From positions 1-64,000 of the forward strand of contig NZ_JBGCCU010000036.1 of the NCBI RefSeq assembly GCF_041261445.1: a DNA stretch of 64,000 bases, written 5' to 3'. A program made the translations under genes and the position numbers. How positions within the stretch are numbered: the first letter of the stretch is position 1; each line of letters opens with the position of its first letter. Source of the stretch: Catenulispora sp. EB89. Lineage in GTDB: Bacteria > Actinomycetota > Actinomycetes > Streptomycetales > Catenulisporaceae. The notes under the pieces are model-generated. The model saw only the letters and a program-made list of their open reading frames with translations, was not told the origin of the DNA and searched no databases. Positions 1 through 64,000 of this stretch are shown here, in pieces.

Positions 1-365
1 TTGCCTGGCCGAGGGCTGACTCGCGGGCTGACCGACGCACTCGGCAGCTGGCTCCGCGCGGTGAGCAGCAGGCTGATTGCGGCGGGCCGGTGGTGTGCGG
101 CGACCGCTTTGCCTGGCCGCGCGCTGATTGCCGCAGATGCGCTGCGCGCGGTGAGAATCAGGTCTTGGCACTGGCACGGCCGGCGAGCGGCGGGCTGGTT
201 GTGTGCGGCGTGTGCTTTGCCTGGCCGCGGCCTGACCGCCGCAGATCCGTTGCGCGTGGTGAGAATCAGGTCTTGGCACTGGCACGGCCGGCGAGCGGCG
301 GGCCGGCGGTGTGCGGCGTGTGCTTTGCCCGGCCGCGGGCTGATTGCCGCAGATCCGCTGCGCGA
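1..365. repeat. 108-bp tandem repeat, at least 3.4 copies
   Basis: Copies begin at 1, 109, 217 and 325, each opening with TTGCC(T/C)GGCCG. Copies 2 and 3 are nearly identical (both carry GAATCAGGTCTTGGCACTGG), copy 1 is diverged, and copy 4 breaks off near 365. The unit is 36 codons long, so two frames stay open across it, but the translation is rich in W, H, C and R and looks like no known protein. The array may extend beyond the left edge. The whole stretch 1-489 holds no gene I can support; it lies directly upstream of the inositol operon and is treated as a non-coding repetitive leader. Confidence 0.85.
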
Positions 366-489
366 GCGGCACCCTCCGCCCTCGCCATCGCACCGAACCC
401 CAGTCGGCCGGCTCGGCGGTGTGGCGCCGGGCCGGCATGTACGTCCGTTGTCTGCGTCCCGCGCCGCCTACCGATCGCGGAGGTCGTTC

Positions 490-1385
490 ATGATTGAGGT
501 CGGGGAGCTGCGGCGGTTGCGGCAGGTGCGGGTGGCGGAGCCGGAGGCCATCGCGGTCGCGGCCGCTGCCCGGCGGCGGCGGCCGTTGGTGGATGCCGGG
601 GGTCGGTTGATGCTCATCGCTGCCGATCATCCGGCGCGGGGGGCGCTCAGTGTGCGGAATGATCCGTTGGCGATGGGGGATCGGCGGGAGTTGTTGGAGC
701 GGTTGGTCGTGGCGTTGGCGCGGCCGGGGGTCGATGGGGTGCTCGCCACGCCCGACATCGTTGAGGACCTGCTGTTGCTCGGTGCTCTGGACGACCGGGT
801 CGTGGTCGGGTCGATGAATCGGGGTGGGCTGGCCGGGTCCGTTTCGGAGCTCGATGACCGGTTCACCGCGTACGACGCCGCCGGGATCGCCGCGGCGAAC
901 CTGGACGGCGGCAAGATGCTGCTGCGTATCGACCTCGGGGATCCGGACACCGTCTCGACGTTGGAGGCGTGCGGGCGCGCCGTGTCCGGGCTCGCCGCGC
1001 GCCGGTTGGTGGCGATGATCGAGCCGTTCATGGCGGCGCGCGCCGGGGACGGCCGGTTGCGCAACGACCTCACCGCCGCCGCCGTCGTGCGCGCCTGCGC
1101 GATCGCCGGGGGTCTCGGCTCGACCAGCGCCTACACGTGGCTCAAGCTGCCGGTCGTCGACGAGATGGAACGCGTCCTGGCCGCCACCACGCTTCCCGTC
1201 CTGCTCCTCGGCGGCGATCCCGACGGCGCGCCTCAGGAGACGTACGCCGCGTGGGAGAAGGCCCTGGCGTTGGAAGGCGTCCACGGTCTGGTCGTCGGCA
1301 GAGCCCTGCTCTACCCGCCGGACGGTGACGTCGCCGCCGCCGTGGACACCGCGACCGCGCTGGTGAAACCGGGTGGAGTAGGCGA

Positions 1386-1389
<4 letters not shown>
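490..1389 (+). CDS. Inositol-cluster aldolase-like protein (Cgl0159-type TIM barrel)
   Basis: This 299-residue protein resembles the Cgl0159-type (beta/alpha)8 proteins that sit in actinobacterial inositol catabolism clusters and are related to class I aldolases. Seen features are an early LIAADHPARGAL stretch, a DGVLATPDIVEDLLLLG segment, GGKMLLRIDLGDP, and a conserved Lys in TWLKLPVVDEM that is a candidate Schiff-base residue. The frame is open to the left edge, but the upstream part translates the 108-bp repeat, so I start at ATG 490, which follows GGAGG at 479-483. It overlaps iolD by 4 nt (ATGA), which implies translational coupling. An IolJ-like aldol cleavage late in inositol breakdown is inferred from context; the exact substrate is not shown. 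Confidence 0.75.
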
Positions 1390-3266
<1,877 letters not shown>

Positions 3267-3295
3267 CACCACGAACTGATGTGGAGGCAGCGCGT

Positions 3296-4399
3296 ATGGC
3301 ACCGAGAACACGTCTTCAGGCAACTGGATTCAAGACACCCGGATTCAAGACAACTGGATTCGGCCGGGCGCTCACCGCGGCGCTGGCCACCCTGCTCCTG
3401 CTCGCCGGCTGTTCGTCGAGCTCCTCCGGATCGTCCAAGACCGGGGCCGCCTCCGGCTCCTGCCCCTACACCTTCGCCGTCATCACCCACGGCGACAACG
3501 GCAACTTCTGGAGCGTGGTCTACAAGGGCGCCAAGGACGCGGCCAAGGACACCGGCTGCAAGCTGTCCGAGACCTACGGCTCGCAGCAGCAGGGCCAGGC
3601 CCAGCCGGACGACAACGCCGAGAACGCGCAGATCCAGAACGCGATCAACGCCAAGGTCAACGGCATCATCGTCTCCGACCACGCGCCGAGCGTGATGAAC
3701 TCCACGCTGGCCGCCGCCTCCGACGCCGGGATCCCGGTGGTGCTGGTCAACGCCGGCTGCGACGACGCCGACATCGCCGCGGCCAAGGCCCTGACCTGCG
3801 TCGGGCAGCCCGAGCAGCTGGCCGGCAAGCAGGCCGGGCAGCGGTTCGCCAAAGAGGGCGCGACCAACGTGCTGTGTGTGATCCACCAGTCCGGGCAGAA
3901 CCTGCTGGACCGCTGTAACGGCATCGCGCAGGGCCTGGGCGTCGGGCAGCAGTGCTCGACCTCGTCGGCCCCGGCCTCCGGCCCGGCCTGCACCGAGCTG
4001 ATCCTGTCCACGCCGAACGCCGCCTCCAACCCGCAGCAGGCCGTCGGCCAGGTCACCGCCTACTTGCAGTCGCACCCCGGCGTCAACGCCGTGATGACGC
4101 TGAACAACGCGATCGGCCAGGCGCTCGTGGTCGCCAAGCCGGCCAACGTCAAGATCGCCACCTTCGACCTGTCCAGCGACGTGCAGAACGACCTGCAGGC
4201 CTCGCCGCCGACCCTGGACTTCGCGGTCGACCAGCAGCAGTACCTGCAGGGCTACCTGCCGGTGGAGTTCCTGTACCTGTACGCCAAGCACGAGGGCAAC
4301 GCGGTCGGCGGCGGTACCACCGTGGCCAGCGGGCCCAAGCTCGTCGACAGTACGAACATCAAGTCGGTGGCCGCCGCGATCGCGGCCGGGGACGACTGA
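3296..4399 (+). CDS. Sugar/inositol ABC transporter substrate-binding lipoprotein
   Basis: Extracytoplasmic binding protein of the periplasmic-binding-protein-4 (ribose/inositol) class, 367 residues. A Lys/Arg-containing n-region, a hydrophobic core and a lipobox LLAGC place the lipidated Cys at about residue 39, followed by a Ser/Gly linker. The mature part starts YTFAVITHGDNGNFW, the usual first strand of CUT2 receptors. ATG 3296 is chosen because GGAGG at 3283-3287 sits 8 nt upstream; an in-frame GTG at 3281 would overlap that site. The n-region carries a 15-bp tandem repeat (FKTPGFKTTGF). Stop and permease start share one base. The ligand is inferred to be myo-inositol from the iol neighbours. 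Confidence 0.88.
   Translation: MAPRTRLQATGFKTPGFKTTGFGRALTAALATLLLLAGCSSSSSGSSKTGAASGSCPYTFAVITHGDNGNFWSVVYKGAKDAAKDTGCKLSETYGSQQQGQAQPDDNAENAQIQNAINAKVNGIIVSDHAPSVMNSTLAAASDAGIPVVLVNAGCDDADIAAAKALTCVGQPEQLAGKQAGQRFAKEGATNVLCVIHQSGQNLLDRCNGIAQGLGVGQQCSTSSAPASGPACTELILSTPNAASNPQQAVGQVTAYLQSHPGVNAVMTLNNAIGQALVVAKPANVKIATFDLSSDVQNDLQASPPTLDFAVDQQQYLQGYLPVEFLYLYAKHEGNAVGGGTTVASGPKLVDSTNIKSVAAAIAAGDD
3326..3361 (+). repeat. 15-bp tandem repeat inside signal peptide coding region
   Basis: GGATTCAAGACA occurs at 3326 and again at 3341, and GGATTC starts a third partial copy at 3356. The period is exactly 15 bp (5 codons), so copy-number change would keep frame and alter only the length of the signal-peptide n-region. 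Confidence 0.8.
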
Positions 4400-5525
4400 T
4401 GACCAGCGCCGACGTCGCGGTGGCCGGGCCCGGGGAGGCCGGGCCGCCGCCCGCCGGCCCGCCGGGGGCCGACGCCGGCGAATCCGACGGTCGGGGCGCC
4501 GAGGCCGGCCTGCTCACCAGGGCCCTGCGGCGCCCCGCGCTCGGGGCGCTGCTCGGCGCGGTCGCGGTGTTCGTGGTGTTCGCCGTCACCGACAGCACCC
4601 CGCAGCACCTGTGGCTGACGCAGACCGGGTTCCAGGCGTGGGCCCAGCAGGCGGCGTTCTTCGGGATCATGGCGGTGCCGGTCGGGCTGCTGATGATCGG
4701 CGGCGAGTTCGACCTGTCGACCGGCGGGATGACCGGGTTCTGCGCCATCATCATGGCGCTGCTGGTCGGGAACGAGCACTGGAACGCCTGGGCCGCGGTG
4801 GCGGTGACGTTCGCCTTCGGGGCCGCGATCGGGGCGGTCAACGGGCTCGTCGTGACGCGGTCGGGGCTGCCGAGTTTCATCGTCACGCTGGCGACGTACT
4901 TCGTGTTCCGCGGCCTGTCGGTCGGCGGCGTGCTGAAGGTGAACCACGGCAGCACCAACATCGGGCTGACCGGGACCGACCATCCGGGGCTGAAGAGCGC
5001 CAAGGACGTCTTCGGCGGCTCCTTCGCGCACAGCAGTGGTCTTCGGGCCGGATATCAGGACGCGATCCTGTGGTTCGTCGGCGTCACGGTGGTCGCGGTG
5101 TGGCTGCTGGGCCGGACCCGGTTCGGGAACTGGGTGTTCGCCGTCGGAGGTGATGCGGACGCCGCACGCAAGGTCGGTGTGCCGGTGCGGCGGACGAAGG
5201 TCCTGTTGTTCATGGGGACCTCGACGGCTGCGGCGCTGGTCGGCGTCATCTCGTTCCTGCAGACCAACACCGCGGTGTCCGAGCAGGGCGTGGGATACGA
5301 GTTCTACTACATCATCGCCGCGGTGGTCGGCGGCTGCCTGCTCACCGGCGGGCACGGCTCGGCGCTCGGTGCGGCGTTGGGAGCCTGCATCATCGGGATG
5401 GCGTTGCAGGGCGTGATCTATTCCGGGTGGGACAGCTCCTGGGACTTCACGTTCCTCGGGGCGATCCTGTTCCTGGCCGTCGCCGTCAATACCCTGACTC
5501 ACCGGCGAGCGATGAGGGCGCGCAG

Positions 5526-5529
<4 letters not shown>
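4399..5529 (+). CDS. CUT2-family sugar/inositol ABC permease
   Basis: Integral membrane permease of the BPD_transp_2 (RbsC/IatP) family, 376 residues. After a Gly/Pro/Ala-rich cytoplasmic tail of about 45 residues come several strongly hydrophobic helices. The conserved [11 protein letters not shown] segment is the family signature for CUT2 permeases, and [20 protein letters not shown] near the end is also typical. ATG 4399 overlaps the stop of the binding protein by one base. The gene ends in ATGA shared with the ATPase start, so subunit synthesis is probably coupled. The Pro/Ala tail is longer than usual but not rare in actinomycetes. Confidence 0.9.
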
Positions 5530-6422
<893 letters not shown>

Positions 6423-6447
6423 TCGACGGACTCTGAGGGACCCTGCC

Positions 6448-7368
6448 ATGCCACTGCCCCGTCCGGCCACCCTCGGCGCGATCCGCGTCGCCCGGGAGGC
6501 CGCCACCCTGATCCGCCGCTCGGCCGCGCCGCGGCGGCTGCGCTTCAAGGCCTCCTCCGCGGACCTGGTCACCGCCACCGACCTGCGGGTCGAGCGGCTG
6601 GTCCGGTCCTGGCTGAAGGCCACCCATCCCGAGCACGCCATCGTCGGCGAGGAGGGCGGCGGGCTGGCCGAGATGGATCCGTCGCGGCCGACGTGGTTCG
6701 TCGATCCCGTGGACGGCACGACGAACTTCGTGCGCGGGATCCCGCACTGCGCGTGCTCGATCGCGTTCTGGGACGGGCAGCGGCTCGCTCTGGGCGTGGT
6801 GGCCGACGTGGCGCGCCGCCGCATCTACTGGGCCGAGGCCGGACGCGGCGCCTACGAGGGGCGGCGCCGGCTGCGCGTCTCGCCGGTGCGGCGGCTGGAC
6901 CGGGCGGTGCTGGCCACCGGCTTCCCGCCGACCCGGTCCTTCGACACCGACGACAACCTCGCGGAGTTCTCCTCGGTGTTCCGGCAGTCCCGGGACGTGC
7001 GGCGGACCGGGAGCGCGGCGATCGACCTGGCGTGGGTCGCGGCCGGGCGGCTGGACTGCTACTGGGAGCAGCGGTGCGGGCCGTGGGACTGGGCCGCCGG
7101 GGTGCTGCTGGTGCGGGAGGCCGGGGGGAAGGCGACGACGTACACCGGGCTGGAGTGGCATCCCGGGGACGCGGATCTGGTGGCGTCGAACGGGCCGGTG
7201 CATCCGGCGTTGATCGAGGCGTTCTGTGAGGCTCGGGCGGGCGGTGGGCTGCCGGTGCGGCCGCCGCAGCCGGTGTTCAGTGCGCCGGCGGTGGCTTCGC
7301 CTGACTCGCCTGGTTCGCCTGCTTCGTCGACGGCTACCTCGTCTCCCTCGGCGGCTTCAGCTGGGTAG
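6448..7368 (+). CDS. Inositol-1-monophosphatase family protein
   Basis: Mg-dependent phosphatase of the IMPase/SuhB superfamily, 306 residues. Metal-binding motifs are present: GEEGGG near residue 70, DPVDGTTNFV near 90, and WDWAAGVLLVREAGG near 217. GAGGGA lies upstream of ATG 6448. Its position at the end of the inositol uptake/catabolism operon suggests it releases free inositol from inositol phosphates, but histidinol-phosphate or other sugar-phosphate phosphatase activity cannot be excluded. The last 35 residues are a Ser/Pro/Ala tail without homology to the fold. Its 3' end overlaps the convergent MFS gene by 12 nt. Confidence 0.85.
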   Translation: MPLPRPATLGAIRVAREAATLIRRSAAPRRLRFKASSADLVTATDLRVERLVRSWLKATHPEHAIVGEEGGGLAEMDPSRPTWFVDPVDGTTNFVRGIPHCACSIAFWDGQRLALGVVADVARRRIYWAEAGRGAYEGRRRLRVSPVRRLDRAVLATGFPPTRSFDTDDNLAEFSSVFRQSRDVRRTGSAAIDLAWVAAGRLDCYWEQRCGPWDWAAGVLLVREAGGKATTYTGLEWHPGDADLVASNGPVHPALIEAFCEARAGGGLPVRPPQPVFSAPAVASPDSPGSPASSTATSSPSAASAG

Positions 7369-8646
7369 TTCGCGCAGCTTGCGCAGCGGCGAGCCGAGGA
7401 GGAACAGGACGCTGCAACAGGCTCCGATCGTGGAGATCGCCAGAGCGGTGCGGATGCCCACGGTCGTGGCCAGCCAGCCGCCGGTCAGCGCGCCGAGGGG
7501 GCGGATGCCGTAGTTGATGGTCTGGAGCACGCCGGAGATGCGGGAGCGCAGGTCGTCGGGCATGACTGCGGTGATGTAGGCGTTGGCGGAGACGTCGAGG
7601 ACCATGACGCCGAGGCCGGACAGGAACTCGTACACGAACAGTGTCAGCACGATCAGCACCTTCGGGCCCGAGGCGAGCACGACCAGGATGTGCGGGGCGG
7701 CGAAGCCGAGGAAGCCGAGCGTCATGCCCATGCCGATGCCGATGCGCGCCACGACGCGGCTGGTCAGGGCCGCGCCGACCAGGCCGCCGACCGCGCCGGC
7801 GCCGAGGGCCAGGCCGAGCAGGCCGGCGTTGATGTGCAGGTACGTGCTCACGTAGAGGATGAACAGGGCCTGGAAGATGAAGTCGAAGAAGTTGACGGTG
7901 CCGACGGCGCCTTGCAGGGCCCTGATGCCGGGTGTCGCGACGATCCAGCGCAGGCCGGCCAGGAAGCCGCCTTTGGCTTCGCGGTCCGGCACCGGTTCGG
8001 TCGGCGAGATCCGGCTCAGCGCCACGGCCGAGGCCAGGTAGCTCGCCGCATCGGCGACCAGCGCGAACGGCGCGGTCAGGAGCTGCACGGCCAGGCCGCC
8101 GAGGCTGGGCCCGGAGACGTAGGCGAAGGCGCGGCTGCCGTTGCTGAGCGAGGAGGCCTGCATGAGTTCGGCGTTCGGGACCATGGCCGCGAACAGGGTG
8201 TTGTCGGAGATGCTGAAGAGCACGGCGAGGACGCCGACGGCGAGTTCGGCGACGATCAGCTGCGCCAGAGTCAGGACGCCGAAGGCGTAGGCGACCGGCA
8301 CCGAGAGCACGGCCAGGAAGCGCCCGAGGTCGGCGAACAGCATGATCCGCCGCCGGCTCGGCCGCCGGTCGACCCAGATGCCGGCCGGGATCGACAGCAG
8401 CAGCGCGGGGATCATCGGCGCGGCGGTGAGCCAGGCCATCGCGGTGGCACCGGCGCCGAACAGGAGCACGGCGGCCAGCGGCATCGCGATGCGATGGACC
8501 TCGTCGCCGATGAGCGAGACGCTGTGCCCGATCCAGAAGCGGCGGAAGTCGCGGCGGCGCAGGACCGCGGGGACGCGGCCGTGGAGGGCGGACGGGAGCA
8601 GGCGGGATATCGCGCCCTCGGGGGGCGCTTCGGCGGCGGTGGTCAC
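7357..8646 (-). CDS. MFS exporter (EntS/DUF894-like)
   Basis: A 429-residue major facilitator with about 12 hydrophobic helices, similar in layout to EntS-like actinobacterial efflux proteins. It opens with a cytoplasmic stretch ending LRRRDFRRFWIGHSVSLIGDEV, and the loop between helices 2 and 3 has IWVDRRPSRRRIML. It starts with GTG at 8646 overlapping the stop of the ArsR-type gene (GTGA), so it is probably co-transcribed with and controlled by that regulator. Substrate unknown; drug or siderophore-like small molecules are the usual cargo. Confidence 0.85.
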   Translation of the reverse strand: MTTAAEAPPEGAISRLLPSALHGRVPAVLRRRDFRRFWIGHSVSLIGDEVHRIAMPLAAVLLFGAGATAMAWLTAAPMIPALLLSIPAGIWVDRRPSRRRIMLFADLGRFLAVLSVPVAYAFGVLTLAQLIVAELAVGVLAVLFSISDNTLFAAMVPNAELMQASSLSNGSRAFAYVSGPSLGGLAVQLLTAPFALVADAASYLASAVALSRISPTEPVPDREAKGGFLAGLRWIVATPGIRALQGAVGTVNFFDFIFQALFILYVSTYLHINAGLLGLALGAGAVGGLVGAALTSRVVARIGIGMGMTLGFLGFAAPHILVVLASGPKVLIVLTLFVYEFLSGLGVMVLDVSANAYITAVMPDDLRSRISGVLQTINYGIRPLGALTGGWLATTVGIRTALAISTIGACCSVLFLLGSPLRKLRELPS

Positions 8647-9308
8647 GAGCGGTCGTCCACTGATTCGGATCCGGGATCTTGCTTGGCGCTGCCGGGGTCC
8701 GCCTCGGTCTCAGACTCCGTTCCCGGCGTCGGCCCCCGATCCTTCCGGAACGCGATCCGCAGCATCTGCACCAGCTCCGCACCCTCGGGCCGCAGCTCGG
8801 GCTGGGTGTTGCGGTCGGCGAACCGGTCGGTCAGGGCACTGATCGCCTCGGAGAGCTCACCGAGTTCGGCGGCGGTCAGGTACAGCAGGCGGTCGCCGAA
8901 TTCCTCGGCCTCCCGCCACTCCGAGGGCAGCTCGTGGGCCGTTCGCTGGGCCCTGGCCACCTCCTCGAAGTAGAACTGCGTGAAGAAGCTCCGTGCCTCG
9001 CTCCACGCGGCCTGGACCGCCGGGTCCGTCGAGGTGCTCGGGATGTTCGTGTACTGCGCCGTGGCCCGCCACGGCTTCTGCCGTCCGGGCCCGGGCACCT
9101 CCTCGACCACGCCGTACTTCGCGAGCATGCGCAGGTGGTAGCTGCAGCTGGCCACCGACTCGCCGGTCAGTTCGGCGGCGCGGGTCGCGGTCAGCGGGCC
9201 CTCGGTGCGCAGCAGGCCCACCAGTTCCATCCGGGTGCGGTGCGCGTAGGCGCGGATGGCCTGGGGGTCGTTCAGGTGCAGGACGTCATCGTGCTCTGAG
9301 CCGGGCAT
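8643..9308 (-). CDS. ArsR-family winged-helix regulator
   Basis: A 221-residue DNA-binding protein. The N-terminal winged helix-turn-helix (about 18-85) reads AIRAYAHRTRMELVGLLR, then GPLTATRAAELTGESVASCSYHLRMLAKYGVVEE, the ArsR/HTH_20 pattern. It lacks the Cys metal site of true ArsR proteins, so it probably senses an organic ligand through the longer C-terminal half. It is translationally coupled to the MFS exporter, and a perfect inverted repeat lies just upstream, so local autorepression with efflux control is likely. Confidence 0.85.
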   Translation of the reverse strand: MPGSEHDDVLHLNDPQAIRAYAHRTRMELVGLLRTEGPLTATRAAELTGESVASCSYHLRMLAKYGVVEEVPGPGRQKPWRATAQYTNIPSTSTDPAVQAAWSEARSFFTQFYFEEVARAQRTAHELPSEWREAEEFGDRLLYLTAAELGELSEAISALTDRFADRNTQPELRPEGAELVQMLRIAFRKDRGPTPGTESETEADPGSAKQDPGSESVDDRS

Positions 9309-9320
9309 GCATCTAAAGAT

Positions 9321-9338
9321 AGCTTTCTAAAGAAAGCT
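9321..9338. promoter_or_regulatory. Palindromic operator upstream of the ArsR/MFS pair
   Basis: AGCTTTC-TAAA-GAAAGCT is a perfect 7+7 inverted repeat in an AT-rich island, 12 nt upstream of the ArsR-type start codon. Size and position fit a dimeric winged-helix operator overlapping the promoter. Binding is inferred. Confidence 0.7.
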
Positions 9339-9363
9339 TTACAAGGCTCCGCCGCACCTCGGG

Positions 9364-10035
9364 TCACTCTTCGTAGGTCCGCACCTCCACCTGGAACGGG
9401 GCCTCCCCGAACATCGCGACCGCCGCGCGGTACCCGCTCGGGACCGCCACCGGTGCCACCCGGTGGCGGTGCGAGCTGGCCGGTTCCACGCACGCCACCA
9501 GGTCCCGCTGTAACACCGCCGCCTTGGTGTTCGCCCAGCCCAGGCCGCCGGCCACCTTCGCCACCGCCTCCTTGCGGGTCCACAGCCGCGCGTAGCGGTC
9601 GGTCTGCTCCACCGGGTCGTGGCCGCCGGCGACGTAGCGCGCCTCGAACGGCAGGAAGTACCGCTCGGACATGTCCACCGGGTCCAGACCCTCGGTCAGC
9701 TGGCGGATGTCCACGCCGACCTCGCGGTCCGGCGCCACCGCCAGCAGCGCCAGCGCGCCGTCGTGCGCCAGGCTGATATGTGGGCCGCCGGCGGCCAGGG
9801 CGGGCTTGCCGTTGGCGTCGGCGGTGAAGGTGATGCTCTGCGGCTCGACGTGCAGTTCGCGGCCCAGGATCACGCGGCGCGCGCCGTGCGCCACCAGGTA
9901 GCGGTGCCGGTCGCGCTCGCGCAGGAAGTCGGCGGCGTGCGCGAACTCGCCCTCGTCGAGCAGCCGCTCGTAGTGCTCGGCGGTGTCCGGGGCGGTGTCG
10001 GTGTCGATGATCCAGACGCGGATCCGATCGGTCAT
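9364..10035 (-). CDS. 4'-phosphopantetheinyl transferase (Sfp type)
   Basis: Enzyme of 223 residues that would move the phosphopantetheine arm of CoA onto carrier-protein serines, activating NRPS/PKS proteins. The core motifs are ISLAHDG, REVGVDIRQL and WTRKEAVAKVAGG. In the second motif the usual acidic third metal-site residue (GVDxE) is Arg here, a deviation worth noting. The start at ATG 10035 overlaps the stop of the upstream FMN enzyme (ATGA). The nearest carrier proteins are in the NRPS cluster about 20 kb away, which it could serve in trans. Confidence 0.85.
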   Translation of the reverse strand: MTDRIRVWIIDTDTAPDTAEHYERLLDEGEFAHAADFLRERDRHRYLVAHGARRVILGRELHVEPQSITFTADANGKPALAAGGPHISLAHDGALALLAVAPDREVGVDIRQLTEGLDPVDMSERYFLPFEARYVAGGHDPVEQTDRYARLWTRKEAVAKVAGGLGWANTKAAVLQRDLVACVEPASSHRHRVAPVAVPSGYRAAVAMFGEAPFQVEVRTYEE

Positions 10036-11132
10036 GGCCGCACCGCCGAGCGGTCGATGTCGGCGAGGGTCGCCGTGCCCATCAGGGTCATGGTGTGTTC
10101 GAGTTCGGAGGTGGCCAGCCGCAGGACCGCCTCGACGCCGTCTTCCCCGTCGGCGGCCAGCCCCCACAGGAATGGCCGGCCGATCAGCACCGCGTCGGCG
10201 CCCAGGGCCAGGGCCGTGAACACGTCGGTGCCGCGGCGGATGCCGCCGTCGACGAGGACCGGCATCGAGCCGGAGACCGCCGCGACGCATTCCTCGAGCG
10301 CGTCGATGCTCGCCACGGCGTTGTCGAGCTGGCGGCCGCCGTGGTTGGACACCACGATGCCGTCGACGCCGTGCTCGGCGGCCAGCCGCGCGTCCTCGGC
10401 GGTCAGCACGCCCTTGAGCAGGATCGGCTTGGCCGTCCGGCTGCGCATCCAGGCCAGGTCGTCCCAGGTCAGGGCGCGGTCGAAGGAGATCTCGGCGTGC
10501 GCGGAGATCGCCGAGTCGGCCTCGTGGGCCCGGTGCGCCTCGGCCATCACCGCCGGGTCGACGTTCACGGCCGCGACGCCCTCGGGCAGCGTGAAGCCGT
10601 TGCGCATGTCGCGCAGCCGCTGCCCGATGCGCTTGGCGTCCAGGGTCACCACGAACGCCTCGTAGCCGGCGGCCTCGGCGCGCTCGATCAGCTGCTCCAG
10701 CACGGCGCGCTGCCGAAGCCAGTACAGCTGTAGCCACAACGGGCCGCTCGCGGCTTCGGCGATGTCCTCCAGGGTGCGGCTGGCGAAGATGCCGACGACC
10801 GTCAGCGCCCCGACCCGGCCCGCGCCGCGGACCGTGGCGACCTCGCCCTCGGGGTGCAGCAGGCGGTGGTAGGCGATCGGGGCCAGCCCGACCGGGGTCG
10901 CCAGGGCGGTCCCGAACAGGGCGGTGCGGGTGTCGATCTTGTCGACGTCGGTGAGGACGCGGGGGCGCAGACGGTGGCGGTCGTAGGCGGAGGTGTTGGC
11001 GGCCAGGGTGCGCTCGTCGCCGGAACCGCCGTCGACGAAGTCCCACACGGAGCGGGTGACGTGGCCGGCCGCGAGGTCGCGGAAGTCGGTCAGGCGCAGT
11101 GGAGCGGCGTTTTGGGTCCCCATGGAGTTCAC
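10032..11132 (-). CDS. FMN-dependent alpha-hydroxy-acid oxidase (hydroxymandelate-oxidase-like)
   Basis: A 366-residue TIM-barrel flavoenzyme. Motifs: WDFVDGGSGDE near the start, PVGLAPIAYHRLLHPEGE, WLQLYWL (FMN/substrate Tyr), and VVSNHGGRQLD with the catalytic His and substrate Arg. By recall it resembles Hmo, the 4-hydroxymandelate oxidase of hydroxyphenylglycine pathways, more than lactate dehydrogenases, but HmaS and HpgT partners are absent here. The start is ambiguous: GTG 11132 or ATG 11123, neither with a strong ribosome site. It is coupled by a 4-nt overlap to the phosphopantetheinyl transferase, an unusual pairing that hints at secondary metabolism. Confidence 0.8.
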   Translation of the reverse strand: MNSMGTQNAAPLRLTDFRDLAAGHVTRSVWDFVDGGSGDERTLAANTSAYDRHRLRPRVLTDVDKIDTRTALFGTALATPVGLAPIAYHRLLHPEGEVATVRGAGRVGALTVVGIFASRTLEDIAEAASGPLWLQLYWLRQRAVLEQLIERAEAAGYEAFVVTLDAKRIGQRLRDMRNGFTLPEGVAAVNVDPAVMAEAHRAHEADSAISAHAEISFDRALTWDDLAWMRSRTAKPILLKGVLTAEDARLAAEHGVDGIVVSNHGGRQLDNAVASIDALEECVAAVSGSMPVLVDGGIRRGTDVFTALALGADAVLIGRPFLWGLAADGEDGVEAVLRLATSELEHTMTLMGTATLADIDRSAVRP

Positions 11133-11248
11133 GTTTCCGAGCGGTGCCGCTCCAAACGCGCCGCCGGCCGCTCCGGTGCGGGCGGCGCGACCTGGGTCAG
11201 GGCCGGCGGCAGCGATTTGTTGTCAGTAGGTCGCAATAGTCTTTTTCC

Positions 11249-11719
11249 ATGAGCGAACCCGTGTTCCGCGAGATGCGCGAGAGCGACCTTTCGGTGCTGT
11301 TCGAGATCCAGTGTGACGCCGAGGCCCAGCGGATGGCGGCGTTCACGAGCACCGCGAACGATCGCGAGGCGTATCTGGCCAAGCACCGGCGGCTGCTGGC
11401 CGACGACCGGATCGTGCGCGTCGTGGTGGAGCTCGACGGTGAGGTCGTGGGCAGCGCGGCGGCCTTCCCGCTGGGGGAGGACATCGACGTCACGTACTGG
11501 ATCCGCCGCGAGTTCTGGGGGCGGGGCCTGGCCGCGGCGGCGCTGGCGGCGGTGCTGGAGCAGGTGGCGGTGCGGCCGGTGTTCGCCTCGGCGGCGTATG
11601 ACAACGCGGCGTCGATGCGGGTGCTGGAGAAGAACGGGTTCAAGCGCGTGGGGGAGGAGCGGGGGTTCGCCGAGGCGCGGGGGGAGGAGATCGGGGAAGT
11701 GATGTTCCGGCTGAACTGA
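11249..11719 (+). CDS. GNAT-family N-acetyltransferase (RimJ/RimL-like)
   Basis: A 156-residue acetyl-CoA-dependent acyltransferase. The acetyl-CoA loop is visible as REFWGRGLAAAALAAVLE, followed by AYDNAASMRVLEKNGFKRVGE, the typical RimJ/RimL C-terminal half. Substrate unknown. It is divergent from the oxidase gene, sharing a 116-bp promoter region, and is followed 23 nt later by an integral membrane protein gene. Confidence 0.85.
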   Translation: MSEPVFREMRESDLSVLFEIQCDAEAQRMAAFTSTANDREAYLAKHRRLLADDRIVRVVVELDGEVVGSAAAFPLGEDIDVTYWIRREFWGRGLAAAALAAVLEQVAVRPVFASAAYDNAASMRVLEKNGFKRVGEERGFAEARGEEIGEVMFRLN

Positions 11720-11742
11720 GAGGCGATTATGATCGAACCCTG

Positions 11743-12699
11743 ATGACGAATACGGACGCGAGCGCGGGTGCGGGTGCGGCTTCTGAGCCCGACCCCGGCC
11801 TCAGTGCGGCCGACACCGCCGACACCGCCGATGCCGCGGTCGCCGCGGCGGAGCGCTGGTTCGTCCGCAACGGCGTGCCGCACTTCGTCGAGGAGCACTA
11901 CTACGTCGCCGGCCTGCCCGCCTTCCTGCGGCCGTTCGCGGCGGCGATCCAGCTGGCGCGGCTGGCGATGATGCTTGGCTTCTGGACGGTGCGCCGGGTC
12001 TTCGCCGAGATCCGCGAGGTCGGCCACCTGGCCGTGCGCGCCCTGCCGCTGCTGGCGCTGTTCGGCATGGTCATCTTCTTCACCCGCGACTTCTGGCTCA
12101 TCTCGGCGGCGCTGACCTCCGGCTGGCTGTGGGTGTCCTCGGCGTTCTTCATCATGCTGATCCAGGCCTTCCTGATCGCGCGGCTCCCCGAGGAGTTCGT
12201 CACCCTGCCCAGCGCCTGCACCCCGGAGCGGATACGCGCCAGCTGCGTGGCCACGCCCCTGGCCCCGCTGGCCGACACCGAGCCGGAACTGGCCACGGAC
12301 CCGGCGCTGGGCCTGGGACAGCGCCGCAACATGTTCATGTACCTGCTCCTCACCCAGACCATCCAGATCAGCCTGCTGAGCTGGACGGTGTTCTTCTTCT
12401 ACGTGGTCTTCGGCGCCATCGCGATCCGCCCGGAGGTGCTCAAGGACTGGTTCGGCCACGTCCCACCGGATGCCCACCTGTGGGGCATCCGGATCCCGGG
12501 CGTCAGCAGTGAACTGCTGCACGTGGCGTTCCTGCTGGCCGGGCTGAGCGCGCTGTACTTCGCGATCACGGCGCTGACCGACGCGGTCTACCGGCGCGAG
12601 TTCTTCGACCGGACGCTGGCCGAGCTCGACAAGGCGATCCACATGCGGTGCGCGTATCTGACGGCGCGGAGCAAGTGCGGCAAGTCGCTGCCGCGCTGA
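11743..12699 (+). CDS. Integral membrane protein of unknown function
   Basis: I do not recognise a named family. The 318-residue protein has an acidic Ala/Asp-rich N-terminus, then hydrophobic segments near residues 65-85, 93-115, 120-150, 205-235 and 260-285, consistent with 5-6 membrane helices. A loop with the tryptic-looking CTPERIRASC lies between helix groups. The C-terminus is basic (TARSKCGKSLPR), which favours a cytoplasmic end. ATG 11743 follows the GNAT gene closely. It converges on the giant protein gene and ends just before a strong hairpin. Confidence 0.6.
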   Translation: MTNTDASAGAGAASEPDPGLSAADTADTADAAVAAAERWFVRNGVPHFVEEHYYVAGLPAFLRPFAAAIQLARLAMMLGFWTVRRVFAEIREVGHLAVRALPLLALFGMVIFFTRDFWLISAALTSGWLWVSSAFFIMLIQAFLIARLPEEFVTLPSACTPERIRASCVATPLAPLADTEPELATDPALGLGQRRNMFMYLLLTQTIQISLLSWTVFFFYVVFGAIAIRPEVLKDWFGHVPPDAHLWGIRIPGVSSELLHVAFLLAGLSALYFAITALTDAVYRREFFDRTLAELDKAIHMRCAYLTARSKCGKSLPR

Positions 12700-12704
12700 G
12701 CCCG

Positions 12705-12730
12705 GCACCTGCCTCGGTCGAGGCAGGTGC
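12705..12730. terminator. Perfect 12-bp hairpin between convergent genes
   Basis: GCACCTGCCTCG and its exact complement CGAGGCAGGTGC are separated by only GT, giving a 12-bp stem. It lies between the stops of two convergent genes (12699 and 12742), the expected place for a bidirectional terminator. No long U-tract follows on either strand, as is common in high-GC actinomycetes. Confidence 0.8.
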
Positions 12731-12741
12731 GTCGCAGTGCT

Positions 12742-15700
12742 CTACGACGTCAGGTGCAGCGCGATGGCGGCCAGCCGGATGTTCCCGGCGATGCCGGGCG
12801 GCAGCACCAGGCGAAGCTGGGTGGCGGTGACCGGCTGGCCGGGGCGGGCCGGGTCGGTCACGAGGTGGCTGCGGGACGGCTGGTCGCTGACCAGCCTCGT
12901 GATGGGCTGCCAGGGTTCGGCCGGCGAGGTGCGGATGTCCAGGCGGGTGTCGCGCAGCCAGGATTCCGGGTGCGCCGGGTCGTCCCAGAGCGAGATCGCG
13001 TTGAACGGCACCGGGGCCGGGAAGGTGAAGAGCAGGCCGTAGGGCGGGGTGTTCGAGGCGCTGGCGGCGGTGTCCTCGATCATCATGTCGCGCAGGTAGG
13101 GCTGGGGCAGCGGGGTCGGCTGGTAGCCGGCCGGGACCGGGTTCGGCGCGGCCGGGGCGGGGATCGGGCCCATGCCGTCGATGGCGGGGACCAGGGCGAC
13201 CGCCGTGGTCGCGGGGTACTGGTTCGGGCCGGACAGCGGGGCGATGGCGTTGCCGGGGTCGGTCACCGCGGTGACCGGTGCCGTCGGGGCGGCCAGGAAC
13301 TGCTGGCGCATGTCGGGGGCGCTCGAGCGGACCGTGGTCGACCACGCGGCCTGATAGCCGGGGCCGGTCAGGCGCTCCAGGCGGCCGAGCCAGGTGCCGA
13401 CCAGCAGGTCGCCGCCGGGCAGCCAGCGCGGGACCGGGAGGCCGCCGAGGTCCGCGGTGAACACCGGGGTCAGGGTCGGGTCGAGCACGGTCAGGTTGCC
13501 CTGCTCGTCGCCGAAGGCGACCCGGCCGTCGGCGGCGACGTCGAGGTGGTGCACCACGTCCGGCGCCGGATAGCAGCGGTCCAGAGCCCAGCCGGTCGCC
13601 GGGTCGTGCCGGTAGCGGCACACGCGCGTGTCGTGGACCGTGATCAGGCCGCTGCCGTCGGGGAGCCAGGCGAGTTCGTCGGCGCGGGTGGTGAGCACGG
13701 CCTGGAGTCCGCGGCTGACGGTGTCGAGGATGAGCACACGGCCGTCGTCGTTGCTCATCGCGACCGCGACGCCGGTGCCGTCCGGGCTGACCGCGACGCC
13801 GGTGGCCTTGCCGTTGCCGGTGGTGAGCGCCGTGGACAGGTCGAGCTGGGCCAGCGGCGCGGCCGGGGCCGTGCTGCCCGGGGCGACGTTGTAGGCGCTG
13901 GCCACCAGACCGTCGACGACCAGCAGCGTCTTCGCGTCGAGCGCGGCCAGCACGGCGGTTCCGGCACGGCCCGGGTGTGCGGTGTGCAGATCCTGCGGCC
14001 ACCAGGCCTGGGACCAGCGCGGCGTGCCGTCGGCGCTCCAGACGGCCAGCCCGAGGTTTCCGGCGCTCGCGATCCAGGAGCCGTCCGGCGCGGTGGCGAA
14101 CGCCGGCGGGCGGCCGTCGGTCAGAACGGTGCCGGTGCGGTCGAACCAGCGCGGCGTGGTGCCGTAGAGGTCGAAGCGGCGCTGCACCGCCCCGCTGCCG
14201 GGATCCACCAGGTGCAGGCCGAACTCGGCCGGCGCGGTCAGATCGGCGCCGACGACGGCGATGCCCTGCGGGAGGGCGCGCGGCAGGAAGCTGAACTGGT
14301 GGCCGACGCGGGTCTGCCAGCGCTGGGCGCCGGTGGCCAGGTCGACGGCGAACAGGTTGCCGTCCCAGTTGGCCGCGCTGAGGACGGCTGACGCGCCGTC
14401 GGCGGTGAGGGCGATGCCGGAGATGTGTGCGCCGAGCCGCTGGGCCGCGGGTCGCCAGTCGGCGCCGGGGGTGAAGTCCGGTTCCAGGGCCGCGGTGCCG
14501 GCGACCGCCGTAGCCGTGGCCGCGGAAGCCCCGCCGCCGCCCGGCCCGCTCAGCAGATCCATCGGCGCACCGCCGGAGCCGACCGTGATCCCGCCGTCCG
14601 CGGTCCCGACCTGCCCGGTGATCAGCTCGACGGCCTCCACCGTGATCTTCCCCTGCGCGTTGACCGGCACCGTGAACACCCCGTTCGTCGGCGCCTGGAC
14701 GGTCCGCTCCCACAGCACGTCCTGACTCGCGTCGAGGACCCGCACCCGCACCGGCAGCGGTACCGTCCCCCCAGCGCCCGACCCAGCGCCCGACCCGCCG
14801 ACCACCGACACCGACCAGTCGATCTGCGCCGGGCCCGACCCGTCGGCGCTGAGCACCGGCCCGGCCGACACCGACACGCCGGTGATCGGGCTCGGCAGCA
14901 CCGCGAGGATCGCCGCCGGCCAGTGCCGCAGGTCGATCGGCACGGCGCCGTTCGTGTCGGGGAACAGCCGCGTGCCGCCGAACACGTCGTAGACGGCGGC
15001 GCCGGGGGCCAGGGCGGGCAGCGTCACCCGCGCCGGCAGCGGGGCGCGCACCGAGTGCCAGACGTCGGCCCGCCGGAAGATCGCGTTGTCCACCCCGAAC
15101 GTGCCGGCGTCCGTGCTGAAGATCGAGTTGTTGACCGCCAGCACCAGCCGGGCCGGGCCCGCCACGCGCTCGCTGATCAGCACCTGCGGGTCGGAGGCGG
15201 TCGCGTGCGCGGTGCCGATGACGTCCGCCAACCCCTCACGCAGAGCACTGACATTGGCCATCGCGATGGCGGTCCAGCTGATCGGCTGGTCCACCAGGAC
15301 GTCGTCCATGTTGAAGATCGCCGAGTCGTCGGTCAGCTGCCCGAAGACGTAGTCCACGGTCTTGGGCCACAAGGTATAGCTCTTGCCGAAGCTCAGCCCG
15401 AGCGAGGTGCTGCCCAGCCCCGCGACCACCGTGTCGAGGCAGCCGTCGCCCTCCTCCGGCAGGCCGGTGTCGCCGGGCGAGGTGCCGTCGTGGAACACCT
15501 TCACCCCGGCCTGCTGGGCCGCCGCGAGCGCGGCGCGGACCTTCGGGTCGAGCTCCACCCGCTCGTTGACCAGCAGCACGGCCGCGTAGTCGGTGAGCGG
15601 GCGGACCCCGGGCGTGTCCAGGTCCTCGACGAACACCAGGCTCGCCGGGATGTGGGCGTAGAGCAGCGAGAGGTAGGCCTCGAAGACCCGGCCGGTGTGC

Positions 15701-18700
15701 CCCGGCAGGCTGCTGTGCCAGCGCTGGATGGCGAACTGGCGCCGGCTCAGCAGGATCGCCACCGGATCGGCGGATCCGAACGTGCCGACCCACTCCCCGT
15801 ACTCGTGCAGCACGTCGCTGAGCACGCGGAACATGCCGGGCAGCCCGGTGCCGAGGTAGCGCGGGTCCGGGAGCTGGTCGTACTGGCGCGTCCAGGGGAT
15901 CATCTGGCTGTAGAGGCTGGCGTTCCCGGCGGCCGCGTGGCCGCTGCTGCCCGCTCCGCGCAGTAGCGCCTCGAAGGCCTGGCCCAGTACTTGGTCGCCG
16001 GTGCCGCTGTCGTTGTAGCTCTCCTCGTGCAGGACCAGCGCCTTGCCCGGGCGGCGGCAGAAGTCCGTCCAGAACGCGGACCCGAGCATCAGCGGGTACT
16101 GCTCCTGCTGGGACTGGAGGTCCACTTCGTCCGCCTCGGCGAAGGACTCCGGAGGGTAGAAGAACGCCTGGGTCGGCGGTCCCGAATGCGCGGCGACCAC
16201 GTCGGCCCGGCCGTAGCCGGTGTCGGCGGCGGCGAGCAGTTCGTTGCGCAGGGTGCGGGCGGCATCCGGCACGTGCTGCACGGCGTGCGCGAACCACATC
16301 GCCAGGATCTGCCGCCACTGGCCGTCGGCCCTGGTCTGGAGCAGCGCCGTGTTGTAGTCGGGGATCGCGGAGTCGAGCGAGGAGGGGTAGTGGCCGGGCG
16401 CCTCCAGCCCGGCGGGCCCCATCTCCCGGTTCCACCAGTTCGCGGCCCAGTGCCAGCCCTCGAAGGCCGGGTAGCCGGACAGGATCCGGTTGGTCCATGC
16501 CAGGTTCTGGAACCGGGTGCTCAACGGATCTCCGGGGCCGAGCATCGCCGCGGTGAGTTCCGGCAACGGCAGCGAGGTGTCGTTGCCCAGCAGCAGGCTC
16601 CGTATGCCGACGCCCTGCGCGCCGTATCCGCAGATGATGTCCAGCATCACCGGCAGCGCCCAGATCTTCGCCGGGTCCACGGCGTGGGGATCGGTGACGA
16701 GCCGGTTCGCCGTCGTGGCGACGGCCGTTCCCGACGGGTCCCGGTCGTAGCTGGAGTCGGTGGGGTCCAGCAGCGCCAGTCCGGCCTGCTGGTCGCTGAT
16801 CCGGTCGACGACCAGCGTCCAGCCGAGCCGCCGGGCCCGTTCCAGGTGCGCGGCCGCGGTGTCGGCGGCATCGAGGTAGTCCGCGCCGGCCGGGCCGACG
16901 AACACGCCGGCGTTGACGGGATAGGTGCCCTGCAGGTCGCCGAACCACACCCGCCGGAACCCGCTCGGCGGCCGCCCGGAGCCGAGCTCGATCGGCTGGG
17001 CGGCGACCGTGAGGTCGGCCGCGGTGGTGGTCAGCAGATAGCTGCCGGCCCGCAGCAGGGCGCTGACCGAGGCGGGCACGGTGATCGTGACCGAGCCCGT
17101 CGTGGGGATGGTCACGGTGCTCTGCGCCACGGTCACCGGGCTCGTCCCGGACACATCGTCCAGGCGCAGCACCAGATCGCGGGCCGTGCTCGGCGCCGGA
17201 CGGACGGAGACGGTGACGATGATCGGCTCCCCGACGGCGTACCGGAGCCGGTTGAAGGGGCGCGGATCAGGGCCGGGCGGAGTGCCGCCGAAAGCGCCGT
17301 GGTAGTACGTCTCGGTACTGATGCTGACCGAGCCGGCCACCCCCGGCGGACGGACTTCGATCACGCGGCGCAGCCGGAACTCGTCCACCAGGCCGGTGCG
17401 CCAGGGCCCGGTGTGCGGCGCGAGCGTCAGCTGCATCAGACCGCTGAGATCGGCGGGCACGGCGATCTGGAACGTCGTGGCATCGGTTTGGCTGACCGTC
17501 AGCTCGCGATGGTCCTGTGCGCCGATGGAGCGCACCCAGGCCTTCCAACTCGGCGCGGGCAATGTGAGGTCGACACCCGGTCCGAACCTGTCGACGGTCA
17601 GCGTGGCGGTCACGGTGTCGCCCGCGGTCCACGCCGAGCCGTTGTCCTGTTCCGCGCCGAAGTCGGCGCTGACCACGTCATGGTGGCAGAGCACCGACTG
17701 CACGAAAGCGATCGACCCGGAGGAGGCCGGGTCGGGCAGCGTGAACACGCCGTAGAGCTCACGGTCCTGGAAGCGTTGCAGCAGCGCCTGTCCGCCGAGG
17801 ATCCGCAGTTCCTTGTAGGGCGCGTCGGCGGCGGACGGAGCCCCGGACGGCAGTGGCAGCGCGGCCGCGGGAGCGGCGCCGTCGTCGGGGATGCGGTAGA
17901 CGGCGCCGCCGGTCGGCTTGAGCAGGTAGATGTGGCCGGTGTCGGCGACGTCGAAGCCGCCGGCCACCCCGCCGTTCCCGGGGACGGCCGTACTCTCGCC
18001 GATGGTCTGGCGCACGAGCGAGTTCAGCACCCCGCCGGTGCTCGCGTCGTCGGCCCGGTCCCAGAGCACGGTGCCGTCCGAGTCGACCTTCGCGAGGTGG
18101 TTGGCGAAGAGGTTGGGGCCCAGCACGACGTGGTAGAGCACGTAGAAGACCGGGGCCGGGGCGTCGGCGGTGCCCGTCTCGCGGACGCGGAAGTCCAGCA
18201 CGAGCGTGGTCCCGTCGTGCCCGAACGGCAGCGGGACCGCGGTCAGCCCGGTGAGCTGCTCGGCCGGCGGCGCGCCGATGACCTCGATCTGCGCGTGCGG
18301 CGTCACCGTGGAGCCGTCCGTGACCCCGTACTGCGCGAGCGCGTAGAACCGCCCGCTGACCGCGCCCGCCTCCACCCGGTAGGCCCCTCCGCCGCCGGCG
18401 AACTCGCCGGTCACTCGCGCGATCGGGTCCAGCGCGAGATCGGGCCCGTACATCCACACCTCGGTGGGCGAGCCGTAGTTGCCGAGAGCGACGTAGCCGC
18501 CGGCGTTCCCGGTGGCGTAGGTGAAGCCCTCGCTGCCGTCCTTGCTGCCGAGGATGACGTCGGTGAACAGCAGGTGCTGAAGCCCTTTGCGCTTGGTACC
18601 GTCCAGGTTCGTCCGCAGGAGGTACATCGTCGGGCCGCGCTCGGCGATCACCGTCGAGACCAGGTAGACGTCGCCGTCGCGGCCCACGCTCAGGTATGCG

Positions 18701-18759
18701 TACCGGCAGGCGAAGCCGGTCCCTTCCCGGCTGATCACTCGTTCCATGGTGTAGGTCAT
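12742..18759 (-). CDS. Giant multidomain beta-propeller / glycosidase-like protein
   Basis: A 2005-residue protein with no recognisable signal peptide. Residues 1-370 look like a beta-propeller (repeated short strands, e.g. HLLFTDVILGSKDGSEGF). Residues 380-620 look like one or two immunoglobulin-type sandwiches. Residues 640-1170 carry a catalytic-like region: RVWFGDLQGTYPVNAG, WHWAANWWNREMGP, then IPASLVFVEDLDT and LTDYAAVLLVNERVELD followed by a V/F-HDGTSPG turn, which resembles the trimerisation (class-I-glutaminase-like) domain after GH42-type barrels. Residues 1420-1800 form a second, PQQ-like propeller (SAANWDGNLFAVDLATGAQRW). The last 120 residues resemble an F5/8 discoidin sandwich. 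Function unknown; glycoside hydrolase or large surface-binding activity is inference. It converges on the membrane protein gene across a terminator hairpin. Confidence 0.7.
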   Translation of the reverse strand: MTYTMERVISREGTGFACRYAYLSVGRDGDVYLVSTVIAERGPTMYLLRTNLDGTKRKGLQHLLFTDVILGSKDGSEGFTYATGNAGGYVALGNYGSPTEVWMYGPDLALDPIARVTGEFAGGGGAYRVEAGAVSGRFYALAQYGVTDGSTVTPHAQIEVIGAPPAEQLTGLTAVPLPFGHDGTTLVLDFRVRETGTADAPAPVFYVLYHVVLGPNLFANHLAKVDSDGTVLWDRADDASTGGVLNSLVRQTIGESTAVPGNGGVAGGFDVADTGHIYLLKPTGGAVYRIPDDGAAPAAALPLPSGAPSAADAPYKELRILGGQALLQRFQDRELYGVFTLPDPASSGSIAFVQSVLCHHDVVSADFGAEQDNGSAWTAGDTVTATLTVDRFGPGVDLTLPAPSWKAWVRSIGAQDHRELTVSQTDATTFQIAVPADLSGLMQLTLAPHTGPWRTGLVDEFRLRRVIEVRPPGVAGSVSISTETYYHGAFGGTPPGPDPRPFNRLRYAVGEPIIVTVSVRPAPSTARDLVLRLDDVSGTSPVTVAQSTVTIPTTGSVTITVPASVSALLRAGSYLLTTTAADLTVAAQPIELGSGRPPSGFRRVWFGDLQGTYPVNAGVFVGPAGADYLDAADTAAAHLERARRLGWTLVVDRISDQQAGLALLDPTDSSYDRDPSGTAVATTANRLVTDPHAVDPAKIWALPVMLDIICGYGAQGVGIRSLLLGNDTSLPLPELTAAMLGPGDPLSTRFQNLAWTNRILSGYPAFEGWHWAANWWNREMGPAGLEAPGHYPSSLDSAIPDYNTALLQTRADGQWRQILAMWFAHAVQHVPDAARTLRNELLAAADTGYGRADVVAAHSGPPTQAFFYPPESFAEADEVDLQSQQEQYPLMLGSAFWTDFCRRPGKALVLHEESYNDSGTGDQVLGQAFEALLRGAGSSGHAAAGNASLYSQMIPWTRQYDQLPDPRYLGTGLPGMFRVLSDVLHEYGEWVGTFGSADPVAILLSRRQFAIQRWHSSLPGHTGRVFEAYLSLLYAHIPASLVFVEDLDTPGVRPLTDYAAVLLVNERVELDPKVRAALAAAQQAGVKVFHDGTSPGDTGLPEEGDGCLDTVVAGLGSTSLGLSFGKSYTLWPKTVDYVFGQLTDDSAIFNMDDVLVDQPISWTAIAMANVSALREGLADVIGTAHATASDPQVLISERVAGPARLVLAVNNSIFSTDAGTFGVDNAIFRRADVWHSVRAPLPARVTLPALAPGAAVYDVFGGTRLFPDTNGAVPIDLRHWPAAILAVLPSPITGVSVSAGPVLSADGSGPAQIDWSVSVVGGSGAGSGAGGTVPLPVRVRVLDASQDVLWERTVQAPTNGVFTVPVNAQGKITVEAVELITGQVGTADGGITVGSGGAPMDLLSGPGGGGASAATATAVAGTAALEPDFTPGADWRPAAQRLGAHISGIALTADGASAVLSAANWDGNLFAVDLATGAQRWQTRVGHQFSFLPRALPQGIAVVGADLTAPAEFGLHLVDPGSGAVQRRFDLYGTTPRWFDRTGTVLTDGRPPAFATAPDGSWIASAGNLGLAVWSADGTPRWSQAWWPQDLHTAHPGRAGTAVLAALDAKTLLVVDGLVASAYNVAPGSTAPAAPLAQLDLSTALTTGNGKATGVAVSPDGTGVAVAMSNDDGRVLILDTVSRGLQAVLTTRADELAWLPDGSGLITVHDTRVCRYRHDPATGWALDRCYPAPDVVHHLDVAADGRVAFGDEQGNLTVLDPTLTPVFTADLGGLPVPRWLPGGDLLVGTWLGRLERLTGPGYQAAWSTTVRSSAPDMRQQFLAAPTAPVTAVTDPGNAIAPLSGPNQYPATTAVALVPAIDGMGPIPAPAAPNPVPAGYQPTPLPQPYLRDMMIEDTAASASNTPPYGLLFTFPAPVPFNAISLWDDPAHPESWLRDTRLDIRTSPAEPWQPITRLVSDQPSRSHLVTDPARPGQPVTATQLRLVLPPGIAGNIRLAAIALHLTS

Positions 18760-18782
18760 CGTCCCCGTACCTCTCTGTGCGC

Positions 18783-18803
18783 GACCCGCTCCCGTCGCGG
18801 GTC
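18783..18803. promoter_or_regulatory. Inverted repeat in the leader of the giant gene
   Basis: GACCCGC and GCGGGTC are separated by 7 nt, a 7-bp perfect inverted repeat 24-44 nt upstream of the giant gene start. It could be an operator or a leader hairpin; nothing else supports either reading. Confidence 0.4.
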
Positions 18804-18874
18804 ACTTTCAGGCTAGGAAGCGGTACGGGGGTCGGAATCCGTAGGACTACGCGTTCCTGGCGGCTGCCTCTTGT

Positions 18875-18899
18875 CAGGCGCCTGTTTGTCAGGCGCCTG
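18875..18899. repeat. Two direct copies of palindrome CAGGCGCCTG
   Basis: The self-complementary 10-mer CAGGCGCCTG occurs at 18875 and 18890, both preceded by TTGT. The second copy overlaps the last codons of the SDR gene. Together they can fold into alternative hairpins and may act as the SDR terminator or a protein-binding site. Confidence 0.6.
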
Positions 18900-19710
18900 C
18901 GCCGCCGTCGACCGGGACGATCGCGCCGGTCACGAACGAGGCCCGGTCGCTGAGCAGCCACGCGGCCGCCTCGGCGATCTCGCGGGGCTCGGCCATGCGG
19001 CCCAGCGGCGTCGCCGCGGTGCTGCGCGCGATGATGCCGGGAGTCGCCGCCTCCCACTGCTGCATCATTTCCGTGGCGGTCCCGCCGGGGGTGATGCCGT
19101 TGACCCGGATGCCTTCCGGGGCCCAGGTCACCGCCGCGCTCTCGGTGAGGCTGTTGAGGGCGCGCTTCATCGCGGCGTAGGCCGGCAGCGCGGTGTTCGC
19201 GCGGCGGCTGCCGATGCTGGAGGTGTTGACGATCGCCCCGCCGCCGCTGCGGCGCATGAGCGCGGCCTCGGCGGTCATGGCGGTCCAGTGCGCCCTGAAG
19301 TTCACGGTGAACTGGTCGTCGATGTCCTCATCGGTGGTGGTATCCAGCGGGCCGGGCCGGTGTTGGACGATCGCGCCGTTGTTGAACGCGCCGTCAAGGC
19401 GTCCGTGCAGTTCCTCGACGCGGTCGACGGCGGCGCGGAGGCCGGCGCGGTCGGCGAGATCCAGGGTGACCGCGTCGGCGGTGCCGCCATCGCCGCGGAT
19501 CTCGGAGACGATGCGGTCCAGGGCACTGGTGCTGCGGGCAGCGAGCACGACGGCCGCGCCCTCGGCGGCGAACAGCCGGGCCGCGGCCGCGCCGATGCCG
19601 CGACTGGCGCCGGTGATGAACACGACTTTGTCGGTGAGCAGGCCGATCGGGCTGGCGTTCGTGCTGGTGGTGGCGCTGGTGGTTGCTGTCATGCCTCCAC
19701 GGTCGATCAT
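18889..19710 (-). CDS. Short-chain dehydrogenase/reductase
   Basis: NAD(P)-dependent SDR of 273 residues. Cofactor motif TGASRGIGAAAARLFA is followed by the NNGA-type turn (GAFNNGAIV), the active-site Ser in IVNTSS, and the catalytic YAAMK (Tyr and Lys). The C-terminus ends in VTGAIVPVDGGAGA, typical of classical SDRs. The conserved NAG has become NNG, which is tolerated in the family. Two starts are possible, 19710 and 19692; the second has GGAGG only 1 nt away, so I keep the first with reservation. Divergent to an XRE regulator that probably controls it. Substrate unknown. Confidence 0.88.
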   Translation of the reverse strand: MIDRGGMTATTSATTSTNASPIGLLTDKVVFITGASRGIGAAAARLFAAEGAAVVLAARSTSALDRIVSEIRGDGGTADAVTLDLADRAGLRAAVDRVEELHGRLDGAFNNGAIVQHRPGPLDTTTDEDIDDQFTVNFRAHWTAMTAEAALMRRSGGGAIVNTSSIGSRRANTALPAYAAMKRALNSLTESAAVTWAPEGIRVNGITPGGTATEMMQQWEAATPGIIARSTAATPLGRMAEPREIAEAAAWLLSDRASFVTGAIVPVDGGAGA

Positions 19711-19777
19711 GCCCGGGACCGGATCCAGGCACAGCCGGTACTACGATCCGCCGCTGGAAAGCGCGCACACTGGGGGA

Positions 19778-20629
19778 ATGGACAAGCAGGAGCTCGGGGC
19801 GTTTCTCCGCAGCCGGCGGGAGCGGTTGCGGCCGCAGGACGTGGGTCTTCCCTCGGGCCCGCGGCGCAGGACTCCAGGGCTTCGCCGTGAGGAGATCGCG
19901 GTGCTGGCGCACATCTCCACGGAGTACTACGTGCGGCTTGAGCAGGGCCGGGCGCCCAGGCCCTCGGCGGAGGTCCTCGCCGGGATCGCCGACGCGCTAC
20001 GCCTCACCGACGCCGAGTCCGACCACCTGCACGTCCTCGCCGGCACCGCACCGGCCCGGACCGGCCTGCACCGCCGCGACGTGCGCCCGAGCATCCTCGC
20101 GCTGCTCGAACGGCTCCCGCAGACCGCCGGATTCGTCATCTCCGCCGCGTTCGAGGTGCTGGCCTGGAACGAGCTGGCCGCCGCGCTCATGGAGGACTTC
20201 GCCACCCTCGCCCCGCAGGACCGCAATCTCGCACGCCGGGCGTTCCTCGGTCCGGAGCTTGCCGACGCGAGGCTGTACGGGATCTCCGACGCCGCCGAGT
20301 TCCGCCTCCGTGTGGTCATGGAACTGCGTGCCACGGTCGCCCGCTATCCAGCCGATCCCGCGGTGACCGGGCTGGTCGACGAACTCCGCGCCGCCAGCCC
20401 CGACTTCGCCCGGCTCTGGGAACGGCACGACGTGCAGGCCCCGCCGACGCTCGCCAAGACCTTCCACCACCCCGTCGTCGGACCGGTCGCCGTCGACTGC
20501 GACACGCTCCTGCTCGCGGACCGCGACCAGCACCTCGTGCTGTTCAGCGCGCCCCGGGGATCCCCCGGCGCCGAGGCACTGGCACTGCTGAACGTCCTCG
20601 GCACCGAGGTCAGCGACTACCTGCGGTAG
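19778..20629 (+). CDS. XRE-family regulator with MmyB-like ligand domain
   Basis: A 283-residue regulator. The N-terminal helix-turn-helix (about 1-75) reads LGAFLRSRRERLRP, then RTPGLRREEIAVLAHISTEYYVRLEQGR, the strongly conserved actinobacterial HTH_31 pattern. Residues 100-280 match the MmyB-like ligand-binding region (FEVLAWNELAAALM, LARRAFLGPE, HHPVVGPV). ATG 19778 is preceded by TGGGGGA. It is divergent from the SDR, with a 67-bp shared promoter region; members of this family usually control an adjacent oxidoreductase. Confidence 0.9.
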   Translation: MDKQELGAFLRSRRERLRPQDVGLPSGPRRRTPGLRREEIAVLAHISTEYYVRLEQGRAPRPSAEVLAGIADALRLTDAESDHLHVLAGTAPARTGLHRRDVRPSILALLERLPQTAGFVISAAFEVLAWNELAAALMEDFATLAPQDRNLARRAFLGPELADARLYGISDAAEFRLRVVMELRATVARYPADPAVTGLVDELRAASPDFARLWERHDVQAPPTLAKTFHHPVVGPVAVDCDTLLLADRDQHLVLFSAPRGSPGAEALALLNVLGTEVSDYLR

Positions 20630-20652
20630 CGCGGCAGACGGAGAGCCCCGGG

Positions 20653-20946
20653 TCAGTCGAGGCCTTCGATGATGCGGAAGTCGCGCTCGACACCGTCGTC
20701 GAGAGCGACCAGCGCCTTCTGGTAGGCCTCGCTCTCGCGGGTCGCGACGGCCTGCTCGAAGCTGTCGAACTCGATCAGGATGGTGCGCTCGGCGATCCCG
20801 GCGTCGTAGACGGCGACGTGCTCGCCCCGGGAGATGACCCGTCCGCCGCCGGCCTGGACGGCCGGACGGGCCAGCTCGTCGTAGGCAGCCACCTTCTCAG
20901 GGTCGGAAATGACGCGGTAGACGCTGACCCAGTAGCCCTTGGCCAC
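20653..20946 (-). CDS. DUF1330 family protein
   Basis: A 97-residue ferredoxin-fold protein of the DUF1330 dimeric alpha/beta-barrel group. It starts with AKGYWVSVYRVI and has the family's RTILIEFDSFEQAVA and SEAYQKAL segments. GTG 20946 is chosen because GGGAGG lies 4 nt upstream and the length then equals that of the family; the frame stays open further upstream. Function of the family is unknown. It could be the left neighbour of the biosynthetic cluster or unrelated. Confidence 0.85.
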   Translation of the reverse strand: MAKGYWVSVYRVISDPEKVAAYDELARPAVQAGGGRVISRGEHVAVYDAGIAERTILIEFDSFEQAVATRESEAYQKALVALDDGVERDFRIIEGLD

Positions 20947-21088
20947 TGAACCTCCCGTGCTCGGTGTCATCGGAGCCTGTGTTTCCGGCATCCGTGGGTG
21001 CTCACTGGAGCCTATGCGGTGGCGCACGGCGGGGTCGACTTGAAACCCGGCCACCGACAGCTCGTCCGTCCGGGCCCTACGAGGAGCC

Positions 21089-22609
21089 CTACGAGGAACG
21101 CACCACCACGTTGCCCAGCGCGCACTCCTGCACGGTTGCCAGCGTACGGTCGTAGAAGTCGCGGGCCTCCTGCGGCGACCGTCCGATGGCGACGAGGCCG
21201 TACTTGCCGAATTCGGCGAGGGCGCCGAGGGCGAACAGGAGGGTCCCGGTCTGCGTCTCCGGATCGTAGTGCAGGCCGGCGGTGATGGTGGCGCTCACCA
21301 GTTCCTTCACCGTGGTGCCCACGAGATCCGGGACGTGGATACGGTCGCTGGCCACGTAGGCGCGGGGCAGGCCGTCGCGGCCTTGGTAGTCGCCCGAGAC
21401 GTCGTCGTGATCGCCGCCGACAACTGTGTTTATGAAGTGGAACGGGGCGGTCGCGCCGCCTCTGCGGAGGTTGATCTCCAGCGCGGTCACGGCTGCGTCC
21501 GGGTCGAGGGCGTCGGCCAGGAAGTCGATGCTCAGATGGCCGATGACGCCGTGGTCGGCCAGCTCGCGGCCGATGATCAGTGCGGCTTCCCGCACGCGCC
21601 GGCGGTAGCTCTCGTGCGCGGGGAAGGAGCAGCCGACGAAGGTCTGGTCGTCCGCGCCACCGAGGATCTGATCATGGGTGGAGATCACGTGGACTGTGCC
21701 GGCGGGATGGATGAGCAGCTGTGCCGACGGGGACTGGAGTCCTTCGGTGCTGAGGTACTCCTCAACGATTCCGCCCATCACGGTCAGCTTCTGCACGAAG
21801 CCGGTCCAGTCGTCGCCCGGCGGTTGGACCTCTTGGCGCAGCTTCCGGGAGATGAGGTCGGGGGAATCCGGCGCTTCGCCGCTGGAGAACGTGAAGACGG
21901 CGTTGCCGGCGCCGGCGAAGCTCTCGTTGAGCTTGATGACCGCGCGGCGCAGTCCCGGGTCCGCCTGCTTGAGGGCGGCGAGCGCGCCGATGAGGGCTTC
22001 TTCGCTGTGCAGGTCCTCGAACCCTGACGGCGTGGCCACTCCGGTGGATCGGAACAGCTGGCGTCCGCGGCTCTTGTTGCCGATCTTCTGGAGGTCGGGA
22101 TCGCAGGAGTACAGCGGGATGCCGAGCTGGTGCGCCAGATCGCGTTCAGCCGCTGTGCTGTTGTACGTGACGAGGTACGCCGCGGCGGGATCGGGTAAAG
22201 CCTGACGGATCCGTTCGATCAACTCCGGGTTCTGAAGAACCTTTTCCGTCAGCGGCCGCGCTGTGTCGTCGCCGCAGTCAAGCATGTGCAGACGATCGGT
22301 GAGGTCCATTCCCGACAGGCCAGGGATCGCGTCCAAGGTATATGCGAGAATATCCGGATCGATTTGCCGGCTGGTGACATAGACGACTCTGGCCTCCGGC
22401 ACCGTCAGGCGCGACAGCTCGAAGAGCAGGCGCTGTTCGAAGTGGATGGCGCCCGGGAACTTGCGCAGCTCATCAGGGTGCACGGTGAGGCTCGGGACGA
22501 TCACGGTGGTCGCGGTATGTGCTCGTTCTGGATCGCTGAGCACGGCCTTGAGGCGGGCCTTCATGATGTCGGCGGCGCCGTCAACGGTCGAATTGTCGAT
22601 CATTTCCAT
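21089..22609 (-). CDS. ATP-grasp peptide ligase (PGM1-like)
   Basis: A 506-residue ATP-grasp protein resembling PGM1, the ligase that joins a nonproteinogenic amino acid to a ribosomal peptide in pheganomycin biosynthesis. Seen features: TTVIVPSLTVHP near residue 45, RVVYVTSRQIDPDILAY near 85, the ATP-binding stretch KIGNKSRGRQLFRSTGVATPSGF near 190, VIKLNESFAGAGNAVF, and a metal-binding ALEINLRRGGATAPF near 405. It would form an amide bond through an acyl phosphate in the cytosol. Start ATG 22609 is chosen for the family-like N-terminus; ATG 22603 is an alternative. It lies just downstream of the cysN gene on the same strand. Substrates unknown. Confidence 0.8.
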   Translation of the reverse strand: MEMIDNSTVDGAADIMKARLKAVLSDPERAHTATTVIVPSLTVHPDELRKFPGAIHFEQRLLFELSRLTVPEARVVYVTSRQIDPDILAYTLDAIPGLSGMDLTDRLHMLDCGDDTARPLTEKVLQNPELIERIRQALPDPAAAYLVTYNSTAAERDLAHQLGIPLYSCDPDLQKIGNKSRGRQLFRSTGVATPSGFEDLHSEEALIGALAALKQADPGLRRAVIKLNESFAGAGNAVFTFSSGEAPDSPDLISRKLRQEVQPPGDDWTGFVQKLTVMGGIVEEYLSTEGLQSPSAQLLIHPAGTVHVISTHDQILGGADDQTFVGCSFPAHESYRRRVREAALIIGRELADHGVIGHLSIDFLADALDPDAAVTALEINLRRGGATAPFHFINTVVGGDHDDVSGDYQGRDGLPRAYVASDRIHVPDLVGTTVKELVSATITAGLHYDPETQTGTLLFALGALAEFGKYGLVAIGRSPQEARDFYDRTLATVQECALGNVVVRSS

Positions 22610-22731
22610 TCTTCGTCTTCGGGATAGCGCGTGCGGCGGACAGCCCCTCGCGAATGAGGATTCGACGGGCATTCGAAGCCTAGCGATCAGTGACCCGGTT
22701 CTCTGGGAACTCGGCGACGCCGGTCGGGAGA

Positions 22732-24030
22732 CTATTCAGGCCCCGCCGTGTGCAGCCCCGCGGTCAGCGTGTCGCCGCCGGCCGGATCGATCAGCAGGAA
22801 CGAGCCGGTGTCCCGGTGGTCGCGATAGTCGTCCATGGTCACCGGCTCGGCCGTGCGCAGCAGTACCCGTCCGATGTCGTTCATGCGCAGGCGCGCGCCC
22901 CCGTCGGTGGGCTCGACGCGTGCGAGGGTGTCCACGGCGATCGAGTACGGGATGTCGGTGACGACCGCCCGCAGGGTCCGGGTGGCGTGCTTGAGCAGCA
23001 CCCTGTCACCGGTACGGAGAGGGCGCTCGGCAAGGTGCACGACGGTCGCCGCGACGTCCCGCGTCATCTGCGGGAGAGGGTCCGCAGCGATCATGTCGCC
23101 CCGGGAGACGTCGATGTCGTCCGCCAGCCGGACGGCGACCGACTGCGGCGCCCGGACCTCGTCGGACGGCTCGCCCAGGACGTCGAGCGCTGCGACGGTG
23201 GTCGTGATGCCGGCGGGCAGGACCGTGACCGAGTCGCCCGGACGAAGCCGGCCGGAGGTCAGCTGGCCAGCGTAGCCGCGGTACTCCCGGTGGCCGGAGG
23301 TTCTGGCGCGGATGACGTACTGCACCGGCAGCCGGGCCGGCCGCGCCGCCGGATCGGCTCCGATCGGTGCGGTCTCTAGCCTCTCCAGCAGCGTCGGGCC
23401 TCGGTACCACGGCATGCCGGCGGAGGGCGTCACCACGTTGTCCCCGTGCAGGGCGCTGACCGGGACGGCGTCCACGCGGCGGACGTCGAGAGCGGCGGCG
23501 TACCGGGCGAACTCCTCGGTGATCGCCGCGAAGACCGGCTCGGCATGGCCGACCAGATCCATCTTGTTGACCACCAGGACCACGTGCGGGACCCCGAGCA
23601 GAGCGGCCACGGCGGTGTGCCGGCGGGTCTGTTCGCCCAGACCGGCACGGGCGTCGACGAGAATCAGCGCGAGCTCTGCCGTCGAGGCGCCGGTGACCAT
23701 GTTGCGGGTGTACTGAACGTGCCCCGGCGTGTCCGCCAGGATGAAGCGCCGACGGGCGGTCGCGAAGTGGCGGTAGGCGACGTCGATGGTGATCCCCTGC
23801 TCGCGTTCGGCGCGCAGACCGTCGGTGAACAGGGCCAGGTCGGGGGTGTCCAGGCCGCGGACCTGGGAGGCCTCGACGACGGCCGCCAACTGGTCGGCCG
23901 GCAACGATCGGGAGTCGTGCAGCAGACGACCGACCAGCGTCGACTTGCCGTCGTCCACGGAGCCGGCGGTCACCAGGCGCAGCAACGAAGCCGCCTCGGC
24001 CGGCGCTGTCGGGTTCCCCGTCGTCCCCAT
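22732..24030 (-). CDS. cysN: Sulfate adenylyltransferase large subunit (GTPase) CysN
   Basis: GTP-driven subunit of ATP sulfurylase, 432 residues. G1 is AGSVDDGKSTLVGRLL, G2 region ERRQGIT-like EREQGITIDVAYRHF, G3 ADTPGH, and G4 NKMDLVGH; two beta-barrel domains follow. With CysD it makes adenosine 5'-phosphosulfate from ATP and sulfate. The CysC kinase is not fused to its C-terminus but separately encoded upstream. The start ATG shares one base with the cysD stop. The set is inside the biosynthetic cluster and no cysH, cysI or sulfate permease is nearby, which favours PAPS supply for sulfation. Confidence 0.93.
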   Translation of the reverse strand: MGTTGNPTAPAEAASLLRLVTAGSVDDGKSTLVGRLLHDSRSLPADQLAAVVEASQVRGLDTPDLALFTDGLRAEREQGITIDVAYRHFATARRRFILADTPGHVQYTRNMVTGASTAELALILVDARAGLGEQTRRHTAVAALLGVPHVVLVVNKMDLVGHAEPVFAAITEEFARYAAALDVRRVDAVPVSALHGDNVVTPSAGMPWYRGPTLLERLETAPIGADPAARPARLPVQYVIRARTSGHREYRGYAGQLTSGRLRPGDSVTVLPAGITTTVAALDVLGEPSDEVRAPQSVAVRLADDIDVSRGDMIAADPLPQMTRDVAATVVHLAERPLRTGDRVLLKHATRTLRAVVTDIPYSIAVDTLARVEPTDGGARLRMNDIGRVLLRTAEPVTMDDYRDHRDTGSFLLIDPAGGDTLTAGLHTAGPE

Positions 24031-24980
24031 CAGAAGTAGCCCTCGCGCTTGCGGTCCTCCATGGCGGCCTCGGACAGCCGGTCGTCGGCGCGGGTCGCGC
24101 CGCGCTCGGACAGGCGGGAGCCGGAGATCTCGGCGATGACAGCCGGGATGTCGAAGGCGGCTGAGTCGACGGCTCCGGTGCAGGACATGTCGCCGACGGT
24201 GCGATAGCGAACCTGGCGGCGGGTCGGTGTCTCGCCGTTCGTCGGGCCGCCCCACGCGCCGGCGGTCAGCCACATCCCGTCGCGCAGGAACACCTCGCGC
24301 TCGTGGGCGAAGTAGATCTCCGGCAGGTCGATGCTCTCGCGCTCGATGTACCGCCACACGTCGAGTTCGGTCCAGTTGCTCAGCGGGAAGACCCGGACGT
24401 GTTCGCCCGGGCTGTGGCGGCCGTTGTAGAGCGACCACAGCTCCGGCCGCTGGCGGCGCGGGTCCCAGGCGCCGAACTCGTCGCGCAGGGAGAAGATCCG
24501 CTCCTTGGCGCGGGCTCGCTCCTCATCCCGGCGGGCGCCGCCCAGGACCGCGTCGAAGCGGCGGTGCTCGATCTCGGCCAGCAGCGGCACCGTCTGCAGC
24601 TGGTTGCGGCCGCCGTCGGCCCGCTCGGCCAGCCGGCCGTCGTCGATGAAATCCTGGACGGAGGCCACGAACAGTCGCAGCTCGTGCTTGGCGGCCGTCC
24701 GGTCGCGGAAGTCGACGACCTCCGCGAAGTTGTGGCCGGTGTCCACGTGCAGCAGCGGAAAGGGCACCGGCGCGGGCCGGAACGCCTTCATCGCCAGGTG
24801 GAGCAGCACGGCGGAGTCCTTGCCGCCGGAGAACAGGAGCACCGGCCGGTCGAACTCGCCGGCCACCTCCCGAACGATGTGGACCGATTCCGCCTCCAGG
24901 ATGTCGAGGTAGGGCAGTCGGCCGGTGGGAACCGATCTCCGGGCGGCGGTGCGCGCGGTGTCGCCTGCCTCGATGGTCAA
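24030..24980 (-). CDS. cysD: Sulfate adenylyltransferase small subunit CysD
   Basis: PP-loop nucleotidyltransferase of 316 residues that adenylylates sulfate together with CysN. Key stretch: VLLFSGGKDSAVLLHLAMKAF (PP-loop), then LLHVDTGHNFAEVVDFRD, the C-terminal GDMSCTGAV, and the terminal KREGYF that is conserved in CysD. I start at TTG 24980 because GGAGG sits 5 nt upstream and the length then matches family members; the frame is open further upstream without support. It lies 29 nt after cysC and overlaps cysN by one base, so cysC-cysD-cysN is one transcript. Confidence 0.92.
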   Translation of the reverse strand: MTIEAGDTARTAARRSVPTGRLPYLDILEAESVHIVREVAGEFDRPVLLFSGGKDSAVLLHLAMKAFRPAPVPFPLLHVDTGHNFAEVVDFRDRTAAKHELRLFVASVQDFIDDGRLAERADGGRNQLQTVPLLAEIEHRRFDAVLGGARRDEERARAKERIFSLRDEFGAWDPRRQRPELWSLYNGRHSPGEHVRVFPLSNWTELDVWRYIERESIDLPEIYFAHEREVFLRDGMWLTAGAWGGPTNGETPTRRQVRYRTVGDMSCTGAVDSAAFDIPAVIAEISGSRLSERGATRADDRLSEAAMEDRKREGYF

Positions 24981-25009
24981 ACGTTCCTCCGCTGGGCTCG
25001 GGGACGGAC

Positions 25010-25573
25010 TCACGCCAGGCCGCGTTCGACGAGCAGCGCCCAGACGGCGTCGACCGAACCGTCGATCGTCAGCTCGTGGGTGTGCAGCCGCAGGTCCGGC
25101 GATTCCGGGACTTCGTAGGGGTCGTCGACGCCGGTGAGACCGGACAGCAGGCCGGCGGCCTGTTTGGCGTACAGGCCCTTCACGTCGCGCACCGCGCAGA
25201 CCTCGAGCGGCGCGGCGACGTGGACCTCCAGGTAGGGGACGGCGCAGGCTTCGTGGTGTCCGCGGACCGTGGCCCGGGACATGGCGTAGGGCGCTATCAC
25301 CGGGACCAGGACCAACACCGCCTGGCTCGCCAGCAACTCGGCCACGAACCCGATCCTCAGCACGTTGGTCTGCCGGTCCTCCTTGGAGAAGCCCAGGTCC
25401 GCGCACAGGCGCTGACGCATCTCGTCGCCGTCCAGAATCTGGGTCCGGTGGCCCCGCTCGACCAGCCGCTCGGCGACCGCTCGGGCGATGGTGCTCTTTC
25501 CGGAACTGGGCAGTCCGGTCAGCCACACTGTGGCGCCGGACCCCCTCACATCCTTGTCACTCGGTGTGGGCAC
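25010..25573 (-). CDS. cysC: Adenylylsulfate (APS) kinase CysC
   Basis: Phosphorylates adenosine 5'-phosphosulfate to PAPS, the sulfuryl donor. About 187 residues. Walker A is GLPSSGKST, followed by LDGDEMRQRLCADLGFSKEDR and the family's RDVKGLYAKQ segment. GTG 25573 gives a usual N-terminus; GTG 25549 is a possible shorter start. First gene of cysC-cysD-cysN and divergent from the MFS exporter gene, with about 100 bp between them. A standalone kinase next to a sulfotransferase-encoding cluster fits dedicated PAPS production. Confidence 0.9.
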   Translation of the reverse strand: MPTPSDKDVRGSGATVWLTGLPSSGKSTIARAVAERLVERGHRTQILDGDEMRQRLCADLGFSKEDRQTNVLRIGFVAELLASQAVLVLVPVIAPYAMSRATVRGHHEACAVPYLEVHVAAPLEVCAVRDVKGLYAKQAAGLLSGLTGVDDPYEVPESPDLRLHTHELTIDGSVDAVWALLVERGLA

Positions 25574-25672
25574 CCCAGTAAAGTAGCGCGCGGCAACGAA
25601 TCGGGCACATCTTGTTTTCTCAGAGTCCTGTGATACTGGTGCCGGCGGCGCCCCGTCGTCCATGATGGCGGC

Positions 25673-27013
25673 ATGCCCGAGCCGAAGGACCCCGCGCCGG
25701 CCGGCGGCACACCCGGGCCGCGCCGGTCGCTGCTGGCCCGCAACCGCGACTTCCGCTGGTTCTGGGGCGGGCAGACCGTCTCGGTGGTCGGCGCCCAGGT
25801 GACCGCCGTCGCGCTGCCGCTGACCGCGGCGATCACCCTCGACGCGGGGCCGGGCGCGGTGGGCGCGATCGCGGCCGCCACCTACCTGCCCAACGTGGCC
25901 TTCCCGCTGTTCGCCGGGCACTGGATCGAGAAGTGCCGGCGCCGGCCGGTGATGATCGGCGCCGATGTGGCGCGCGCCGTCCTGGTCGGCGCCGTCCCCG
26001 TGGCCTACCTGCTGCACCACCTCTCGCTGGCGCTGCTGGCGGCGGTCGCGTTCGGGGTCGGCGGCGCCAGCGTGGTCTTCGACGTCGCGAGCTTCGCCTA
26101 CCTCCCGGATCTGGTCGGCGAGCAGGATCTGGGCGGCGCCAACCAGGCGATGCAGGGGTCGACGACCGCGGCCCAGGTGAGCGGTCCGGGCCTGGCGGGC
26201 CTGACCGTGCAGCTGGCGGGCCCGGCCCTGGCCATGGTGGTGAACGCGGCGAGCTACGTCGGCAGCGTGGTCGGGATCGCGGCCGGCCGGTCGGAGTCCC
26301 GGCCGCCGCCCGGGCAGAGCCGCAAAGGGCTGCTCGAAGGGGTCCGGCAACTGTTGGCGAACCCGTATCTGCGAGGCCTGACAGCGCACGCCGCGCTCTA
26401 CAACGTCGGCTCCCAGATGCTGACGGTCAACCTGGTGATCTGGCTGACGAAGGTGCGGCACACCTCGGTCGGGGTCTACGGCCTGGCCCTGTCGGCGACC
26501 GGAGCGGGTGCGTTCGTCGGCACCATGGGGGTGCTGCGCCTCATGGGCCGCGTCGGATTCGGCCGGGCCTATGCCGGCGCCCTGCTGCTGTTCGCGGGGC
26601 TGCCGCTGGCCCTGGCGGCGCTGCCGTTCAGCGGGAACGCGCTCGGTGCCGCGGTCGCGGCGGTGGAGGTGGTCGCCGGCGTGGGGCTCGGCGCGGCCAA
26701 CGTGCTGTCCACCACGCTGCGCCAGGCGGTGATCCCGCGCGGCGCGCTCGCCCGGTCGATCGGCGGTTACCGGATGCTGATCTTCGGCGTCATCCCGCTG
26801 GGCGGCGGGCTCGGCGGGGCGATCGGGCAGGTGTTCGGAGCCCGGACCGGGGTGGCCGCCGGGACCGCCGCCATGGCCCTGTCGGCGTTGCCGATGCTCG
26901 GGTCGCGGATCAGGGCGCTGCGATCTCCGGGAGACGCCCGCCTCGACCAGGCGGTTTCCGGAGCCCCGGCGCTCGACGGCACCGTCGGCGCGGACCGCGA
27001 ATCCGTATCCTGA
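25673..27013 (+). CDS. MFS exporter of the biosynthetic cluster
   Basis: A 446-residue major facilitator of the same DUF894/EntS-like type as the protein at 7357-8646 (both contain an NRDFRWFW/RDFRRFW start). Helix 1 is preceded by SLLARNRDFRWFWGGQTVSVVGAQVT; about 12 hydrophobic helices follow, with WIEKCRRRPVMIG in the 2-3 loop. The ATG at 25673 lacks a good ribosome site, so the exact start is uncertain. Its position between the PAPS genes and mbtH makes it the likely exporter of the cluster product. Confidence 0.85.
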   Translation: MPEPKDPAPAGGTPGPRRSLLARNRDFRWFWGGQTVSVVGAQVTAVALPLTAAITLDAGPGAVGAIAAATYLPNVAFPLFAGHWIEKCRRRPVMIGADVARAVLVGAVPVAYLLHHLSLALLAAVAFGVGGASVVFDVASFAYLPDLVGEQDLGGANQAMQGSTTAAQVSGPGLAGLTVQLAGPALAMVVNAASYVGSVVGIAAGRSESRPPPGQSRKGLLEGVRQLLANPYLRGLTAHAALYNVGSQMLTVNLVIWLTKVRHTSVGVYGLALSATGAGAFVGTMGVLRLMGRVGFGRAYAGALLLFAGLPLALAALPFSGNALGAAVAAVEVVAGVGLGAANVLSTTLRQAVIPRGALARSIGGYRMLIFGVIPLGGGLGGAIGQVFGARTGVAAGTAAMALSALPMLGSRIRALRSPGDARLDQAVSGAPALDGTVGADRESVS

Positions 27014-27076
27014 TACTTTGTAAATCCGGATACTGATACACCTTTGCCGAGGCGCCGGCATGCCCTAGTATCCGTG
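27001..27076. promoter_or_regulatory. AT-rich promoter/operator region before mbtH
   Basis: Within a GC-rich setting this stretch carries GTATCC (27005), GGATAC (27028), CTGATAC twice (27010, 27033) and AGTATCC (27067), i.e. repeated GATAC/GTATC half sites. A plausible sigma-70-type promoter is TTGCCG at 27044 and TAGTAT at 27066 with 16-nt spacing, about 45 nt before mbtH. A further TGATAC occurs at 25631, before the MFS gene. Operator function is inferred. Confidence 0.5.
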
Positions 27077-27113
27077 AGGGATCAAGCGCACCGTTCTTCC
27101 GGGAAGGCCGCGA

Positions 27114-27317
27114 ATGCCTGCCATTGCTGCCAATGAACCGATCTACGCCGTGGTGGTCAACGTCGAAGAGCAGTACTCGGTCTGGCCCGCGGACCGCGAG
27201 GTCCCGGCCGGCTGGCGCGCCGTCGGGACGACGGGCACCAAGCAGGAGTGCCTGGACCACATCGGCCTGGTCTGGACCGACATGAGACCGGCGAGTCTGC
27301 GCGAGGCGCAGGGCTAG
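27114..27317 (+). CDS. MbtH-like NRPS adenylation chaperone
   Basis: A 67-residue MbtH family protein that binds and activates NRPS adenylation domains. The conserved pattern is complete: [10 protein letters not shown], then [34 protein letters not shown] lies upstream of ATG 27114. It is the first gene of the long + strand run and is expected to help the A domains of the NRPSs at 29980 and 33354. Confidence 0.95.
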
Positions 27318-27346
27318 GCGACGTGGCGGTGAGGGGGGCCTGGCCC

Positions 27347-28321
27347 GTGACGTCCGCGTCCGCACCAGGGTTGATGATCGCCATCGGTACGGCGGCCGAC
27401 GCCACCGAGGAATGGGCCGAACGGGTCGCCGTACTCACCCGCGCCGCCTATGCCGGTTCCGATCCGTGGCCGATCCTGCCGGCTCCCGACGGGGCGACGG
27501 AGAGCGCTGAATCAGTACTGCGCTTCGTCGCCCGTGGCGGCATGGTGTGGACCGCCACGGATCCGGCGGACGGTGATCTGATCGCGGTCCTGCGGACCGA
27601 GCCGCGGGCTGATGCGTCCGGGTTCCCCGCCTGGTTCGTGTCCCGGGTGGGGACCGCCGCGGCACATCGGGGGACCGGTGTGGGCCGACGGCTGCTGGCG
27701 GAGGTGGAGCAGGCCGCGATCCGGCACGCGGTGGCCGTGCTCCGGCTCGACGCCGTCATCGAGCGCTGCGTACCGCCGTTCTACGCGGCACTGGGGTACC
27801 GCGTGGTGGCGCACCTTCTGGCCGAGGACGACAAGCTGCTGACCGAGGTGGCGATGGAACGCGCCCCGGTGCTCGCGCGCCGAGCGTGTCCTCCGTTCCC
27901 GATGACGAATCCGGTGACGGCTGCCGCGCCGGTTCCCCAAGAGCCGGCCACCGCTGTCCTGCTGTGGTTCCTGGACGGCGCTTCCCTGGCCGCGCTGCCC
28001 TGCCCCGAATCCGACACGCTCGCCTCAGCCCTTGCTCACGCGCGGCGCGTTCTGGGCCAGGACCTGCCGCTGGCCGGGGCGGATCTGTGGCGCGGGTCCG
28101 CGCAGGAGTTCGCCGACACCGTGCGGGCGATTCCCGGTGCGAGGACCGAACGCGGGACGTCCGCACTCCGTTTCTCAGGCGGGCGGGCCGACAACCGGGC
28201 CCACCTCATGCCGCGCACGCACCACCGGGACCTGTGGGCCGCCTTCCGTCCCGCTCCCGGCGCCGAACCACCGATCACCTCTTTCCCTGTCATGCCGCCG
28301 AGACAAAGGAGCGTTCGTTGA
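27347..28321 (+). CDS. GNAT acetyltransferase fused to a second unknown domain
   Basis: About 324 residues. Residues 20-170 form a GNAT domain with the acetyl-CoA loop AAHRGTGVGRRLLAEVE and a C-terminal PPFYAALGYRVVAHL. Residues 190-320 form a second region (LLWFLDGASLAALPCPES, then ALAHARRVLGQDLPL) that I cannot assign. The start is uncertain: GTG 27323, GTG 27347 and ATG 27374 are in frame, and 27347 follows a G-rich stretch at a usable distance. It is 29 nt after mbtH and its stop overlaps the next start (TTGA). A tailoring or self-protection N-acylation is a guess from context. Confidence 0.7.
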   Translation: MTSASAPGLMIAIGTAADATEEWAERVAVLTRAAYAGSDPWPILPAPDGATESAESVLRFVARGGMVWTATDPADGDLIAVLRTEPRADASGFPAWFVSRVGTAAAHRGTGVGRRLLAEVEQAAIRHAVAVLRLDAVIERCVPPFYAALGYRVVAHLLAEDDKLLTEVAMERAPVLARRACPPFPMTNPVTAAAPVPQEPATAVLLWFLDGASLAALPCPESDTLASALAHARRVLGQDLPLAGADLWRGSAQEFADTVRAIPGARTERGTSALRFSGGRADNRAHLMPRTHHRDLWAAFRPAPGAEPPITSFPVMPPRQRSVR

Positions 28322-28887
28322 TCCCGGTCGACATCAGCACACACTTCGACAACCGAGGCATCACCGGCCGGGGAGAGCTGTCCCAGGGAGGGTTCAACAT
28401 CTGGGACAACACGTATCCCGCCGAGGAACTGCCCGCCCCGGGCGGAGTGGTCGAGGTGGGCTCGGCACCGTTCCTGTTCCCGGCTCTGAGTCCGGACGGC
28501 GGTGACAACCTGCGCTGCGTCGGCCAGTTCATCCAGTTGCCGGTCGGCCGCTACGACTGGCTGTATCTGCTCGCGGCGAGCGAGCGCCGCAGCGAGGACA
28601 CCGTGTACCTGCACTACGCGGACGGCTCGGTCGATCCCGAATGGCTGCGCGTGTCGGACTTCTGGGCCGAGACCCCGCCGCACTTCGGGGAGGAGGCCGG
28701 CCTGCGGTGCACCGTGCTGCACTACCCGCGGCACGTCCAGCCCTTCATGGGCCCGTCCATATGGCGCACCCGGGTTCCGGTGCCGCGCGAGACGCCCCTG
28801 TCGGCGGTCCGGCTGCCGGACAATCCGGCGATCCACATCTTCGCCCTCAGCCTGGCATCCCACCGACTGATCGAGGCCGCGGCATGA
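28318..28887 (+). CDS. Small beta-sandwich protein (glycosidase-accessory-like)
   Basis: A 189-residue protein without signal peptide. The pattern DISTHFDNRGIT, YPAEELPAPG, GQFIQLPVGRYDWLYLLAAS and YADGSVD resembles, from memory, the beta-sandwich accessory domain attached to some actinobacterial glycosidases, here free-standing. Start TTG 28318 is supported by AAAGGAG 6 nt upstream and by overlap with the preceding stop. Stop overlaps the BtrH-like start. Role in the cluster unknown; ligand or intermediate binding is possible. Confidence 0.65.
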   Translation: MIPVDISTHFDNRGITGRGELSQGGFNIWDNTYPAEELPAPGGVVEVGSAPFLFPALSPDGGDNLRCVGQFIQLPVGRYDWLYLLAASERRSEDTVYLHYADGSVDPEWLRVSDFWAETPPHFGEEAGLRCTVLHYPRHVQPFMGPSIWRTRVPVPRETPLSAVRLPDNPAIHIFALSLASHRLIEAAA

Positions 28888-29912
28888 ACGACTCGACCAC
28901 CCACACCATCGCCGGCGTGTCCGCGTGGCGCCACGACCTCGTCGGCTGCCTGTGGACCAGCGCGGGCACCGTGCTCGGCTTCCACGGCGCGCCGGTCATC
29001 GAGACCTTGGGGGCGGCCTGGAGCTTCCGGCACTTCCCGGGCGACGTGCGGCGCGAGGAGTACTACTACCCCTGCGCTCCCGGCGTCTCGCTGTGGGAGG
29101 CCATCGCCCCCTACCACCCGGTGAAGTCCACCTGGTGCGAGCCTTCGGACCCGGACGAGGGCTGGGAGCAGGTGCGGGCCGAGGTCCTGGCCGGCCGGCC
29201 GGTGATCGTCGCCGCGGACAACTTCGAACTGCCGTTCCGCCCCGCCTACCGGGACGTCCACACCAACCACCTGGTCACCGTGTACGGGTTCGACGACAAG
29301 CGGGGGACGGCCCGGGTGCTGGACGCCGTGCCGCCCCGCTTCGACGGCGACATCGGCATCAAGGAGCTGACCGCCGCCCGGGACTCGGCGAACCCGATCC
29401 TGCACGACCGGGACATGTTCTTCACCGACCGGCCGATCGCGAACCGCTGGCTGCGGGTCGAGATGGACGTCGCGGCCTTCCCGGCCTTCGACCCGGCCAC
29501 GGTCCGGGCCACGATCCGGCGCAACCTCGACGGATTCGCCGGTTCCACCGGCCCCGGACTGTCGGGTCTGGCGGGCCAGCGGACCTACCTGGAGGAGTGC
29601 GTGACCCGGCTGAGCGCCGGAGAGGCGATCTGGGAAGAGCTGTTCCTGGTGGCCGGCGCGGTCCTGGCCCACACCGCGCTGCACGCCGACTGGCTCACCA
29701 CCGCCGCCGACCGCTTCGGATACCAGGGGCTGCGCGAAGCGGCGCGCGCGGTGGAGCGGGTCGCGCACCACTGGTCGGCGGTGCGGATCGCCGGCGTCCT
29801 GACTCGCGACGCCCAGGTGTCGGCCGAGCGGCTGAGCCGCCGGTTCGCGGTCCTGCAGGGCGATCACGCCCGCGCGGTCGCAGACCTCGAGTACGCGCTC
29901 GCGAACTGGTGA
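28884..29912 (+). CDS. BtrH-like acyltransferase (BtrH_N, DUF4872)
   Basis: A 342-residue protein resembling BtrH of butirosin biosynthesis, which moves a gamma-glutamyl-aminoacyl group from a carrier protein to an amine. The papain/C39-like N-terminal half shows the candidate nucleophile Cys22 in LVGCLWTSAG, VLAGRPVIVAADNFELPF, a His in DVHTNHLVTVYGFDD and the following LDAVPP Asp. The C-terminal half (230-342) is helical and matches the DUF4872-type extension. It starts by a 4-nt overlap with the beta-sandwich gene. An ATP-grasp ligase in the same cluster parallels the BtrJ/BtrH pair; use of an NRPS PCP-bound acyl donor is inferred. Confidence 0.8.
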   Translation: MNDSTTHTIAGVSAWRHDLVGCLWTSAGTVLGFHGAPVIETLGAAWSFRHFPGDVRREEYYYPCAPGVSLWEAIAPYHPVKSTWCEPSDPDEGWEQVRAEVLAGRPVIVAADNFELPFRPAYRDVHTNHLVTVYGFDDKRGTARVLDAVPPRFDGDIGIKELTAARDSANPILHDRDMFFTDRPIANRWLRVEMDVAAFPAFDPATVRATIRRNLDGFAGSTGPGLSGLAGQRTYLEECVTRLSAGEAIWEELFLVAGAVLAHTALHADWLTTAADRFGYQGLREAARAVERVAHHWSAVRIAGVLTRDAQVSAERLSRRFAVLQGDHARAVADLEYALANW

Positions 29913-29979
29913 CGTCCCGCGGCGGTGAGGCACGCCGGCCGGCGCAGCAGAGCACAGATCCGTGGGAGGAGTGAGCAGC

Positions 29980-33353
<3,374 letters not shown>

Positions 33354-33357
<4 letters not shown>

Positions 33358-36300
33358 GCTCTTCGCCCGCGCGAGGAACGAGGGGGGTGACAGGACCGGT
33401 GACCGAACCGTCGATCGAGGACAAGCGCGCGGCGCTGATGGCGCAGCTGATGCGCCGTCGCCGTGCCGCGCAGCGCCCGGATCGGGTCACGGCCGTCCCC
33501 CGCACGGCTCCGCTCCCGCTGACCTGGCAGCAGGAGGGCTTGTGGTTCCTGCACGAACTCGATCCGGAGTCCGTGACCTACCACGTGCCGATCGCCTACC
33601 GGCTCACCGGACGCCTCGATCCACCTGCTCTCCGCGTCGCGCTGCGCCACCTCCTGGCCCGCCATGAGAGTCTGCGCACCAGGTTCGTGCTGCTCGACAC
33701 CGTGCCGCACCAGGTCGCCGATCCGGTGCCGGATCCGGTGCCCTGGGAGTACACGGATCTGGCGGACCTGCCGGGGCCGGAACGCGCGGCGCACGCGCGG
33801 CGGGTCGTCGACGAAGCGGCGGCGCGTCCCTTCGACCTGACCGCCGCCCCGGCCCTGCGCGTGAGCCTGGTCCGGCTCGCCGAGGACGAGCACGTCCTGG
33901 TGCTGACGATGCACCATCTGGTGACCGACGGCTGGTCGTTGGGGATCCTCACCCGGGAGCTGGGGGAGCTGTACCGCGCGGCGCGTGACCGGCGGCCGCC
34001 GGACCTGCCGGCGCTGCCGGTGCAGCCTGCCGACTTCGCGGCCTGGCAGCGCGGCCCGGCCGGGGCCGAGGCCCTGCGTTCGGGCCTGGAGTACTGGCGC
34101 GGCCGGCTCGCCGGGCTGCCGCCCCTGGACCTGCCTGTCGACCGGTCGGAGCCGTCGGCCGGCGCCGGCGCCGGCGCCGGTGTCATTGCCGGCTCCGGCT
34201 CCGGTCTCGGCGCCAGTCCCGGCGCGGAGGCCGGCGAGGTGGTGCCGGCCGACGTGGGGGCGCGCGTCACCGCGTTCGCTGAGGACTGCGGGGTGTCGCT
34301 GCTGGCGGTGCTCGCGGCGGCCTTCTTCGTGGTCTTGCACCGGTACACCGGTCAGGAGGATCTGGCCGTCGGGTCGGTGTTCTCCGGGCGCACGCGGTCG
34401 GAGGTCGAGCCGCTGCTCGGCTTCTTCGCCAACACGCTGGTGCTGCGCGGCGACGTGGCCGGCGACCCGACCTTCCGCGAGCTGGCCGGCCGGTGCGACG
34501 CGCTGGTCCTGGACGCGCTCGCGCACCAGGACGTGCCCTTCGGCCTGGTGGTCGACGCGCTCGCACCGGTGCGGGCGGCCGGGCGCAACCCGCTGTTCCA
34601 GGTCAGCCTGAGCCTGCTGCCGCAGCGGGTGGTCGGTGCGGACCTGACCGCGTTCGGCGACCTGGCCCTGGCCGACTTTCCGCTGCCCACGACCGGCTCC
34701 CGGTTCGACCTCAGCCTGCAGGCGACGCCGACGCCCGGCGGCGCGATCGGGATCGCCGCCGAGTACTCCACGCGGCTGTTCGACCCCGCACGCGTGCAGC
34801 GTCTGCTCGGCCATCTGCGCCAGACGCTGGACCGGGCGGTCGGCGACCCGGACCGCCGCATCAGCGGCATCGACGTGCTCACCGCCGCCGAACACGAGGT
34901 CCTGGGCCGATTCGGCCGCGGTGCCGGAGACGGCGCGGGGCCGGAGCCCTTCGTCGGTGTCCCCGAACTCATCCGGCGGCAGGCGGCCCTCGCACCGGAC
35001 CGGGTCGCGGTCACCTTCCAGGACCAGACCCTGACCTACGGCGAGCTCGTCTCGCGCGCCGACCGGCTGGCGCGCCGGCTGGCCGCCCTCGGTGTCGGGC
35101 CGGACGGCGTCGTCGGGGTGTGCGCCTTTCGGTCGCTGGACCTGGTGGTCGCGATTCTCGCGGTGCTCACCGCCGGCGGCGCCTACCTTCCGCTTGATCC
35201 GGAATCCCCGCCTCGGCGCCTGGCCTGGCAGCTCTCGCAGTCCGGCGCGCGGGTCGCCGTCGTCCAGCCGGAGACGGGAGAACTCCTCGCCGAGGCGGCG
35301 GACATCGTCCGAGTCACACTGGGGCCACAGGTGTGGAGCGAGCGCGCCGACGTCGACGCCGGCCTCGGGCCCGCTCCGAACCGTGTCGCCCCCGACGACG
35401 TGGCGTACGTGATCTTCACCTCGGGCTCGACCGGAACCCCCAAGGGGGTGGCCGTCCCGCACCGGGGTCTGGCCAACCGGTTGCGCTGGATGCAGGACGA
35501 ATACCGCATCGGACCGGCCGATGTCGTGGCGCAGAAGACGCCCTTCACCTTCGACGTGTCCGTGTGGGAGTTCCTCTGGCCTTTGACGGCCGGCGCGCGG
35601 CTGGCCGTCGCCGCGCCGGGCGTGCACCGGGACGCCCGGCAGCTCGCCGACTTCCTGGCCCGCGAGCGGGTGAGCGTGACCCACTTCGTGCCGTCGGTGC
35701 TCGCGGCGTTCCTGGCCGAGACGGCGCGCGACGCCGGGGCGCCGGCGGACCTCCGGCTGGTCGTGTGCTCCGGCGAGGCGCTGCCGGCCCCGGTGCGCGA
35801 CCTGGCGCTGCGGACCTGGCCCGCCGCCTCGCTGCACAATCTGTACGGCCCCACCGAGGCCTCGATCGACGTGACGCACCACCGGTGTTCGAGCTCTGAC
35901 GGCGCCGTGGTGCCGATCGGGCGTCCGATCGCGCACATCCGCGCGTATGTACTGGACGGCCGGGGCGAGCCGGCGCCGGTCGGTGTGCCGGGGGAGCTGC
36001 ACCTGGCCGGGGTGGGACTGGCCCGCGGCTACGCCGGCCGTCCCGACCTGACGGCGGAGCGGTTCGTGCCCTGCCCGTTCGGCGAGCCGGGCGCCCGGAT
36101 GTACCGGACCGGGGACATCGCGAGGTGGCGCGACGACGGGACGCTGGAGTATCTGGGCCGGGCCGACGACCAGGTGAAGATCAGAGGCCTGCGGATCGAG
36201 CCCGGCGAGATCGAGAACGTCCTGGCCGGTCATCCCGCGTTGCGCCAGGCGGCGGTCGCCGTGCGCACGGGCCCGGGCGGCGACCCGTATCTGGCCGCCT

Positions 36301-37580
36301 TCGTCGTCCCCGGCGGACCTGCGGCGTCGGACCAGGCGGCACCAGAGGACGCAGCGCTGCGCGCCTATCTGGCCGAGCGGCTGCCGCTGCCGATGATCCC
36401 GGCCACGTTCACCGCCCTGGCCGCACTCCCGCTCACCGCGAGCGGGAAGGTAGATCGCAAAGCCCTGCCGCAGTCGGCCGGAGCGGACGCGGAGGGCGCG
36501 CCGCGGCCCGTGGCCACTCAGACGCAGGCGGGCGTGGCCGAGATCTGGCGGAGCCTGCTGCCCGACGCCGATGGGGACTTCCGCCGCGACGACAACTTCT
36601 TCACCCGGGGCGGGAGCTCCTTGGCGCTGGCGAAGTTCGCCGCCGAGGTCCGCGAGCGCTTCGGCGTCTCACTGGATGTCAGGTCCCTGTATCTGGCGCC
36701 CACCCTGGAGACGGCCGCCGACCTGATCGACGAGCGGCGCTCCGGGCCGCCGGTTCCGACCGGCGTCGGGCCCCTCGTTCGTCTGCGGACCGGGGCCGGG
36801 ACCGACGGCGACGGGGACGTTCCCCCGTTGTTCCTCGTCCACGCCGTGGGCGGAACGGCCGCGCCCTATGTGCCGCTGGCCCAGTGGCTCGACACGCCGG
36901 TCTACGGCTTCGAGGCGCCCGGCGGCGACGGCTCGGCACCGTTGGACCGGATCGAGGACTTCGCCGCCGCGTACCTCGACGCGCTGCGCACGGTGCGCCC
37001 CGCGGGTCCCTACCACCTCGGCGGCTGGTCGGTCGGCGGAACGATCGCCTGGGAGCTGGCGGCCCGGCTGCGCGCTGCCGGACAGGAGGTCGCCCTGCTC
37101 GCCCTGTTCGACACCGTCGTCCCCGCGGCCTTCGACGATCTGCCCGACCGCGCCGGACTGCTGGCGCGGTTCGCCGCGGACCTGGCGCTGGCCGCCGGTG
37201 CCGCCGCACCGGACCTGGACCTGGCCGTGCTGCGGGCTCAGGGTGCTGAGGAACAGACCGAGACCGTCATCGCAGTGCTCGAAGCCTCAGGCCTGATCCC
37301 GGGATCGGTGCGTGCGGAGGTCCGTCGGCGCTTCGCGGTCTTCGCCGGAGCGTCCCGCGCCGTCCGGCGCTACCGGCTCGCCCCGCTGGACTGCCCCGTC
37401 ACCCTGATCGAGGCCGCGGACCCGGCGCCCGGGAAAGCCGACGACTGGCGCCCGTACGCCCCGGGCGGCCTGGAACACCACGTCGTCCCGGGCACCCATC
37501 ACACCATGCTCCGGCCTCCGTTCCTCGGCGGCCTGGCCAAGACGCTACGCGGCTGCCTCGAGCGGGCAGCCGCAGGATGA
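33354..37580 (+). CDS. NRPS module 2: C-A(Ser)-PCP-TE, terminating module
   Basis: A 1408-residue synthetase. Condensation domain about 45-520 with HHLVTDG near 187; a Gly/Ala/Ser-rich insertion of about 30 residues lies near 265-295. Adenylation domain about 540-1050 with FTSGSTGTPKG, LYGPTEASID, YRTGDIARW. By hand alignment the code is D-V-W-H-V-S-L-I-D-K, close to the serine code of EntF. PCP Ser near 1089 in RGGSSLAL. Thioesterase about 1130-1400 with GWSVGG (Ser near 1226), LFDT and a final GTHH (His near 1382). It would condense module 1 product with Ser and release it by hydrolysis, cyclisation or oligomerisation. GTG 33354 is coupled to the previous stop; GTG 33387 and 33399 are possible alternatives. 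Confidence 0.94.
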
Positions 37581-38755
37581 GGAGGCCGGCCGTGGATCTG
37601 CGGCTCACCGCAGAACAGGAGCAGTACCGGCGCGATGTCTGCGCTCTGCTGCGCCGGGACGATGTCCAGGCCGAGGCGGCGTCGGCCCGCCGGCTGCCGC
37701 CGGGGCAGGAGCCCGGGCTGCTCGACGTCTACCGGCTGCTGGGGGAGCGGGGCTGGCTCGCGCCGAACTGGCCGGCCGAACACGGCGGCCTGGGCCGGAC
37801 GATCGTGGAGAAGGCGATCCTCACCGAGGAGATGATCGCGCACGGCGTCCCCGACGTCGTGCACACGTTGGCGATCGACATCGTCGGGCTCGCGGTGCAC
37901 CTGTTCGGCTCCGCTGAGATGCAGGACCGCCTGCTGCCCCGGCTGGCCCGCGGCGAGGGCCTGGGATGCGTCCTGTTCAGCGAGCCGGAAGTCGGCTCCG
38001 ACCTGGCAGCGCTGACCACGCGCGCCGAACCCGAGGCCGGCGGGTGGCGGTTGTACGGGCGCAAGGTCTACAGCCTGAAATCCCATCTGGCCGACTTCGG
38101 CCTCTGTGCCGCCCGCACCACCGCCTCCGAGGTCCCCTACCACGGCATCACGGTGTTCGCGGTACCGCTGGACACCCCCGGCGTCACCGTCCGGCCGATG
38201 TGGACGATGGCCGACGAGCGGTTCGGCGAGGTCACCCTGTCCGGGCCGCTGATGACCGAGGCCGACGTGCTCGGCGAGGTGGACGGCGGCTGGCCGGTGG
38301 TCGGCCGGGTGCTCGGCCTGGAACGGACCGGCATCGAGTTCGCGGCCAAGGGCCGCCGGCTCCTCGACGCGGTGCTCTCCCACCAGGACGCGGTGCTCGC
38401 ACCCGAAGAAGGCCCCTCGCCCTACGCCGAACAGCTCGTCGCCCTGGACGCGCAGGTGCGGGCCGGAGAGCTGCTGTCCTGGCAGGCGCTCGGCAAGCTC
38501 GCCGCCGGCGACTACGACGACCCGGTGTACCCCATGGCCAAATGGCACAGCACCGAGACCGCCAAGGCGATCGCGGCCATCACCGCTGAGGTCTGCGGAC
38601 TGGACGCCGTGCTCTCGGCCCGCGACCCGGACTCGCCGCCCGGCTGGGTGGTCGAGTCCGCCCTCCGGGACGCGCCGGGCTTCACGCTGGCCTCCGGAAC
38701 CTCGGAGGTCATGCTCTCGCTCATCGCTTCCGGGGCGCTGGGACTGGCGCCGTGA
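37577..38755 (+). CDS. Acyl-CoA dehydrogenase family protein, subunit-like 1
   Basis: Flavoprotein of 392 residues with the ACAD fold: N-terminal helices, middle beta domain (CVLFSEPEVGSDLAALTTRAE, KVYSLKSHLADFGLC) and C-terminal helical domain ending FTLASGTSEVMLSLIASGALGL. Where MCAD has the catalytic Glu of YEGT this protein has Ser (ASGT), so the base must come from elsewhere. It overlaps the thioesterase stop (ATGA) and is followed by a second ACAD, as in heteromeric FadE pairs. In this setting desaturation of a PCP- or CoA-bound acyl or aminoacyl group is the natural guess. Confidence 0.88.
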   Translation: MRRPAVDLRLTAEQEQYRRDVCALLRRDDVQAEAASARRLPPGQEPGLLDVYRLLGERGWLAPNWPAEHGGLGRTIVEKAILTEEMIAHGVPDVVHTLAIDIVGLAVHLFGSAEMQDRLLPRLARGEGLGCVLFSEPEVGSDLAALTTRAEPEAGGWRLYGRKVYSLKSHLADFGLCAARTTASEVPYHGITVFAVPLDTPGVTVRPMWTMADERFGEVTLSGPLMTEADVLGEVDGGWPVVGRVLGLERTGIEFAAKGRRLLDAVLSHQDAVLAPEEGPSPYAEQLVALDAQVRAGELLSWQALGKLAAGDYDDPVYPMAKWHSTETAKAIAAITAEVCGLDAVLSARDPDSPPGWVVESALRDAPGFTLASGTSEVMLSLIASGALGLAP

Positions 38756-38793
38756 CCGCTGTCGCCCTCAGGGCTTCTACCGGAAGGACGGAC

Positions 38794-39978
38794 GTGGACA
38801 TCAGCCTGAGCCGGCGGCAGGTCGAGATCGGCGAGCGGTTCGCCGCTCTGTTGTCGGCGGACCTGGCCCCGGCCGTCCGGAGGATGGCCGAACAGCCCGT
38901 ACCGCCGCAGGCCGACACGGACGAGGACGCGGCATACACCCGGGAGGCGGTCTGGCGCGCCCTGGTCGAGCTGGGCGCCACCCGGCTGCTGCTCCCCGAG
39001 CGGTACGACGGCGAGCAGGCCGGCCAGCAGGGCGCGGTCGTCGTCGCCGAACTGCTCGGCCGGGTGCTGTATCAGGGGCCGTTGCTCGACACGATGACCG
39101 CCACCGAGGTGATGCTGGCCGAAGCGGATCCGGCGGGCAAGCTCCTGCGGGAGATCGCCGAAGGGGCGGCCGTCACGGTGGCCGTCCGGCGCGGCGGGCG
39201 CGACAGCCACTCCCGCCCCGCGAAGTTCGATTGCCCGGACCAGCCCGGTGGCCCGACGGTCGAAGCCGAGCGGCGGTTCGTGGGCTTCGCCCCGGAGACG
39301 TGGTCCGTGCTGTTGGTCGGTCGGGTCGGCCAGGTCGGACCGGCGGTCCACGCCGCGCTGGTGCCGCGCGACCATCCGACCGTGACCTGGCGCCGCCACG
39401 ACGACATCGGCCGGGGCGAGCTCTACGCGGTCCGGTTCGCCGGCTCGCCGGTGGCGGCGTGGTTCGGCGATCCGGACGGCGGCTGCGCGGCCTGGCCGCA
39501 GATCGTGGCCCGCGCGCGGATCCGGCACGCCGCCTACCTGGTGGGCCTGAGCCAGGGCGCACTCGACCTCGCGGTCGACAGGGCGTCCGCGCGGCGGCAG
39601 TTCGGCCGCCCGATCGGCCGCTTCCAGGCCCTGGCGTTCCAGCTCGCCGGGCTGGCCACCCGCCTGGAGGGGGCCCGCCTGCTGGTGCGGGCCGCGGCCT
39701 GGGAGGCCGACGAGGGCCGTGATCCCCGATTGAGCGCCGCGCAGGCTCTGGGCATGGCCGCCGACCTCGCCGGGGAGATCACCGCCGCCGCGGTCCAGGT
39801 GCACGGCGCGTACGGCATGACCGAGGACTGCGACGTCCAGATCTACTACCGCAGGGCCCACGTGGAGCGCGGATGGCTGGGAGCGGCGGCCGACGTGCGC
39901 GCCGAAGCCGTGCCGTGGCTCGCCGAAGCCGTGCGCGCGCGGCATTCGGGCCGGCCGGACGCGGGGGGCCGGTTGTGA
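38794..39978 (+). CDS. Acyl-CoA dehydrogenase family protein, subunit-like 2
   Basis: A 394-residue shorter-motif ACAD. The middle domain is degenerate, but the C-terminal helical part is intact: HAAYLVGLSQGALDLAVDRASARRQFGRPIGRFQALAFQLA, then VQVHGAYGMTEDCDVQIYYRRAHVERGWLG. GTG 38794 is preferred because GGAAGGA lies 5 nt upstream and the protein then begins DISLSRRQVEIG like relatives; an earlier in-frame GTG at 38752 would overlap the preceding stop. It probably forms a heteromer with the preceding ACAD. Overlaps azlC by 4 nt. Confidence 0.85.
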   Translation: MDISLSRRQVEIGERFAALLSADLAPAVRRMAEQPVPPQADTDEDAAYTREAVWRALVELGATRLLLPERYDGEQAGQQGAVVVAELLGRVLYQGPLLDTMTATEVMLAEADPAGKLLREIAEGAAVTVAVRRGGRDSHSRPAKFDCPDQPGGPTVEAERRFVGFAPETWSVLLVGRVGQVGPAVHAALVPRDHPTVTWRRHDDIGRGELYAVRFAGSPVAAWFGDPDGGCAAWPQIVARARIRHAAYLVGLSQGALDLAVDRASARRQFGRPIGRFQALAFQLAGLATRLEGARLLVRAAAWEADEGRDPRLSAAQALGMAADLAGEITAAAVQVHGAYGMTEDCDVQIYYRRAHVERGWLGAAADVRAEAVPWLAEAVRARHSGRPDAGGRL

Positions 39979-40724
39979 GAACGGACGGACAGGGCAAAGG
40001 CCGGAACCAGACGTCGGCGACCCTCGAGGACCCCGGGGCGCCGCAGAACCCTGCGGCCGGCGAGGACTTCCGCGAGCAGGTGGCCTACGGATTCCGCACG
40101 GCGATCCCGCTGGCCGTGGCGGTCTTCGGATTCGGCGTCTCGTTCGGGGTGGTGGCGCACGCCGCCCACCTGGGCCGGCTGGCCCCGTTGGTGATGTCCG
40201 CGACGGTCTTCGCCGGATCCGCCCAGTTCGCGGCGGTCTCGGTGCTGGCCACCGGCGGCGGGGTCGCCGCCGCCGTGGTCGCCGCGGCCCTGCTGAACAT
40301 CCGCTATCTGCCGATCGGGATGAGCTTGGCCCCGGCGATCACCGGCGGGCCGGTGCGGCGCCTGCTCAGCGCGCAGCTCGTGGTCGACGAGACCTGGGCG
40401 GTCAGCCACCTGGGCGGCGGCCGGTTCTCCCGGGGCCGGCTGCTGGGCGCCGGCGTCCCGCTGTACCTCGGGTGGCTCGGCGGGACGGCCCTGGGCGTGT
40501 TCGGTGCCGGATTCCTCGGCGATCCCTCGCGCTTCGGCCTGGACGTGGTGTCCCCGGTGCTCTTCCTGGCGCTGTTGCGCGGCCAGGTGGACAACCGGCG
40601 CACCGCGGTGTTCGCGGCGGCCGGGGCGATCGTCGCACTCACGCTGGTGCCGCTGGTCTCGCCGGGGCTGCCGCTGGTCGCCGCGGCCGGGGTGTGCCTG
40701 CTGGCCCTGCGCAGGCCGCGATGA
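39975..40724 (+). CDS. azlC: AzlC-family amino acid exporter large subunit
   Basis: Membrane protein of 249 residues with about 5-7 helices, belonging to the AzlC family that with AzlD exports branched-chain amino acids or their analogues. Conserved segments are AIPLAVAVFGFGVSFGVVAH, SATVFAGSAQFAAVSVL and LNIRYLPIGMSLAP. GTG 39975 overlaps the ACAD stop (GTGA), and the stop overlaps azlD (ATGA). In a biosynthetic cluster it may export an amino-acid-like product or a toxic intermediate. Confidence 0.92.
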   Translation: MRTDGQGKGRNQTSATLEDPGAPQNPAAGEDFREQVAYGFRTAIPLAVAVFGFGVSFGVVAHAAHLGRLAPLVMSATVFAGSAQFAAVSVLATGGGVAAAVVAAALLNIRYLPIGMSLAPAITGGPVRRLLSAQLVVDETWAVSHLGGGRFSRGRLLGAGVPLYLGWLGGTALGVFGAGFLGDPSRFGLDVVSPVLFLALLRGQVDNRRTAVFAAAGAIVALTLVPLVSPGLPLVAAAGVCLLALRRPR

Positions 40725-41029
40725 CCGCGGCCTGGCTGACCGTGGCGCTCGTCGCGGCGATGGCGGTGGTCGCCAAGGCGGCGGGGCCGGTCCTGCTCGG
40801 CGGGCGGGAGCTGCCCGAACCGGTGCGGCGGATCATCGCGGTACTGGCACCGGTCCTGCTCGCCGCACTGATCGCCACCCAGATCTTCGGCGCCGGCCGC
40901 TCGCTGACCGTGGACGCCCGTGCGGTGGGCCTGGCGGTCGGCGCGGCGGCTCTGGCGCTGCGTCTGCCCGCACTGGCGGCGGTCGTGGCCGCCGCGGTGG
41001 CCACCGGGTTGACGAGAGCCCTTACCTAG
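40721..41029 (+). CDS. azlD: AzlD-family small exporter subunit
   Basis: A 102-residue protein with three to four hydrophobic helices (LTVALVAAMAVVAKAAGPVLL, then VRRIIAVLAPVLLAALIATQIF), matching the AzlD partner of AzlC. The two overlap by 4 nt. Needed for the two-component branched-chain amino acid exporter. Confidence 0.9.
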   Translation: MTAAWLTVALVAAMAVVAKAAGPVLLGGRELPEPVRRIIAVLAPVLLAALIATQIFGAGRSLTVDARAVGLAVGAAALALRLPALAAVVAAAVATGLTRALT

Positions 41030-41052
41030 AAGATGCCAGAGAGGAACAGTCG

Positions 41053-42210
41053 ATGACCAGGCGACGACCGCAAGAGTCGTACCGGAACAGTGTCGCAGGG
41101 CCCGTATATCAGAGCGCGTCGTACTACTTTGAGGACGAGGACCACGTTCGCACCGGACTGCACGAGCGCTCTCGTCCGGCCGGCCGCTACGGTCGCTACA
41201 GCAACCCCACGTGGCTCGAGGTCGAGGCCGCGGTCAGCCAACTGTGCGGCGCCGAGTCCTCGCTCCTGTTCGCCTCGGGGATGGCGGCGCACTTCACGAC
41301 CTTCGTCTCTCTTCTGAAGGCCGGCGACGAGGTGGTGCTGCCGGCCGAGTCCTACCGCCAGACCCGCAATGTCTTCCACGAGATCCTGCCCAAGTTCGGC
41401 GTCGTCGTGCACGAGATCTCCATTCGCGATCCCGATGTGTTCATCGACCGCCTGCGCGCCCTGGGCAGCCGGCTGCGCCTGGTCCACCTGGAGATGCCGT
41501 CCTCACCGCACATGTACCTGATCGACGTCGCCGGTGTGCGGGAGGCGGTCGGGCCGGACGTGATCCTCACCCTGGACAGCTCCTTCTCGCCTCCGCCGAA
41601 CTTCCACGCCCTGCAGTGGGGCGTGGACCTGGCCTTGTTCAGCGCGACGAAGTACCTCGGCGGCCACGGGGACATCGTCGCCGGGATGCTGTCCGGCCGC
41701 GCCGACCTGATCGAGCAGGTGCGCTGGTACCGCGACACCACCGGGCCGGTGTCTGACGGCAACACCGCCTTCCTGCTGCGGCGCAGCCTGTACACGCTGC
41801 CGATGCGGATGGCGACGGCCAATGCGTACGGGCTGAAGACCGCCCAGTACCTGGAAGCCCATGAGAAGGTCACGAAGATCTACTACACCGGGCTGCCCAG
41901 CCATCCGCACTACAAGCTGGGGCAGGACTACCTTCGCGGCCACGGCGCCGTGATCACGTTCGAGCTCGGGCTCAGCGAGGCCGAGACGGCCGCGGTGGTG
42001 GGCCGGCTGGCGGTGCCGTACATGGCGTCCAACTTCGGCGCGCCGCAGACCCTCGTCGAGCAGAGCACCTTCTTCACCTACTTCGAGTACGACGACGCGG
42101 GACTGCGGGACATCGGCGTCGACCGCAGCACCGTCCGGCTCGCGCTGGGCTACGCCGACGACGTCGACCTCGTGATCGACGACCTCGACCGCGCGCTGGC
42201 CACGGCCTGA
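41053..42210 (+). CDS. PLP-dependent Cys/Met-metabolism-type enzyme
   Basis: A 385-residue fold-type I PLP enzyme of the cystathionine gamma-synthase/gamma-lyase family. YGRYSNPTWLEVEAAVSQL, SGMAAHFTTFVSLLKAGDE and SATKYLGGHGDIVAG (PLP Lys near residue 200) are clear. The usual ExPxNP (Asn contacting PLP) reads EMPSSP here, so Asn is replaced by Ser, and DNTFATP is DSSFSPP. It follows GAGGAA by 7 nt. In the cluster it could do a gamma-replacement or gamma-elimination on an activated homoserine-type or sulfated substrate to build a nonproteinogenic amino acid. Confidence 0.88.
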   Translation: MTRRRPQESYRNSVAGPVYQSASYYFEDEDHVRTGLHERSRPAGRYGRYSNPTWLEVEAAVSQLCGAESSLLFASGMAAHFTTFVSLLKAGDEVVLPAESYRQTRNVFHEILPKFGVVVHEISIRDPDVFIDRLRALGSRLRLVHLEMPSSPHMYLIDVAGVREAVGPDVILTLDSSFSPPPNFHALQWGVDLALFSATKYLGGHGDIVAGMLSGRADLIEQVRWYRDTTGPVSDGNTAFLLRRSLYTLPMRMATANAYGLKTAQYLEAHEKVTKIYYTGLPSHPHYKLGQDYLRGHGAVITFELGLSEAETAAVVGRLAVPYMASNFGAPQTLVEQSTFFTYFEYDDAGLRDIGVDRSTVRLALGYADDVDLVIDDLDRALATA

Positions 42211-42225
42211 GAGGCGGAGTCGTCG

Positions 42226-45200
42226 ATGACGAACGGTTTCCCGTCGATCAGCGCCGGCCGCGCGGACCCCGGCGCCTTCCGGCCGGTGCCGGCGATGATC
42301 GAGGACCAGGCCGACCGGACCCCGGAGCGGCCCGCGGTGTCCTACGACGGCCGGACGCTGAGCTACCGGTCCTTCGACGAGCTGGCCAACGGGCTGGCCG
42401 TGGTGCTCGCCGGGCGCGGGATCGGCCGCGGTGCCGCGGTGCCGGTCCTGCTCGGCAACAGCCTGGAGCTGCCGGTCGCCTACCTCGCGCTGATGAAGCT
42501 CGGCGCCGCCTTCGTTCCGTTGGACGCGGCCTGGCCGGTCGAACGGCTGCGCACCACCCTGGACGTGCTCCAGCCCGCGGCCGTGCTCTGCCACCGGCCG
42601 GCCGACCTGCCCCTGGAATACCGGAACGTGGCGCTGAGCGTCGAATGCGGCCGGATCGTCCGGACCGCGCAGCGTCCCGGCGTGCCCCTGGGTCCGGACG
42701 ACCTGATCTATGGGTTCTTCACCTCCGGGACCACAGGCATCCCCAAGTGCGCGATGAACCTGCACGGCGGGGTGGCCAACCGGTTCCGGTTCATGTCCCG
42801 CTACTTCGCGGCGACCGGCGAGGAGGTGGTGCTGCAGAACAGCAAGCACACCTTCGACTCCTCGATCTGGCAGCTGTTCTGGCCGCTGACCGAAGGCGGC
42901 CGCACGGTGCTGCCGGTCCAGGGCGAGTTCCTGGATCTGGAACGCACCGTGGCCACGATCGCCGAACACCGGGTCACCGCCTCGGACTTCGTCTCCAGCA
43001 TCTTCAACGCGCTGGTGGCCCTGGTGGACGCCGATCCGGCGGCGGTGCTGCCGAAGCTGGCCTCGCTGCGCTGGCTCGTCGTCGGCAGCGAGCCGGTCAA
43101 CCCCAAGGCGGTCCGGCACCTCACCTCGCTGCTGCCCGGGCTGCGCGTGACCAACGGCTACGGACCCACCGAGACGTCGATCGGCATGGCCTTCCATCCG
43201 ATGTCGGCCGAGGACGGCGACGCGATCCCGATCGGCAGGCCCATCGACAACTGTCACGCGGCGATCGTCGACGACGCCGTTCGCCTCGTGCCGGCGGGCG
43301 CCACCGGGGAGATAGCCGTCGGCGGCGCCTGCGTCGGGGCCGGCTACCTCGGCGCGCCGCAGGCGACGGCGCGCGTCTTCGTCCCGAACCCGTTCGCACC
43401 GCACATCCCGGGGGACCGGCTGTACCTGACCGGCGACCTCGGACGGCTCGACGAGCAGGGCCGGCTGTACTTCCTGGGCCGCAAGGACTTCCAGGTCAAG
43501 ATCGGCGGTATGCGGATCGAGCTGGGCGAGATCGAGGCGGTCGCCGAACGCCGCCCCGGGGTGCGCCAGGCCGTCGTCCTGGTCGAGGAACAGCCCGCGG
43601 GCAAGTCCCTGGCCTTGTTCGCGGCCTGCGACGAGGGCCTGTCCGAGCAGGCGCTGCGCGACCACCTGCGCGAGCACCTGCCCCGCACCAGCCTGCCCCG
43701 CCGGGTGTTCCTGCTGCCGTCGATGCCGTTGAGCGAGAACGGCAAAGCCGACCGGAACGAGCTCGGGCGCATCCTGGACCGGCGGCGCGCGGCGGACGCG
43801 GCCGAACTGCTGGGCGGCGCCGCGCCGGCCGGGCTGGGCGGCCGCGTGCTGTGGGCGATGCGGGCCGCCCTGGGCCGTCCCGACCTGGCCGGCGACGAGC
43901 ACTTCATGGACGCCGGCGGCGACTCGCTCAAGGCCCTGACGGCGGTCAACGCGATCCGGGCCGAGTTCGACCTCAGGGAGTTGTGCGCCCAGGACCTGTT
44001 CGACCAGCCGACCGCCGAGCGGCTGACCCGGCTGATCGAGGCCTACCAGGCCGACGACCGGGCCGTCGCGGACGAACCGGAGCTGATGGCCGCCGACGCG
44101 GCCGTGTCGGCGGGAGTCTTCGCCCCGGTCACTGCGGTTGCCCCGATCGCTCCAAACGGCACCGGGGGCTTCGAGGCGGCGACCGACGTACAGACCGTCC
44201 TGGTCGCCGGCGGCACGGGGTTCGTCGGCAGCCGCGTGGTCCACGAACTGCTGCGGACCGGAGCGCGGGTGATCTGCCTGGCGCGTGCGGGGGACGACGC
44301 GCGGGCCACCGACCGGGTGGTCTCCGCGCTCTCCGGGCGTGGGCTGTGGGTGCCGGAGTTCGCCGGACGGCTGTCCGGCGTGGCCGGTGACCTGAGCCTG
44401 CCCGGGCTCGGACTTGCCGACGACGTCCGGGAACGGCTGTCGCATTCCGCCGACCTGGTCCTCAACTGCGGTGCGATGGTCAACTTCCTGTTCGACTACC
44501 GCGCGCACCGCCGGACGAACGTCCTGGGCACCGCCGAGATGCTGCGCCTGGCCGCGGGCGGTCGTTCTGTACCCCTGGTGCAGGTGTCCACTCTGGCCGC
44601 GTTGCAGGACGCGACGACGGGCCGCGTGGACGCTCTGCCGGAGGACGTCGACGTCGCAGCGATCGGCGCGCCGCCCGGCGGATACAACCGCTCCAAGTGG
44701 GTCGCCGAACGCTATCTGGCCGCGGCCCGCGAGCGCGGTGCCTCGGTGACCGTGCTCCGGCTCGGGGAGGTCATGCCGAGCGCCGACAACGGGATCCCCA
44801 ACCCGCTCGCCCTCACCCACCTGCTGGCCTCGGCCATGATCCGGCTCGGCGTCCGGCCCGACGCGGACATCAGGACCGACTTCAGCACGGTCGACTACGT
44901 GGCCGCACGCATCGTCGCCGCGGTCCGCGACCGGACGGTGTGGGGCGACACCCTGCACGTGCTGCACCCGAGCAGCGTGAGCTTCGCCGCGCTGCTCGAC
45001 ACCGCCGACAGCCCGCCGGAACGGGTCTCGTGCCGCGAGTTCCTGCAGTGTCTGCGCGGCGAAGCCGAACGGACCGGCGAGCGGTCCTTGGCGGCTCTGG
45101 CGGCCCTGTTGCCGTCGGACCCGGCCGCCGTGGACGAAGCCGGGCTCCGGTACGAGTTCGACACGTTGCTGACCGACAACGCGACGCTCTACGGCGCCGA

Positions 45201-45324
45201 CCGCTGCCGCGCGGCGGAGGCCCGCTGGGCGCTGCCCGAAAGCCCGGTGCGGGACGCGATCTCGGCGTACCACGGTTACCTGTCCCGCAGCGTCCCCGGC
45301 CCGATGGCCGTCCCCGCTTCCTGA
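42226..45324 (+). CDS. A-PCP-reductase (carboxylic acid/thioester reductase type NRPS)
   Basis: A 1032-residue protein without condensation domain. Adenylation domain about 20-500 with FFTSGTTGIPKC (the usual PKG Gly is Cys), GYGPTETSIG and LTGDLGRL; hand-derived code D-S-W-D-V-G-G-I-G-K, unassigned. PCP Ser near 567 in AGGDSLKAL. Thioester-reductase domain about 655-1030: NAD(P) motif VAGGTGFVGSRVV, and catalytic YNRSK with Tyr near 820 and Lys near 824. It should activate a carboxylic or amino acid, bind it as thioester and release it as aldehyde, or alcohol after a second reduction. The aldo/keto reductase after it fits the second step. Confidence 0.92.
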   Translation: MTNGFPSISAGRADPGAFRPVPAMIEDQADRTPERPAVSYDGRTLSYRSFDELANGLAVVLAGRGIGRGAAVPVLLGNSLELPVAYLALMKLGAAFVPLDAAWPVERLRTTLDVLQPAAVLCHRPADLPLEYRNVALSVECGRIVRTAQRPGVPLGPDDLIYGFFTSGTTGIPKCAMNLHGGVANRFRFMSRYFAATGEEVVLQNSKHTFDSSIWQLFWPLTEGGRTVLPVQGEFLDLERTVATIAEHRVTASDFVSSIFNALVALVDADPAAVLPKLASLRWLVVGSEPVNPKAVRHLTSLLPGLRVTNGYGPTETSIGMAFHPMSAEDGDAIPIGRPIDNCHAAIVDDAVRLVPAGATGEIAVGGACVGAGYLGAPQATARVFVPNPFAPHIPGDRLYLTGDLGRLDEQGRLYFLGRKDFQVKIGGMRIELGEIEAVAERRPGVRQAVVLVEEQPAGKSLALFAACDEGLSEQALRDHLREHLPRTSLPRRVFLLPSMPLSENGKADRNELGRILDRRRAADAAELLGGAAPAGLGGRVLWAMRAALGRPDLAGDEHFMDAGGDSLKALTAVNAIRAEFDLRELCAQDLFDQPTAERLTRLIEAYQADDRAVADEPELMAADAAVSAGVFAPVTAVAPIAPNGTGGFEAATDVQTVLVAGGTGFVGSRVVHELLRTGARVICLARAGDDARATDRVVSALSGRGLWVPEFAGRLSGVAGDLSLPGLGLADDVRERLSHSADLVLNCGAMVNFLFDYRAHRRTNVLGTAEMLRLAAGGRSVPLVQVSTLAALQDATTGRVDALPEDVDVAAIGAPPGGYNRSKWVAERYLAAARERGASVTVLRLGEVMPSADNGIPNPLALTHLLASAMIRLGVRPDADIRTDFSTVDYVAARIVAAVRDRTVWGDTLHVLHPSSVSFAALLDTADSPPERVSCREFLQCLRGEAERTGERSLAALAALLPSDPAAVDEAGLRYEFDTLLTDNATLYGADRCRAAEARWALPESPVRDAISAYHGYLSRSVPGPMAVPAS

Positions 45325-45351
45325 TCCGGCGCCCGAAGTAAGGACACACAG

Positions 45352-46338
45352 ATGCAATATCGCACCATCGGCCGCCTCGGCTGGCCGGTCAGCGAGATCG
45401 GCTACGGCATGTGGGGCATCGCCGGCGGCGCCGGCGGGTTCGCCTCCGGCGCCGACTACGAGCTCGCGCCCCGCTGCCTGGACGAGGCGGTCGACCTGGG
45501 CTGCACGTTCTTCGACACGGCCTGGGCCTACGGCCGCGGGATCAGTGAACTGATGCTCGGCGCCGCGCTGCGCCGGCACCGCGACCGCACCCTGCGGGTG
45601 GCGACGAAGATCCCGCCCAAGAACCGCGCCTGGCCTCCCGGTCCCGACGACACCCTCGAGGACGTGTTCCCGCGCGAGCACGTCAGGGACTACACCTGGC
45701 GCAGCCTGACCAACCTCGGCGTGGACCGCATCGACCTGATGCAGTTCCACGTCTGGGAGGACCGCTGGGCCGCCGACCCCCAGTGGCAGGACACCGTGCG
45801 CGAGCTCAAGGACGAGGGCCTGGTCGCCTCGTTCGGGATCAGCGTCAACCGCTGGGAGCCCGCCAACTGTCTGGCCGCGATCGACTCCGGCCTGATCGAC
45901 GTGGTCCAGGTCATCTACAACATCTTCGACCAGGCGCCGGAGGACGAGCTGTTCGACCGTGCGCAGGCCGCCGGCGTGGGGGTCATCGCCCGCGTGCCCT
46001 TCGACGAGGGCTCTCTCACCGGGACGCTGACCGTCGACAGCACCTGGCCCGAAGAGGACTGGCGTGCCACCTACTTCGGCCCGGAGAACCTCAAGCCGAC
46101 CGTCGAGCGCGTCGACCGGCTCAAGCCGGACGTTCCCGAGGGGATGACCCTTCCGGAGCTCGCCTTGCGCTTCGCTCTGGACCATCCCGCGGTCACCACC
46201 GTGATCCCGGGCATGCGCAAGCTGGAGCATGTGCGGCGCAACCTGGCGATGAGCGACGGCCAGCGGCTCGATCCCGAACTCGTGCGCACCCTTCGCCCGC
46301 ACCGCTGGGACCGGGTGCCGGCCTGGTGGTCGGGGTGA
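45352..46338 (+). CDS. Aldo/keto reductase
   Basis: A 328-residue NADPH-dependent oxidoreductase. The catalytic tetrad is visible as FFDTAWAYGRG (Asp and Tyr), VATKIPPKN (Lys) and LMQFHVW (His). The C-terminal PAVTTVIPGMRKLEHVRRNL is the cofactor loop of class AKR11/12-like members. It follows the A-PCP-reductase gene by 27 nt and likely reduces its aldehyde product to an alcohol. Substrate is inferred. Confidence 0.9.
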   Translation: MQYRTIGRLGWPVSEIGYGMWGIAGGAGGFASGADYELAPRCLDEAVDLGCTFFDTAWAYGRGISELMLGAALRRHRDRTLRVATKIPPKNRAWPPGPDDTLEDVFPREHVRDYTWRSLTNLGVDRIDLMQFHVWEDRWAADPQWQDTVRELKDEGLVASFGISVNRWEPANCLAAIDSGLIDVVQVIYNIFDQAPEDELFDRAQAAGVGVIARVPFDEGSLTGTLTVDSTWPEEDWRATYFGPENLKPTVERVDRLKPDVPEGMTLPELALRFALDHPAVTTVIPGMRKLEHVRRNLAMSDGQRLDPELVRTLRPHRWDRVPAWWSG

Positions 46339-46340
46339 TC

Positions 46341-46367
46341 CGGGTGACTCGGGTGACTCGGGTGATG
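46341..46367 (+). repeat. 9-bp direct repeat after the AKR gene
   Basis: CGGGTGACT at 46341 and 46350 and CGGGTGATG at 46359 form a 9-bp tandem repeat in the 94-nt gap between the AKR and the sulfotransferase, the largest gap in the downstream half of the cluster. Confidence 0.6.
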
Positions 46368-46432
46368 CGGCGGCGGGTCGCCGGGAAGTGGCCGTTCGGA
46401 GCAAGACGTCTGGAGAATCCGGGGTATCAACG

Positions 46433-47152
46433 ATGACTGTGATCGCCATGTGGGCGCATTCGCGTTCCATGTCGACGGCGTTCCTGCGGATGATGATCGA
46501 AAGGGGCGACGTCACCGTCGTCCACGAACCCTGGCTCGGCCTCACCGAGCAGGGGCAGGTCACCGTGGCGCTCGCCGGCGACCGCCGGCAGACCGTGCGC
46601 TCCGACCAGGAGCTCATCGATCTGCTCACCGAGGAGGGCCGGGAGCGGCCGGTGTTCGTCAAGGAAGTCCTCGACCATCGGTACCCGTATCTCTACGAGC
46701 ATCCGGAGCGGTTCGCTTCCTTCGTCCACACATTCATCGTCCGCCACCCGGCGCAGACCATCGCCTCCCACTACGCGATGAAACCCACGGTGACCAGCCC
46801 CGAGATCGGCTACGAGCGGCAGTTCGAACTCTTCGAACGGCTCTGGGCCGCCACCGGCACCCAACCGCTGGTGCTCGGTTCGGAACGCCTGCTGGAAGAC
46901 CCGAAGACGACGGTCGCAAGGTTCTGCGAATACACCGGACTTCCCTACCTGCCCGAGGCGCTCACCTGGGAGGCCCAGGACCGGCCGGAATGGCAGCTCT
47001 ACCGCGGCTGGCACCTCGACGTGATCGACAGCAACGGCTTCCAGGCCAAGCCCAAGAGCTACCCCGACACGATCGAGAACAACTCCGTCCTGCGATCCTT
47101 CTACGACTACCACCTCCCGTTCTACGACCGGATCATGGCCTATGCCGACTGA
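46433..47152 (+). CDS. PAPS-dependent sulfotransferase
   Basis: A 239-residue cytosolic sulfotransferase. The 5'-phosphosulfate loop is at the N-terminus, AMWAHSRSMSTAFLRMM, and the 3'-phosphate region is FIVRHPAQTIASHYA near residue 105. The tail LRSFYDYHLPFYDRIM is typical of small bacterial members. It would transfer sulfuryl from PAPS, made by the cysCDN set in the same cluster, to a hydroxyl or amine. ATG 46433 follows GGGG at 8 nt. It overlaps the DapF-like gene by 11 nt. The acceptor is inferred: an alcohol made by the A-PCP-R/AKR pair or a serine hydroxyl. Confidence 0.85.
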   Translation: MTVIAMWAHSRSMSTAFLRMMIERGDVTVVHEPWLGLTEQGQVTVALAGDRRQTVRSDQELIDLLTEEGRERPVFVKEVLDHRYPYLYEHPERFASFVHTFIVRHPAQTIASHYAMKPTVTSPEIGYERQFELFERLWAATGTQPLVLGSERLLEDPKTTVARFCEYTGLPYLPEALTWEAQDRPEWQLYRGWHLDVIDSNGFQAKPKSYPDTIENNSVLRSFYDYHLPFYDRIMAYAD

Positions 47153-47972
47153 GCGGCGCGAGGTGGAGTTCGTCAAACTCGTCGCGGCCGGCAACCACTT
47201 CGTCCTGCTAGACGCCGACCGCGACCCGCCACCGCCGGACACCGCCGCCTTCGCCGTCGCGGCCTGCCACCCGGCCACCGGCATCGGCGCGGACGGCGTC
47301 CTGGTGGTCCGCCGCACCGGTGCGGACGAGGTACGGCTCACCGTCTTCAACCCCGACGGCTCCGTCGCCAAGATGTGCGGCAACGGCGCGCGCTGCGCCG
47401 CGTTCCACGTCCTGCGCGAGGACGGCGGCTCGCAGCTGTCTGTCACCCTCGGCCGAGACCGGATGCACACCCTGCAAGCCCGCCTCGGCCCCGGCGGCGA
47501 GACCGTGGAGCTCAGTTCGCCGCAGCCGGCCGTGACCGTCGGCCCGATCCACCTCGACGGCTTCGGCGGCTTCGACTTCCACACCGTGGACACCGGCACC
47601 GAATACGCGGTCGCGTTCGTCGACGACGTGGACCGGATCGACATGGCCACCATCGGCCCCGCCATCCGCCACCACCCGCACTTCGCCCCCGGAGGCACGA
47701 GCGTGAGCTTCGCCGAACTCCGGCCCGACGGCCTCAGGGTGCGCACCTACGAACGCGGCAACGAGGCGGAGACCCTCTCCTGCGCCAGCGGCGCGGTGGC
47801 CTGCGCCGTGGTCGCCCGAACACTGGGCCTGCCGATCCCGGACCGCGTCGCAGTGCACAACCGCTCCGCGGATCCACTGTCCGTGCGGATCGTCGGCACC
47901 GGACCGCCCTTCGTCGCCCTGACGTCGACGGGGTCGGTGGCGCGGGTGTTCGCCGGGACGGTGCCGGTGTGA
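47142..47972 (+). CDS. DapF-like amino acid epimerase
   Basis: A 276-residue homologue of diaminopimelate epimerase. First-base Cys79 is in KMCGNGARC and the second Cys214 in LSCASGAVAC, where the housekeeping form has ACGTGA. The substrate-binding GNHFVLLD, GIGADGVL and YERGNEAET are present. Overlap with the sulfotransferase gene and the altered second motif argue for a dedicated paralogue acting on a nonproteinogenic amino acid rather than for lysine/cell-wall synthesis. Last gene of the + strand cluster run. Confidence 0.85.
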   Translation: MPTERREVEFVKLVAAGNHFVLLDADRDPPPPDTAAFAVAACHPATGIGADGVLVVRRTGADEVRLTVFNPDGSVAKMCGNGARCAAFHVLREDGGSQLSVTLGRDRMHTLQARLGPGGETVELSSPQPAVTVGPIHLDGFGGFDFHTVDTGTEYAVAFVDDVDRIDMATIGPAIRHHPHFAPGGTSVSFAELRPDGLRVRTYERGNEAETLSCASGAVACAVVARTLGLPIPDRVAVHNRSADPLSVRIVGTGPPFVALTSTGSVARVFAGTVPV

Positions 47973-48027
47973 GGTGCCCGTGTGAGGTGCCGGACAAGGC
48001 CGTGAGCGGAGCTCGCCGTTCCGAGCC

Positions 48028-49506
48028 TCACCAAGGGTGCGGTCGGTAGTCCTTGAGAAACACCCCGAACAGATCCTCGCCCGCCTCCCCGCGCACCACC
48101 GGGTCGTAGACGCGTGCGGCGCCGTCGACCAGGTCGAGCGGGGCGTGGAAGCCGGCGTCGTGCAGCCGCGCCTTGTCCGGGTGCGGCCGCTCGTCGGTGA
48201 TCCAGCCGGTGTCCACCGCCGTCATCAGAATGCCGTCCTGCTCCAGCATCTCCCGGGCGCTGGTGCGGGTCAGCATGTTGAGGGCGGCCTTGGCCATGTT
48301 GGTGTGGGGGTGGCCGGGGCCCTTGTAGCCGCGGGCGAACTGGCCCTCCATCGCGGAGACGTTGACCACGTACTTGCGCCGGGCGGCCGATCCGGCCATC
48401 GTCGCGCGCAGGCGGCTGACCAGGATGAACGGCGCTGTCACGTTGCAGAGCTGGACCTCCAGCAGCTCGATCGGGTCCACCTGCTCCACCTTGTGGCTCC
48501 AGCTGTTGGCGTCGTCGAGGTCCGGGACCAGGCCGCCGGCGTCGATCGCGGTGCCCGCCTCGATCAGCGCGGGGGTGGCGGAGCCGTAGGTCAGGGCGAG
48601 GGCGGTCAGCGCCTGCGGCGTGAGCTGCTTGCGGCGCGGGCCGGCCTGTCGGGGCACCGGGAGCATCGGTTGCCGGCTCATGTCGAAGCGGCCGAGGGTG
48701 GTGACGCCGGGCAGCTCGCCGGCGGGCGGCGGCGCGTGTTCGGCGTCGATCAGCTCCTGGTAGGCGTGCGGGGACCGGCGGACGGTCTGCGCGGCGTTGT
48801 TGATCAGGATGTCCAGCGGCCCGGCGTCGCTCACCGTCTCGGCGAGCGCGATGACCTGCGACGGGTCCCGCAGGTCGAGGCCGACGACGTGCAGCCGGTG
48901 GAGCCACTCGCCGCTGTCCGGCATCGCGGTGAAGCGGCGGACCGCGTCGTTGGGGAAGCGCGTGGTGATCGTGGTGTGCGCGCCGTCGCGCAGCAGCCGC
49001 AGCGCGATGTACATCCCGATCTTGGCCCGGCCGCCGGTCAGCAGCGCGCGCCGGCCGGTCAGGTCGGTCCGCGCGTCGCGGCGCGCCCGGTTCTCGGCCG
49101 CACAGCGCCGGCACAGCTGGTGGTAGAACGCGTCGACCTCGACGTAGCGCGTCTTGCAGACGTAACAGGACCGCGGCCGCTCCAGGATCCCGGCGATGGC
49201 GGAGGCGGTCCCGCTGGCGAGCTGCACGCCCTGCGTCTCGTCGTCGATCCGGGTGGCCGCGCCAGTCGCGGTGCGCTCGGTGACGGCACGGTCGTTGGTC
49301 GTCTTCGCCGTCCGGTTCTCCTGACGGCGCCGCCGCTTGACCTCCCGGTACACCTCGGAGGTCGCCCTGCGCAGCTCGATGGCCTGCGGATGGTCCAGCG
49401 GCAGCTCGCTGAGTTCGGACAGTGCCGCCAACACCAGGCGCATCCGCTCGGGGTCTATCCCGGCGTGGGCCTCGGCGGCGTCGGTCGTGTCGGGTCCTGC
49501 GTTCAT
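48028..49506 (-). CDS. SDR oxidoreductase with N-terminal zinc-ribbon
   Basis: A 492-residue two-part protein. Residues 1-110 are helical and basic (EVYREVKRRRRQENRT); a CYVC...CRRC zinc-knuckle is near 112-138. From about 150 a classical SDR begins: ALLTGGRAKIGMYIALRLLRDGA, DILINNAAQTVRR, an active-site Ser in VVNVSAMEGQFARGYKGPGHPHTNMAK (with Tyr and Lys displaced). Most SDRs are about 250 residues, so the fusion doubles the length. Function unknown. Convergent to the DapF-like gene. Confidence 0.8.
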   Translation of the reverse strand: MNAGPDTTDAAEAHAGIDPERMRLVLAALSELSELPLDHPQAIELRRATSEVYREVKRRRRQENRTAKTTNDRAVTERTATGAATRIDDETQGVQLASGTASAIAGILERPRSCYVCKTRYVEVDAFYHQLCRRCAAENRARRDARTDLTGRRALLTGGRAKIGMYIALRLLRDGAHTTITTRFPNDAVRRFTAMPDSGEWLHRLHVVGLDLRDPSQVIALAETVSDAGPLDILINNAAQTVRRSPHAYQELIDAEHAPPPAGELPGVTTLGRFDMSRQPMLPVPRQAGPRRKQLTPQALTALALTYGSATPALIEAGTAIDAGGLVPDLDDANSWSHKVEQVDPIELLEVQLCNVTAPFILVSRLRATMAGSAARRKYVVNVSAMEGQFARGYKGPGHPHTNMAKAALNMLTRTSAREMLEQDGILMTAVDTGWITDERPHPDKARLHDAGFHAPLDLVDGAARVYDPVVRGEAGEDLFGVFLKDYRPHPW

Positions 49507-49661
49507 CGCCTGCCGGCTCTTTTCTGGAAACGGGCCGGGGAGCCGGTCGGGCGGACGGCCGGGACTGCTGGAGGGAAACCCGAGCGATTCTACCGGTCAT
49601 GATCTACGGCCGGTGCGCATGGTCCGATCGTGCGCGGCGCGCTCGCAGCCGCACCAGACCG

Positions 49662-50528
49662 CTACTTCAGCAGCCGCGAAAGCCGCCGGTCGGCCAGCGG
49701 CTTGCCACCGGTCTGGCACGTCGGGCAGTACTGCAGGCTCGAGTCGGCGAAGGAGACCTCGCGGATCGTGTCGCCGCAGACCGGGCATTTCTCGCCGGTG
49801 CGGCCGTGGACGCGCAGGCCCGACTTCTTCTCCGCCTTCAGGTCCTTCATCGGGAGGCCGCGGGAGCGTTCGACGGCGTCGTTGAGGGTGCTGAGGGTGA
49901 CCTCGTAGAGGTTGGCCACCTCTTCGGGCGTCAGCTTGGCTGCCAGTTTGTAGGGGGACATGCGCGCCGCGTGCAGGATCTCGTCGGAGTAGGCGTTGCC
50001 GATGCCGGCCAGGACGCTCTGGTCGCGCAGGACGCCCTTGATCTGGCGGCGCTCGCCGTCCAGGAGGCCGCGGAGTACGTCGACGGTGAATTCCTCCGAG
50101 AGGGGGTCGATGCCCAGGCGCGCGATGCCCGGGACGTCGTTGGGGTCGCGGACGACGTAGACCGCCAGCCCCTTCTTCGTGCCGTACTCGGTCACGTCGA
50201 TGCCGCTGCCGGCCGGCTCCTCCATGCGTACGCGCAGCGCCAGTGGCCCCTTGCCGGGCTTCGGGGGCGTCGTCGGCAGCTCCTCCTGCCAGCGGACCCA
50301 GCCGGCGCGCGCCAGGTGCAGGACCAGGTGCAGGTCGCCGGCGCTGATGTCGAGGAACTTCCCGTGGCGTCCCACTCCGCTGACGACCTGGCCCTCCAGG
50401 GCCGACAGCGGCGGGTCGTATGTCTTGAGCGCGTGGATGGCGACCGGTGTGGCCGCCGCGACGGTGTGTCCGGCGAGGTGCTCGTCCAGGAACGCGGCCA
50501 GCGCCTGGACCTCCGGCAGTTCGGGCAT
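49662..50528 (-). CDS. Fpg/Nei family DNA glycosylase/AP lyase
   Basis: Base-excision repair enzyme of 288 residues. It starts MPELPEVQAL, where Pro2 and Glu3 are the catalytic residues, contains the helix-two-turn-helix segment IKGVLRDQSVLAGIGNAYSDEIL, and ends with the zinc finger CPVCGDTIREVSFADSS and CPTCQTGG. The upstream frame is open, but ATG 50528 is required because family activity depends on the processed N-terminus. A second ortholog-type copy (MutM versus Nei) cannot be resolved here. Confidence 0.93.
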   Translation of the reverse strand: MPELPEVQALAAFLDEHLAGHTVAAATPVAIHALKTYDPPLSALEGQVVSGVGRHGKFLDISAGDLHLVLHLARAGWVRWQEELPTTPPKPGKGPLALRVRMEEPAGSGIDVTEYGTKKGLAVYVVRDPNDVPGIARLGIDPLSEEFTVDVLRGLLDGERRQIKGVLRDQSVLAGIGNAYSDEILHAARMSPYKLAAKLTPEEVANLYEVTLSTLNDAVERSRGLPMKDLKAEKKSGLRVHGRTGEKCPVCGDTIREVSFADSSLQYCPTCQTGGKPLADRRLSRLLK

Positions 50529-50569
50529 GACAGCAGTCTGCCCGCTGGCGCGGCGCCGCGCTCGCTGGG

Positions 50570-50605
50570 GCGGTGCGCGATGCGGTGCGCGATGCGGTGC
50601 GGGGC
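50570..50605. repeat. 12-bp tandem repeat between divergent genes
   Basis: GCGGTGCGCGAT occurs at 50570 and 50582 and partly at 50594. The same 208-bp intergenic region also holds the palindromic GGCGCGCC as GGCGCGCCGCG at 50655 and 50684. No function can be assigned. Confidence 0.6.
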
Positions 50606-50736
50606 GAGGTGTGCGACACGGCACGTGACGGGGTGCGTCCGGCGGGTGAAAAAGGGCGCGCCGCGCTGCTGGTTCTGCGGTTTGGCGCGCCGCGTTGGCT
50701 AGATTCCGGCCATCCGCTAGTAAACCGGGAGCAGTC

Positions 50737-51630
50737 GTGCGCAAGTGCGTGTCAATGGTCGCCGTGGCCTCGGCCACCTTCGGGCTGGCCGCCTGTTCGG
50801 GCACCGATCGGGGACGGGAGCCGGCCGGCGCCTCGCAGCCCCTCAGCGCGCAGGCCGCGGCGGGGTCGCAGGCCGACGGGCACGCGGCCCGGGTGCACGC
50901 CGCGCCGGTCGCGGTGGCTCCGGCGGCGGCCCAGGGGCAGAACCCGCAGGCGGCCCCGGGTGCCCGTGCCGCCGCTCCTGCCGGCGGCCCCGGTGCACCT
51001 GCCGCCGTCCCCGGCGCTCTCGGCACTCCTGGCACCACCCCCGGCATCACCGCCGCCGGCCTCGGCCCCGTCGGTGCCCCGGTCCTCATCCCCTCCAGCA
51101 CCACCGACGTCGCCCCGCAGTCGGCGCACCCGCACACCGCCGCGCCGCGTCCGGCCGCCGCGCCCGCGGCCTCGGCCGCGGTGCCCGCCTCGCCCCGGCC
51201 CGCGCCGGCTCCGCCGGCGGCGCAGGACCCGCACGCCCAGGACCCGAACCTCGCCTACGACCCGACCGCCTCGGCGACGGCGCAGATCGTGGACGCCGTC
51301 GCCGCCGCGCGCATGGACGGCAAGGCCGTCCTGCTCGACTTCGGCGCCGACTGGTGCACCGCGTGCCGGGCGCTGGACAAGGCGATGCACACGCCGAAGG
51401 CCCAGGCCGTCCTCGCGCAGTCCTACCACGTCGTGCACATCGACCTGGGCAACTCCGACCCGCAGCACATGGCGCTGGCCACGCAGTACGACGCCATGGG
51501 CACCTTCGGCATGCCGCTGCTGGTGGTCCTGAACCCCGACGGCACCGTCCGCGCCGACTCGGCGCACGTCGGCCAGCCGAAGTACGACGAGGCGGGCCTG
51601 GCGGCCTGGCTGAACCAGTGGGCGCGATGA
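50737..51630 (+). CDS. Thioredoxin-like lipoprotein (DsbD gamma-domain-like)
   Basis: A 297-residue exported protein. N-terminal signal ends with lipobox LAAC near residue 20, followed by an Ala/Pro-rich linker of about 155 residues and a thioredoxin domain from about 185: VLLDFGADWCTACRALDKAM with the redox pair CTAC, and cis-Pro in GTFGMPLLVVL. The order resembles the C-terminal (gamma) domain of DsbD. GTG 50737 is chosen because CGGGAGC lies 6 nt upstream. The next gene encodes the alpha-like domain, and they overlap by 4 nt. Confidence 0.85.
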   Translation: MRKCVSMVAVASATFGLAACSGTDRGREPAGASQPLSAQAAAGSQADGHAARVHAAPVAVAPAAAQGQNPQAAPGARAAAPAGGPGAPAAVPGALGTPGTTPGITAAGLGPVGAPVLIPSSTTDVAPQSAHPHTAAPRPAAAPAASAAVPASPRPAPAPPAAQDPHAQDPNLAYDPTASATAQIVDAVAAARMDGKAVLLDFGADWCTACRALDKAMHTPKAQAVLAQSYHVVHIDLGNSDPQHMALATQYDAMGTFGMPLLVVLNPDGTVRADSAHVGQPKYDEAGLAAWLNQWAR

Positions 51631-52151
51631 AGGCCTCCAGCATCCTGACCGTCACCGCGCTGTCCGGCGTGCCGGTGCTGGCCGCGCTGGCCTTCGCCGC
51701 GACCGTGCACCGGCACGCCTCCGACGTCGGCTTCACCGACCAGGGCGTCAACGTCGCGATGCACCTGTCGCCGGACGGCACGAAGCTGCTGACCACCTTC
51801 ACCCCGCAGCGCCCCGGCTTCCACCTCTACAGTGTCGGCCTGCCCGCCGACGGCATCCAGGGCCTGGGCCGTCCCACGCGCGTGGAGGTCGACGGCGCCC
51901 TGCGCAGCCGCGGTCCGCTGACCGCCGAGTCGCCGGTGCGAATGCTGTCGATGCAGGGCACTGATGTGACGTTCCCGGTCTACCCCGACGGCCCGGTGAC
52001 CACCGAACTGCCGGTGGACGTGGACTCCCGCGGCACGGCGCGGGTGCTGGTCAGCTATGCCGCGTGCAGCGCGCAGGAGTGCTTGATGCCGGTGAGCTCG
52101 CATCCGGTGCAGTTGACCGCCTCCGCGCTGTCGGCGATGCGGGCCCGGTGA
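51627..52151 (+). CDS. DsbD N-terminal-domain-like exported protein
   Basis: A 174-residue protein with an N-terminal signal anchor (ILTVTALSGVPVLAALAFAAT) and a beta-sandwich resembling the alpha domain of DsbD, including a vicinal Cys pair in SYAACSAQECLMPV. It follows the thioredoxin-like lipoprotein with a 4-nt overlap; no membrane CcdA/DsbD-beta gene is nearby, so electrons must come from elsewhere. The last 97 nt overlap the 3' end of a convergent transporter gene. Confidence 0.75.
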   Translation: MKASSILTVTALSGVPVLAALAFAATVHRHASDVGFTDQGVNVAMHLSPDGTKLLTTFTPQRPGFHLYSVGLPADGIQGLGRPTRVEVDGALRSRGPLTAESPVRMLSMQGTDVTFPVYPDGPVTTELPVDVDSRGTARVLVSYAACSAQECLMPVSSHPVQLTASALSAMRAR

Positions 52152-53080
52152 GCTCGGCCGGTCCGGCCGGTCCGGTGTCCTCGCTCGATCGACTGACCCC
52201 AGTACGTCCCGGCCAGCATCAGCGCCGCTCCGGCAACGGCCGGCGCTGCCAGGTGCTCGCCGCCGAGTGCGACGCCGGCGGCCACGGCCCACACCGGCTC
52301 GGTGCCCAGCAGCAGGCTCGCGCGGCTGGCTGAGGTGCGGCGCACGGCCCAGGTCTGCGCCACGAACGCGAACACGCTGCAGAACACCGCCAGGTACGCC
52401 ATCTCGGCCCACGCGCCCGCGCCGGCGTGCGCCAGCTTCGGCAGGTCGGCGGCGGCCGGGACGACGAACAGCGCGGTCCCGACGTAGGTCTGGACGACCG
52501 TCAGGCTCAGCGGCCTGATGTCGCCGGCGGCGGTGAGCCGGCCGACGAGCGCCACGTGCCCCGCGCGCACCACCGCGGCGGCGAGCATCAGCAGGTCGCC
52601 GACGCTCGGCGTGTGCAGGCCGCCGCTGCCGCTCATCAGCAGCCCGACGGCGACGACGCAGAGCCCTGACGCGGCGAAGTAGCGGCCCGGCAGCCCGGCG
52701 CCGCGCCGGTCGAGCAGCGGCGTGAGGATGATGGTCAGGCTGATGATGAGGCCCGCGTTGGCAGCGGAGGTGTGGGCCACGCCGAAGGTCTCGATGATCA
52801 GCACGGCGGCCTGGGTGACGCCGAGGACCGCGCCGGTTCGCAGCTCGGCGCGGTTCGGGCGCAGCTGGCGGCGGGCGGCCAACAGGGCCGAGCCGGAGAC
52901 GGCCGACAGCGCGTAGCGGGCCAGCAGGACCGCCAGGACCGAGGTCGCCGCGGCTGCGGACTTGGCGGCGAGGTAGCTGGAGCCCCAGACGAACGCGACG
53001 AGCAGGAGGACCACGTCGGTGCGGTGGTCGGTGTGATGGTCAGTGCGGTGGTCAGGGCGACTGGGGGCTGCGGAGGTCAC
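52055..53080 (-). CDS. EamA/DMT-family transporter
   Basis: About 341 residues with ten hydrophobic helices and two EamA repeats. The first repeat has VAFVWGSSYLAAKSA and AANAGLIISLTIILTPLL; the second has FCSVFAFVAQTWAVRRTSASRASLLLGTEPV, the conserved end of the family. GTG 53080 is chosen because GAGGA lies 7 nt upstream. The C-terminal 40 residues are non-membrane and are encoded antisense to the DsbD-like gene (97-nt overlap). Divergent from a LysR gene, which probably controls it. Substrate unknown. Confidence 0.85.
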   Translation of the reverse strand: MTSAAPSRPDHRTDHHTDHRTDVVLLLVAFVWGSSYLAAKSAAAATSVLAVLLARYALSAVSGSALLAARRQLRPNRAELRTGAVLGVTQAAVLIIETFGVAHTSAANAGLIISLTIILTPLLDRRGAGLPGRYFAASGLCVVAVGLLMSGSGGLHTPSVGDLLMLAAAVVRAGHVALVGRLTAAGDIRPLSLTVVQTYVGTALFVVPAAADLPKLAHAGAGAWAEMAYLAVFCSVFAFVAQTWAVRRTSASRASLLLGTEPVWAVAAGVALGGEHLAAPAVAGAALMLAGTYWGQSIERGHRTGRTGRAHRARIADSAEAVNCTGCELTGIKHSCALHAA

Positions 53081-53114
53081 GCGGCAATCCTCGGCTTCGA
53101 CACACGATGTAGTC

Positions 53115-53129
53115 GAGAACGTCATTCTC
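53115..53129. promoter_or_regulatory. LysR-type operator candidate
   Basis: GAGAA-CGTCA-TTCTC is a perfect 5+5 inverted repeat between the divergent EamA and LysR genes, 35 nt before the LysR start. Length and location fit a LysR binding site; binding is inferred. Confidence 0.6.
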
Positions 53130-53163
53130 AACATACCGTGAAGTTTCTCTACACTGTCACCCC

Positions 53164-54063
53164 ATGGACGAACGGCAGCTGCGCATCCTGCGTGAACTCG
53201 GCGAGCTGGGCAGCGTCGCGGCCGTGGCCGAGGCGCTGCTCGTCACGCCGTCGGCGGTCTCGCAGCAGCTCCGGCTGCTGCAGCGCAGCGTCCCGGTGCC
53301 GCTGACCGAGCGCTCCGGGCGGCGGCTCACGCTCACCGCTGCCGGGCAGGCGCTCGCCGACGCGGCGATCGAGGTCGAGGCGGCGCTGGCTCGGGCCCGG
53401 CAGGTGGTGGACGAGTTCGTGGCCGAGCCGAGCGGGACGGTCTCGGTCGCGGCGTTCCACAGCGCGGCGCTGGTGTTCTTCCCGCGGCTGTTGCGGGCGC
53501 TGGCCGGGCCGGGATCGCCGCGTCTGGCGCTGGCCGACCAGGACGTCGCGCAGGAGCAGTTCCCCAAGCTGACCCGCGACTACGACCTCGTGCTGGCGCA
53601 CCGGTTCGACCACGCGCCGCCGTGGCCGCGCACCGTCACGGTGACGCCGCTGCTGCACGAACCGCTGGACATCGCGCTGCCGGTCGGGCACCGGCTGGCG
53701 GCCAAGGCACGGCTGACGCCGCGCGACGTGGCCGGCGAGCCGTGGGTGTCGGTGCACGACGGCTTCCCGGTGCTGCCGCTGGTCGAGGCGATCGGGACGG
53801 CCGCCGGTCGGCGGCCGGAGCTGGTGCATCGGGTGAACGAGTTCAGCGTCGTCGCCGAGCTGGTCGCGGCCGGCGGCGGCGTGATCGCGCTGCTGCCGCG
53901 CTGGACGACGCGGCCGCACACCGGGGTGGTGCTGCGGCCGCTGTCCGGGGTGCGGGCCCGGCGGCACATCGACGTGCTGTACCGGCCCGAGGCCTCGGCG
54001 CGGCGTGCGGTGCGCACGGTGGTGGCGCAGCTGCGGACGGCGGCGGCTGAGGTGCAGGAATAG
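53164..54063 (+). CDS. LysR-family transcriptional regulator
   Basis: A 299-residue regulator. The winged HTH (1-65) reads LRILRELGELGSVAAVAEALLVTPSAVSQQLRLLQR, followed by the linker helix and a LysR substrate-binding domain (90-295) with LIV-rich strands such as YDLVLAHRF and GGGVIALLPRW. Divergent to the EamA transporter, separated by 83 bp with a palindrome, so it is likely the local activator or repressor. Confidence 0.9.
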   Translation: MDERQLRILRELGELGSVAAVAEALLVTPSAVSQQLRLLQRSVPVPLTERSGRRLTLTAAGQALADAAIEVEAALARARQVVDEFVAEPSGTVSVAAFHSAALVFFPRLLRALAGPGSPRLALADQDVAQEQFPKLTRDYDLVLAHRFDHAPPWPRTVTVTPLLHEPLDIALPVGHRLAAKARLTPRDVAGEPWVSVHDGFPVLPLVEAIGTAAGRRPELVHRVNEFSVVAELVAAGGGVIALLPRWTTRPHTGVVLRPLSGVRARRHIDVLYRPEASARRAVRTVVAQLRTAAAEVQE

Positions 54064-54166
54064 CGATACCGCGGGCACCGATGAGTTTCGGCCACACCAC
54101 TCGTCTGTTCTCCTGAACGGAGCGGCGCTGAAGGCTGCCCCGACACGAGAAAGCGTGGAGGACACC

Positions 54167-54934
54167 ATGGCGAACACCGAACCGGCCGGCCGCCCGCCCG
54201 TCGTCGACCTGGCCACCTGGCAGGCCGCCCGCGACGAGTTGCTGGTCCGGGAGAAGGCCCACACCCGCGCCACCGACGCCCTCGCCGCGGAGCGCCGGCG
54301 GCTGCCGATGGTCGAGTTCGACGGGTCGGTCAAGGTCGTCGGTCCCGACGGCCCGGTCCCGTTCCTGGACCTGTTCCAGGGCCGTGACGAGCTCGTCACC
54401 TACAAGCACATGTGGTGGGACGGCGCGCCGCACCAGGGGCAGTGCGAGGGCTGCACCTACGCGGCCTGGCACCTGCAGGCCGCGACCGCCTACCTCAACG
54501 CGCGCGGCGTGTCGCTGGCCGTCGTGACCGTCGGCGCCTGGGACGAAGTGGAGCCGTTCGTCGAGTTCATGGGCTACAGCCACCCCTGGTACTCGGTGCA
54601 GGGCGTCGAAGGGCCGGCCGGCGGTGACATGGGCTACGTCACCAGCTACATGCGCGAAGGCGACCGGGTCTTCATGACCTACTCCACCACCGGGCGCGGC
54701 ACCGAGGTGATCAGCGGGTCCTTCGCGCTGCTCGACATGACGCCGTACGGCCGCCGGGAGGCGTGGCAGGACTACCCCGAGGGCTGGCCGGAGGGGAACG
54801 GGGCGTGCTGGTACTGGCGCACTGACGTGGACGGGAACGCCACGTGGGGTCCGACCGGCCGGCCGGCGCCGCAGTGGGGCAGGCCCGGCGCGACCGCCGA
54901 GCAGACGCTGGGGCGCCAGGGTCATCACCACTGA
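54167..54934 (+). CDS. DUF899 family thioredoxin-like protein
   Basis: A 255-residue protein of the DUF899/AhpC-TSA-like group. Characteristic segments are ARDELLVREKAHTRATDALAAERRRLPMV, YKHMWWDGAPHQGQCEGCTYAAW, and YSTTGRGTEVISGSFALLDMTPYGRRE. GGAGG precedes ATG 54167 by 5 nt. Its biochemical role is not established; a redox role is inferred from the fold. Stand-alone gene. Confidence 0.9.
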   Translation: MANTEPAGRPPVVDLATWQAARDELLVREKAHTRATDALAAERRRLPMVEFDGSVKVVGPDGPVPFLDLFQGRDELVTYKHMWWDGAPHQGQCEGCTYAAWHLQAATAYLNARGVSLAVVTVGAWDEVEPFVEFMGYSHPWYSVQGVEGPAGGDMGYVTSYMREGDRVFMTYSTTGRGTEVISGSFALLDMTPYGRREAWQDYPEGWPEGNGACWYWRTDVDGNATWGPTGRPAPQWGRPGATAEQTLGRQGHHH

Positions 54935-55157
54935 TCGGCCGGATGGTTTCGCCACTGTTTCGAACTGCGACGCCACTCAGCGGCCCCAGGGGTCCCACTC
55001 ACCGCGCGGCGGCAACCGTTCAGCGCACCCCAGGCACCGATGGTCCAGTTCACCGGTCCCGCGCCATGTCCACCGGGGGCATCGCTACCTACGGTGACAA
55101 GGACGCGGCCGGTGTGGGCCGGCGGCGTCCGTAGCCAAGGGAAGGGACGCACCTGCC

Positions 55158-55760
55158 GTGAGTGAGACCCCCAACACCCCCGCCCCCGCGCCGTCCACGG
55201 GTATCGCGGATCCAGCCCCGCTGGGCCTGGCCGGATTCGCCATGACCACGTTCATCCTGAGCGTTCTCAACACCAACATCATCTCCGAGAAGGGCGGCGG
55301 GGACGTCGTCCTGGGCCTGGCCCTGTTCTACGGGGGTCTGGCGCAGCTGCTGGCCGGCATGTGGGAGTACCGGCGCGGCAACACCTTCGGCGCCACCGCG
55401 TTCTCCTCCTTCGGCGCGTTCTGGCTCAGCTACTGGGCCATCGTGCACTGGAGCTCCGGCGAGGACGCGCACAAGACGATCGGGCTGTACCTGTTCGCCT
55501 GGTTCCTGTTCACCGGCTACATGACGGTGGCGGCGCTGCGCACCAGCGGCGCGATCCTGGCCGTGTTCGGGCTGCTGACGCTGACGTTCCTGCTCCTGGC
55601 CATCGGGGCCTGGCAGAACTCCACCACCGGCCCGGCCGGGTTCACCAAGATCGGCGGCTTCGTCGGCATCATCACCGCGCTGGCGGCCTGGTACGCCTCG
55701 CTGGCGTCGGTGGCGAACGAGACGCACAAGAAGCAGTTGTTCCCGACCTGGCCTCGATGA
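55158..55760 (+). CDS. SatP-type acetate/succinate transporter (GPR1/FUN34/YaaH)
   Basis: A 200-residue six-helix membrane protein. The signature NPAPLGL appears as DPAPLGLAGFAMTTFILS; the later GGLAQLLAGMWEYRRGNTFGAT segment is strongly conserved. It imports acetate with protons and sits directly before acetyl-CoA synthetase, which traps it. GTG 55158 is the start. A terminator-like hairpin lies between the two genes, so acs may have its own promoter. The gap 54935-55157 before it shows no gene. Confidence 0.9.
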   Translation: MSETPNTPAPAPSTGIADPAPLGLAGFAMTTFILSVLNTNIISEKGGGDVVLGLALFYGGLAQLLAGMWEYRRGNTFGATAFSSFGAFWLSYWAIVHWSSGEDAHKTIGLYLFAWFLFTGYMTVAALRTSGAILAVFGLLTLTFLLLAIGAWQNSTTGPAGFTKIGGFVGIITALAAWYASLASVANETHKKQLFPTWPR

Positions 55761-55777
55761 GCCCGGGGGAATAGCGT

Positions 55778-55808
55778 GGAACGAGGGCCGCTGTGCGGTC
55801 CTCGTTCC
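55778..55808 (+). terminator. Hairpin terminator after the acetate transporter
   Basis: GGAACGAGGGCCGC pairs with GCGGTCCTCGTTCC across a TGT loop, a 14-bp stem with one G-T wobble, 18 nt after the transporter stop. It should stop or attenuate transcription before acs. Confidence 0.75.
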
Positions 55809-55838
55809 CTTCCGTCGTGACGACTGGGGCTGGGAGAC

Positions 55839-57812
55839 ATGACTGACAACGCTGTCAACCAAGAGACACTGTCCAACCTGCTCAGGGAGAACCGCCGCTT
55901 CGCCCCCGCGCAGGACGTGGCCGACCACGCGAACGTCACCGCCGAGGCCTACGCCGAGGCCGACGCCGACCGCGAGGCCTTCTGGGCCGCCCAGGCCGGG
56001 CGGCTGCACTGGGAGCGGCCCTGGACGCAGATCCTCGACTGGTCCGACCGGCCGTTCGCCAAGTGGTTCGTCGGCGGGCGGCTGAACGTCGCCCACAACT
56101 GCGTGGACCGGCACGTCGAGGCCGGCAACGGCGACCGCGTCGCGATCCACTTCGAGGGCGAGCCCGGCGACTCCCGCTCGCTGACCTACGCCGAGCTCAA
56201 GGACGAGGTCTGCAAGGCCGCCAACGCGCTGACCGAGCTCGGCGTCGCCGACGGCGACCGGGTCGCGATCTACATGCCGATGGTCCCGGAGACCGCGGTC
56301 GCGATGCTCGCCTGCGCGCGCATCGGCGCGGTGCACTCGGTGTGCTTCGCGGCGTTCTCCCCGGAGGCCCTGCGCGGCCGGATCGAGGACGCCGGCGCGA
56401 AGCTGCTGATCACGGCCGACGGCTACCACCGGCGCGGCTCGATCGTGAACCTGAAGGCGAACGCCGACGAGGCCGCGCTCGCGTCCCCGACCATCGAGAA
56501 GGTGCTGGTCGTCCGGCGGACCGGGCACGAGGTGGCGTGGGACCCGGCGCGCGACGTGTGGTGGCACGAGGCGGTGGACCGGCAGAGTGCTGAGCACACG
56601 GCGCAGGGCTTCGACTCCGAGCACCCGCTGTTCATCCTCTACACGTCGGGCACCACGGGTAAGCCCAAGGGCATCCTGCACACCACCGGCGGCTACCTGA
56701 CGCAGGCTTCGTACACCCACCACGCGGTGTTCGACCTGAAGCCGGAGACGGACGTGTACTGGTGCACCGCCGACGTCGGCTGGGTCACCGGACACTCCTA
56801 CATCGTCTATGGGCCGCTCTCCAACGGCGCTACAGAGGTGATGTACGAGGGCACCCCCGACACCCCGCACCAGGGCCGCTTCTGGGAGATCGTCCAGAAG
56901 TACAAGGTCACGCTTCTCTACACCGCGCCGACGGCCATCAGGACCTTCATGAAGTGGGGTTCGGCGATCCCGGCGAAGTTCGACCTCAGCTCCCTGCGGC
57001 TGTTGGGTTCGGTCGGCGAGCCGATCAACCCCGAGGCGTGGATCTGGTACCGCGAGAACATCGGCGGGGGCCGGACGCCGGTGGTGGACACCTGGTGGCA
57101 GACCGAGACCGGGGCGATCATGATCTCCCCGCTGCCGGGCGTCACCGAGGCCAAGCCGGGCTCGGCCATGCGGCCGCTGCCGGGCATCTCGGCGAACGTC
57201 GTCGACAAGACCGGGACGCCGGTGCCGAACGGCGGCGGCGGGTACCTGGTGCTGGACAAGCCGTGGCCGTCGATGCTGCGCGGCATCTGGGGCGACCCGC
57301 AGCGCTTCATCGAGACGTACTGGGCGCGGTTCGCCGAGCAGGGGTACTACTTCGCCGGCGACGGTGCCAAGAAGGACGAGGACGGCGACCTGTGGCTGCT
57401 GGGCCGCGTCGACGACATCATGCTTGTCTCCGGCCACAACATCTCCACCACCGAGGTCGAGTCGGCGCTCGTCTCCTACCCGGCCGTGGCCGAGGCGGCC
57501 GTGGTCGGCGCCAAGGACGAGACGACGGGGCAGCGCATCGTCGCCTTCGTCATCCTGCGCGGCGGCAACGAGGAGTACGCGGAGCTGGCCGAGACGTTGC
57601 GCGAGCACGTCAGCAAGGCCATCGGCCCGATCGCCAAGCCGCGGCAGATCATCGTGGTGCCGGAGCTGCCGAAGACCCGGTCCGGCAAGATCATGCGGCG
57701 GCTGCTGCGGGACGTCGCGGAGGACCGGGCGATCGGGGACACCACGACGCTCGCCGACTCCACGGTCATGGACCTGATCTCGACGAAGCTGCCGCACGCC
57801 GAGGAGGACTGA
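55839..57812 (+). CDS. acs: Acetyl-CoA synthetase
   Basis: ANL-family enzyme of 657 residues, the normal length, converting acetate, ATP and CoA to acetyl-CoA. Motifs: YTSGTTGKPKGILHTTGGY, the acetate-pocket VDTWWQTETGAIM, and the C-terminal PKTRSGKIMRRLLR with the regulatory Lys that is acetylated in this family. It lies after the acetate transporter and forms an uptake-and-activation pair. ATG 55839 follows TGGGAGAC. Confidence 0.96.
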   Translation: MTDNAVNQETLSNLLRENRRFAPAQDVADHANVTAEAYAEADADREAFWAAQAGRLHWERPWTQILDWSDRPFAKWFVGGRLNVAHNCVDRHVEAGNGDRVAIHFEGEPGDSRSLTYAELKDEVCKAANALTELGVADGDRVAIYMPMVPETAVAMLACARIGAVHSVCFAAFSPEALRGRIEDAGAKLLITADGYHRRGSIVNLKANADEAALASPTIEKVLVVRRTGHEVAWDPARDVWWHEAVDRQSAEHTAQGFDSEHPLFILYTSGTTGKPKGILHTTGGYLTQASYTHHAVFDLKPETDVYWCTADVGWVTGHSYIVYGPLSNGATEVMYEGTPDTPHQGRFWEIVQKYKVTLLYTAPTAIRTFMKWGSAIPAKFDLSSLRLLGSVGEPINPEAWIWYRENIGGGRTPVVDTWWQTETGAIMISPLPGVTEAKPGSAMRPLPGISANVVDKTGTPVPNGGGGYLVLDKPWPSMLRGIWGDPQRFIETYWARFAEQGYYFAGDGAKKDEDGDLWLLGRVDDIMLVSGHNISTTEVESALVSYPAVAEAAVVGAKDETTGQRIVAFVILRGGNEEYAELAETLREHVSKAIGPIAKPRQIIVVPELPKTRSGKIMRRLLRDVAEDRAIGDTTTLADSTVMDLISTKLPHAEED

Positions 57813-57872
57813 GGCACGCGGCGACGAACGCTGCGCGCGCCGGGATCTTGTCGGCGCCGGTTGCTACGGTGG

Positions 57873-57895
57873 GGCCCGCTCGTCAAGGGCGGGCC
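57873..57895. promoter_or_regulatory. Small inverted repeat upstream of 57926 gene
   Basis: GGCCCGC and GCGGGCC are 9 nt apart in the gap between acs and the next small gene. It may be the acs terminator or a leader hairpin; support is positional only. Confidence 0.4.
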
Positions 57896-57925
57896 TCGGC
57901 GTGGCGACTTCTCGGGAGACGATCG

Positions 57926-58321
57926 ATGAGCATGCAGGTCGACATCACCTTCGACGGCGCGCGCGTGGACGCCGCCGCTCTCGGCCGGCTGGCTCGCCAC
58001 GGGGTGAACCTGGAAGCGCTGGACCACACGGCGCGGGCCGGGATGCGCGCCGAATTCGCCGAGGCGGATTCCACGGTCCGGTTCTACGCCGAGCACCATC
58101 GCGACGAGTTGGGGGCCGTGTTCGGCGAGGACGGCTCGATCGACCTCGAACCCTTCCTCGCCGCACTGAGCCTGGTCGGCATCGAGTTCTGCCTCGATGC
58201 CGAACCCGAGGACTCCGGGGTCATCCTCGACTACTCGATCGGCGCCGAGGTCACCAACTACCTCATCGCCGTGTCGCTGGACGACGACGGCGAGGTGGAG
58301 GACATCTCGATGGAGAGTTGA
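57926..58321 (+). CDS. Small hypothetical protein (DUF2004-like)
   Basis: A 131-residue acidic protein, rich in Asp and Glu, resembling DUF2004 by its VDITFDGA start, DSGVILDYSIGAEVTNYLIAVSL strand pair and acidic C-terminus DDDGEVEDISMES. GGGAG precedes ATG 57926 at 7 nt. Function unknown; such proteins sometimes act as immunity or accessory factors, but nothing nearby indicates a toxin. Confidence 0.6.
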   Translation: MSMQVDITFDGARVDAAALGRLARHGVNLEALDHTARAGMRAEFAEADSTVRFYAEHHRDELGAVFGEDGSIDLEPFLAALSLVGIEFCLDAEPEDSGVILDYSIGAEVTNYLIAVSLDDDGEVEDISMES

Positions 58322-58323
58322 GG

Positions 58324-58896
58324 TCAGGCACCCTCGCGCAGGTACAGATCCCGCAGCAGCCCGAGCTCGCCGCCGTGGTGTGCGACCTCGTCCAGCGCGT
58401 GCAGCGCCAGCGCCAGGAAGCTCGCGTCTGCGAACTCTCCGGCGCGCGGGCCCATCGGTTCCATCAGGCGCTCGTCGCCGAGACCTTCGACGCGGGCGAT
58501 GAAGCGGGCCCAGTCCTCTTCCATCGCCAGGATGCCGCGGTCGGCCGTGCCGGGCCATTCGAAGGGGTCGCCGAGGGCGGGTACGTCCTCGAAGAAGCCC
58601 AGGTAGCCGCGCAGGCAGTCCGAGCCGATGTGCCACATGCGCCAGGCGATGGTCGTGACCGGGGCTGGTGCGTCGTCGGCGTCGCGGTCCGAGCTGTCCG
58701 GGCTGACCGGGCCTTTCGGCAGCCGCGAGTCGGCGCGGTAGACGCCCTCGTCGGTGCGGCGGATGGTCATGCAGTCGGGGACCGGCTGCCACAGGTACTC
58801 GGCGTCGGTCAGGCCCTCCAGGCGCGCGAACGTCCGGGACCGCACGTCTTCGAAGGTCCGCAGGACGTCGCGGGTGATGGGGTCGTGCTCAGCCAA
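58324..58896 (-). CDS. DinB-family metal-dependent protein
   Basis: A 190-residue four-helix bundle of the DinB/YfiT superfamily. Metal ligands are suggested by WRMWHIGSDCLRGYL and HALDEVAHHGGELGLLRDL. TTG 58896 is chosen because AGGAG sits 6 nt upstream. It overlaps the AraC gene by 8 nt, so both are co-transcribed. The substrate is probably a thiol-linked or small organic molecule; not known. Confidence 0.85.
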   Translation of the reverse strand: MAEHDPITRDVLRTFEDVRSRTFARLEGLTDAEYLWQPVPDCMTIRRTDEGVYRADSRLPKGPVSPDSSDRDADDAPAPVTTIAWRMWHIGSDCLRGYLGFFEDVPALGDPFEWPGTADRGILAMEEDWARFIARVEGLGDERLMEPMGPRAGEFADASFLALALHALDEVAHHGGELGLLRDLYLREGA

Positions 58897-59755
58897 GGTC
58901 AGCTCCTGGATCCGGTGTCTTCTTGCGTGTCTCGCGCGCCGTCGCCGCGTACTGCGCCGGCGGCAGTCCGAAGGCGGCGGTGAAGTCGCGGGTCAGGTGC
59001 GCCTGGTCGGCGTACCCGAGGTCGGTGGCCAGCGCGGCCCAGTCGACGTGCTCGTTGTGGGCGATGCGCTCGCCGACCTCGTAGAGGCGGTAGCGGCGCA
59101 GGAACCACTTCGGGCCGATGCCGATGTGCTCGGTGAAGGCGCGCTGGAGCGTGCGGATGCCGACGCCGGCGGCGGACGCCAGGTCCTCGGCGCGGGTCAG
59201 GGCCCGGTCGTGCACCGCCAGCTCGGCCCACTCGGTCGTGGTCTCGCAGTCCTGGCGCTCGGCGGGGACGTGATCGGCCAGCGCGGCGTCCGCGGCGGCG
59301 GCGATGGCGTCGGCCGGCACGTCCAGGTCGGCGACCAGCGGCACCAGCAGGGCCTCCAGGTCGGCCAGGGCCGGCACGCCGGCCAGCGGGACGTCCTGGT
59401 CGGTGAGCGTGGCCAGCGGGCCGTCGAAGAACGGCGCGAAGCCGGCCGGGCGGAACATGATCCCCAGCGCGCGTCCCTCACCCTCCAGGGTGACCGCGAA
59501 CCGCCCGGTGTCCACCCCGGACACCAGCGCACCGTGCGCCTCGAACACCACGTTGACCACCGGATGGAGCAGCACCTGCTGCTCGTGCCGGATCCCCGGC
59601 GGCAGGCGCCACGTGGAGAGCCAGTACCGGTCGACGAAGCGCGCCGCGCCGCCGGTCGGCGGGAAGCGGTCCAGGCGGAACACGGTGCCGGCGGCGGCCG
59701 GCCGCACGATGCCGCGGCTGTCGTCGGCCACCGGCTTGACCTGGGATTCGGACAT
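58889..59755 (-). CDS. AraC-family transcriptional regulator
   Basis: A 288-residue regulator. The N-terminal half (about 25-180) is a cupin-like sensor typical of DUF6597 proteins (FVDRYWLSTWRLP, ALGIMFRPAGFAPFF), and the C-terminal half has two helix-turn-helices, SAAGVGIRTLQRAFTEHIGIGPKWFLRRYRL then WAALATDLGYADQAHLTRDFTAAFGLPP. It is followed by the DinB gene and is divergent from a second DinB-type gene at 59828, so it may control both. Confidence 0.9.
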   Translation of the reverse strand: MSESQVKPVADDSRGIVRPAAAGTVFRLDRFPPTGGAARFVDRYWLSTWRLPPGIRHEQQVLLHPVVNVVFEAHGALVSGVDTGRFAVTLEGEGRALGIMFRPAGFAPFFDGPLATLTDQDVPLAGVPALADLEALLVPLVADLDVPADAIAAAADAALADHVPAERQDCETTTEWAELAVHDRALTRAEDLASAAGVGIRTLQRAFTEHIGIGPKWFLRRYRLYEVGERIAHNEHVDWAALATDLGYADQAHLTRDFTAAFGLPPAQYAATARETRKKTPDPGADLG

Positions 59756-59827
59756 GGGATCAGGGTAGCGGCGAGCACTGACGCGTTTCTTCAAGACGGG
59801 CGCCGCGCGTGGTCGTAGCGTCGCGGT

Positions 59828-60394
59828 ATGAGCACCGTTCACGAGCAGTTGACCGAAGCGGCCGACCAGGCCGCGCGCATCGTTGCCGGCACCGACCCGA
59901 GCCGGTTCGGCGACAAGACGCCGTGCACGCAGTGGGACGTCAAGGAGTTGCTGAACCATCTGATCCTGTGGACCTCGTACTCCTTCGAGCGCCGCGCCCG
60001 CAGCGAGCAGGTCGGCCCGGAACTGACCGAACGCGACTTCGCCGCCGAAGCCGACTACGCCGCCGCCTACCGCGCGCAGCTGGACCGCGCCCTGGCCGCC
60101 TGGGCCCCGGCCGAGGTGTGGGACAGCGAGATCGACACCGGCGGCGGCAAGACCCCGGCCCCGCAGGTCGCGGAGATGATCCTGATGGAGATGGTCCTGC
60201 ACGGCTGGGACCTCGCCACCGCGACCGGGCAGCCGTACCAGGTCTCGGACCAGGTCGCGGCGACGGTCGCCAAGGCCGTCGCCGCCTCGGCGGAGATGTA
60301 CCGCCAGTACGACGGCTTCGCGGCCGAGGTGGAGGTAGGCCCGGACGCGACGGCGCTGGAGACGGCGCTGGCGGTGTCGGGGCGGCAGCCGTAG
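59828..60394 (+). CDS. TIGR03086-type mycothiol-dependent DinB protein
   Basis: A 188-residue actinobacterial DinB/maleylpyruvate-isomerase-like protein. TPCTQWDVKELLNHLILW and AEMILMEMVLHGWDLATATG carry the conserved His metal ligands. Such proteins often use mycothiol as cofactor. Divergent from the AraC gene across a 72-bp region and followed by a tandem-repeat region. Confidence 0.88.
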   Translation: MSTVHEQLTEAADQAARIVAGTDPSRFGDKTPCTQWDVKELLNHLILWTSYSFERRARSEQVGPELTERDFAAEADYAAAYRAQLDRALAAWAPAEVWDSEIDTGGGKTPAPQVAEMILMEMVLHGWDLATATGQPYQVSDQVAATVAKAVAASAEMYRQYDGFAAEVEVGPDATALETALAVSGRQP

Positions 60395-60436
60395 CGGGGT
60401 GGCAGGGTCCGGATTCGGGTCCGGGGCCGGGCCGTA

Positions 60437-60576
60437 GGCATGGCAGGGCCCGTGTCCGTGTCCGGGCGGGAGGCATGGCAGGGCTCGTGTCCGTGTCCGG
60501 GCGGGAGGCATGGCAGGGCTCGTGTCCGTGTCCGGGCGGTAGGTATGGCCGGGCCCGTGTCCGTGTCCGGGCGGGA
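60437..60576. repeat. Four 35-bp tandem repeats
   Basis: Four copies starting at 60437, 60472, 60507 and 60542, core GGGC(C/T)CGTGTCCGTGTCC, nearly identical, with a degenerate copy before them (60397-60436). The unit is not a multiple of three and has no spacers, so it is neither coding nor CRISPR. The remaining part of the 371-bp gap (60577-60765) shows no gene I can support. Confidence 0.85.
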
Positions 60577-60765
60577 GGTGCCTGTCGGTAGCGGCGGTCA
60601 GCCTCCCGCGCGTGGTTGATGATCGCCGTGCGGGCGGGGGACCCGCGGTGGGGGAGGGGCCCGATCGCCGTACGCGGGCCGGCGAGCCGTCGTTCGAAGA
60701 CCTGGCGCAGACTGCGTGCTGGCGGACGGCTCGTCGGGCGGCGATCGACCATCTCCTGATGCTGA

Positions 60766-61428
60766 TCAGCGCTGTCGCCGAGCGGCGGCCTTGCGCGCGA
60801 GCACCTGGATCCCGGCCGCCTCGTTCCCGTTCATCGTGGCGACGCTGATCCGCCGGGAATCCTCGATGGCCAGGCCGGTCAGCAGTTCGGCGAAGTGGTC
60901 GGGGTGGTGGTGCCGGCACACCGCGCCGTCGCTGGTCTCGAAGATCCCGTAGGTACCGTGCGTCGGGGCGAAGCGCTCGTAGCGCTCGACGCTGCGCGTG
61001 TCGTCGCCCAGCACCAGGTCGCTGACGTAGAGCAGCCCGCCGGGCTTGAGGACCCGCTCCAGCTCGCCGATCAGCCGACGCTGCGCGGCGTCGCCGGGGA
61101 TGCAGGTGAGGACCGCGAACAGGACGGCCAGGTCGAAGCTCCCGTCTGGGAACGGCACGGTCGGCGGGGCGTCCAGGACCGCGAAGCGCATCGCCGGCTG
61201 CTGCTCGCGGGCCTGGTCGATCATCCCCGCCGAGCTGTCGACGCCGGTGAGGTCGGTGAACCCCTGCGCGGCCAGGTCCGCCATGGTCCGGCCGTATCCG
61301 CAGCCGTAGTCCAGGACCGCGATGTCCCGGGCGAGCGCATCAGTCCAGGCGGCGTGCAGCGGATGCGTGAAGCGCTTGGTCGCGGCGACGGCGTCCCAGT
61401 AGGAGGTCTGGTTGTCGAGGTCGGTCAT
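60766..61428 (-). CDS. Class I SAM-dependent methyltransferase
   Basis: A 220-residue Rossmann-like methyltransferase. Motif I is VLDYGCGYGRTMADLAA, motif II GVDSSAGMIDQAR, motif III LVLFAVLTCI-like AVLFAVLTCIPG, and VLKPGGLLYVSDLVLG closes the core. ATG 61428 follows GAGGACCC. Acceptor unknown. The short 24-nt gap to the NagZ-like gene could mean co-transcription. Confidence 0.87.
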   Translation of the reverse strand: MTDLDNQTSYWDAVAATKRFTHPLHAAWTDALARDIAVLDYGCGYGRTMADLAAQGFTDLTGVDSSAGMIDQAREQQPAMRFAVLDAPPTVPFPDGSFDLAVLFAVLTCIPGDAAQRRLIGELERVLKPGGLLYVSDLVLGDDTRSVERYERFAPTHGTYGIFETSDGAVCRHHHPDHFAELLTGLAIEDSRRISVATMNGNEAAGIQVLARKAAARRQR

Positions 61429-61451
61429 GCTCGGGTCCTCCAGTCGGGGCG

Positions 61452-62888
61452 CTACCTGCCGGCCAAGACCTCGGCTGCGGCCTGCACGCAGACCCGGGAG
61501 ACGCCGTAGCCGGCCACCCACGCCGCGCCGCCGGGATCGACGTGCGCGACACCGAGGTCGACCACGATCGTATCGGGGCGCTCCTTCACCAGGCGGGTCA
61601 CGCGGTCCAGGTCCTCGGGCGAGCGCTGGATGCCGCGGACGACAACGACCAGGGGGCGGTCGGCGGGCACGGTGTCGGCGGCAGTGTCGGCGAGCTTCGA
61701 GTGCGTCGTGCCGGGGAGCAGGTCGGCGAGCGGGGTGGCGAGGCTGCGGGGGAGTTCGACCTCGACGACGTGCGGCGCCGACTTCAGCGGCAGCGCATCG
61801 GGTTCGGCACGCAGGACCCGGGCAGCGCGGCGGGCTGCCGCGAGACCGTCGTCCGGTGAGCCCACGGCCTCGGCTGTCGAGTCTTCCGGCGCCTCCCGGG
61901 CTTCCCGCCGCCACGCCGCGAAAGCCGCCACCCGCTCCGCGGCCTCCACCAACCGCGCCTCCGCCAGCGTCCCGTCGCGCACCGCCCCCGCGATCGCCTC
62001 GGTCACCGCGGCGATGTCCGCGTCCGTCGAATTGTTGTCCACGCAGACCAGGTCCATCCCCGCGACCAGCGCCCGCACCGCCGCACCGGCGAGCCCGTAC
62101 CGCTCCCGCACCGCGGCCATCCCGATCCCGTCGGTCACCGCCAGCCCGTCGAAGCCGAGTTCGCCGCGCAGCAGCTCGCCGACCACCGCCGGGCTCACCG
62201 AGGCCGGGTGCTCGGCGTCGAACTCGGGCATCAGCAGGTGCGCGACCATCACCGCGCGCGCCCCGGCCCCGACCGCCGCCGCGAACGGCGGCAGCGTGTC
62301 GCGCCGCAGCTCCGCCAGCGTGGCGTGCACCGTCGGCAGCCCGAAGTGCGAGTCCACGACGGTGTCGCCGTGCCCCGGGAAGTGCTTCGCGCACGCCGCG
62401 ACCCCCGCCGCGTGCAGCCCCCGCACCGCCGCGGCGACGTGCCGCGCCACCAGTGCCGGGTCCGAGCCGAACGAGCGCGCGCCGATCACCGGGTTGCGCG
62501 GCTCGGTGTTCACGTCGGCGACCGGCGCGTAGTCCAGGTCGATCCCCGCCGCGCGCACCAGGGAGCCCACCGAGCGGGCCATGGCCTCGGTCAGCGCCGC
62601 GTCGTCCACCGCGCCGAGCGCCAGGTTCCCCGGGTAGGAGGAGCCGGTCGCGAACTCCAGCCGCGTGATGTCCCCGGCTTCCTCATCGACTGCCACGAAC
62701 ACGTCCGGATTCTCCGCGCGCAGCTCGTCCGTCAGCCCCCGCAGCTGCGCCGGCGACTCGATGTTCGCGGCGAACAGGATCACCGACCCGAGCCCGCCGG
62801 CCAGCCGCCGCCGCACCCAGTCCGGCAGCGCCGGGCCGACGAAGCCCGGCTGCAGGACGCGGGCGATCAGGACATCGAGCTCTGACAT
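61452..62888 (-). CDS. GH3 beta-N-acetylglucosaminidase (NagZ-like)
   Basis: A 478-residue glycoside hydrolase family 3 protein. The general acid His-Asp motif KHFPGHGDTVVDSHFGLP and the nucleophile Asp in AVTDGIGM are clear; the N-terminal SVILFAANIESPAQLRGL is typical. It should remove terminal GlcNAc from muropeptides. No signal peptide is seen. ATG 62888 overlaps the stop of the next gene (ATGA). The C-terminal 130 residues form an additional alpha/beta domain seen in longer relatives. Confidence 0.9.
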   Translation of the reverse strand: MSELDVLIARVLQPGFVGPALPDWVRRRLAGGLGSVILFAANIESPAQLRGLTDELRAENPDVFVAVDEEAGDITRLEFATGSSYPGNLALGAVDDAALTEAMARSVGSLVRAAGIDLDYAPVADVNTEPRNPVIGARSFGSDPALVARHVAAAVRGLHAAGVAACAKHFPGHGDTVVDSHFGLPTVHATLAELRRDTLPPFAAAVGAGARAVMVAHLLMPEFDAEHPASVSPAVVGELLRGELGFDGLAVTDGIGMAAVRERYGLAGAAVRALVAGMDLVCVDNNSTDADIAAVTEAIAGAVRDGTLAEARLVEAAERVAAFAAWRREAREAPEDSTAEAVGSPDDGLAAARRAARVLRAEPDALPLKSAPHVVEVELPRSLATPLADLLPGTTHSKLADTAADTVPADRPLVVVVRGIQRSPEDLDRVTRLVKERPDTIVVDLGVAHVDPGGAAWVAGYGVSRVCVQAAAEVLAGR

Positions 62889-64000
62889 CAGTACTCTCCA
62901 TCGCGCGGATACAACAGGTACGGTTCCCGCTCCACCTCGGCGAACCGGAGTGCCGGCGCGCGCCACGACTCCAGGATCTCCTCGGCGGAGCTGCCCCTAT
63001 TCAGGGCCGTGCGCAGGCCGTCGGATCCGGCCAGCAGGTCGAAGTGCTCGTCCCGGAACCTCAGCCGGCCCAGCCAGCCGTCGCGCAATGCGCACAGCAC
63101 GGTCACGCCGACCGCCAGCGGATCGACGGCGTCGGGGTCGGTGACGTGCAGCTGGGCGCCGCAGATCTGCTGCCCGGCGTACCGGTCGAACGCAGGGGTC
63201 GCATACGCCTCCCGGACCGTGATTCCGGCAAGCCCGGCCGGCGCGGCGGCCCGCAGCCGTTCGGCGAAACCGCGGTCCAGCCACGGCGCGCCGACGAGCT
63301 CGAACGGCGTGGTGGTGCCGCGGCCGACCGAGACGTTCGTGCCTTCCAGGAAGCACGTGCCGGGGTAGATCAGGGCACTGATCGGGGTCGGCAGGTTCGG
63401 CGACGGCGGCACCCACGGCAGCGCGGTCGCCGGGAACAGCTCGGCGGCGTTCCACCCGGCCAGCGGCACCACGTCCGGGGCCTCGACGCCGAGCCGGGCG
63501 GCGAACAGCCGGCCGAGTTCGGCCATCGTCATGCCGTGCCGCACCGGGATCGGGGCGCGGCCGACGAACGAGGCGTACGCCTCCTCCAGCACCGGCCCGG
63601 CGACCGCGCGGCCGCCCAACGGGTTCGGCCGGTCCAGCACGCAGACCCGCACGCCGACCAGCGCCGCGGCGGCCAGGGCGTCGTAGAGGCTTGATTCGTA
63701 GGTGAAGAACCGGGCGCCGACGTTCTGCAGGTCGACCGCCAGCACGTCGATGCGCGACTCGGCCAGCATCCCGGACAGGTGCTCGACGCTGTGGTTGTAC
63801 GTGTCGTACACCGGCAGTCCGGTGCTGGAATCCGTTGCGGCGGCTTCGGTTTCGCCGGCCTGCGCCGTGCCGAGCACGCCGTGTTCGGGGCCGAACAGGG
63901 CGCGCAGGTCGGTGTCGGCTTCCAGCAGCGCGTGCGCGGCGTGGCGGCCGTCGGAGGTGATCGCCGCCGGGTGGGTCAGCAAGCCGACTCGGTGTCCGGC
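62888..64000 (-). CDS. DUF1343 exo-beta-N-acetylmuramidase (NamZ-like), 5' end missing
   Basis: At least 370 residues; the reading frame continues past the right edge of the window, so the N-terminus is outside. Family stretch: RVGLLTHPAAITSDGRHA, LFGPEHG, a VDLQNVGARFFTYESSLYDAL segment and VLDRPNPLGGRAVAGPVLEEAYASFVG. Members such as NamZ release MurNAc from peptidoglycan fragments. Overlap with the GH3 gene and the same strand suggest a muropeptide-recycling operon. Confidence 0.88.
   Translation of the reverse strand, partial: AGHRVGLLTHPAAITSDGRHAAHALLEADTDLRALFGPEHGVLGTAQAGETEAAATDSSTGLPVYDTYNHSVEHLSGMLAESRIDVLAVDLQNVGARFFTYESSLYDALAAAALVGVRVCVLDRPNPLGGRAVAGPVLEEAYASFVGRAPIPVRHGMTMAELGRLFAARLGVEAPDVVPLAGWNAAELFPATALPWVPPSPNLPTPISALIYPGTCFLEGTNVSVGRGTTTPFELVGAPWLDRGFAERLRAAAPAGLAGITVREAYATPAFDRYAGQQICGAQLHVTDPDAVDPLAVGVTVLCALRDGWLGRLRFRDEHFDLLAGSDGLRTALNRGSSAEEILESWRAPALRFAEVEREPYLLYPRDGEY

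Follow-up and report, generated by a model that had tools for sequence, protein, structure and literature searches.

The locus and its 2005-codon gene

The window analyzed here is a 64,000-nucleotide stretch of contig NZ_JBGCCU010000036.1 from Catenulispora sp. EB89. It contains an intact gene for a 2005-residue orphan protein, P0001, which lies between a short-chain dehydrogenase gene and a convergent gene whose product reads as membrane-bound and was matched by no Pfam family at E 1e-4 or below (Table 1). The codon-position G+C of the 2005-codon frame was 0.70, 0.54, and 0.95 at positions 1, 2, and 3, respectively, a composition that ruled out a chance antisense frame. Third-position G+C was 0.91 to 0.975 in each of ten 200-codon blocks (codons 1-2000), and because it was high in all blocks the region is one coding frame throughout. 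The gene is real, single in frame, and intact in EB89, and the open frame occupies exactly the place at which a sequence-only reading of this DNA had put a single, very long multidomain chain. A promoter scan revealed no sigma-70-type site, and the one terminator-like site that was found matches chance expectation.

Table 1. Features of the P0001 locus in Catenulispora sp. EB89 (positions within the window).
Feature	Position	Strand	Remarks
Intact gene for 2005-residue orphan protein P0001	12742..18759	-	ATG at 18759, stop 12744-12742
Residues 1-345, earlier called propeller	17725..18759	-	No match, no repeats above shuffles
Residues 346-610, earlier called Ig-like sandwiches	16930..17724	-	Best match NF033510 adhesin repeat, E 0.02, sub-threshold
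Residues 600-1340, proposed glycosidase-like core	14740..16962	-	No family or structure match
Residues 1430-1860, segment with propeller blades	13180..14472	-	PQQ_2, EML_2, and WD40 matches below curated cut-offs
Residues ~1653-1799, predicted WD40-type blades	13363..13803	-	Fair-confidence model, pLDDT 79-84 over 1700-1769
Residues 1860-2005, earlier called discoidin-like tail	12745..13182	-	No match
Upstream region	18760..18888	-	Imperfect inverted repeat GGAACGCGTAGTCCTACGGATTCC at 18834-18857, 9/11 pairs
Short-chain dehydrogenase gene	18889..19710	-	Directly upstream, same strand; also adjoins the broken copy in C. rubra
Convergent gene, reads as membrane-bound	11743..12699	+	Also adjoins the broken copy in C. 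rubra

The open frame extends just 14 codons 5′ of position 18759 and holds no in-frame ATG, GTG, or TTG there. The Kyte-Doolittle maximum for a 19-residue stretch was 0.81 in the first 60 residues and 1.73 over the whole chain, and neither a signal peptide nor a membrane span was seen in P0001 by hydropathy and the upstream-start check. The absence of a signal peptide, which had been remarked upon earlier as odd, was thereby confirmed, the N terminus having neither a hydrophobic leader nor a usable upstream start, and P0001 is probably a cytosolic protein. Many GH42 enzymes are cytosolic, so a leaderless GH42-like enzyme would not in itself be odd.

Terminal and Ig-like regions

Three of the domains assigned by the sequence-only reading found no counterpart in the searches. 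Residues 1-345, which had been described as a propeller, gave no significant profile match and no blade repeats beyond those of shuffled sequences (best diagonal 20 versus a shuffle mean of 22.9). The supposed Ig-like sandwiches of residues 346-610 had no significant match in the libraries searched, and no Pfam family, F5_F8 type C included, matched the discoidin-like tail (residues 1860-2005) up to E 10. Matches of this tail to PDB sequences (best E 1.2) and a PHROG match to residues 1-610 (E 0.22) were taken as chance. PADLOC returned no match to P0001, and nothing in the protein speaks for a phage or defense function.

WD40-type blades near the C terminus

The segment of residues 1430-1860 gave several weak profile matches. 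The best Pfam E-value belonged to PQQ_2 (PF13360; E 2.7e-4), which matched in two stretches at 21.1 bits, below its cut-off of 27.6. EML_2 (E 1.5e-3) also remained below its curated cut-off, as did the WD40 profile (PF00400; E 2.3e-3, 18.9 bits versus 27) and TIGR03300 (14.7 bits versus 285.2). A search of PDB sequences placed WD40 proteins at the top, at non-significant values (SWD3, E 0.16). Two diagonals of internal repetition (47 and 43) exceeded the best of 50 shuffles (38); their offsets, 206 and 32 residues, are not a clean blade length.

An AlphaFold model of the segment, built without an alignment, was poor overall (mean pLDDT 45.2, pTM 0.41) and showed repeated strands, with pLDDT of at least 70 in 76 of the 431 residues. 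Its first half was mostly below pLDDT 50, so that ring closure and blade number are not readable from it. WD40 proteins ranked top for this model in both Foldseek, at low TM-scores, and VIA, at Z 16.5-19.3 among the 50 matches listed. The tight VIA alignments superposed 147-177 residues at 2.4-2.9 Å (e.g., 177 residues at 2.5 Å), and many other matches had rmsd values of 5-15 Å. The VIA alignments covered residues ~1605-1833, with very low model confidence for 1605-1652, and four-stranded WD40-type blades were present in the model at residues ~1653-1799 only. In strand pattern and local fold this part resembles WD40 proteins (PF00400), including the prokaryotic WD40 domain of Thermomonospora (PDB 5yzv), from which P0001 differs in that its blades are fused into a 2005-residue chain whose remaining parts have no significant match. 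The model thus shows a local WD40-like propeller fold at residues ~1653-1799, and such a shared fold says nothing about the function of P0001. The PQQ-like propeller of the sequence-only reading stands in part: the model and the weak profiles agree with blades near the C terminus, but the structure is nearer to WD40 than to PQQ. PQQ_2 and BamB-like propellers (PF13360, TIGR03300) supplied the best E-value of the segment, but the structural matches listed were mostly WD40 proteins.

The proposed glycosidase core

P0001 might be a GH42-like or other clan-A glycosidase, composed of a TIM barrel, a GATase-like domain, and sandwiches together with binding domains, that acts on galactosides or arabinosides. 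By eye, the text of residues 600-1340 alternates helix and strand; the stretch GYPAFEGWHWAANWW lies where strand 4 of clan-A barrels would be, and ALVLHEESYND (Glu 912, Glu 913) corresponds in position to the clan-A nucleophile strand. The clan-A acid/base motif, however, needs Glu right after Asn, and the strand-4-like stretch has Trp in that place; no alignment anchors either this stretch or Glu 912/913. Within residues 600-1340, Pfam reported no model at E-values of up to 10, the HMMER filters dropping most matches above ~0.1, and there was likewise no match in NCBIfam up to E 1 or among PDB sequences up to E 10. The GH42 trimerization family PF08532 matched nine of the 10 Catenulispora genomes and lay above its cut-off at four places in the EB89 genome, none of them the P0001 gene, so that the trimerization-type domain ascribed to the protein is not borne out.

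A profile–profile comparison likewise spoke against a GH42-like core. When the single core sequence was aligned by hhalign with nine of the 15 Catenulispora GH42 loci fetched, the probability was 0.15% (E 0.4), below both negative controls (0.44% and 1.4%), versus 36% (E 3.7e-4) for the positive control, one GH35 of 446 residues. The model of the core, also built without an alignment, had a pLDDT of 32.7 and was too poor to show or exclude a TIM barrel. The likeness of the core to GH42 beta-galactosidases is one seen by eye, with nothing measured behind it, and we regard a clan-A glycosidase as an unlikely identity for P0001.

Distribution of P0001

The whole protein was searched for in 10 genomes of the genus and 14 of the family, and two of the 14 were positive, Catenulispora sp. 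EB89 and Catenulispora rubra. The core was found in two of 99 genomes of the order, and residues 600-1010 in one of 394 genomes of the class; these samples overlap with one another and with those of the phylum and family, and first-look candidates were only partly scored in many genomes (in EB89, 11 of 14 for the order, 5 of 14 for the phylum, and 4 of 19 for the class). Neither these order and class genomes nor the 198 of the phylum yielded a further credible relative of the core or part of it, and none occurred among viral contigs, plasmids, and phages. One phylum match (E 9e-4, 30% identity) was dismissed as chance; the frame that holds it, 657 residues long, ends by eye in a LuxR-type helix-turn-helix, and the match lies in the membrane portion of that frame. 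Six exact 8-residue peptides, which detect close relatives only, matched 10 stretches when scanned against 84,980 species, and one of these, in C. rubra, was a true relative. In the literature searched, the string GTAGTCCTACG appears in a single paper, about a rust fungus, and this sheds no light on P0001. Among the genomes searched, P0001 appears to be an extreme, lineage-restricted orphan, a pattern that would still allow for distant family members, most of all outside its own phylum.

A broken copy in Catenulispora rubra

C. rubra DSM 44948 (NZ_JAACYW010000016.1) carries the homologue at the same site between the same neighbors, with residues 87-94% identical over three pieces. Compared with the intact EB89 gene, this copy has a frameshift and two deletions (~0.81 and ~3.68 kb), known from one draft contig, and about one-quarter of the codons are left. 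The pooled dN/dS of the gene between EB89 and C. rubra, computed from the three C. rubra pieces and silent on selection in the window species itself, was 0.61, versus 0.30 and 0.07 for two neighbors; columns omitted were the first 84 for the dehydrogenase, the first 45 for the membrane protein, and the last of piece 2. Of the three retained pieces, the one comprising the final 87 codons had the lowest dN/dS. The dS of the gene (0.094) was below that of both neighbors (0.159 and 0.189), which is unexplained by a simple shared-ancestor history. The gene is most likely dispensable, and it is already decaying in C. rubra.

These data bear on whether P0001 could be a multidomain gene of foreign origin that has persisted by chance and is functionless in both species. 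Its restriction to two species of the genus, one copy being broken, the relaxed dN/dS, and the location at a rearranged junction (see below) are consistent with such an origin. On the other hand, the EB89 gene has remained free of stops over 2005 codons with third-position G+C of ~95%, and the inverted repeat GGAACGCGTAGTCCTACGGATTCC upstream is identical in C. rubra. On balance, a gene without function in both species is an unlikely account.

Genomic neighborhood

The gene is located at the junction of two gene blocks that lie apart in the other Catenulispora examined, and the membrane-protein gene has different neighbors in the three other species examined; this comparison of flanks drew on three of seven stretches around the membrane-protein gene and three of four downstream of the dehydrogenase. 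A tailoring or accessory role in the adjacent nonribosomal peptide cluster (~21-49 kb) would fit the position of the gene within an extra segment, reaching from the membrane-protein gene to an Fpg/Nei-like gene, that also holds PGM1-like ATP-grasp, sulfate-activation, and BtrH_N genes and frames that read by eye as NRPS modules, but is very improbable, since at the C. rubra locus, read by eye, the remnant stands together with the dehydrogenase, a regulator, and a DUF1330 gene and the next 7.7 kb contain no ATP-grasp, sulfate, or NRPS genes.

Discussion

Of the explanations considered, the one that we tentatively place first is that P0001 is a leaderless, lineage-restricted, cytosolic binding platform with WD40-type blades, recently gained and dispensable. 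The blades, perhaps together with other beta-rich parts, would hold protein or ligand partners around the central ~740-residue part of the chain. A sugar-active barrel enzyme that has diverged very far may make up that part; no measurement requires it, and any enzymatic activity of the core is a guess. We infer the platform role, and the gene was probably gained in the common ancestor of the EB89 species and C. rubra, at the junction of conserved blocks, before it decayed in C. rubra. It is distinctly improbable that P0001 is instead a leaderless multidomain enzyme and the founding member of a new family, in which the core, a barrel hydrolase or lyase of a kind not yet described with a sugar conjugate as its substrate, is presented on a WD40-type propeller.

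These results correct a plausible enzyme assignment, to GH42, as unsupported, and they describe a 2005-residue gene that is confined, in the genomes searched, to one species and a broken copy in a closely related one. Should the core turn out to have enzymatic activity, it would be the first of a new family; otherwise, the gene would clearly exemplify how a genus with large genomes can carry a gene that is very large and apparently short-lived.

Reading frame and absence of a leader

The frame claimed for the orphan gene was present exactly as read, running from an ATG at 18759 to a stop at 12744-12742. The sequence has 72% G+C, and several long frames on the opposite strand and in other phases overlap the gene; the codon-position G+C of 0.70, 0.54, and 0.95 (positions 1, 2, and 3), with third-position values of 0.91 to 0.975 across ten consecutive 200-codon blocks, identified the orphan frame as the coding one among them. 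The gene is single-copy in its 11.9-Mb genome (70 contigs). Upstream, the frame could be extended by at most 14 codons (open frame of 2019 aa), in which ATG, GTG, and TTG were sought and not found, and the maximum mean hydropathy of 19-residue stretches was 0.81 in the first 60 residues, compared to 1.73 in the whole chain. The missing signal peptide of the sequence-only reading was thus borne out, and from the lack of a leader we naturally infer a cytosolic protein. An imperfect inverted repeat, GGAACGCGTAGTCCTACGGATTCC (9 of 11 pairs), lies some 75 bases ahead of the gene and is identical in C. rubra; it is possibly an operator or promoter element, and its core, GTAGTCCTAC, has one exact occurrence in the window and five when one mismatch is allowed (0.75 expected).

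Features of the orphan gene region
Feature	Position	Orientation	Basis or remark
Membrane-protein gene	11743-12699	convergent with orphan gene	looks membrane-bound; unmatched in Pfam at E of 1e-4 or below
Orphan gene	12742-18759	minus strand	2005 codons
Inverted repeat	18834-18857		candidate element
Short-chain dehydrogenase gene	upstream of orphan gene	same strand as orphan gene	Pfam
MmyB-like regulator gene	after dehydrogenase gene	divergent	Pfam
DUF1330 gene	after regulator gene		Pfam
Apparent nonribosomal peptide gene cluster	21089-49506		Pfam and by eye
Fpg/Nei-like gene	from 49662 on		

Search for a glycosidase core

A GH42-like core with a trimerisation-type domain had been proposed and was sought in residues 600-1340. 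No match came back for this region at E of 10 or below from Pfam or the PDB sequences, or at E of 1 or below from NCBIfam. The trimerisation profile PF08532 matched 9 of 10 Catenulispora genomes, including four places in the window genome, and had no match on the contig of the window, orphan gene included. When the core was compared as a single sequence by hhalign with nine of fifteen fetched GH42 loci, the probability was 0.15% (E 0.4); negative controls gave 0.44% (orphan residues 1-345) and 1.4% (an NRPS-like frame of the window). One GH35 from the window genome (GH35 and GH42 belong to one clan) gave 36% (E 3.7e-4), which suggests from this one positive control that the comparison can sense a clan relation and no more. 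Given these null results, the core is not recognizable by sequence as a GH42 member in any test made, and a glycosidase nature of the protein is unsupported, though the core may still fold as a barrel. The structure model obtained for the core was of too low confidence to read a fold from. By eye, a strand-4-like stretch of the core has no Asn-Glu pair; the core otherwise resembles a glycosidase in look, a likeness that presumably explains the earlier reading.

WD40-type blades near the C terminus

The whole chain gave one weak Pfam match (an EML propeller, E 0.018) and none up to E 1 in NCBIfam or among PDB sequences. When the protein was split into nine segments and each was scanned against Pfam up to E 10 (the HMMER filters discard most matches above about 0.1), residues 1430-1860 matched PQQ_2 (E 2.7e-4), EML_2 (1.5e-3), WD40 (2.3e-3), THOC3 (0.047), and PD40 (0.24), none of which reached its curated cut-off; residues 1290-1470 matched two families weakly (best E 0.028), and the remaining seven segments matched no family. 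Against PDB sequences, residues 1430-1860 gave 11 weak matches, the top two being WD40 proteins (E 0.16-0.17).

AlphaFold2, run on this segment without relatives, produced a model with repeating strands along its length and a mean pLDDT of 45.2 (at least 70 at 76 of 431 residues), rising to 79-84 across model residues 271-340 (protein residues 1700-1769). At an E cut-off of 0.001, Foldseek found 1531 matches in the PDB; their TM-scores were low, since the model is good only in places. Among the 50 matches listed, many bear WD40 in the title or are complexes with WD40 proteins among their subunits. VIA-align gave Z of 16.5-19.3 over the 50 alignments listed, the tight ones aligning 147-177 residues at 2.4-2.9 Å and many others lying at an rmsd of 5-15 Å; at least one fifth of those listed cover model residues 176-404 (1605-1833), with very low model confidence over 1605-1652. 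Ungapped self-comparison gave two diagonals (47 and 43, versus 38 for the largest of 50 shuffles), and their offsets of 206 and 32 residues do not establish clean blade repeats. We take residues about 1653-1799 to be WD40-type blades of a predicted propeller, a claim limited to these blades and not extended to a closed ring. The proposed C-terminal propeller stands locally as modeled blades, and its PQQ-like profile match lies below the curated cut-off.

The other proposed domains gained no support from the sequence searches: the N-terminal propeller (residues 1-345) had no match and internal repeats not above shuffles, the Ig-like sandwiches (346-610) had sub-threshold matches only, and the discoidin-like tail (1860-2005) had no discoidin match and four PDB-sequence matches at E 1.2.

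Distribution and the broken copy in C. rubra

With the whole protein as query, two genomes matched in the genus sample of 10 and two in the family sample of 14, in both cases the window genome and C. rubra. The core matched the same two among 99 genomes of the order sample and 2 of 198 in the phylum sample, one being the window genome and the other rejected as chance; residues 600-1010 matched the window genome alone among 394 of the class sample. These samples overlap, and the order, phylum, and class searches scored only part of the first-look candidates. No relative was found in viral contigs, plasmids, or phages, and six exact peptides scanned over 84,980 species identified C. rubra as the sole relative; bacteria of other phyla were covered solely by this insensitive scan and the plasmid, phage, and viral collections.

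At the same place in C. rubra (DSM 44948), three pieces remain, corresponding to residues 1-266, 533-693, and 1918-2005 (87, 89, and 94% identity), the first of which leaves frame and stops after 272 codons. Compared with the window, the junctions show two losses, one of about 0.81 kb that breaks the frame and one of about 3.68 kb that keeps it, as read from one draft contig. The dN/dS was 0.61 over 506 codons (0.68, 0.70, and 0.26 by piece, in order), compared to 0.30 for the dehydrogenase gene and 0.07 for the membrane-protein gene; this fits a copy that lost selection. Although the copy is broken, the dS of the orphan gene (12745-18759 versus the C. rubra locus) was 0.094, lower than those of both neighbors (0.159 and 0.189), which speaks against a simple history.

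A junction of two gene blocks

The order of dehydrogenase, regulator, and DUF1330 genes is kept in C. rubra. The dehydrogenase-regulator stretch occurs at 78-89% DNA identity in five other Catenulispora genomes (G001, G002, G003, G006, and G008), and its downstream neighbors, read by eye in three, were a reductase-like gene (G001), a lipoprotein-like gene (G003), and a second dehydrogenase gene with a transposase-like one (G006). The convergent membrane-protein gene has 71-93% identity in eight of nine other genus genomes and was matched in all 14 family genomes (at least 71% in nine, its own included); in the three genomes read by eye, its next neighbor is an Fpg/Nei-like gene in G001 as well as G002, and in G008 that gene comes second, after one further gene. 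The orphan gene thus marks the meeting of the two blocks in C. rubra and the window species; in the species read, each block has other neighbors.

Compared with G001, G002, and G008, the apparent peptide gene cluster is an extra segment. By Pfam it holds PGM1-like ATP-grasp, CysN-like, PAPS-reductase-like, BtrH_N, and acyl-CoA dehydrogenase genes, and by eye it also has frames resembling CysC, MFS, and NRPS genes; it was absent by eye within 7.7 kb of the C. rubra DUF1330 gene and beside the remnant.

The orphan protein is real, rare, leaderless, and multidomain, with predicted WD40-type blades. The sole relative found is broken. The protein would act as a cytosolic binding platform, and its gene would be dispensable.
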